Below are positions 1 to 30,891 of a DNA stretch of 30,891 nucleotides, piece by piece. Made by a program: the position numbers and the translations under genes. The stretch's first letter is position 1. Each line of letters begins with the position of its first letter. The DNA is from a virus. The notes below the pieces were generated by a model. That model was given only the letters and a program-made list of their open reading frames with translations, did no database searches and was not told where the DNA came from. The stretch is taken from positions 1 to 30,891 of IMG/VR virus record IMGVR_UViG_3300037041_000357. One strand, written 5' to 3'.

Positions 1-150
1 CCAACATACAAGGAAATTGAAGAACGGTTCAATGTCAAACGGACTTCGGCATACAACAGATGCAAGGATTTCAGGCACAAAATGTCACAACATTCACAGA
101 CCGAAACAGTGATTGATCAGTACATTCGTAAATTTAAACAAGTCGCATAA
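1..150 (+). CDS. Small helix-turn-helix protein, 5'-truncated copy
   Basis: The reading frame is open from base 1 to the TAA at 148-150 and encodes the last 49 residues of the same 74-residue protein that is complete at 29902-30126. The visible part contains the helix-turn-helix core (PTYKEIEERF followed by NVKRTSAYNRC). It is truncated only because the window starts inside it. One base differs from the right-hand copy (position 111), changing one residue in the ETVIDQYI tail of the translation or its neighbour. See the full-length entry for function. Confidence 0.8.
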   Translation, partial: PTYKEIEERFNVKRTSAYNRCKDFRHKMSQHSQTETVIDQYIRKFKQVA

Positions 151-151
151 T

Positions 152-382
152 ATGAAACAAACAGCAGTAGAATGGTTGATTCAAGAACTAAATCAAAAGA
201 TAGATTTTATATCAATGGACAAATGGGATATGATTATAGATATTATGCAACAAGCCAAAGAAATGGAGAAGGAGCAGATAATTGATGCTTTTGGTGTTGG
301 TTGTCAAGTTGAATCAACAAGACTAATCGGCTATCAAGGTATGGCAGAACAATACTACAACGAAACCTTTAAACAACACTAA
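152..382 (+). CDS. Small conserved-type hypothetical protein, 76 aa
   Basis: The start is placed at the ATG at 152, two bases after the upstream stop; an in-frame ATG at 113 lies inside the preceding gene and is unlikely. The product is acidic to neutral and probably helical, with a TAVEWLIQEL start and a C-terminal AEQYYNETF motif that I recall from small uncharacterised proteins of Bacteroidota phages. No catalytic motif is visible. The stop overlaps the next ATG by one base (TAATG). The gene is absent from the right-hand copy of this region, where the helix-turn-helix gene is followed almost at once by the glycosyltransferase, so it is a dispensable, variable cargo gene. Confidence 0.65.
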   Translation: MKQTAVEWLIQELNQKIDFISMDKWDMIIDIMQQAKEMEKEQIIDAFGVGCQVESTRLIGYQGMAEQYYNETFKQH

Positions 383-1020
383 TGAAAATAAAAATCATTA
401 TCTTTTCATACGAAAGACAACAGATGCTTGAATCCCTAATCAATGAAGTCAAAGAATATGACTACACAATCTTTGATGACGGTTCAAGCTTCAAGCTGAA
501 CAAGAATTTTCACCAATTTCAACACGGTGGTAAACCAAAGTTCTGGAGGATGTGGGACTTTGCACTGCGGATGCTTCGTGATAACCATTCCGATCTGTTC
601 ATCTTCATGCCGTCAGATGTGTCCAATGTAAACATCCCAAAGATCATTGAACTGCATAATCAGTTTAAGTCAAAAGCGTATGCATACAATCTTATCAATG
701 ACGGCCGAATGAATTGCTGGAACATGATCAAGCCAGTGCAAGTTGATGAACACACAATGAAGGTCGGATTCACTGACTGCGGATTCTTTTGCAATAAACA
801 GCTGTTGAATCGCATCGGTTACTATGTGAACGAAATCAATCAACGAAGATTTCAACACAACGAAGCAATCAGTTCTGGTGTTGGTCAAGATTTGACCTTC
901 AGGATGCTACGGACCAACTGCAATATGTACACACCAACAAAGTCATTGGTTCATCACGGTGATCACGATTCATTGATGCACCCAGAACATAGAAAAAAAA
1001 TTCCATTAATAAGCAAATGA
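382..1020 (+). CDS. Glycosyltransferase-like protein (GT-A fold), variant 1
   Basis: The 212-residue product begins with a short beta strand and SYER, has FDDGS at residues 31-35 (the nucleotide-sugar binding DDG typical of GT2-like enzymes) and DLFIFMPSDV at 71-80 at the place where a DxD metal-binding motif usually lies; here the pattern is PSDV, so the metal site is not canonical. A conserved GVGQDLTFRM block and an HGDHDS segment follow. It probably transfers a sugar from a nucleotide sugar in the cytoplasm; donor and acceptor are unknown. It overlaps the methyltransferase gene by four bases (ATGA), implying coupled translation. A second allele, about 91% identical in protein, is at 30145-30783. 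Confidence 0.7.
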   Translation: MKIKIIIFSYERQQMLESLINEVKEYDYTIFDDGSSFKLNKNFHQFQHGGKPKFWRMWDFALRMLRDNHSDLFIFMPSDVSNVNIPKIIELHNQFKSKAYAYNLINDGRMNCWNMIKPVQVDEHTMKVGFTDCGFFCNKQLLNRIGYYVNEINQRRFQHNEAISSGVGQDLTFRMLRTNCNMYTPTKSLVHHGDHDSLMHPEHRKKIPLISK

Positions 1021-1667
1021 AAACAGAAACAAACACACTAAAAGATGGCACAGTCATCACTGGCTTCAAGAATGATTTAATCACTAACGGCCACAAAACA
1101 ACAAAGAACTTTTATGAATTTCAGATGCTGGAGTTCATTTGGCTCAACATTCCCAAAGGTGTAATGGTTGACGTTGGTGCAAACATTGGAAACCATACGA
1201 TATTTTTAGCCAAATATTGTGCAACCAAAGTAATGGCTTTTGAACCATTCCCAGATACATTCAAGCTATTGAATAAAAACATCACAGATAATAAATTGCA
1301 GTTCCATGTTATTGCTTCAAATTATGGCCTTTCAGACAATTACGAAAGTGTTTTTATGAAGTCAGTCAATGGCAATGCTGGTATGAACAAAGTTGATTCT
1401 GACGGTGATGCGAAAGTTGAATTGATTCCTTTTGATTTGATTCTTGATCTTAATCAACCCATCACACTAATTAAACTTGACTGCGAAGGTTACGAAGAAA
1501 AAGCTTTGCTGGGAATGATTGAAACAGTTAAAAAGCACAAACCAGCTTTATTCATTGAATGCCAAACTGAAAAAGAACTTGTTGCTATTTCAAAAATTTT
1601 AATACCTTTGGGTTATTCAAACAAACAAAGATTCAATCACACACCAACCTATTTCTTTTCGATATGA
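1017..1667 (+). CDS. FkbM family SAM-dependent methyltransferase
   Basis: The 216-residue product shows the Rossmann methyltransferase motif VDVGANIG at residues 51-58, the acidic post-motif FEPFP at 75-79, and the FkbM signature KLDCEGYE at 153-160 followed by a helical EKALLGM. FkbM enzymes usually O-methylate sugars or polyketides, so methylation of a sugar added by the neighbouring glycosyltransferases is the natural reading, but the substrate is inferred. It overlaps the upstream stop and the downstream start by four bases each, so it is translated as one unit with both glycosyltransferases. Length is typical for the family. Confidence 0.85.
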   Translation: MKTETNTLKDGTVITGFKNDLITNGHKTTKNFYEFQMLEFIWLNIPKGVMVDVGANIGNHTIFLAKYCATKVMAFEPFPDTFKLLNKNITDNKLQFHVIASNYGLSDNYESVFMKSVNGNAGMNKVDSDGDAKVELIPFDLILDLNQPITLIKLDCEGYEEKALLGMIETVKKHKPALFIECQTEKELVAISKILIPLGYSNKQRFNHTPTYFFSI

Positions 1668-2302
1668 AACCCATATACATCGGAATGGCAACCTACAACG
1701 GACAAGGCAGAGCAAAGTCGCTTAGCCAATCCGTTGCGTCATTGATGGGACAAGGTGCAAAATTGCATCTTTACGATAACAGCATTGAACTTTTGAATAC
1801 AGCTGACAATGGCAAATTCTTTGGCCTTAGCCAGATCAAAGAACCTTGTTACTATTTTTGTTGCGATGATGACCTTATTTATCCGCCTTCGTACATTCCA
1901 GATATGATTGCAAAGATTGATGAACACAAAGCAATTGTGACACATCACGGCCGAATTTTAACACGCGAAGGGATTCCATACTACAAAGGCCACAAAACAT
2001 TCAGATGCTTGAATGATGTTTCAAAGGATGAACAGATTGATGTGCCGGGGACTGGATGCACTGCATTCGATACGGAATATTTCAATCCAACGGAACTATG
2101 GAAGTCACCAGATTTGAGGATGTCAGATTTACTCTTTGGACTTGAAGCTGCAAAGCAAGGCAAAAAGATTATGGTCCTGAAGCACAAAACGGGTTACATT
2201 CAACATTCAACACACATCAACTTGAAAGATACAATCTGGTCAAGTGAACAAGGGAACAACAGACAAACAGAAATTGCTGACCAAATACTTCAACTAAAAT
2301 GA
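1664..2302 (+). CDS. GT-A type glycosyltransferase (GT2-like)
   Basis: The 212-residue product starts with YIGMATYNGQGRAKSL, resembling the N-terminal strand of GT2 enzymes, and has CDDDLIYPPSYI at residues 67-78, a good DxD metal/nucleotide-sugar motif followed by the usual hydrophobic-proline segment. THHGRIL near 93-99 and GTGCTAFDTEYF further on fit an acceptor-side region and a GTG loop. No membrane segment is seen, so it is probably soluble. It is distinct in sequence from the glycosyltransferase at 382-1020. It is translationally coupled to the FkbM gene upstream (overlap ATGA) and to the membrane protein gene downstream. Confidence 0.75.
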   Translation: MKPIYIGMATYNGQGRAKSLSQSVASLMGQGAKLHLYDNSIELLNTADNGKFFGLSQIKEPCYYFCCDDDLIYPPSYIPDMIAKIDEHKAIVTHHGRILTREGIPYYKGHKTFRCLNDVSKDEQIDVPGTGCTAFDTEYFNPTELWKSPDLRMSDLLFGLEAAKQGKKIMVLKHKTGYIQHSTHINLKDTIWSSEQGNNRQTEIADQILQLK

Positions 2303-2535
2303 TATACCTAAACATATACTTGGCCGTGTGGTTTTTCTGCACATTTGAACTAATTCAAAACACAATTGATGATTTCTTTGAGTTTAAAGTCAGCATTCTT
2401 TCAATGGCAATCTGGAAGCTTTTAGGTTGTCAAATGTGTCTGGTCCTTTGGACTACCTTATTGATAACACAAAATTGGACAATGGCAATGCTGTTGTCAC
2501 TAATATCTGAAATACACAAACAACTACTAAAATAA
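2299..2535 (+). CDS. Small membrane protein in glycan cassette
   Basis: The 78-residue product has a hydrophobic N-terminal segment (about residues 2-17), a central hydrophobic stretch (about 43-58) and a third, weaker one (62-70), so one to three membrane helices. No family is recognised. Its ATG overlaps the glycosyltransferase stop by four bases, so it is made together with the glycan enzymes and could anchor them at the inner membrane or act as a small flippase-like or exclusion protein; both are speculation. TAA is followed directly by the next ATG. Confidence 0.6.
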   Translation: MIYLNIYLAVWFFCTFELIQNTIDDFFEFKVSILSMAIWKLLGCQMCLVLWTTLLITQNWTMAMLLSLISEIHKQLLK

Positions 2536-2751
2536 ATGTTCACACAAAAAGAACTTGCAGACATTGAAAAATGGAGAAACACAACAACACATCCTTCAAA
2601 AAGTGACTGTCACTGGATGCGACAGTACAAGAACAGACTGCTTGAAAAACAAGAAAAAAGGACTTGCTTCTGCACAAAGACCGAAAGAAACAACTATAAA
2701 AAAACCTTCTTTGAGTTCTGGGACAAGCAAAACATTCAAGCAGCAAGTTGA
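2536..2751 (+). CDS. Hypothetical protein, 71 aa, Cys-containing
   Basis: This small basic protein begins FTQKELADIEKW, has a CHWMRQYKNRLLEK segment and a CFC motif, and ends FFEFWDKQNIQAAS. With three cysteines and a histidine it could bind a metal, but no known fold is recognised. The start ATG directly follows the preceding TAA. A second frame is open over most of its length (see the next gene), but the residue pattern here looks like a genuine protein, while the other frame reads as low-complexity shadow. It ends 10 bases before the proposed GTG start of the sigma-like gene. Confidence 0.6.
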   Translation: MFTQKELADIEKWRNTTTHPSKSDCHWMRQYKNRLLEKQEKRTCFCTKTERNNYKKTFFEFWDKQNIQAAS

Positions 2752-2761
2752 TGATTATTTT

Positions 2762-3295
2762 GTGCTGAAATATTCACAGCTGGAAGCAACAACCAAAAAG
2801 ATTGTTATAAAATACAATCGGACACTTGAACCTTCCAACGTGATCAGTTCCGCTTATCTTTACATCATTAGCAAAGAAACCGAAATTGTTCATTTCAGCA
2901 GAACCTTTTCAAAGTCAATTGATCATACCATTTATTCGTTTACTTTGCAATACATCAACAAAGCACTGATCTGGCAAAATTCCAAGATAAATGATGAGGA
3001 AAACAAGTTCATCAATCGCACAATAAACATCGATTGCGAAGACCAGAATGAAACCACCTATCAAAAAATCACAACATACGAACACAATATATATACGGAT
3101 GACTTCATTGAATCCTTTTATAAGTCACTTAAAAAAGTGGATGCAATATGTTTTCAAGCGTTCTATTTTGAAGGTGTCGACAATGCAAAGGAATTATCAG
3201 TGAAATTTGACATCAGTATTTCATCAGCATACACAAGCATAAACAGATTAAAGAAACTATTGAAAGATCACATAAATAAAAACAAAATCGAATGA
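2762..3295 (+). CDS. Sigma-70-like / HTH transcription factor candidate
   Basis: The frame is open from 2555, but 2555-2751 overlaps the upstream gene in another frame and contains no second ATG; GTG at 2762 gives a compact 177-residue protein and is my preferred start. The N-terminal half is helical (LEATTKKIVIKY, SNVISSAYLYI) like sigma region 2 of small Bacteroidota phage sigma-like proteins, and the C-terminus (KELSVKFDISISSAYTSINRLKKLL) is a convincing helix-turn-helix as in region 4. It lies just upstream of the terminase genes and could turn on late transcription; that role is inferred. An alternative is a terminase-linked DNA-binding protein. Confidence 0.55.
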   Translation: MLKYSQLEATTKKIVIKYNRTLEPSNVISSAYLYIISKETEIVHFSRTFSKSIDHTIYSFTLQYINKALIWQNSKINDEENKFINRTINIDCEDQNETTYQKITTYEHNIYTDDFIESFYKSLKKVDAICFQAFYFEGVDNAKELSVKFDISISSAYTSINRLKKLLKDHINKNKIE

Positions 3296-3552
3296 AGTTA
3301 CTGCCAGAATTTAAAGGTAAAAAAGTGACAGCCAAAGCAATAAACGGATATATCACTTTTGACACCAACACAACACCAGAAAGCGAATACCCTTCGTTCT
3401 ATTCTTTGGGGTTTGATTTCTGTTTTGAAGTCACTGAACCGAAATACAAAAAGCCAATTTCATACACTGGGATTGAACAAGAAACTGACTTAATAAAACC
3501 TAATAAAAAAAAGAATGCAAAGAAGGAAAAAACTGAAACCGAAAAGGGTTAA
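3292..3552 (+). CDS. Hypothetical protein, 86 aa
   Basis: I do not recognise a family. The N-terminal two thirds look like a small beta-rich domain (MKLLPEFKGKKVTAKAINGY, then TFDTNTTPE and LGFDFCFEV), and the tail is highly lysine/glutamate-rich. The start overlaps the preceding stop by four bases (ATGA) and the end overlaps the small terminase gene by 38 bases, so the coding frames are packed. Position suggests a structural or packaging accessory protein, without direct evidence. Confidence 0.6.
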   Translation: MKLLPEFKGKKVTAKAINGYITFDTNTTPESEYPSFYSLGFDFCFEVTEPKYKKPISYTGIEQETDLIKPNKKKNAKKEKTETEKG

Positions 3553-3886
3553 GTTTATAGATGAATATATCCTTTCTAATAATGGCACAGCCGCCGCAAT
3601 AAAAGCTGGTTATTCAGAACATACCGCAGCTGTTATTGCGTGTGAACTATTGGCGAATCCAGATGTGAAAGCTGAATATGAATTTCGATATGCAGCTTAC
3701 AAAAAGAAGAACGAAATCAAACGGGAATTTATAGTTGAGAATCTTATGCAACTGATCTCTGAATGTAAGAATGACAATGACCGAAAGCATCTGACAAAGT
3801 CGCTTGATATGTTGGCAAAAATGTCTGGTCAATACATTCAGACTGTTATCAATAAAATAGAAGATCAACCACTATTTCCAGAATAA
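3515..3886 (+). CDS. terS: Terminase small subunit
   Basis: The 123-residue product has the typical small-terminase helix-turn-helix near the N-terminus (KFIDEYILSNNGTAAAIKAG followed by YSEHTAAVIACELLANPDV), the same pattern as Terminase_2 family proteins, then a helical oligomerisation region and a short C-terminal tail PLFPE. It would recognise the packaging site on phage DNA and recruit the large subunit. The stop TAA (3884-3886) is followed directly by the ATG of the large subunit, which supports the call. The start lies within the end of the upstream gene; a later start would cut into the HTH, so 3515 is preferred. Confidence 0.88.
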   Translation: MQRRKKLKPKRVKFIDEYILSNNGTAAAIKAGYSEHTAAVIACELLANPDVKAEYEFRYAAYKKKNEIKREFIVENLMQLISECKNDNDRKHLTKSLDMLAKMSGQYIQTVINKIEDQPLFPE

Positions 3887-5056
3887 ATGTTTCAACGGAC
3901 CGCTTCAATAAATAAAATCCTCGCACTTACTAAGCGAAAAAAAATAATTCAAGGCGGTTCTTCAGCTGGAAAAACTTTGGCTATTCTTGCAATTCTTATT
4001 GATCGTGCAATCAAAACACCAGACATCGAAATCACTGTTGTTGGTGCAACTGTTCCGCATCTAAAAGGTGGGGCAATGAAAGACTTCCTGAAGATAATGA
4101 AACAGACAAACCGATACAAAGGTGACAACTGGAACATAACAAATTCAAAGTATACTTTCGGCAATGGTGCGGTCATTGAATTTGTCAATGCCGATGGTGA
4201 CAAAGCTGTCGGTCCGAGGCGTGACGTTTTGTATGTGAACGAAGCAAATCTAATTAACTTTGAAACATACACGCAACTGTCAATGCGAACATCAAAAGAT
4301 ATTTATCTTGACTTCAACCCGGTCAATCGGTTTTGGGTTCACGATGAAGTATTAACTGAACCAGATTCCGAAATGATAATTTTAACCTATCGTGACAATG
4401 AAGGTATTCCCGTTTTTGTTTTGGAAGAACTGCTCTCAAAAAGAAAGAAGGCAGACACATCTGACTATTGGAAAAATTGGTGCAAGGTTTATTTAGATGG
4501 CGAAGTTGGTGCGTTGGAAGGTGTCATCTTTCAGAACTGGACAACAATCGATTCCGTTCCGAGTGATGCGAAACTGCTTGGCTATGGAATGGACTTTGGA
4601 TTTACGAATGATCCAACCACAATGATTGCTGTTTACAAATACAACGGCAAGTTAATTCTTGATGAAATCATTTATCAAAAAGGATTGCTGAACAGCCAGA
4701 TCGCAACAATGATCAAAAGCGTTGGAGCAAAGAACGGTCCTATTTATGCCGATTCATCTGAACCGAAATCAATCGCAGACATTCAAGGTTATGGCATTGG
4801 AATTTATCCTGTTAAGAAAGGAGCAAATTCAGTGAAGGAAGGCATTCAGTTAATGCAAGAATACGAATATCTGATCACGAAATCATCACTTCATTTGCAA
4901 GAAGAATTGAACAAATATGAGTGGGACAAAAAGAAAGTGAATGAACCGATTGAAATATGGAATCACTGTATTGATGCTGCAAGATATTTGGTTTGGATGC
5001 AACTTGGAAGTCGAGGTGCTTCAAATCCAGTTTCTTCATTCACAATGAACTACTAA
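3887..5056 (+). CDS. terL: Terminase large subunit (ATPase and nuclease)
   Basis: The 389-residue product has a Walker A motif GGSSAGKT at residues 23-30, a Walker B segment VLYVNEAN at 114-121, and an RNase H-like nuclease domain with GMDFGFTNDPT at 233-243, IYADSSEPKSI at 285-295 and a final acidic IDAARY near 361-366. This is the motor that pumps DNA into the capsid and cuts the concatemer. The length is slightly short for the family (usually 400-550), mainly through a compact N-terminus. In most siphoviruses the portal follows; here a tail gene follows instead. Confidence 0.93.
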   Translation: MFQRTASINKILALTKRKKIIQGGSSAGKTLAILAILIDRAIKTPDIEITVVGATVPHLKGGAMKDFLKIMKQTNRYKGDNWNITNSKYTFGNGAVIEFVNADGDKAVGPRRDVLYVNEANLINFETYTQLSMRTSKDIYLDFNPVNRFWVHDEVLTEPDSEMIILTYRDNEGIPVFVLEELLSKRKKADTSDYWKNWCKVYLDGEVGALEGVIFQNWTTIDSVPSDAKLLGYGMDFGFTNDPTTMIAVYKYNGKLILDEIIYQKGLLNSQIATMIKSVGAKNGPIYADSSEPKSIADIQGYGIGIYPVKKGANSVKEGIQLMQEYEYLITKSSLHLQEELNKYEWDKKKVNEPIEIWNHCIDAARYLVWMQLGSRGASNPVSSFTMNY

Positions 5057-5061
5057 AAAAC

Positions 5062-5070
5062 AATATATAA
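5062..5070 (+). promoter_or_regulatory. Weak copy of late-gene TATAATATATAA-type element
   Basis: AATATATAA matches the last nine bases of the 12-bp element found before four other late genes. It lies in the 26-base gap between the large terminase stop and the tail gene ATG at 5083, followed by an A-rich leader. A chance match in AT-rich sequence is possible for this copy alone. Confidence 0.35.
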
Positions 5071-5082
5071 AAAAACAAAAAC

Positions 5083-6933
5083 ATGGCTTTTACAATTAAC
5101 GATCCTAAATTTATTGATTCTGGCGGCTTTGTCGGTTGGACAGTCGGCACAAATGGTGCTTGGCAACCAACCGATTTGCCACCAGACAATCACGGAGCAA
5201 CTGGTATATGGGCAACAGCTGGAACGGGAACAGATAATCAGATTTATCAAGCTGGTGTTTTCCCTGACTTTGGTTCTGGTGTGTCGCACAGAATAACAAT
5301 TTTTGTGAATAGTTATTCTGGAGCCGCAAACAAGTGTGAAGTAAAATTCGGAACAACGGTTGTTGGAACAATTGGTGCATCTGGTGAATTTACATTCACT
5401 GGAATCCCGGCTGGAAATGATACGCTGTCATTTGAAATGGTTGGTTCATCATTCGCAGCTGTTGAACTTGATCATGTTGTTGCGGCGGATATTATTTCAG
5501 TCGGCAATCCGCAAGATTTTCAACCAGCATACAATCCAAGTGTTTGGTATTTTGATTCATTAAGAAAGAGTGAACCGGGTTACAGATATTTTGTCGAGGT
5601 GTTGAATGCAGTAAATGTTGTTATTGGTTCATATAGATTTGTTCCAGCAATAACAACTGGCTATGCTGTTGTTGACTTGACACGAATACTGAAGAACTTT
5701 GTTTCATTTGATGACACAACTGTTGGTGTTCAGAAAGTTCCGAATAGTTGGTTTGAATATTATTTGAAAGTGTATGATGAATTTTCTGTTCCTTACATTT
5801 ATGATGACTATGCAAATCCATCTGGTGACTTAACTTCATTGCAAGCGACAACCAACACGCACAATTTTATTGTTGGTGATCAAGTGACCGTTGCTCAAAA
5901 TGATGGCGGTGCTTTGAAGCCGATGCTTCAGGGTGTTCATTCAGTTATATTTCCAACTGTTGCTGGAACAAGTGACTTGTATATTGACGTTCCATTTTCA
6001 ACTGTTGGAACTGGTTCACCAATGGGTGGCGGTGTTATCTATTCGGACAACCGCAAAACAATTTCTGTTGTTGGCTTTGAATCTGACTTGTATTATGTTT
6101 TCAATGGAGCTGTTCCGTTTGTTGATTTCATTGGGTGGGATGCAAAAGATTATCAAATGACAACAGTCAGTGGATCAAGAAAATTTTTGTCATCAATACC
6201 TTCAGAATTTTATGTGACACCAACGCAAGACATTCGATTGAACTTTGCGAATTGGTTCACGGAGCACAAATCAATACGGTTTGAAAATTCAAACGGTGAC
6301 TTGTTTGAATTGACAACTGCAACGGCTATGAGTAAAGAACCCGTTATTTCTGCAAGTGTTGGACCATTGACAACAATGACTTCAATCATATCTGGAACAC
6401 TTCCATTGATTAAACCAGACACAATTTACTACGATGTTTGGGTTGAACAAGCTGTAACGCAATATTCTGAAAAGATAAGATTCTATATCGACAACAGATG
6501 TATCATCAATCCGTTTGAAATTTTATTCATGGATCGTATGGGTTCATTTAGTTCATTTGCTTTTCAGCTTCGTGACACGGTGACAAACAACAATCAAAAA
6601 TCTACATTCAAAAGATTGGCTGGTGGCCTTGGAACGGATGCAACAAATTCGCCAGCTTACACATACGATTCAAAAGCAACTGGTGAACAAGTTTACAATG
6701 TGAACTTTGACAAGGTGCAACAGCTGACAACTAACTGGATGGATGACGCAAGTTCATTATATTTCCAAGAATTGATTAGCAGTCCAGTGACATATTTGAA
6801 AACTGAAGATGGCACTTATGTCGCTGTTATTGTGACCGATTCATCAAGCGTTGAACAAAGGCAGATTGATAAAAGATTAATAAAATATACAGTGAATGTA
6901 AGATTCGCAAACGCTGACAACATAAACATATAA
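5083..6933 (+). CDS. Tail/baseplate protein with N-terminal jelly-roll-like domain
   Basis: The 616-residue product is rich in beta strands, Gly, Thr and aromatic residues and lacks a signal peptide. Residues 1-130 (FIDSGGFVGWTVGTNGAWQ onward, with repeated short strands) resemble a carbohydrate-binding-type jelly roll. The middle has NPSVWYFDSLRKSEPGYRYF and TGYAVVDLTRILKNFVSFD, and the C-terminal third contains IRFYIDNRCIINPFEILFMDRMG, patterns I associate with large tail proteins of Bacteroidota siphoviruses encoded upstream of the tape measure. A role at the tail tip or baseplate is inferred from size, composition and the neighbouring 948-residue protein. The start follows an A-rich leader; the next ATG follows directly after its stop. 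Confidence 0.65.
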   Translation: MAFTINDPKFIDSGGFVGWTVGTNGAWQPTDLPPDNHGATGIWATAGTGTDNQIYQAGVFPDFGSGVSHRITIFVNSYSGAANKCEVKFGTTVVGTIGASGEFTFTGIPAGNDTLSFEMVGSSFAAVELDHVVAADIISVGNPQDFQPAYNPSVWYFDSLRKSEPGYRYFVEVLNAVNVVIGSYRFVPAITTGYAVVDLTRILKNFVSFDDTTVGVQKVPNSWFEYYLKVYDEFSVPYIYDDYANPSGDLTSLQATTNTHNFIVGDQVTVAQNDGGALKPMLQGVHSVIFPTVAGTSDLYIDVPFSTVGTGSPMGGGVIYSDNRKTISVVGFESDLYYVFNGAVPFVDFIGWDAKDYQMTTVSGSRKFLSSIPSEFYVTPTQDIRLNFANWFTEHKSIRFENSNGDLFELTTATAMSKEPVISASVGPLTTMTSIISGTLPLIKPDTIYYDVWVEQAVTQYSEKIRFYIDNRCIINPFEILFMDRMGSFSSFAFQLRDTVTNNNQKSTFKRLAGGLGTDATNSPAYTYDSKATGEQVYNVNFDKVQQLTTNWMDDASSLYFQELISSPVTYLKTEDGTYVAVIVTDSSSVEQRQIDKRLIKYTVNVRFANADNINI

Positions 6934-9780
6934 ATGGAAAATTCAACACAAATTCAGTTTATTGAAACATACGGACAAGATGGGCCGATTGGAATTATTG
7001 ATGTTGATACGGCCGTTCAATTTCCAATCAACTTTTCTGTTGGTGACATCAAGGACCCATTTGCAAAGAAGGGTGTGAAGTCTTATAAATTTTCAATTGT
7101 TGGAAGCAAAGAAACGAATCAGCTGTTGAATCATTACTATGACATCAACATCGTTGACGGAACTTACAACAACAATTTAAAACAAAAGGTTGCTATCCTT
7201 CGGAACGGTGTTATCATCTTGGACAACGCTTATATGCAACTATTGAGCATTAAGAAACAGACACATGATGTTTATAGTGATCAGGAAATTGTTTACGACA
7301 TTGAGGTTGGTGATGATGTGACTTCATTCTTTACAAAAATCACAAACAAATATCTTGATGAATTGGATTTCCAAGATATGAATCACATTTATAATGCTAC
7401 AAATGTTATTGATTCATTTCCTTATTCAGCGGTCAGGGACAATGTGCTTGGAACGGGTGGCTACAAATATGTTTTGGCTTGGACTGATTTGTCAAAATAC
7501 AAACTTGAAGAATGCCGACCAGCTATTTCCGTATATGAATATTGGAACCGCATTCATCAAAATGCTGGGTATCAATGGGAGTGGAACGGATTTGATTCGG
7601 ACCAGATACGAATGGATAAGCTTTACATTCCATACAACGGTGACAAGCCGAAAATATCGGACCAATTAAGTTATCAAGTTGCAGCTGAAAGAACAACAAC
7701 ATCGACAACATCTTCAACAGCTGCTGCTGGAACTGTTGCAAATATTCCAAGCGTTTTGCAAATATTGAACACTGAAGTTTTGGATTTGTTAGGTTTGTAC
7801 AATCCGACAACGGGAATTTATACGGCTAATTTAAACACGGGAACGGGTGCGATTGATGTGACTTTTGAAATTACTTATTCTTTCCAATTAAACAATACTT
7901 CAGCTGGAAATGCATTTATTTCTGGCAGCTTTATTGGTCCGCTTCCGACAATCACATACAAACCATACGTTAAAATCGGACCACTTGGAGCAAAGGCAAA
8001 TTTCGGCATCACTTCACTTGCTTCAGTTATTGGTGGCAACTTAACACCGGGAGTAAATGTCATATCTTCAGGAACTGTAATCACCAGCACAATTCCTTTA
8101 AGCTCCATTATAATTGGAACAACAATACAGCCATCGATTGGTTTGGATGTTGTTTTGAGCACAGCCATAACGTATCGCGATACAATCATTGGCGGTTCAC
8201 CAGTTGTTGTGAATCCTTCAATTGTGATCACTGATATAAAAATGATTATCATTCCAAGGGTTGACACTTACGGTTTTGGTAGCTTGGTGAATTTCAAAGA
8301 TTTCATCCCAGCGAAAATCAAGCAATCCGATTTCATAAAATCAATTGTCAATATGTACAATCTTGTTATTGTTCCAGATCCGACAAATGACAGAAAAATA
8401 ATGTACAAAACACGGGATGATTATTATGATGCTGGAACAGAAAAGGATTGGACTGATAAAATAGCAACAGACAAAGGTTCTGAAATTTCATTTATCAGCA
8501 ATACGAATGCGAAGAAAATCACGCTTTCATATAAGCCAGACAGTGATGTTGTAAACAAGGATTATTTGGCTGAAACGAAAGAGGTTTATGGTCAGCAAGA
8601 ATATGAATTGCAAAATGAAAATATCAAAGGCGTTGAAACAAAAGAAATCATTTTCAGCCCAACACCGATTGACAACACTTCATTCGGAACTTATGCTCCA
8701 ATGTATGCTGGACAATTTCCAAAATGCAATATCAGAATTTTGCTTGATGGCGGTGAACAGCCAACGGGTTTGGGTGGTGCGATGACTTATGATATTATTG
8801 ATTACACAATAGGAACTGTTGAAACGGGTGTGACTGGCATTGATACATATCCAATGCTCACGCATCAAGACAATCCAAACACACCGTTGTTTGATATTAA
8901 CTTTGGACTATGTGATAAGTATTATCACGATTTCACATCGGTAACAAACAACAATCTTTATTCAATGTTTTGGAGGCGGACCATTGGACAAGTTGATAAC
9001 GGAAAATTGTTCACAGCTTATTTTTATTTGAATGAATTTGACATTTCAATACTGAAATTGAATGATAAAATATTTGTAAAAGATACATGGTATAACATAA
9101 ATTCATTGCAATACGATCCCAATTCATTTGGACCAACAAAGGTTGTGTTGATGACCATTGATGATGAACTTGCGATTGATATAATAAAGCCAAGACCGGG
9201 ATGGCCAATATTAGGAACGTTGACATTGGCAGTATTATCTGAACAAATTTATAGGGGTTTAAATTGGAACTATGCTGACAGTTCTGTTGTGATACAAGGA
9301 ACTGGCAACGTGGTTGTCGGTGACATTAAAAACGTTTTGGTAGTTGGCAACAACAGAATGGTTGACAGTTCAAACACAATCTACACTGAAAATCTTGTTG
9401 CTGACAATATTACTTTGAACGGTACGGATATACAAGAATTGTTCAAGTCAGTCGATACGGTTCAAACAACCAACGCAACAGCAACAACCTTGACGCAATT
9501 CGACATTGAAGATGACACAATGATTTATTTATCTGGAACGGTCAATGGTTATGCTGATGACTTCAGTGCTGGTGCTGGTGCATTTTATCTTGCAGTCTTC
9601 AGAAAAACGGCTGGTGTTATCACGCAAATCGGAACGGCAACAATAAACTTGAAAGAAGATTTTGCAAACCCACCAGTTGTGGCAGTTTATACGGATGGCA
9701 CAAATATTTTTGTTGATGTTACTGGACTATTGGCCACAACAATAAACTGGACTAATTCATATGAATATAGCATTGGGTAA
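6934..9780 (+). CDS. Large tail tip/baseplate protein, 948 aa
   Basis: The N-terminal domain (residues 1-110; DTAVQFPINFSVGDIKDPF, KKGVKSYKFSIVG) is like the distal-tail or baseplate proteins of Bacteroidota phages. A Thr/Ser/Ala linker at about 250-270 leads into a beta-rich insert, then a mixed region with PAKIKQSDFIKSIVNMYNL. The C-terminus changes to fibre-like sequence (NTIYTENLVADNITLNGTDI) and ends in a compact beta domain (about 845-948) that looks like a receptor-contacting head. No enzymatic motif is apparent. It sits between another large tail protein and the tape measure, and would form part of the host-contact end of the tail. The modular C-terminus suggests exchange of host-range domains. 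Confidence 0.65.
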   Translation: MENSTQIQFIETYGQDGPIGIIDVDTAVQFPINFSVGDIKDPFAKKGVKSYKFSIVGSKETNQLLNHYYDINIVDGTYNNNLKQKVAILRNGVIILDNAYMQLLSIKKQTHDVYSDQEIVYDIEVGDDVTSFFTKITNKYLDELDFQDMNHIYNATNVIDSFPYSAVRDNVLGTGGYKYVLAWTDLSKYKLEECRPAISVYEYWNRIHQNAGYQWEWNGFDSDQIRMDKLYIPYNGDKPKISDQLSYQVAAERTTTSTTSSTAAAGTVANIPSVLQILNTEVLDLLGLYNPTTGIYTANLNTGTGAIDVTFEITYSFQLNNTSAGNAFISGSFIGPLPTITYKPYVKIGPLGAKANFGITSLASVIGGNLTPGVNVISSGTVITSTIPLSSIIIGTTIQPSIGLDVVLSTAITYRDTIIGGSPVVVNPSIVITDIKMIIIPRVDTYGFGSLVNFKDFIPAKIKQSDFIKSIVNMYNLVIVPDPTNDRKIMYKTRDDYYDAGTEKDWTDKIATDKGSEISFISNTNAKKITLSYKPDSDVVNKDYLAETKEVYGQQEYELQNENIKGVETKEIIFSPTPIDNTSFGTYAPMYAGQFPKCNIRILLDGGEQPTGLGGAMTYDIIDYTIGTVETGVTGIDTYPMLTHQDNPNTPLFDINFGLCDKYYHDFTSVTNNNLYSMFWRRTIGQVDNGKLFTAYFYLNEFDISILKLNDKIFVKDTWYNINSLQYDPNSFGPTKVVLMTIDDELAIDIIKPRPGWPILGTLTLAVLSEQIYRGLNWNYADSSVVIQGTGNVVVGDIKNVLVVGNNRMVDSSNTIYTENLVADNITLNGTDIQELFKSVDTVQTTNATATTLTQFDIEDDTMIYLSGTVNGYADDFSAGAGAFYLAVFRKTAGVITQIGTATINLKEDFANPPVVAVYTDGTNIFVDVTGLLATTINWTNSYEYSIG

Positions 9781-9781
9781 A

Positions 9782-9793
9782 TATAATATATAA
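9782..9793 (+). promoter_or_regulatory. Late-gene element TATAATATATAA, copy 1
   Basis: Exact 12-mer, two bases upstream of the tape measure ATG at 9796, and preceded by GGGT at 9775-9778. If its TATAAT half is a -10 box, transcription would begin at or a few bases from the start codon. Confidence 0.5.
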
Positions 9794-9795
9794 CA

Positions 9796-11706
9796 ATGGC
9801 AGAAGAAACAGATGATATTAGTATAAAGGTTGCGATTGATTCGGCAGATGCTGACAAAAGCATCAAGGAAATAAAGCAATCACTGAAGGACCTTAAAAAC
9901 GTTCGAGCTGGTGACAAGCTTTTTGAAGACGCACAAAAGGCAGCTGTAAAATACAGAGAGAAACTTGATGACATCAAAGATGCGGCTGGAGCCGCTTCAG
10001 GTTCTGGTGTTGAAAAGTTGACCAGTTCAATGAACTTGTTGAAAGAAGGATTTGTGAATGCCGATCCTGGCAAGTTAAGTATTGCAATGCGGGGATTGGG
10101 TTCAGCAATGAAAGCCATTCCTATTTTTCTATTGGTTGAGGCAATAAGATATTGTGTTGAAAATTTTGAAGAACTTAAAAACACCAGCGGATTGGTTGGA
10201 TTCACGTTTCAAACAATTGGTGCAATAATAGATGATTTGGTTACAAGTTTAAAATATTTTTCTGACCAGTTAGGAATAACAAATTTCGAACTTGAAGATA
10301 ATGCTGAACGAGTAGTTGAAGCCGCAAAAGAAATTGAAGAAGCAACTATTTCAAGATATGATAATGAGATAAGACTTGCAAAGGCAGCTGGAAAAGAAAC
10401 AATTGAATTAGAAATCAAGAAGCAAGAAGCCGTAATCAAATCATTACAGATTCAACAAAAGGCACTTGAAATTCTTGCTTCATCAACTGGAGAAGGAGCA
10501 ACAGATGAACAAATAAAAAAATGGGCCGCACTTGAAGACCTTGTAAAAAATGCAGAACGTGAAATTGAAATTATAAGGCTGGAAGCCGAAAAAAAGGCAA
10601 ATGAAGATGCAAAGAAATTTGCAGAAGAAAGATTGAAAATTGCTGAAGATAATGCAAAAGCGTTAAGGAATCTCGAAACAGAAAATATTGTTCTGTCTTA
10701 TGATCGAAAGAAAAAACAAATTGAAAATTATTATGAAGATGAAACTAAAAAATACAAAGGGCAAACAGCTATTTTAGAACAGCTTACTATTGCTAAAAAT
10801 AATAAATTAACAGAGCTTTATAATACACAAAAAAAAGAAGAACAAAAAATTCTTGACGGTGCTGAAAAGTCAAAGTTAAAAGCAATGGATAATGAAGATG
10901 TTGCATTCTCTAAATTTGCTGCAAAGAAAATTGAAAAAACAATTGAAACAGCTAAAAAAGAAAAGGAAATACAGGAACTATCTAATCAAGAAATCCTTGC
11001 TGGAATCAATTCACTTTCTCAATCTGTTCAAACAATATTGTCAGCAATAAGCGACTACAATCAAGCCAAAGCAGACCAAGCTATTAGTGTAAATGAACGA
11101 GCACTTGAAACGCAATTGAGTGCTTTGGATGTTGCCCGTGAAACTGAACTTGCAAAAGAAGGGTTGACCGCTGATCAAAAGATTGAAATTGAAAACAGAT
11201 ACAAGCAACAAAAATATCAACTTGAACTTCAGGAATACAACAACAACACAAAAATAAAACGAAAAGCATTTGAGCAAGATAAAAAAATGAAGATTGCTCA
11301 AGCTGTTATTTCAACAATCACTGGAGCAATTTCCGCTGTCACTGGAATGATCAGTGCAATCCCCGGACCAGTCGGAATCATCTTGGGTGTTGTTGCTGGT
11401 TTGGCTGTCACCGCAGCTGGTGTTTTGCAAGTTGCCAAAATAAACAACACAACCTTTGATGCTGGAACACCACCTTCGCCACCAACTTTGACCGTTCCGT
11501 CTGCGGCATCCGTTGCGGATAGTTCAGCTGCTGCAACACCAAGCTTTGACTTGTTCAAGAAAGATACGAATCAAAACGGTGCAAACAATAACGCATCAAG
11601 TACAAATTCAAATCAGCCAACGGTTGTGAAAGCTTACGTTGTTTCGCAAGAAATAACCGACCAACAGACTGCAAATAGTTATTCAACTTCGATGGGTTCA
11701 TTATAA
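9796..11706 (+). CDS. Tape measure protein
   Basis: The 636-residue product has long charged coiled-coil stretches (about residues 15-65 and 170-480, Lys/Glu/Ala-rich), a hydrophobic segment at about 103-120 (GSAMKAIPIFLLVEAIRYC) and a strongly hydrophobic Gly/Ala/Val region at about 500-548, then a Pro/Ser/Thr/Asn-rich C-terminal tail. This architecture is characteristic of tape measure proteins, which set tail length and may enter the host membrane during DNA injection. The length is short for the family, predicting a fairly short tail. Oddly, no chaperone genes lie directly upstream; candidates are on the minus strand at 15517-16810. Confidence 0.85.
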   Translation: MAEETDDISIKVAIDSADADKSIKEIKQSLKDLKNVRAGDKLFEDAQKAAVKYREKLDDIKDAAGAASGSGVEKLTSSMNLLKEGFVNADPGKLSIAMRGLGSAMKAIPIFLLVEAIRYCVENFEELKNTSGLVGFTFQTIGAIIDDLVTSLKYFSDQLGITNFELEDNAERVVEAAKEIEEATISRYDNEIRLAKAAGKETIELEIKKQEAVIKSLQIQQKALEILASSTGEGATDEQIKKWAALEDLVKNAEREIEIIRLEAEKKANEDAKKFAEERLKIAEDNAKALRNLETENIVLSYDRKKKQIENYYEDETKKYKGQTAILEQLTIAKNNKLTELYNTQKKEEQKILDGAEKSKLKAMDNEDVAFSKFAAKKIEKTIETAKKEKEIQELSNQEILAGINSLSQSVQTILSAISDYNQAKADQAISVNERALETQLSALDVARETELAKEGLTADQKIEIENRYKQQKYQLELQEYNNNTKIKRKAFEQDKKMKIAQAVISTITGAISAVTGMISAIPGPVGIILGVVAGLAVTAAGVLQVAKINNTTFDAGTPPSPPTLTVPSAASVADSSAAATPSFDLFKKDTNQNGANNNASSTNSNQPTVVKAYVVSQEITDQQTANSYSTSMGSL

Positions 11707-11713
11707 TATATAA
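11702..11713 (+). promoter_or_regulatory. Late-gene element TATAATATATAA, copy 2
   Basis: Exact 12-mer overlapping the tape measure stop codon and ending three bases before the ATG at 11717. Together with the upstream GGGTTCAT (11694-11701) it matches copy 3 at 17461-17480 in 19 of 20 bases. Confidence 0.55.
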
Positions 11714-11716
11714 AAG

Positions 11717-14161
11717 ATGATAAACATTTCATACATACGATTGCTAAATGCCTTTGAATCTTTTTCAAATGCACATCTTCAAATCAAAAGATTTGCAAGT
11801 GATTTCCCTGAACAAGTGCCGAATTTTGGAACGGAAAAAGAAAACTATCCAATTTTATTTGTGTCACCAAACAACACGATCTTTGATGAAAATGCGAATC
11901 AGTTCACAGTTGATGTTTATTGTTTTGACATAATTGAAAAGGACCGTATCAACATCAACACAATTCTTTCAGATACAAACACAATTCTAAATGATGTTTA
12001 TCGGTGGTTTAAAGATGGCGAAATCTTCGGCATTGATGTAATAACTGACACACCAACGTGTACACCAATAAACAACGGTTTGTTGGATTATACAGCTGGT
12101 TGGCAAATGTCAATCACATTTGTTGTTGACACTTATGGAATTTGTGAAATACCATTCAACGAATCACCCGTTGTGATCACTGAAGTTTGTGACATTGTTT
12201 ATTCACAATATTTGACTTGCGACACACTTGAAGATTGTCCAACAATAATTGACATACAAGCATTGCTTCCAACGCAAGACCAAAAAGATGCAATGGACAA
12301 TGCCAACGGACCAGATGCATCAAATCCATTTGCAACAATGGCTGACGTTGGTGGCGGCGGAACTTTGAACTTGCAACAAGTAACGGACAACGGAAATACA
12401 ACAGACAATGACATTCAATTTGATGCTGGTGTTGGTGTGTTGTTGGATAACGGTTCAAGATTGAGAGAGGGAACTATTGATGCTGGCTTTGGTGGTTCAA
12501 AAGGGATTGCGCAAATTTGTGCTGTTGGTTATGAATTGAAGTGGGAAGCTGGTCGGCAATATGTTATGGATGGCAATGGACTTTTGATCCGTCATTCATT
12601 GAACAACTTCACAACTGTTCCAAGTGCAAATGATGATTCAACTAAGGGTTACTATGTTGGCAGTTTATGGACACTTGACAATGGTATAAGTTACATTTGT
12701 ACTGATTCAACAATTGGTGCGGCTGTTTGGGGTTTATACGATGCAAATCCGCAAGTCAATTCTGATTGGAATGCAACAAGCGGTGTTGCTGAAATTCTGA
12801 ACAAACCAACTATTCCAGCTGCTCAAGTCAATAGTGATTGGAACGCAACAAGCGGACTTGCTGAAATATTAAACAAGCCGACCATTCCAAGTGGAACGGT
12901 CACATCTATTGCAACAGCTGGATTGATTTCTGGCGGAACAATCACATCAAGCGGAACAATCACAACTTCAATGAACACCAACAAGCTTGTTGGAAGATTC
13001 ACAGCTGGTACTGGAGTGATGGAAGAAATAACCATTGGCAGTGGATTGACATTAACTGGAGCTGGAACATTAAACAATACAGCGACACCAACACCGTTGG
13101 GATATTACGGTGCTTGGCAGACAGATGCAACACAAACTGCTGCTGCTGATAATATTGGTTATGCAACAAAGTTTACCGTTGCTGATATCCCCCCTAACGG
13201 TATATCAATCGTTAACAACGGTAGTGGTGATCCTACAAGAATAACATTTGCAAACACAGGTATATATAACATTCAATTTAGCTCCCAATTCCAAAACACA
13301 GACAACGCAGAGCACGATGTAACTATTTGGTTAAGATTAAATGGAAGTGATGTTGCAGGATCGTCAGGATTTGTTCAGGTGCCAAGAAGACGTTCATCGG
13401 GTGCAGGAAATGAAGGTCATTGTATTGTTAGTTGGAACTATGTTTTAAGTATTGTTGCTGGTGAGTATTATGAATTAGTTTGGAGCACAACAAATCATAC
13501 CAACGTAACCATGAAATACTATGCTGCTGGTTCGCCTCCCCCTTCTACTGCCTCTGTTATTTTAACTGTTACACAGCAAAGCGGAATCATGGCTGGAACG
13601 GGAATGACTGCATTGAATGGTTTGACGGGATCAGTTCAAACATTTGTAAATGATACGAATGTCACAATCACTTCTTCAGGAACAAGTCATACTTTGGGTT
13701 GGTCTGGTACACTTGCGGACAGTCGAATTGCTTCAGCATCTAAATGGAACAACGCTGGTGAGTGGATTGGACTTGCGGCGGCTGTAATAAGTCCAGCAGA
13801 TTCAACAGCTTACTTGATGCCATTTGTTCCAGCATTAGCACCAGCAACTGGAACTGCTGGAAGGGAATGGAAATTCACAAAAAGCGGAACTGTTTCAAAT
13901 GTAAATTTAGCATCCTTCCAATCAGCAAATGGTTCATCTGAAAATGTCACTGTTTATTTAAGAAATACAACAACGGCAACTGATTATCTTTGTGGAACTT
14001 TCACAATGGATGGCGGTGTGAATGCAAATACTTTTGCAAATTTTTCAACCAGTATTGCAATCAATACAACAGATAAATGGGCAATAAAAATTTTAACGCC
14101 AGCTTGGGTGACAAATCCAACAGTGGTGTATTTTGCAGTACAAATTTTTAACAAATCATAA
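11717..14161 (+). CDS. Tail-completion-like domain fused to tail fibre with C1q-like head
   Basis: The 814-residue product looks composite. Residues 1-180 (LLNAFESFSNAHLQIKRFA, then YPILFVSP and FTVDVYCFDI) resemble small tail-completion/terminator proteins. From about 200 the sequence is fibre-like, with two tandem 24-residue repeats starting at 346 and 370 (QVNSDWNATSG, ILNKPTIP). Residues about 459-623 (YYGAWQTDATQTAA, ITFANTGIYNIQFSSQFQN, SIVAGEYYELVWS) look like a C1q/TNF-type jelly roll, a common trimeric receptor-binding module. The C-terminal part is another beta domain. It probably attaches to the tail and recognises the host surface. Local base use changes over 13160-13570 (runs of C), suggesting an imported module. 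Confidence 0.7.
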   Translation: MINISYIRLLNAFESFSNAHLQIKRFASDFPEQVPNFGTEKENYPILFVSPNNTIFDENANQFTVDVYCFDIIEKDRININTILSDTNTILNDVYRWFKDGEIFGIDVITDTPTCTPINNGLLDYTAGWQMSITFVVDTYGICEIPFNESPVVITEVCDIVYSQYLTCDTLEDCPTIIDIQALLPTQDQKDAMDNANGPDASNPFATMADVGGGGTLNLQQVTDNGNTTDNDIQFDAGVGVLLDNGSRLREGTIDAGFGGSKGIAQICAVGYELKWEAGRQYVMDGNGLLIRHSLNNFTTVPSANDDSTKGYYVGSLWTLDNGISYICTDSTIGAAVWGLYDANPQVNSDWNATSGVAEILNKPTIPAAQVNSDWNATSGLAEILNKPTIPSGTVTSIATAGLISGGTITSSGTITTSMNTNKLVGRFTAGTGVMEEITIGSGLTLTGAGTLNNTATPTPLGYYGAWQTDATQTAAADNIGYATKFTVADIPPNGISIVNNGSGDPTRITFANTGIYNIQFSSQFQNTDNAEHDVTIWLRLNGSDVAGSSGFVQVPRRRSSGAGNEGHCIVSWNYVLSIVAGEYYELVWSTTNHTNVTMKYYAAGSPPPSTASVILTVTQQSGIMAGTGMTALNGLTGSVQTFVNDTNVTITSSGTSHTLGWSGTLADSRIASASKWNNAGEWIGLAAAVISPADSTAYLMPFVPALAPATGTAGREWKFTKSGTVSNVNLASFQSANGSSENVTVYLRNTTTATDYLCGTFTMDGGVNANTFANFSTSIAINTTDKWAIKILTPAWVTNPTVVYFAVQIFNKS
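12752..12895 (+). repeat. Two tandem 72-bp coding repeats in tail fibre gene
   Basis: The 24-codon unit beginning at 12752 (QVNSDWNATSG...ILNKPTIP) is repeated at 12824 with synonymous and a few amino-acid changes. Such repeats are common in phage fibre shafts and act as sites of length variation. Confidence 0.75.
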
Positions 14162-14162
14162 A

Positions 14163-14342
14163 ATGGCAAATATATATACATACAAAAAGCAAGGTGATGG
14201 CCGTGATTCGTGGCTTGTTGAAGAACCAGACGGCAACAGATATATGGTGTACGAAGATCCAACAAAGGTTGAATCACTTGAAGAAAAAGCCATTCGATTG
14301 TCGAGTGAACTAAATGAAATTTTATACCAACTAAAAAAATAA
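14163..14342 (+). CDS. Hypothetical protein, 59 aa
   Basis: The ATG at 14163 lies one base after the fibre stop; an in-frame ATG at 14133 lies within the fibre gene and is less likely. The product has a short beta-like N-terminus (MANIYTYKKQGDGRDSWLVE) and a helical C-terminus (LEEKAIRLSSELNEILYQLKK). No family is recognised. Its place just after the fibre gene allows a fibre-associated or chaperone role, without direct support. Confidence 0.55.
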   Translation: MANIYTYKKQGDGRDSWLVEEPDGNRYMVYEDPTKVESLEEKAIRLSSELNEILYQLKK

Positions 14343-14351
14343 CTCTCTTTT

Positions 14352-14516
14352 ATGACACGATTTTTAGATTATTTAGATGTGCCTTTGTTGCATTTTATTG
14401 CGATTTCAATTACTTTCACAGATGCTGAAAGTGGATTGAAAATATTTTCTTTACTTTTGGCCATTGGATACACTGTTTGGAAATGGATTACTGAATATAA
14501 AAACAAGAAAAAATGA
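14352..14516 (+). CDS. Small membrane protein, holin candidate 1
   Basis: This 54-residue ORF starts with MTRFLDYLDVP, contains two hydrophobic segments (about residues 10-22 and 30-46) separated by TDAESG, and ends in a basic KNKKK tail. Small size, two membrane segments and a charged C-terminus fit a class II holin. Its TGA overlaps the ATG of the next gene by four bases (ATGA), so the two are probably translated together. No sequence family is recognised with certainty. Confidence 0.55.
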   Translation: MTRFLDYLDVPLLHFIAISITFTDAESGLKIFSLLLAIGYTVWKWITEYKNKKK

Positions 14517-14713
14517 AAAATTACTACAAACCAACACCAGCAAAATGGCGGAAAATTGGTGATGCAATCCTTTTGACAACTGCAACACTTTCAACATTGA
14601 TGATGACAGCTCCATTCAGCGACCATACCATTTCAATCACTGTTTGGCTTTTATCTGTTGTTGGTGTTATCGGAAAAGTATTGACTAACTTTTTTAAAGA
14701 TGAAGGTATCTGA
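14513..14713 (+). CDS. Small membrane protein, holin candidate 2
   Basis: The 66-residue product has a basic N-terminus (KNYYKPTPAKWRKIGD), a first membrane segment at about 17-34 (AILLTTATLSTLMMTA), a short loop and a second at about 41-58 (TVWLLSVVGVIGKVL), and an acidic tail. This pattern is frequent in holin-like proteins of Bacteroidota phages. It is coupled to the upstream 54-residue membrane protein, and overlaps the next gene by 14 bases. The endolysin is 8 kb away, so the lysis genes would be split. Confidence 0.6.
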   Translation: MKNYYKPTPAKWRKIGDAILLTTATLSTLMMTAPFSDHTISITVWLLSVVGVIGKVLTNFFKDEGI

Positions 14714-15083
14714 TTACGTCTGGACACAAAAATATATGCATCAGTATGGCAATGCTGTTGTTGTGGCCATTAAAAAACGGATTCGACAAGATAATTTGAT
14801 TGACACTGGCGACTTGTTAAATTCGATTAATTACGATTTGAAAATGACAGCAAACAGTTTTCAAGTTATTTTCAAGATGGGTGACGGGAATTTTAGATAT
14901 GGTTCCGGCTTACCTTCCGAGTATGGAGTGTATCAAGATCAAGGAACAATTTACATTGAACCGCACTACTTTTTCACAGCTCCAATTCCGGGGTTAACGA
15001 AAAAAGTGTTTTCAGAAAAACTAAAAATTGCAATGAAAAAAGATATTGCTAAATTTATGAAACAACAATTAAAAGGAAAATGA
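14700..15083 (+). CDS. HK97 gp10-like head-tail connector/tail completion protein
   Basis: The 127-residue product shows the family pattern: a helical N-terminus, IDTGDLLNSINYDLKM, a beta hairpin with GVYQDQGT, and PHYFFTAPIPG, in place of the usual aromatic-rich segment near the C-terminus. It would join the head-tail interface or the tail end. It overlaps the upstream membrane protein gene by 14 bases and the MuF-like gene by four. The start at 14700 is inside the upstream gene but matches the expected family N-terminus. Confidence 0.7.
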   Translation: MKVSDYVWTQKYMHQYGNAVVVAIKKRIRQDNLIDTGDLLNSINYDLKMTANSFQVIFKMGDGNFRYGSGLPSEYGVYQDQGTIYIEPHYFFTAPIPGLTKKVFSEKLKIAMKKDIAKFMKQQLKGK

Positions 15084-15520
15084 ATCCATTCGCATCAATA
15101 GGAAAATACATTGTAAAGCAAAAAGAAGACAAAGCACTTGCTTTTCTTTGCAGTGATAAAATAGGACAAAAAGTGTCCAAAGATGATATTGAAATCATTG
15201 ACAAAAATCACTATGCTTCAATTGATCCAAACAAATCTTTCTATTATTACGATGGTCCGCTTGATGATAAAACAAGGCCTTTCTGTGCTACCTTATTACT
15301 TCAGGGCAAATTCTATTCACAAAGGGAAATTGACTATCTGTCAACCCGTTTGGGTTACAACGTGGACTTGTATATGGGTTCCTACAATTGCCGCCATCAA
15401 TGGAAGCGTGCAAGAATAAAAGGGAAAATTCAAGATGGCACACTTGATGAAAGTTTGCTTGCAACAAATTCAGATGCAAACAAAGCCATCAAAGAACAGC
15501 CAGCAAATTTAAGGGGTTAG
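15080..15520 (+). CDS. MuF-like minor head protein (short)
   Basis: The 146-residue product has YDGPLDDKTRPFC around residues 57-69, KFYSQREIDYLS, and GSYNCRHQWKRAR, matching the D-x-x-T-R-x-x-C and C-R-H pattern of the phage Mu F (SPP1 gp7) C-terminal domain. Full MuF proteins are usually longer than 250 residues, so this is a stand-alone C-terminal domain. MuF proteins are minor capsid components normally encoded next to the portal; here the portal gene lies 5 kb away. The TAG stop interlocks with the stop of the convergent minus-strand gene (TTAG, 15517-15520). Confidence 0.65.
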   Translation: MNPFASIGKYIVKQKEDKALAFLCSDKIGQKVSKDDIEIIDKNHYASIDPNKSFYYYDGPLDDKTRPFCATLLLQGKFYSQREIDYLSTRLGYNVDLYMGSYNCRHQWKRARIKGKIQDGTLDESLLATNSDANKAIKEQPANLRG

Positions 15521-16269
15521 TCAAGCTTCAAATCTTTCATCATTGAAAGTTGATTGAACACGAAGATCAGTTTCAATTCAGTGACTTGGTCAAATGTGAG
15601 TGTGTGCGTTTGTGCGAAGTGGAAAATGATGCGTTCCCAGTTCCATTTGACAACGGCCTTTTCTTTTCTCACAGCTTCAAAATCTTCGGCGGTCAATGGC
15701 TCGGGTGCTTCTTCTTCTTCTTGTTCCGTGATCGGTTCTTCAAATAGGTTTTCAAAGCCATCAATGAATTTCTTTTTGAAGGTCAGATATGCCTGAATGA
15801 TTCCATATACTTCAGTGATTTTCACATCCATAAATTCATCGGCCCGTTCAAATTCATTGTATGTTCTTGGTTCAATGATGTTGTGATTCCATTCGTTCAA
15901 TCGGTTTTGTCGGTAAAGAATAGCACAAATTTCTGGAAGCTTCAGCAGATAATTGATGTTGAATAAATGTTCCAAGTCAATAAATTCGCCCAGTGTGATT
16001 GCGTTCAATTCTTTAAAGTGATAAGACAACACACTTCGTGAAAAATTCAACGAGGGTTGGACCTTCAGCCAGTCCATTTGTTCAAACAGTTCTTGAAGCT
16101 TATCAGTGTCAACATCATTCCAGATGTCATCTTCAATTGATGTGTTGGTAAGAATAAAAAGCTGGTCCATTTTGAAAGATAGCAAAGAATGGAAATCACT
16201 TTCTTCAACACTTTTTAATTGGATGAACTGATCAACAGTGATGTCATTCCAGCTATTTAGTAATATCAT
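15517..16269 (-). CDS. Tail assembly chaperone-like protein, long form, 250 aa
   Basis: The product begins ILLNSWNDITVDQFIQL, has a second related helix-rich block (LNAITLGEFIDLEHLF, PEICAILYR), an acidic linker (EEPITEQEEEEAPEP) and a C-terminal helical segment (KWNWERIIFHFAQTHTLTFD). The ITVxxFxxL opening and overall plan resemble the adjacent 185-residue protein, so the two are paralogues. A short form followed by a long form with an extra C-terminal domain is reminiscent of the G/GT tail chaperone pair, but there is no clear slippery site and the long form has its own ATG. Function is therefore tentative. Only minus-strand structural-type genes in the window. Confidence 0.5.
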   Translation of the reverse strand: MILLNSWNDITVDQFIQLKSVEESDFHSLLSFKMDQLFILTNTSIEDDIWNDVDTDKLQELFEQMDWLKVQPSLNFSRSVLSYHFKELNAITLGEFIDLEHLFNINYLLKLPEICAILYRQNRLNEWNHNIIEPRTYNEFERADEFMDVKITEVYGIIQAYLTFKKKFIDGFENLFEEPITEQEEEEAPEPLTAEDFEAVRKEKAVVKWNWERIIFHFAQTHTLTFDQVTELKLIFVFNQLSMMKDLKLD

Positions 16270-16810
16270 TCCCTTTCAGTTTTGTCACGATGTCTTTCAA
16301 AATCAAATTCACATAGGGCAGAATCACATCGGCTGTGACCTTTGCCCGAAACAGTTCCGCTTTGCTTTTGATGTGTGAATCTTCGTAGTGGACCATTCTG
16401 TCCAGTGTTAAATTTTTGTAGATTACAGCCAGCATTTCACCCATATATTTTTGATTATCTTGCTTGATGTACTTTTCAATCTTTGCCAGATCACGGACTG
16501 AAAGCTTATATTCGGGACCAGTATAAGCGGTGTAAATAATGCCATCAACTTCAATGGTTGGTTTAAATTCAGTACATTCCCAATCTTCATTTGTGAATGT
16601 TTTTGTCAGGTCAATAAATTCATTGGGGGTGATGATGTCAATTTCTTCATCACTCAAACCAAGCACAGCAAAAACACGAAGATAGCGGTCAAAGATGTCT
16701 TGGTCATCACCATTGAGAATGACACAAAGCTGTTCAAATTCGGCCACAGTGATTTCATTGATGGCATTGTTCATTGTCCTTTTGTTTCCGTTGATTTCAA
16801 TTTGTATCAT
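16253..16810 (-). CDS. Tail assembly chaperone-like protein, short form, 185 aa
   Basis: The product contains NEITVAEFEQLCVIL near residue 17, a ten-residue acidic loop with DDQDIFDRYLRVFAVLG, and LSVRDLAKIEKYI with MLAVIYKNL, the same order of motifs as the 250-residue neighbour. Upstream MTase and this gene are separated by one base. It overlaps the downstream gene by 17 bases in a different frame; the downstream ATG lies within a purine-rich AAAGGGA context that could serve for coupled translation. A tail chaperone role is inferred only from the pair arrangement and composition. Confidence 0.5.
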   Translation of the reverse strand: MIQIEINGNKRTMNNAINEITVAEFEQLCVILNGDDQDIFDRYLRVFAVLGLSDEEIDIITPNEFIDLTKTFTNEDWECTEFKPTIEVDGIIYTAYTGPEYKLSVRDLAKIEKYIKQDNQKYMGEMLAVIYKNLTLDRMVHYEDSHIKSKAELFRAKVTADVILPYVNLILKDIVTKLKGNDITK

Positions 16811-16811
16811 A

Positions 16812-17444
16812 TTAAAATAATTTAGTTTGGTTTGTATGGTTTGTTATTCGTTCAATTGCTTTGTTATAGTATTCAGTGTCAAGTTCACAAGCGGTCAAGT
16901 CAAATCCGTAATCATGACAAGCAATGGCAATACTTCCGCTGCCTAAATGCGTGTCAAGGATTTTGTCGCCTTGCTTAGCGTATTTTTCCAAGCAATATTT
17001 ATATAATTCAAAAGGCTTTGCCGTTGGATGAAATTTTTCAATCATTGTATTATTACTTTTAATACATCCTGCTCTACTAAATTCAAAAATACGCATTGCT
17101 TTATTAAATGACGTCCAAGCCATTTCACCATCAGCTAAAGTAAATCCTCTTTGTCCTTTATCCCAAATAATCCAACCCATTGACGGATGTAAATATTCAG
17201 TCATATAATTTCCACCCCATACTATTTGATTTTTTGAAACTCGAAATAATTCTTTAAAATATTCTTTATTAGGTATTGTCTTATCCCAATCACTTCTTTT
17301 GTATTGTTTCCATCCAAATTCTTCTAATCCAAATTTTTTAGCAGCATCAATCCCATACGGCGGGTCAACAATAGCCAAATCAAAATAGTTATCAGGATAA
17401 CGAGCCATTAAAATCATATTGTCTTCGTTGGTTATATTTAGCAT
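16812..17444 (-). CDS. DNA N6-adenine/N4-cytosine methyltransferase (beta-type order)
   Basis: The 210-residue product has the catalytic DPPYG at residues 27-31 and, later, HPTAKP at 139-144, the SAM-binding DTHLGSGS at 164-171 and ACELD at 185-189. The catalytic motif preceding the SAM motif marks the N6_N4 family of beta-type order. DPPY favours adenine-N6 methylation. It is short, with only a small target-recognition region (about 45-130). No restriction enzyme is encoded nearby, so self-protection against host restriction, or regulation, is likely. It is transcribed away from the protease gene from a 39-base intergenic gap, and its base use appears more AT-rich than its neighbours. Confidence 0.88.
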   Translation of the reverse strand: MLNITNEDNMILMARYPDNYFDLAIVDPPYGIDAAKKFGLEEFGWKQYKRSDWDKTIPNKEYFKELFRVSKNQIVWGGNYMTEYLHPSMGWIIWDKGQRGFTLADGEMAWTSFNKAMRIFEFSRAGCIKSNNTMIEKFHPTAKPFELYKYCLEKYAKQGDKILDTHLGSGSIAIACHDYGFDLTACELDTEYYNKAIERITNHTNQTKLF

Positions 17445-17460
17445 AATTTAAAAATCAAAA

Positions 17461-17480
17461 GGGTTTATTATAATATATAA
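17461..17480 (+). promoter_or_regulatory. Late-gene element, copy 3, with GGGTT extension
   Basis: GGGTTTAT followed by the exact 12-mer TATAATATATAA (17469-17480), ending three bases before the protease-scaffold ATG at 17484. It matches 11694-11713 in 19 of 20 bases. It lies in the 39-base divergent gap shared with the methyltransferase, so it must serve here as the upstream signal for the capsid operon. Confidence 0.6.
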
Positions 17481-17483
17481 GTA

Positions 17484-18485
17484 ATGAATTTACCAAAGTA
17501 CAAAATAACAATTGACGAAGCTTACGGTGACGGCGAAGATTTGGGTATTTCTCAAATTGCATTCACCGCAACACCAGCAATAAAAGTCAAAGGTATGGCT
17601 TTTTCTTCAAACGAAAAAAGATATTTTGCCGATGATGTGAAAATGCGTATTGCTGCTCCAGCTTTGATTCCGATGGAAATTTACCGTTGTGATGAGGATG
17701 GCGAATATTTCGCTGAATTTACGGTTGAAGAAATTGAAAGATTGACGTCAAAGTTTATGGCAAACCTTACCAACAGCGGCAAATTCAACCTTGAACACAA
17801 AGAAGGTGACGTTGCTCCAGCTTACATTTTAGAAGCTTGGATTGTGAACGATCCAACAGCGGACAAGGCAAAAAGTACATTCAACATTGATGTCCCAAAA
17901 GGAACATTGATGATTGTCAGCCAAGTGACTGATTTAGATTATTACAATCAACTTGTTGCCAATGGCCAAGTTGGTTTTTCTATTGAAGGATTCCTTGGAT
18001 TGAAATTATCAGAACAAATCGAAAAACACAAAAATAAATTTACAATGGAAAACAAACCAACAACACTCCCAGAGGGAACAAAATTTGAAGTCGATGGCAT
18101 CAAATACATCGTAAAGGATGGCAAAGTAATGACTGAAGCTTTGGAAGAAGCGGTTGTTGCAGATACAACAGAAGCACAAATGGCACTTCCATTGGATGAA
18201 GTTCCAGCTGAAGAAATGCCAGTTGAAGAAATGGCTGTTGAACCAGTTGTTGAACCAGTTGCAGTTGTTGAACCTGTTGTTGCGGCTCCAGCTGCAATGC
18301 CAACTGAAGCGGAAATTCTTGCAATCATTCAGCCGAAGCTTGATGAAATTTACAAGATGATAGCGGACCTAAAAGCGGAACACGCTGGAATGATGATGCC
18401 TGAAGTTGAAGTTGAACTGACAAAAACAAAGATGTCTATTCACGATAGATTCAGCGAAGTGATGAAGCTGTCAAAAGAAAATTAA
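17484..18485 (+). CDS. Prohead protease fused to scaffold (XkdF/S78_2-like)
   Basis: The first ~175 residues resemble XkdF-type prohead proteases: FTATPAIKVKGMAF, the catalytic histidine in NLEHKEG (H105), YILEAWIV, and the serine in VGFSIEGF (S166). The remainder is a scaffold: a start-like MENKPTTLPEGTKF at residue 188, a Glu/Pro/Val-rich low-complexity region (about 240-275) and a C-terminal coiled coil. An internal ATG at 18045, preceded by an A-rich leader, could make free scaffold, as with lambda C/Nu3. It sits directly upstream of the major capsid gene, the normal position for both functions. Confidence 0.82.
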   Translation: MNLPKYKITIDEAYGDGEDLGISQIAFTATPAIKVKGMAFSSNEKRYFADDVKMRIAAPALIPMEIYRCDEDGEYFAEFTVEEIERLTSKFMANLTNSGKFNLEHKEGDVAPAYILEAWIVNDPTADKAKSTFNIDVPKGTLMIVSQVTDLDYYNQLVANGQVGFSIEGFLGLKLSEQIEKHKNKFTMENKPTTLPEGTKFEVDGIKYIVKDGKVMTEALEEAVVADTTEAQMALPLDEVPAEEMPVEEMAVEPVVEPVAVVEPVVAAPAAMPTEAEILAIIQPKLDEIYKMIADLKAEHAGMMMPEVEVELTKTKMSIHDRFSEVMKLSKEN

Positions 18486-18502
18486 AAAAAGTATAATTAA
18501 AT

Positions 18503-18514
18503 TATAATATATAA
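18503..18514 (+). promoter_or_regulatory. Late-gene element TATAATATATAA, copy 4
   Basis: Exact 12-mer 24 bases upstream of the major capsid ATG at 18539, in the 53-base gap after the protease-scaffold gene. The GGGT extension is missing here. The longer leader is A-rich and lacks a Shine-Dalgarno sequence. Confidence 0.55.
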
Positions 18515-18538
18515 ACAACGAAATAAACAAAAATAAAA

Positions 18539-19480
18539 ATGGCAAGAAAATTAAAATTCGACCTTCAAATTGATCAAAATGCTTTGTTGTGTCCAAACCC
18601 AAATGAGTTCTATTCAAAGGCATATATCTCTGAAGATATTGTTGGAAATTACAGAACCTTAGCTGGTATAAAATATAAGACAAAAATTGCAAATGTATTA
18701 TTTGACAGCTTATTGCAAGCTTCAACTTGTACTTGGACAGCAACTGATTCAACGCTTGATGCGATTGATATTGATGTTTGTGCTTTATCTGCAATGGCTC
18801 AAATTTGTCGTTTCGACATTGAACAATCATTTGTTTCAGCTTGGATGGCAAAAGGTGCTTCTGCTCCATTTGATGTTCCAGCTTTCATGTCATACTATTG
18901 GGATGAAATGTCAAAACAAATAGGTGCTGAAATCGAATCAATTCGTTGGCAAGGTAACACCAACGGAACACCGGGAACTACTCTTGATCTTTGTGATGGG
19001 TATGAAGTTCAATTGTGTGCAGATCCAGCGGTTGTTCAAATTGCTTCAACAACAGTTGATGCAACAAATGTTATTGCACAAATGAATTTAGTATATGCTG
19101 CATTAACACCAGCATTGCAAGGAAAAAGAAATGACTTACGTTTTTACGTTAGTTCAAATGTTTTCGCTGCATTCTTACAAGCGACATACAACTATTCAAA
19201 CGCAAATATCCCTTCAGTTGAAGGTGGATTTGTTGCAACTTGGTTAGGTATCAAAATTGTATGTGCTGAAGGAGCATCAAACAACACAATGGTATTGACA
19301 AGCAAAAACAACTTGATCTATGCTTTTGATGGCGACAATGATTCCAAAGTATTGAAATCTGTAAATTTAGAAGACACAGTTGCAGAACCAATTTTGAGAA
19401 CCAGAGTTGATTTGAAAATGGGATTCTTTTATACAAACCCATCTGAAATAGTTTTCTATTCTGCTGGTCCTTGTTCATAA
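18539..19480 (+). CDS. Major capsid protein (HK97 fold predicted)
   Basis: The 313-residue product begins with a basic N-arm (ARKLKFDL), contains a long central region with SYYWDEMSKQIGAEIESIRW (E-loop/spine helix type) and a beta-rich A/P domain with KRNDLRFYVSSNVFAAFL and KNNLIYAFDGD, and a C-terminal RTRVDLKMGFFY strand common to Bacteroidota phage capsids. Position after the protease-scaffold gene, a late-type promoter element upstream and a strong terminator directly downstream all fit the most abundant virion protein. Fold is inferred from pattern, not from a structure comparison. Confidence 0.85.
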   Translation: MARKLKFDLQIDQNALLCPNPNEFYSKAYISEDIVGNYRTLAGIKYKTKIANVLFDSLLQASTCTWTATDSTLDAIDIDVCALSAMAQICRFDIEQSFVSAWMAKGASAPFDVPAFMSYYWDEMSKQIGAEIESIRWQGNTNGTPGTTLDLCDGYEVQLCADPAVVQIASTTVDATNVIAQMNLVYAALTPALQGKRNDLRFYVSSNVFAAFLQATYNYSNANIPSVEGGFVATWLGIKIVCAEGASNNTMVLTSKNNLIYAFDGDNDSKVLKSVNLEDTVAEPILRTRVDLKMGFFYTNPSEIVFYSAGPCS

Positions 19481-19503
19481 GATGAGAGATTAACAACAAT
19501 TTT

Positions 19504-19535
19504 AAAGGGGCGGATTAAATGTCCGCCTTTTTTTT
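19504..19535 (+). terminator. Rho-independent terminator after capsid gene
   Basis: An 11-bp stem (19504-19514 with 19522-19532, core GGCGGA/TCCGCC) with a seven-base loop is followed by an uninterrupted T run to 19535. It would insulate the capsid gene from the tail tube gene and help give high capsid mRNA levels. Confidence 0.9.
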
Positions 19536-19558
19536 AAACAATATAAAAACAAAACAAA

Positions 19559-20083
19559 ATGGCTTGTAACGAAATTGAAAGTATTATAAAAAGTTGCGAC
19601 AACAACACTGGTGGAATTTATTCCGCTTACATTGGTGACATGGATGACATCGCAACAATAGTAGAAAACCAAGCAACGTGGTCAGTTACCACAATGACAT
19701 TGGCAGCATTGACACCAGCTTTAGCATTTTACTTCAAAAGAAACACTTCAAACTATACAGATGAAGTTGCTTCTGATTTAGTTGCTGGAAGTTCTTTTGC
19801 AACGTCAACAATCAACTTGGTTTTTCACCGCAGAGATGCTGACAAATCAAAAGCAATCAAAATTCTTGGCGAAGGTCAGCGTTATTTATACGTTGTGATT
19901 GGTGATGCAAACGGTTTATTCTGGTACTTCCCATACATGCAGTTGACTGCAAACACTGGCGGTTCTGGAACAGCTCGTGCTGACGGTTCAAATTACAATG
20001 TGACGCTTGTTGGTCAAAATGAATTTACAGCTTACACAATGAGTGCAAATTTGGCTGCTTCTTTATTAGTTGCCACTTCATAA
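19559..20083 (+). CDS. Probable major tail tube protein
   Basis: The 174-residue product is a compact beta-rich protein with a CDNNTGGIY N-terminus, a WSVTTMTLAALTPALAFYF hydrophobic segment, an FHRRDADKSKAIKILGEG turn and strand-rich C-terminal half with GSNYNVTLVGQNEF. This resembles tail tube proteins of Bacteroidota siphoviruses. Support also comes from its own terminator downstream, which, as for the capsid, fits an abundantly made single-gene unit. It lies next to the capsid gene rather than near the tape measure, which is unusual. A head decoration protein is the main alternative. Confidence 0.6.
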   Translation: MACNEIESIIKSCDNNTGGIYSAYIGDMDDIATIVENQATWSVTTMTLAALTPALAFYFKRNTSNYTDEVASDLVAGSSFATSTINLVFHRRDADKSKAIKILGEGQRYLYVVIGDANGLFWYFPYMQLTANTGGSGTARADGSNYNVTLVGQNEFTAYTMSANLAASLLVATS

Positions 20084-20103
20084 GTTTAATGGGTTTAAAC
20101 TTG

Positions 20104-20136
20104 AAAGGCCAGACCGTAAATGGTTTGGCTTTTTTT
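20104..20136 (+). terminator. Rho-independent terminator after tail tube gene
   Basis: A ten-base stem (20106-20115 with 20122-20131, core GGCCAGACC against GGTTTGGCT with two G-T pairs) and six-base loop end in a T run to 20136. It lies 20 bases after the tail tube stop. Confidence 0.88.
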
Positions 20137-20150
20137 AATTAATAAAACGA

Positions 20151-20546
20151 ATGATTTACATCATAAGAAATACAACAAACCAAGTTGTTTTGACATTGAC
20201 TGAAAGCGTGACAATACCAAACCCGTTTTTTATTTTTTCATTTCAGCCATTGGCAACATTAAATGAATACCAACCATTGATTTATTTTACTACCTTAGAC
20301 GTATCAAATTATTGCAACAGATACAATTTGTTTGAAATTACTGAAGATGATGCTGGATCAACAACTGGTGGAAATAACATTCCACTATATTTGAAACCCG
20401 GGCAATATCAATACAAAGTTTATCAGTCAACAACAAGTTCATTGAATCCAAACACATTTGGTTCATTGCTTGAAGAAGGCAAAATGGTGGTTGGTGATTT
20501 AACGCAGCCAGATCAAGACACAGGTGTCACAGAAATATACAGATAA
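20151..20546 (+). CDS. Hypothetical virion-associated protein, 131 aa
   Basis: The product is mainly beta-strand (MIYIIRNTTNQVVLTLTESV, PLIYFTTLDVSNY, GQYQYKVYQST) with no membrane segment and an SLLEEGKMVVG near the C-terminus. I recall similar small proteins between capsid and portal genes of Bacteroidota phages but know no function; a capsid decoration or head-completion protein is possible. It lies between the tube terminator and the portal start, and is separated from the latter by one base. Confidence 0.6.
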   Translation: MIYIIRNTTNQVVLTLTESVTIPNPFFIFSFQPLATLNEYQPLIYFTTLDVSNYCNRYNLFEITEDDAGSTTGGNNIPLYLKPGQYQYKVYQSTTSSLNPNTFGSLLEEGKMVVGDLTQPDQDTGVTEIYR

Positions 20547-20547
20547 A

Positions 20548-21936
20548 ATGAAAATATTCGGAAAAACATTATTTGAAAATAAGAAAATAACAACAGAAGT
20601 TGTGAATGTGAATGATGGCAAAATGTCCTTTTCAACGCCATTCTTTAAGATTGGAAAGGGTGATCTTGGCAAACCGTTTGTCAGTAGTTGGTACACGATC
20701 AGCGGAATTGTTCAGTTTGGAAGTGAAAACTTATATCCGCAAATTCTTGATCAAATGTACTACACCAGTCCGATGCATTCCGGCTGTCTTGAATTTATTT
20801 CAAGGGCCGCAATCGGTGGGGGATTTGAATATACAATTCCACCAGTAACGGGTGTTGAAAAAGTTGATTTATATACTTTTGAAAAGAAAAACAAGTTCAA
20901 AAAAATATTCAGATATTTGCCGATTGACTTCTTGATTCACAAACGTGTTTGTATGTTGATCAGAAAAGATGTCAATGGCAAATTCGTATCAATGACAAAG
21001 CTGAATCCAGCAACAATCAGAAACAACCAAACAGTTGATAAATTTATTTATTGCAATGACTGGTCAAGAAGAACAGATCTGATTCAATTTAATAAATATA
21101 CACCAAACGGAAAAGATTTGGAATCACTATGGGTGTACCAAGCTGAAACAGTTGGACAAGATACCTATCCACTACCTTCTTATATATCCGTTTTGAATGA
21201 TGTTTTTCTTGATGGCGAAATTTCCTATTTGCAGAAAAGCAACATTCAAAATTCAATCTGGCCTTCGTTATCAATACGAGTTCCAAAGATGTTTGAATCA
21301 GATGCTGAAAGAGAAAGTTTCAAACAAGGATTGATTGACAATTCTGGAGCTTCAGGTGCTGGAAAAATTATCATAATGCAAGGCCAAGGATTTGACAACA
21401 CACCAGAGGTGACATCAATTCCAACAAATCAAAATGACAAATTATTTGATTCGACCATTGAAAACATCTTGAATAAGATCTGTTTTGCTCACGGAATCAA
21501 TCCTTCAATCATGGGAATCAAAGTTGCTGGCGGAATGGGAAATTCTGAAGAACTTCAAATGTCTTATTCTATATTTGAAAAAAATGTGATTATGCCGTTG
21601 CGTGATGAACTTACTGACATTTATGATGAATTGCTTGACATTGCTGGGGTGAAAAATTCAATTGTGATTAATGATTTCCAAATCATTGAAAAGGCAATCA
21701 TCCCCGGTCAAGAAAAAGCAATGCAAGAAGAACAGGAATTGAGTGCTGAAACACCAGAAGAAGAACAGTTGATGACAAACCCAGCAATCAAAAATATGAC
21801 TGGCAGACATCAACAACAGCTGTTGCGAATCATTCGCCAATACGGTCAAGGCAAATTAAACAAGAAACAAGCTTCTGTTTTGTTAAGAACTGGACTTGGA
21901 TTGAAAGAAGAAGATATTAACTTAATGCTTCAATAA
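20548..21936 (+). CDS. Portal protein
   Basis: The start at 20548 (residues KIFGKTLFENKK) is preferred over the in-frame ATG at 20524, which lies in the preceding gene. The 462-residue product has an MHSGCLEFISRAAIGG helix, LPIDFLIHKRVCMLIRKD, LPSYISVLNDVFLDGEISYL, a tunnel-loop-like IWPSLSIRVP and a C-terminal helical region with NKICFAHGINPSIMGI and a Glu/Gln-rich tail. These are typical of portal proteins in the phage SPP1/HK97-like group of Bacteroidota. The portal is the DNA channel and connector vertex. It is encoded after the capsid rather than after TerL, an unusual order. Confidence 0.85.
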   Translation: MKIFGKTLFENKKITTEVVNVNDGKMSFSTPFFKIGKGDLGKPFVSSWYTISGIVQFGSENLYPQILDQMYYTSPMHSGCLEFISRAAIGGGFEYTIPPVTGVEKVDLYTFEKKNKFKKIFRYLPIDFLIHKRVCMLIRKDVNGKFVSMTKLNPATIRNNQTVDKFIYCNDWSRRTDLIQFNKYTPNGKDLESLWVYQAETVGQDTYPLPSYISVLNDVFLDGEISYLQKSNIQNSIWPSLSIRVPKMFESDAERESFKQGLIDNSGASGAGKIIIMQGQGFDNTPEVTSIPTNQNDKLFDSTIENILNKICFAHGINPSIMGIKVAGGMGNSEELQMSYSIFEKNVIMPLRDELTDIYDELLDIAGVKNSIVINDFQIIEKAIIPGQEKAMQEEQELSAETPEEEQLMTNPAIKNMTGRHQQQLLRIIRQYGQGKLNKKQASVLLRTGLGLKEEDINLMLQ

Positions 21937-21938
21937 AC

Positions 21939-22454
21939 ATGGCACAAACGGATGCGTCAAATCTTCTTTATTTTCATATTAATCCTTTAAAGAATGAAAT
22001 CTTTTATGTTGGAATTGGTAACGAAAATAGACCATTTAAAAAAAGACATAGAAGCACTTTTTGGAAAAATATAGTTAGCAAATATGGCTATATTGTAAAT
22101 GTTGTTGAAACTGGATTAAACTGGAATCAAGCTTGTGAAAGGGAAAAATTTTATATTAATAAAATAGGTAGAAGGGATTTAGGAAATGGAACGCTGGTAA
22201 ATTTAACCGATGGCGGACAAGGCGGAACATATATAAGAAGCGAAGAAACAATACAAAAAATGCAAGATTCTCACAAAGGAAAATCTGCTTGGAATAAAGG
22301 ATTAAAAACTGGTCCATCTTGGAATAAAGGCGTTAAATGGTCCGAAGAAACAAGATTAAAAAATTTTGAAATATTAAAAGAAAAAATATCAAGTGGCGAA
22401 ATAAAAAACCCGTCACCATATTTATTAAGAAAAATTAAATACAACAGATACTAA
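21939..22454 (+). CDS. GIY-YIG-type homing endonuclease with NUMOD3 motifs
   Basis: The 171-residue product begins with a GIY-YIG-like nuclease: YFHINPLKNE at 11-20, the FYVGIG core at 22-27 and an arginine at 31, then a helical region with CEREKFYI (catalytic Glu near 67-70) and LVNLTDGGQGG. The C-terminal part has NUMOD3 DNA-binding repeats (SEETIQKM, SHKGKSAWNKGLK, SWNKGVKWSEET). It is a free-standing mobile gene inserted between portal and connector genes with two-base and one-base junctions. Its base use looks more AT-rich. The neighbouring genes appear intact, so insertion was between genes. Confidence 0.75.
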   Translation: MAQTDASNLLYFHINPLKNEIFYVGIGNENRPFKKRHRSTFWKNIVSKYGYIVNVVETGLNWNQACEREKFYINKIGRRDLGNGTLVNLTDGGQGGTYIRSEETIQKMQDSHKGKSAWNKGLKTGPSWNKGVKWSEETRLKNFEILKEKISSGEIKNPSPYLLRKIKYNRY

Positions 22455-22975
22455 TGAGCCAAACCATTTTTTTTGTAACAGAAAACTATATAAAGGTCAA
22501 TACACCTTTGACTGCAAATATTAATATTACGGAAATACTTCCTTTGATCCGTTCGGCTTCAGATATGTGGACACAATCAACATTGGGAACATATTTTTAT
22601 AATGATTTGCTTGTAAAATACAACGCACAAACATTGAATCCAGACGAAGAAACACTTGTTGCATTAATGCAGCCATCCATTGCTTGGAGGGCCGCTGCCG
22701 ATGCTGTGATTGAATTATCTTTTCAGTTGAAAAACAAAGGTATTCAAACGCAATCTGGTGACAATTCCGCAACTGGTGAATCAAAGATGGTCCAGTTTAT
22801 GAACCGTCACTATGCACAAAAAGCGGAATTTTACGAATTGAAAATGTTTGAATACTTAGTGAAAAATAGGGCATTATACCCTGAATTTACATCGCAGCTG
22901 AATAACAATTCAACGTGCTTGACTTATTGTTGTTCCGGGCAAAACAAGTTCAATTCACAAATCCTTTTTTCTTAG
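22454..22975 (+). CDS. Head completion/connector-type protein (DUF6712-like)
   Basis: The 173-residue product has an N-terminal FVTENYIKVNTPLTANIN, then INITEILPLIRSASDMW and TLGTYFYNDLLVKYN, patterns I associate with DUF6712-type head-tail connector proteins of Bacteroidota phages. Its C-terminus is helical with MVQFMNRHYAQKAEFYE, then a Cys-containing tail. It would cap the portal and join head to tail. It follows the homing endonuclease with a one-base overlap, and it stops within a TAGTG overlap with the endolysin start. Confidence 0.65.
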   Translation: MSQTIFFVTENYIKVNTPLTANINITEILPLIRSASDMWTQSTLGTYFYNDLLVKYNAQTLNPDEETLVALMQPSIAWRAAADAVIELSFQLKNKGIQTQSGDNSATGESKMVQFMNRHYAQKAEFYELKMFEYLVKNRALYPEFTSQLNNNSTCLTYCCSGQNKFNSQILFS

Positions 22976-23397
22976 TGAATGATATATCGGAACATATTAC
23001 ATACGTTGAAGCAACAGTTTCAGCAACAGCCATGCGTTATGGTATAGAAAACACACCAACGGAACACCAGCTGTTTGCAATGAGAATTGTTGCAAATGCT
23101 TGTTTTGAACCGTTACGTCAATGGTATGGCAAGCCAATCCGTATAGGATCGTTCTTCAGATGTACATTGCTGAATGAAAAGGTCAAAGGAAGTTCAACAA
23201 GTCAGCATTGCAAAGGTGAAGCAATCGACCTGACCGCTGGAAGCAAAGAAGAAAACAAAAAGCTGTTTGATTGGTGCAAGGCAAATTTGGTCTTTGATCA
23301 GCTTATTTGGGAATACGGAAATACAAGCGGACCAGACTGGGTTCACATATCTTTCAGACAAGGGCAGAACAGAAACATGGTTGTGAAGATTAAGTAA
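22975..23397 (+). CDS. Endolysin, peptidase M15 (D-Ala-D-Ala carboxypeptidase-like)
   Basis: GTG at 22975 overlapping the upstream stop (TAGTG) is preferred: it gives 140 residues beginning NDISEHITYVEATVSATA, the family N-terminus, whereas a GTG at 22915 would start inside the previous gene. The zinc-binding motif SQHCKGEAID places H78 and D85, and DWVHISF places H124, matching VanY/M15-type peptidoglycan peptidases. It would cut peptide cross-links in the cell wall. No signal peptide is seen, so holin help would be needed for release. A small membrane protein gene follows downstream. Confidence 0.85.
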   Translation: MNDISEHITYVEATVSATAMRYGIENTPTEHQLFAMRIVANACFEPLRQWYGKPIRIGSFFRCTLLNEKVKGSSTSQHCKGEAIDLTAGSKEENKKLFDWCKANLVFDQLIWEYGNTSGPDWVHISFRQGQNRNMVVKIK

Positions 23398-23500
23398 AAA
23401 AGCTAACAACAACTGCCATGAAGTTGCCCCATTAGGGAATCTGTTGATTCAGATACTTGCTTTGATACTAATATAGAAAGTACAAATATAAAATAAAAAT
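23398..23500 (+). other. Intergenic leader with three short hairpins
   Basis: This 103-base gap contains three neighbouring potential hairpins (CAACT/AGTTG, CCC/GGG, GAATC/GATTC) without a T run, then an AT-rich leader to the ATG at 23501. It could be a leader or an mRNA processing site. The stems are only 3-5 bp, so chance is not excluded. No complete promoter is recognised. Confidence 0.3.
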
Positions 23501-23758
23501 ATGAAATTACAGCAACAACTTGAAAAGCTTGCGAACCTTGAAGATGTCAGCATCAACATGGAAGCAACGCACAACGGTGAACGTATTAAGGACATCTATT
23601 GTGAACACCTACCAACAGCAATCAAGGGCCATGAATTGGCTTTGCTTGTTGTGAAAAATCCATTTGCAAAGATAATCATTCAGATTGCAATCGTGTTATT
23701 GACTGCCATTGGGAAGCGTTTTTGTGAAGAAGAAGAAAAAGAAACACCTATTTTTTAA
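23501..23758 (+). CDS. Small membrane protein next to endolysin, 85 aa
   Basis: The N-terminal half is charged and helical (KLQQQLEKLANLEDVSIN), and a hydrophobic membrane segment is present at about 50-72 (NPFAKIIIQIAIVLLTAIGKR), followed by an acidic EEEEKE tail. Single-spanning, N-terminal cytoplasmic domain and position after the M15 endolysin make it a holin, antiholin or spanin-like candidate, but no family is recognised. It is the last gene of the late block and is followed by a terminator. Confidence 0.55.
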   Translation: MKLQQQLEKLANLEDVSINMEATHNGERIKDIYCEHLPTAIKGHELALLVVKNPFAKIIIQIAIVLLTAIGKRFCEEEEKETPIF

Positions 23759-23780
23759 ACTTATAATCTCTCTAAATAAG

Positions 23781-23809
23781 ACCTACACTGCAATAGCGGT
23801 GTGGGTTTT
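23781..23809 (+). terminator. Rho-independent terminator ending the late block
   Basis: An 11-bp stem (23781-23791 with 23796-23806, containing two G-T pairs) with an AATA loop is followed by a short T run. It separates the late genes from the start of the replication operon. Confidence 0.8.
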
Positions 23810-23876
23810 CTTGCTTTTGGCTTATTTGTAATCATTATAAATAACAAATAAATGTTTTTTATGTAAAACTTTAATA

Positions 23877-23884
23877 TACATTTG
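23877..23884 (+). promoter_or_regulatory. Bacteroidota-type -7 box before RHH gene
   Basis: TACATTTG fits the TAnnTTTG consensus of Bacteroidota promoters and lies 32 bases upstream of the ribbon-helix-helix ATG. An upstream T-rich stretch (23853-23860) stands at the expected -33 distance but is not an exact TTTG. It probably drives the early operon. Confidence 0.5.
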
Positions 23885-23916
23885 TAAAACTAAATTAAAC
23901 AATTAAAATAAAAACA

Positions 23917-24060
23917 ATGGCAACAGAATTTAAAGGAATAAGAATTGACACCAACACAATCAAATTCTTAAAAAAACAAGCGAACCTTGAAGGAAGGACC
24001 TTCAGCGGAATAGTAAACAAAATCCTAAAAGAATATCAAGATGCAAACAATAAAAATTAA
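23917..24060 (+). CDS. Ribbon-helix-helix regulator, 47 aa
   Basis: The product reads as a minimal RHH (Arc/CopG-like) protein: a beta strand GIRIDTNT, helix A with IKFLKKQANLEG and helix B with TFSGIVNKILKEYQ. Such dimers bind short, often inverted DNA sites and usually repress their own operon. It is the first gene after the early promoter, the usual place for an autoregulator. A sequence similar to the repeats at 29140-29392 lies just upstream (23894-23912; 16 of 19 bases), a possible operator. Start chosen because it is the first ATG after an A-rich leader. Confidence 0.7.
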   Translation: MATEFKGIRIDTNTIKFLKKQANLEGRTFSGIVNKILKEYQDANNKN

Positions 24061-24160
24061 AAGTACAGTCCAGCCAGATCACAGATTCATTTCTTATTCG
24101 GCTTGGATGAAGTACATCAAGAACAGAAACAACAAAGCACTAACCAAAACAATCAAATAA
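24041..24160 (+). CDS. Small basic hypothetical protein, 39 aa
   Basis: This ORF overlaps the end of the RHH gene by 20 bases and ends one base before the next ATG (TAA-A-ATG). The product is basic (QTIKIKSTVQ, SAWMKYIKNRNNK) with no recognised fold. Dense packing and the exact juxtaposition with the next start make it plausible, but at this length chance is possible. Confidence 0.4.
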   Translation: MQTIKIKSTVQPDHRFISYSAWMKYIKNRNNKALTKTIK

Positions 24161-24161
24161 A

Positions 24162-24587
24162 ATGAACTACGATAACTATAAACTAGCAACACCGCCAGAG
24201 TTTGACAATGAAACAGTTTATGAATATTGTGATGATTGTGACAATAACTTTGAATCAGATGAATTGAACAATGTACTGATTGATCTGGTTCCGTTCACAC
24301 TATGTAAAAACTGTAAAAATAAAGCTGAAATAAACAATTCAAACCCAAAAAACCCAAAAACTATGAAAACTGCAAAAGAACGCTTTGAAGCAATGAAATT
24401 TCTAATCGACAACAATATGATTCCCGAAGATTGCGAAGTGCGTCTATGGATCAATAACTGCACAAAAAATGAAATTCTTCACCTTGGTGCTGAACTTGGA
24501 ATTGCTTGCGACAAAAGAAGTGACAATGATTCACGCTTGTTCTTGCTTGTTGAATTTGAAAATCACGAAATCACTCTTTGGGAATAA
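24162..24587 (+). CDS. Zinc-ribbon-like N-terminus plus uncharacterised domain, 141 aa
   Basis: Residues about 22-52 hold two CxxC pairs (CDDC and CKNC) that could form a zinc ribbon. A linker NSNPKNPKT (residues about 58-67) is followed by a second part starting with MKTAKERFEAMKF, ending LVEFENHEITLWE. The linker DNA is an A/C-rich leader (24341-24360) identical to the one before the gene at 24902, so ATG 24363 could be the start of a separate 74-residue protein, or an internal start. The frame is open across both, so one fused CDS is given. Function is unknown. Confidence 0.55.
   Translation: MNYDNYKLATPPEFDNETVYEYCDDCDNNFESDELNNVLIDLVPFTLCKNCKNKAEINNSNPKNPKTMKTAKERFEAMKFLIDNNMIPEDCEVRLWINNCTKNEILHLGAELGIACDKRSDNDSRLFLLVEFENHEITLWE
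24341..24360 (+). repeat. A/C leader repeat, copy 1
   Basis: AAACCCAAAAAACCCAAAAA occurs here, two bases before an in-frame ATG (24363), and again at 24878-24897, four bases before the ATG at 24902. An exact 20-base match so close to two start codons suggests a translation-enhancing leader or a regulator site. Confidence 0.7.
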
Positions 24588-24874
24588 TGACAAAGAAATC
24601 CAAGCCAGACAAAAATACCTTGGTCCACGATTGCTGGATGAAAGGAATGCGACCAGAAACAGCCGCACAATATCTTCAGTTGTCATATAAGTATGTGAAA
24701 ATTCGATACGCTGATTTTATTTTCTTTGCTGAAAAACTAAAGGGCAACAACAAAGAAGAACGAATCATTCAGATTCGGGCCATTGAAAGGGAGCTGTTTG
24801 ACTTGATCAAAAAGAACCCAAAGGACAAAAGAATTGATGATTTAGCTTACACTTATAAAACTTTTTTAATATAA
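24587..24874 (+). CDS. Hypothetical protein with possible HTH, 95 aa
   Basis: Start at 24587 overlaps the preceding stop (TAATG); the in-frame ATG at 24578 is inside the previous gene. The product is basic and helical. LVHDCWMKGMRPETAAQYLQL is suggestive of a helix-turn-helix as in small DNA-binding proteins, and the C-terminal part is Lys/Glu-rich. No definite family. It lies in the early operon ahead of the recombination genes and could be a regulator. Confidence 0.5.
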   Translation: MTKKSKPDKNTLVHDCWMKGMRPETAAQYLQLSYKYVKIRYADFIFFAEKLKGNNKEERIIQIRAIERELFDLIKKNPKDKRIDDLAYTYKTFLI

Positions 24875-24877
24875 TTT

Positions 24878-24897
24878 AAACCCAAAAAACCCAAAAA
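24878..24897 (+). repeat. A/C leader repeat, copy 2
   Basis: Exact second copy of the 20-base leader at 24341-24360, here in the 27-base gap before the gene at 24902. Confidence 0.7.
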
Positions 24898-24901
24898 ACA
24901 A

Positions 24902-25381
24902 ATGGAAAAACAACTAACACACTGGAAGAAGCTTCAGAATCCTTTATACTTAGGATCGTATGACTTCCAACCAAACGAAGAAAGAACAGTGACAGTCAAA
25001 GATGTCAAGCGTGAAATGGTCAAAGGTCAAGAAGGGACTGAAGAACATACCATTGTTCACTTTGTTGAAAATTACAAGCCAATGATCATGAACGCAACAA
25101 ACAGCAAGATGCTGACCAAGCTGTCTGAATCACCCTATGTTGAAAAATGGATCGGAATATCCTTCAAATTAGTAGTGGTAAAAATCAAAGCATTCGGCGA
25201 ATTTATGGATGCATTAAGAATTAAGTCCGAAAAAGTTGTTAAATTGCTCCCCGAACTGGTCCTTGATAGTGCTAACTTTGTCAAGGTAAAAGAAGCCATC
25301 AAGTCCGGGAAGTTCACAATGGAACAGGTGGAATCAAAATACAAACTATCAAAAGAAGTAAAGGAGGCCATCAATGAATAA
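24902..25381 (+). CDS. Recombination-associated hypothetical protein, 159 aa
   Basis: The product starts HWKKLQNPLYLGSYDFQPNE, has beta-rich ERTVTVKDVKREM, SPYVEKWIGISFKLVVVKIK, and a helical C-terminus (VKEAIKSGKFTMEQVESKY). I recall this family as a conserved neighbour of YqaJ-like exonucleases in Bacteroidota phages and prophages. It may bind single-stranded DNA or pair with the exonuclease, but no RecT signature is certain. It overlaps the exonuclease gene by eight bases, which fits cotranslation of a two-component recombination system. Confidence 0.55.
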   Translation: MEKQLTHWKKLQNPLYLGSYDFQPNEERTVTVKDVKREMVKGQEGTEEHTIVHFVENYKPMIMNATNSKMLTKLSESPYVEKWIGISFKLVVVKIKAFGEFMDALRIKSEKVVKLLPELVLDSANFVKVKEAIKSGKFTMEQVESKYKLSKEVKEAINE

Positions 25382-25997
25382 GAAATTCAAAATCAGATGT
25401 TCACAGATTGGACAAATAATGTCCAACGCAAAAACAAAAGGTGATCTGTCAGCCGGGTGCAAAACATACCTTGAAAATTGGTATGCCAATGACAAAGAAG
25501 AAATACATTCAAAATACTTCGACAAGGGCAAAATGGTTGAAAACGAATGCATTGACTTGATGGCTTCAGTTCTTGACAAAGGACTGGCCTACAAGAATGA
25601 TGAATACCTTGAAGATGAATATTTCACTGGAACGTGTGACGTTCAACTGGATGACTGCATTGTTGATGTCAAATCAGTCTGGGGCCGAAAAGGACTTCAT
25701 GCAGCTTGCAACGGACTGGACAAAGATTATGAACTTCAGCTGCGGGGATATATGCATCTATATGGCAAACCAAATTCAATACTATTCTATGGCCTTTTAG
25801 ACACACCAGAGGAATGCAACTACGGGAATGAAGTAATCTATTCAGATATGCCAACGGATGAACGCTGGGTGGCTTATAGTGTTGAATCTGATGCCGAAGT
25901 GATTCAGGCAATTATTGACAAGGTTGTCAAATGTCGGGAATACCTTCAAGAATATGATTTGAAAATAAAAAGTAAATTAGGCAAAATAAACAATTAA
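25374..25997 (+). CDS. YqaJ-like exonuclease (PD-(D/E)XK)
   Basis: The 207-residue product starts FKIRCSQIGQIMS, the typical S-x-IG opening of YqaJ/lambda-exo type nucleases. GKMVENECIDL (E57), FTGTCDVQLDD (D89), CIVDVKSVW (D98, K100) and YELQLRGYMHLYG (Q122) give the full catalytic constellation. It would resect double-stranded DNA ends, allowing annealing-type recombination and possibly concatemer formation during replication. It is placed between a putative annealing-partner protein and the single-stranded DNA-binding protein, a normal recombination cassette. Confidence 0.85.
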   Translation: MNKKFKIRCSQIGQIMSNAKTKGDLSAGCKTYLENWYANDKEEIHSKYFDKGKMVENECIDLMASVLDKGLAYKNDEYLEDEYFTGTCDVQLDDCIVDVKSVWGRKGLHAACNGLDKDYELQLRGYMHLYGKPNSILFYGLLDTPEECNYGNEVIYSDMPTDERWVAYSVESDAEVIQAIIDKVVKCREYLQEYDLKIKSKLGKINN

Positions 25998-26010
25998 AAA
26001 CAAAAACAAG

Positions 26011-26340
26011 ATGAACATTAAAGGCAAAATCAGACTGATCGGCGAAACAGAACAAGTGTCCGACAAATTCAAAAAACGTGAACTGGTAGTGACTACCTTC
26101 GACAATCCAACTTATCCGCAACAAATTTCAATGCAATGCACAAATGACAAAGTTGTGATGCTTGACAATCTTACTGTCGGTCAAGAAGTGTCTATTGAAG
26201 CGAATTTGCGAGGGCGTGAGTGGACCAGTCCAACTGGACAAGTCAAGTATTTCAACACAATCGAATGTTGGAAGCTTGATGTGATCGGCGAAGCTATCAA
26301 ACCAGCTGCAACAGTTCCAGATGATGATTTGCCATTCTAA
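26011..26340 (+). CDS. ssb: Single-stranded DNA-binding protein (DUF3127-like)
   Basis: The 109-residue product is an OB-fold type protein with KGKIRLIGETEQVS, a conserved KRELVVTTFD strand and GQVKYFNTIECWKL. It ends in DDDLPF, the acidic tip that in SSB proteins binds partner replication enzymes. DUF3127 is known as a Bacteroidota SSB-like family. It follows the exonuclease after a short A-rich gap and precedes the primase/helicase genes. A Bacteroidota promoter (26328-26359) overlaps its 3' end. Confidence 0.85.
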   Translation: MNIKGKIRLIGETEQVSDKFKKRELVVTTFDNPTYPQQISMQCTNDKVVMLDNLTVGQEVSIEANLRGREWTSPTGQVKYFNTIECWKLDVIGEAIKPAATVPDDDLPF

Positions 26341-26359
26341 AATTTATTTACTAAATTTG
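26328..26359 (+). promoter_or_regulatory. Bacteroidota promoter TTTG-N20-TAAATTTG
   Basis: TTTG at 26328-26331 is followed after 20 bases by TAAATTTG at 26352-26359, a full match to the -33/-7 consensus of Bacteroidota sigma factors. It starts inside the end of the SSB gene and would initiate about 26365, in the long noncoding gap. Confidence 0.75.
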
Positions 26360-26363
26360 TAGT

Positions 26364-26475
26364 ATAAATTTTCTTCTTAGTGTTATTGATCAGAATAACA
26401 ACGCCATAGTACAGTAATGTACCTTACGTTAAAGTCCCCTTATATGCTGATCCATATCTGGGGCTTTTCGTTTTT
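26364..26475 (+). ncRNA. Candidate structured small RNA or leader RNA
   Basis: After the promoter at 26328-26359 there is no convincing gene for about 125 bases. The interval contains a perfect 7-bp hairpin (26381-26400, TGTTATT/AATAACA), a GTAC/GTAC mini hairpin (26409-26422), and a final terminator-like hairpin (26431-26467) followed by T-rich sequence. This is the size and shape of a free-standing small RNA, but it could also be a 5' leader of the J-domain gene starting at 26489. No known family was recognised. Confidence 0.5.
26431..26475 (+). terminator. Terminator-like hairpin before J-domain gene
   Basis: AAAG-T-CCCC (26431-26439) pairs with GGGGCTTT (26460-26467), with an inner ATATG/CATAT stem and six-base loop, followed by TTTTCGTTTTT. 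The C and G in the tail make it imperfect. It could end the candidate small RNA or attenuate the downstream operon. Confidence 0.6.
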
Positions 26476-26488
26476 AATCCAACTACTT

Positions 26489-26767
26489 ATGAAAATGCCC
26501 TTTGGAAAATATAAAAATCAAAACATCACAGATATTGACACGTCATATTTGAACTGGCTTTTGAACAACACAACAAAGTTGGACTATTATCTAAAAAAGT
26601 ACATTCAAAACCACCTTGAAAGTCTTGAAAATTCTTTTGTTGATGTCAATGCCGAAGCAATCAAAAAGATTTATTATCAACTTTCAAAAAAATACCACCC
26701 CGACATGGGCGGATCAAATGAAGCAATGAAGGCAATAAACGAATTTTATAACCTACTAAAAAAATGA
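26489..26767 (+). CDS. DUF3820-like domain fused to DnaJ J-domain, 92 aa
   Basis: ATG 26489 is preferred: an in-frame ATG at 26417 would lie inside the hairpin region and add non-conserved residues. Residues 1-45 read MPFGKYKNQNITDID, SYLNWLLNN, a match to the small DUF3820 pattern. Residues about 53-92 are a J-domain fragment: IKKIYYQLSKKYHPDMGGS with the HPD tripeptide, and AMKAINEFYNLLKK. J-domains stimulate host DnaK. Located just upstream of primase and helicase genes, it might bring DnaK to remodel the replication complex. Its stop overlaps the primase ATG (ATGA). Confidence 0.7.
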   Translation: MKMPFGKYKNQNITDIDTSYLNWLLNNTTKLDYYLKKYIQNHLESLENSFVDVNAEAIKKIYYQLSKKYHPDMGGSNEAMKAINEFYNLLKK

Positions 26768-27627
26768 TATTTCAATACTATCCATCCGACATCAAGCAAT
26801 CAATTCCAATTGGGAACATTGCACTGGACACATTCCTTAAGGTCATCAAAAACCCAAAGCCAGAAACAAAACAGATCTTTGAACAGATTCTGATCGCACA
26901 CGAAAACAATGATCTGAAGCTTAAAGGTGAATTAAAAACAAAATTATACTATTTCACCCCTTGCGTGTCAGTCAAAGGTGCCAGAAGATATGACAACATT
27001 CAATCTTTCACCGGACTTCTTGTTTTAGACTTTGACAAGCTTGGAATCGACTATGCCATTGAGTTCAAACAATACTTATTTGATACCTATTCCTTTGTCA
27101 TTGCTTCGTGGTTGTCAGCTTCAAAACATGGTGTCCGGGCATTGGTGTCAATACCAAAATGCACAACCGTTGGCGAGTTTAAAGAATACTACAACGGAAT
27201 TGAAAACCTTCTGCAAGATTACAAAGGATTTGACAAAGCCGTAAAAAATTGTATATTGCCATTATTTTTGTCTTATGATGAAAATATTCTGTGCCGTCAA
27301 AAATACAGCACATTTTCAAAACGTATCGTGCCAGTCATTCAGCCAGTGATCAAGCAATACATTATCACTGACAAAACAAACAACATCAAAGCAATCATTC
27401 ATTCAGCAATCAGCAAGATTTCAGATGCTGGTCACCCAATACTTCGGGCAGCATCTTTTGCCCTTGGTGGTTATGTTGGTGCTGGTTATGTGTCCGAAGA
27501 TGTCGCACTGATCATCATTGAAAACGAAATTGAAAACAATAGCTACCTTAAACAGAAGTCAAGCGTCTACAAACAAACAGCATTCACAATGATTAAAAAA
27601 GGACAATTAACACCGCTATACTTATGA
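26764..27627 (+). CDS. Primase-like protein (BT4734/VirE N-terminal domain)
   Basis: The 287-residue product has KLYYFTPCVSVKGARRYDN at about 60-78, LLVLDFDKL at 85-93 (acidic pair D89/D91) and SWLSASKHGVRALVSIP at 115-131, the conserved BT4734/VirE-N blocks that contain the polymerase/primase-type catalytic core. A C-terminal helical part with a hydrophobic LRAASFALGGYVGAGY segment is PriCT-like. It overlaps the helicase gene by four bases. Together they would prime and unwind phage DNA. Confidence 0.75.
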   Translation: MIFQYYPSDIKQSIPIGNIALDTFLKVIKNPKPETKQIFEQILIAHENNDLKLKGELKTKLYYFTPCVSVKGARRYDNIQSFTGLLVLDFDKLGIDYAIEFKQYLFDTYSFVIASWLSASKHGVRALVSIPKCTTVGEFKEYYNGIENLLQDYKGFDKAVKNCILPLFLSYDENILCRQKYSTFSKRIVPVIQPVIKQYIITDKTNNIKAIIHSAISKISDAGHPILRAASFALGGYVGAGYVSEDVALIIIENEIENNSYLKQKSSVYKQTAFTMIKKGQLTPLYL

Positions 27628-29144
27628 GCAAGTTCAAAGATTTATCCAAATCAAAGATTTTCAACCCAATCGACTGGTTCAACTTTTATGGTGAGTTTTC
27701 CATAATTTTCACCGGGAACAGAAACGCAAACATCATCAATGAAAATGAAGTTTCTTTCTATTCAGATGAAAACATTCGCAAACCGACTTTTGTACTGAAC
27801 GCAAAGAATCTGGTCAATGTCAAAAAGGAAAACGAATTTGATCTGGCCACCGGGATTGAGATTTCAAAGTTTATGCTTCTGACCATTTGCAAATTTAAGG
27901 GCAACTACAACACCGCAATGTCATTTGTTTACTACAACTTAATGAAGTCAGAAATTCCTTACATTCGAGTTGGAACAGATTATTTCAAAGTAATCGAGAA
28001 ACCGAACAGATATTCAGGAAAGAACACGATCATCAAAGTTTGGGATAAAGCAACCATTGTTGAAGATCACACCAAAGAGCTGCTGAAGTACATTTTTCGT
28101 TATGACGAATTCACCATTGAACCAAACAACAAAATCTATACACCCGTGATTGATGGATGTTACAATCTTTATTCAAAATTCTCACATTCTGAACACTTGG
28201 ACAACGTCACACTGGATGACATTCCCTTTTCAAACGGAATCATGCAGCACTTCTTTGGTGAACAAGTTGAAGCTGGATATAGATATATGAAAATCCTATA
28301 CGAATATCCAAAGCAAATGCTGCCGATTCTGGTCCTTGTTTCTGAAGAACGTGGAACAGGAAAAACTACATTCTTGAACTGGATTGAAATGATCTTTGGC
28401 GAAAATTCAATTCTTATTAGTCCAGATGCACTGACCAGAGATTTCAATGCTTTGTATTCAAACAAGAACATCATCTGCATTGATGAAACACTGATCGAGA
28501 AATCACACGCTGTTGAAAAACTGAAGTCACTGGCAACAGCCAAATCAATCAGCGTGGCCCAAAAATTCGTTTCTGAATACTCAATTCCCTTTTATGGCAA
28601 ACTTATTCTTTGCACAAACAAAGAAACCGACTTCATGCGTATTGATGAAGATGAAGTGCGTTTTTGGATTCGCAAGCTGAATCACATCGACAACCTGAAC
28701 ACAATGATTGAAAAGGACATCTTCAAAGAGATCCCGAAATTGCTGAAATACCTTTCAAGTCTGCCAGAAATTGATTTCAGCAAATCACGGATGGTTTTCA
28801 CCAAAGAAGAAATTGTGACTGAAAATTTGCGAAATGTACAAGAAGAAAGCAAATCTAGCTTATTTAAGGAACTTTGTGAACGCTTTGAAGATTACTTTAA
28901 CGAAAAGGAAGTAAATTCATTAGAAGCGACACCTACCGACATAAAAGATAAATGGTTTAGGAATGATTCAAAGATTTCCGCTTCTTACATAAAAAAGGTG
29001 CTAAAAAATGAATTTAAGCTGATTCCGAGTGACAATAAATACTACTATTCCATTTTGAGTGAAACAAGCAATAAAAAGATGGGAAGGTCCTATTTCATTG
29101 AGAGAAGCGAATATTTTGACTACAATCCCAAAGAACCGTTTTAA
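27624..29144 (+). CDS. SF3-like replicative helicase (DUF5906/D5-type)
   Basis: The 506-residue product carries Walker A RGTGKTT around residues 243-249, Walker B IICIDE at 283-288, sensor LILCTN at 327-332 and an arginine-finger-like FWIRKL near 347-352. These match SF3/DUF5906-type phage helicases of Bacteroidota, commonly coupled to BT4734-type primases. The N-terminal 200 residues are less conserved and may interact with the primase. Downstream lies an AT-rich repeat region that is a good candidate for its origin. The stop codon overlaps the first 19-bp repeat. Confidence 0.85.
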   Translation: MSKFKDLSKSKIFNPIDWFNFYGEFSIIFTGNRNANIINENEVSFYSDENIRKPTFVLNAKNLVNVKKENEFDLATGIEISKFMLLTICKFKGNYNTAMSFVYYNLMKSEIPYIRVGTDYFKVIEKPNRYSGKNTIIKVWDKATIVEDHTKELLKYIFRYDEFTIEPNNKIYTPVIDGCYNLYSKFSHSEHLDNVTLDDIPFSNGIMQHFFGEQVEAGYRYMKILYEYPKQMLPILVLVSEERGTGKTTFLNWIEMIFGENSILISPDALTRDFNALYSNKNIICIDETLIEKSHAVEKLKSLATAKSISVAQKFVSEYSIPFYGKLILCTNKETDFMRIDEDEVRFWIRKLNHIDNLNTMIEKDIFKEIPKLLKYLSSLPEIDFSKSRMVFTKEEIVTENLRNVQEESKSSLFKELCERFEDYFNEKEVNSLEATPTDIKDKWFRNDSKISASYIKKVLKNEFKLIPSDNKYYYSILSETSNKKMGRSYFIERSEYFDYNPKEPF

Positions 29145-29392
29145 ACAATTAAACAAAACGCAAAATATTTTGTTTGAGGTTAAAGAGTTGAAAATCAGAA
29201 TTTTAAACGATTTAAACAATTAAACAAAAATTTCTGCAAACCCTTTGTAAATTAAAAAATGCTATGTTGTTACTCTTTTTTTCTCTTTTATTTTGTTTAA
29301 TTGTTTAAATAGTATATAAAGTCAATGGTAGTAAGGGATTCCGTTTAAACAAAATTTAAACAAAATATTTTCATTTTGTTTAATTGTTTAAA
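29140..29392. repeat. Four 19-bp direct/inverted repeats, candidate origin
   Basis: TTTAAACAATTAAACAAAA occurs exactly at 29140-29158 and 29211-29229, and its reverse complement exactly at 29291-29309 and 29374-29392. Two tandem 11-mers TTTAAACAAAA lie at 29344-29354 and 29355-29365, and a CAAAATATTTTG palindrome at 29161-29172. The 275-base gap 29145-29419 has no gene. This layout of AT-rich iterons after the helicase gene resembles a replication origin; an alternative is a multi-operator control region for the downstream nuclease. Confidence 0.75.
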
Positions 29393-29419
29393 AAGTACAA
29401 ATTTTAAAAACCTAAAAAA

Positions 29420-29905
29420 ATGACAAAACTGAAAGATTTGATTGAACTGAAACACAAAATTGAATGTCAAAAATATCCGTCAATGCCACCAGATTACATT
29501 CCGTTAACCAAGTTTACGGACAAAACTGCCAACGGATTAACAAAATGCGTGATTGCGTGGATAAATTTGAACGGTGGACAAGCCGAACGCATCAACACAA
29601 TGGGCCGAATGCTGGACAAAACCAAAGTTGTGTCCGATACATTTGGAAATAAGCGGACCATCGGAAGCGTTGAATGGCAAAAAGGAACAGGGCAAAAGGG
29701 ATCTGCGGACATTTCTGCAACCATTCAAGGCCGAAGTGTCAAGATTGAAGTAAAAATGAAAGACAAACAGTCAATTGACCAGATCAAATATCAAAATGAC
29801 ATTGAGAACGCTGGCGGTCAATATTGGCTTGTTCACAACTTTGATGAATTTATGTTCCACTACGAATGCTTTATTGATTACTTAACTAATAACAAACCCC
29901 AATGA
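29420..29905 (+). CDS. VRR-NUC type nuclease (PD-(D/E)XK)
   Basis: The 161-residue product has a TGQKGSADISA segment (D97), VKIEVKMKD (E110, K112) and IKYQNDIENAGGQYWL, the signature of VRR-NUC nucleases that cut branched DNA. It could resolve replication or recombination intermediates before packaging. The start is the first ATG after the repeat-rich gap, preceded by an A-rich leader. It overlaps the helix-turn-helix gene by four bases. A Holliday-junction resolvase from a related fold is the alternative. Confidence 0.75.
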   Translation: MTKLKDLIELKHKIECQKYPSMPPDYIPLTKFTDKTANGLTKCVIAWINLNGGQAERINTMGRMLDKTKVVSDTFGNKRTIGSVEWQKGTGQKGSADISATIQGRSVKIEVKMKDKQSIDQIKYQNDIENAGGQYWLVHNFDEFMFHYECFIDYLTNNKPQ

Positions 29906-30126
29906 AACAATCCAAAAAGTCAATCCAAACAGAAAAATATGTTGACCTTTACATTGAAATGAATGACGGCAGACCGCCAACATACAAGGAAATTGAAGAA
30001 CGGTTCAATGTCAAACGGACTTCGGCATACAACAGATGCAAGGATTTCAGGCACAAAATGTCACAACATTCACAGACCGAAACAGTCATTGATCAGTACA
30101 TTCGTAAATTTAAACAAGTCGCATAA
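29902..30126 (+). CDS. Small helix-turn-helix DNA-binding protein, 74 aa
   Basis: The product begins KQSKKSIQTEKYVDLYIEMN, with PPTYKEIEERFNVKRTSAYN forming a winged or LexA-like helix-turn-helix, and a charged C-terminal helix. It probably regulates transcription or helps in packaging. Its start overlaps the VRR-NUC stop (ATGA). A partial copy is at 1-150. In the right-hand copy it is followed by 18 bases and then the glycosyltransferase gene; in the left-hand copy an extra small gene separates them. Confidence 0.7.
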   Translation: MKQSKKSIQTEKYVDLYIEMNDGRPPTYKEIEERFNVKRTSAYNRCKDFRHKMSQHSQTETVIDQYIRKFKQVA

Positions 30127-30144
30127 ACTAAACAAACAACACTA

Positions 30145-30783
30145 ATGAAAATAAAAATCATTATCTTTTCATACGAAAGACGACAGATGCTGGAACGCTT
30201 GATTTCGGAAGTCAAAGAATATGACTACACAATCTTTGATGACGGTTCAAGCTTCAAGCTGTCCAAAAACTTTCACCAGTTTCAACACGGTGGCAAACCG
30301 AAGTTCTGGCGGATGTGGGACTATGCACTGCGGATGCTTCGTGATGACCATTCAGATCTGTTCATCTTTATGCCGTCAGATGTGTCAAACGTCAACATCC
30401 CAAAGATCATTGAACTACACAATCAGTTCAAAGCCAAGCCGTATGCGTATAATCTTATCAATGATGGCCGAAAAAACTGCTGGAATATGATTAAGCCAGT
30501 GCAAGTTGATGAACACACAATGAAGGTTGGATTCACTGATTGCGGATTCTTTTGCAATAAACAACTGTTGAATCGAATTGGTCACTATGTGAACGAAATC
30601 AATCCCCGAAGATTTGAACACAACGAAGCAATCAGTTCTGGTGTTGGTCAAGATTTGACCTTCAGGATGCTACGGACCAACTGCAATATGTACACGCCGA
30701 CAAAGTCACTTGTTTATCACGGTGATCACGAAAGCTTGATGCATCCAAAAGAACGGATAAAAAATCCATTAATAAGCAAATGA
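30145..30783 (+). CDS. Glycosyltransferase-like protein (GT-A fold), variant 2
   Basis: This 212-residue product is the same length as that at 382-1020 and differs at about 18 residues, with no frame change. FDDGS and FMPSDV are conserved, while changes are spread, with a small cluster in the last 20 residues (HPKERIKNP in place of HPEHRKKIP). Many synonymous changes indicate selection to keep the protein. It is best seen as an allele of the same gene from a second strain, not a paralogue, though a duplication cannot be excluded. Overlaps the next gene by four bases. Confidence 0.75.
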   Translation: MKIKIIIFSYERRQMLERLISEVKEYDYTIFDDGSSFKLSKNFHQFQHGGKPKFWRMWDYALRMLRDDHSDLFIFMPSDVSNVNIPKIIELHNQFKAKPYAYNLINDGRKNCWNMIKPVQVDEHTMKVGFTDCGFFCNKQLLNRIGHYVNEINPRRFEHNEAISSGVGQDLTFRMLRTNCNMYTPTKSLVYHGDHESLMHPKERIKNPLISK

Positions 30784-30891
30784 AAACAGAAACAAACACA
30801 CTAAAAGATGGCACAGTCATCACTGGCTTCAAGAATGATTTAATCACTAACGGCCACAAAACAACAAAGAACTTTTATGAATTTCAGATGC
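30780..30891 (+). CDS. FkbM methyltransferase, 3'-truncated copy at window end
   Basis: The first 37 codons, identical in sequence to the start of the gene at 1017-1667, run to the end of the window. Truncated only by the end of the sequence. The identity with the left copy marks the point where the circular genome joins. Confidence 0.85.
   Translation, partial: MKTETNTLKDGTVITGFKNDLITNGHKTTKNFYEFQM

Follow-up and report, generated by a model that had tools for sequence, protein, structure and literature searches.

An iteron-bearing gap behind an SF3-type helicase gene as the probable replication origin in a group of uncultivated phages

What is the role of a gene-free, A+T-rich gap that follows directly on a helicase gene and is filled with short repeats in both orientations? 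The question is raised by IMG/VR record IMGVR_UViG_3300037041_000357, a viral sequence of 30,891 nt that was analysed over its full length and is referred to here as the window. The record is that of a tailed phage and encodes terminase, portal, capsid-like and endolysin proteins. On the 5' side of the gap the gene order is exonuclease, SSB, DnaJ-like protein, BT4734-like candidate primase and DUF5906 helicase, and no DNA polymerase was recognised among the subset of translated proteins that was searched. The genes around the gap and the gap itself are as follows.

26011..26340, + strand: single-strand DNA-binding protein (DUF3127; Pfam DUF3127 E=4e-23, PHROG SSB E=1e-29)
26764..27627, + strand: BT4734-like N-terminal-domain protein, candidate primase partner (Pfam PF08800 E=5e-11; weak PHROG "DNA primase/helicase" match, E=8e-8)
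27624..29144, + strand: DUF5906 SF3-type helicase of 506 aa, proposed to bind the origin and to load itself (Pfam DUF5906 E=4e-18; PHROG "DNA primase" families)
28821..29141, + strand: C-terminal domain of the helicase, residues 400-506, a predicted winged helix and proposed iteron reader (from the model; varies between iteron classes)
29145..29419, no strand: proposed replication origin, 275 bp, 20% GC, gene-free, with ten iterons, the first of which begins just before the gap
29420..29905, + strand: nuclease-like protein, first gene 3' of the gap (weak PHROG endonuclease match)

The gap begins directly at the helicase stop codon. A preliminary description of the sequence had called it the only large gene-free gap. 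There is a longer gap of 403 bp at 23759-24161, but a small RHH-like ORF lies in it, so that 29145-29419 (275 bp) is the largest truly gene-free stretch of the record. This ORF (23917-24060) encodes 47 aa, and directly 5' of it a site resembling the 19-mer described below, with 3 mismatches, is found at 23894-23912. The repeats that had been reported for 29140-29392 were recovered as well: four exact copies of the 19-mer TTTAAACAATTAAACAAAA, two per strand, which are absent from the rest of the record, and the tandem 11-mers TTTAAACAAAA, which start at 29344 and 29355. In the list below, L005 denotes a contig that is 97% identical to the window, and the matches of the two non-iteron blocks to those of relatives were made by eye.

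29140-29158, + strand: 19-mer copy 1, overlapping the helicase stop codon; iterons 29141-29148 and 29149-29156; exact in L005
29188..29198, no strand: TTGAAAATCAG, matching the TGA(T/A/C)AATCA block that lies 5' of the inner forward iterons in many relatives
29211-29229, + strand: 19-mer copy 2; iterons 29212-29219 and 29220-29227; exact in L005
29249..29323, no strand: A+T-rich stretch between the arrays, a possible DNA-unwinding element
29291-29309, - strand: 19-mer copy 3, inverted; iterons 29293-29300 and 29301-29308; exact in L005
29324..29343, no strand: AATGGTAGTAAGGGATTCCG, matching the "GTAGTAAGGG...C" box just 5' of the right-hand direct iterons in many relatives
29344..29366, + strand: the two direct 11-mers TTTAAACAAAA; iterons 29345-29352 and 29356-29363
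29374-29392, - strand: 19-mer copy 4, inverted; iterons 29376-29383 and 29384-29391; outside the L005 contig

As had been claimed, such an arrangement is not expected by chance. At up to 3 mismatches the 19-mer has 5 matches where 0.28 are expected, a number reached by none of 100 shuffles. The longest repeat of the gap (20 nt) was equalled in 0 of 600 order-1 and order-2 simulations of the gap and in about 2 of 300 order-3 simulations. Across IMG/VR, more than one exact copy of the 19-mer is found only in L005 besides the window, while 11 other contigs hold one copy each, which matches the chance level. Each 19-mer has the form T-TTAAACAA-TTAAACAA-AA, which implies that the biological unit is the octamer TTAAACAA. 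This octamer occurs 10 times in the gap (6 forward, 4 reverse) against 9 times in the other ~30.6 kb, so that it is 117-fold denser in the gap, and no second cluster rich in it was found elsewhere in the window. The iterons of the two 11-mers are spaced by 11 bp, which is also the spacing in relatives' right-hand arrays. Another proposed element, the palindrome CAAAATATTTTG, is present at 29161-29172 but was rejected as a key part of the gap because it is not kept in L005, whereas the three 19-mers that this contig covers are exact. No DnaA box TTATCCACA was found in the gap at 0-1 mismatch.

IMG/VR searches with the helicase gave about 45 loci, which represent 17 lineages: 16 intact ones at less than 92% identity, the window counted, and the frame-broken L139. 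All 17 carry an A+T-rich iteron gap of ~190-450 bp right after the helicase stop. The iterons, 6-13 in number in the relatives, are lineage-specific but follow one shared pattern and occur in both orientations; the classes listed here were assigned by eye.

TTAAACAA: window
GGTAAAAA: L087, L113, L105
GTAACAAA: L090, L108
GTAAATGA: L098, L116
ATCGTAAA: L117
AGTAATAA: L100, L115, L118, L121, L128
TGTAATAA: L124
TGTAAAAA: L109, L110, L141

Among closely spaced iterons on the same strand, 11 bp is the commonest distance (40 of 94). Against shuffles, the gap repeats reach p<=0.01 in most relatives and p 0.05-0.10 in L107, L119 and L120, the automatic run for L139 having begun the gap at a wrong start. 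Set against 280-bp windows of its own locus, the gap ranks first by repeat score in 16 of 17 representatives and is tied in L100. A chance ORF of 65 aa lies within the gap in L100-L104, L106 and L132, and for L100 and L102 the array was confirmed by inspection by hand. The usual order of elements begins with a left cluster and a TGAnAATCA block; inner forward iterons come next, then reverse iterons and an A+T-rich run, and a GTAGTAAGGG-like box precedes the right cluster. L117 and L141 deviate from this order; many relatives have TATATA runs at the place equivalent to 29249-29323. The TGA(T/A/C)AATCA and GTAGTAAGGG... blocks, which are not iterons, occupy the same places of the gap in diverged lineages. 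A further block, ACGTCAGAGTTTT, recurs in several relatives and was not found in the window. In L139 (record G010, 17201-17573, - strand) stop codons, due to either sequencing error or decay, break the C-terminal frame of the helicase, and the downstream iteron array looks intact; because of the broken frame, this lineage was left out of the protein statistics. Beyond IMG/VR, a scan of bacterial genome contigs with the helicase alignment gave no relative, INPHARED held no close relative of the helicase, its sole match being remote (25% identity), and a literature search for a described iteron origin of Bacteroidota phages returned nothing specific.

An indication of what reads the iterons comes from pairs of lineages in which the array differs while most of the helicase does not. 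The helicases of L109 and L118 have 3 differences in the first ~405 residues and only 51% identity in the C-terminal domain, and alongside this change of domain the iteron changes from TGTAAAAA to AGTAATAA. At the DNA level, L110 and L118 are 87-99% identical in the N-terminal and SF3 parts of the helicase, about 60% identical across the C-terminal domain and the gap, and mostly 80-97% identical beyond. This is a natural swap in which the iteron gap changes with the C-terminal domain between conserved flanks. The association extends to the whole set: among pairs of comparable core identity, those that share an iteron have a C-terminal identity higher by 10 points, which none of 5000 label shuffles matches (17 representatives; the shuffle ignores phylogeny). 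The columns best associated with the iteron are residue 457 in the recognition helix and residues 469-488 in the wing. At position 457, most GTAA classes have R, GTAAATG has F, GTAAATC has S and the window has K. As the C-terminal domain adjoins the gap, physical linkage alone helps the two to move together.

DUF5906 is the sole domain above the cut-off in the helicase, and a fusion to a TOPRIM primase was not found in it. With the helicase model, Foldseek gave the C-terminal region of the NrS-1 polymerase as the best match (E 1e-9; 6LRB, 6K9C), with further matches to poxvirus D5/E5, the SaPI5 primase-helicase (7OLA, E 1e-4) and PriRep1. The C-terminal domain is predicted to be a winged helix, its model having the order helix-strand-helix-helix-strand-strand and a pLDDT of mostly 80-90. 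VIA-align matches of this domain are weak (Z at most 5.4) and of mixed folds, with mostly winged-helix DNA-binding proteins among the matches listed, where the P4 alpha domain does not appear. Foldseek with the C-terminal domain alone gave no match at E<=0.001, and the helicase profile found no relative among PDB sequences; neither search recovered the closest origin-binding domains.

Arrangements of this type are known from other replicons. SaPI Rep, a self-loading helicase, and SCCmec Cch2 each use the C-terminal domain to bind iterons that lie directly 3' of the gene encoding them, and in the case of Cch2 the isolated domain (residues 400-538) binds direct repeats 3' of the gene (PMC7581432). 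P4 alpha is an SF3-type helicase whose C-terminal winged helix binds the ori repeats, and in pRN1 the origin lies immediately 3' of a replication gene of the SF3 type, whose product carries a C-terminal winged helix (PMC4234260). Like the SaPI Rep/ori system, the window combines an SF3/D5-type AAA+ helicase with short direct repeats directly downstream of its gene, and fold comparison matches the helicase to the SaPI5 primase-helicase 7OLA; the SaPIs, however, are satellites of Firmicutes (S. aureus pathogenicity islands), whereas the window is a phage genome with a helicase devoid of a fused primase and with other iteron sequences. With Cch2 it shares the placement of the helicase gene in an operon that also encodes a separate primase system, but three 5-nt AAGTG iterons in SCCmec stand against ten octamers in both orientations in the window. 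P4 alpha resembles the window protein as an SF3-type helicase with a C-terminal winged helix, which is predicted in the latter, but is fused to a TOPRIM primase while primase and helicase are separate in the window, nor was a further iteron cluster comparable to the P4 crr found there. In pRN1 the position immediately 3' of the SF3 gene is the same, but its origin is a 100-nt stem-loop without iterons, while here the iterons are conserved and a stem-loop is not. For the NrS-1 polymerase C-terminal region, the top structural match of the whole helicase, the fold alone was compared. Judged by sequence and by analogy, the window fits the SaPI/Cch2 plan.

A replication origin was one of the options raised by the preliminary description, and it is well supported by the fixed position after the SF3 helicase in every lineage, the lineage-specific iterons, the 11-bp spacing and the joint exchange of domain and array. 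Taken with the model and the known systems, these findings make it highly probable that 29145-29419 is the replication origin of the phage, with iterons that seem to be bound by the C-terminal domain of the helicase itself. The ten TTAAACAA iterons, whose clusters lie on either side of A+T-rich DNA, would be bound by the winged-helix domain; helicase hexamers could then assemble at the gap, melt the A+T-rich part and load themselves, after which the primase-like protein, SSB and presumably a host polymerase would start replication. Support from GC skew is weak and mixed: in 3 of 12 records, the window not being one of them, the detrended minimum falls no more than 400 bp from the gap.

Other readings of the repeats have to be weighed against this model. 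An array of operators or promoters, to which a regulator (the RHH protein at 23917, an HTH protein at 29902 or the helicase) binds in order to control the downstream gene, would agree with the position of the repeats 5' of a gene, with the regulators encoded in the genome and with one weak Bacteroidota-type promoter candidate in the gap (29267, one mismatch). But the gene after the gap varies: most lineages have a nuclease there, L113 and L105 a DEAD-like helicase and L117 a different protein, and the nearest homologues of the window nuclease in other phages (L007-L019) lie elsewhere, without the helicase and without an iteron gap. The gap therefore goes with the helicase: the array stays although the downstream gene is unrelated, is absent 5' of the closest nucleases of other phages and changes when the C-terminal domain of the helicase does. 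Control of the downstream gene is thus an unlikely purpose of the array, although a promoter or operator could share the gap with the origin, and as binder the helicase is a likelier candidate than the RHH and HTH proteins.

The inverted repeats could instead form a large stem-loop that the SF3 protein recognises, as in pRN1, whose origin downstream of the SF3 gene is of this kind (PMC4234260), and the window does fold unusually well as single-stranded DNA (z -5.6), as does L090 (-5.7). By contrast, in many relatives (L087, L088, L098, L109, L115, L121 and L139) folding does not exceed that of shuffles, with z about -1.1 to +0.5, and the orientation of the iterons differs among lineages. With z ranging from -5.7 to +0.5 across lineages, the hairpins suggested earlier are not a conserved feature, and an origin that depends on them is very improbable. 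Lastly, repeat-rich noncoding DNA can act in packaging or recombination. The terminase small-subunit gene (3515-3886), however, lies ~4 kb from the gap on the circularised genome and the array co-varies with the helicase domain, which leaves a pac or recombination site with next to no probability. Chance, a hairpin origin and a plain operator all fare worse than an iteron origin.

The proposed origin belongs to a known kind, met here in a new phage group, and the exchange of the putative reader domain together with its iterons is unusually clear. More speculatively, and with rather more doubt than conviction, the C-terminal domain and the downstream iterons may constitute one exchangeable cassette for replication specificity in a large group of uncultivated phages. 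Such a cassette would be swapped between near-identical backbones, perhaps blocking co-infecting relatives or satellites from firing each other's origins, and the recognition-helix and wing residues, set against the iteron, might form a readable code. For a family of uncultivated phages, exact origins would become predictable from sequence alone. The many natural pairs of helicase domain and iteron, one of them a near-perfect domain swap, offer material on how self-loading SF3 helicases choose their origins and on how origin specificity changes in phage evolution.

With regard to the genomes themselves, the contig ends of the window overlap in diverged form: positions 1-169 and 371-1128 match the last ~915 bases (29977-30891) at 96% and 91% identity, respectively, and one version of the end has an additional short ORF (~200 bp). 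This diverged overlap makes a circularly permuted, essentially complete genome probable and suggests that it was assembled from strain variants. In records G001, G002, G005 and G009 the ends overlap by 52-329 bp, exactly or nearly so, which suggests that phages of this group have circular or permuted genomes of ~33-36 kb, recovered complete in these records.
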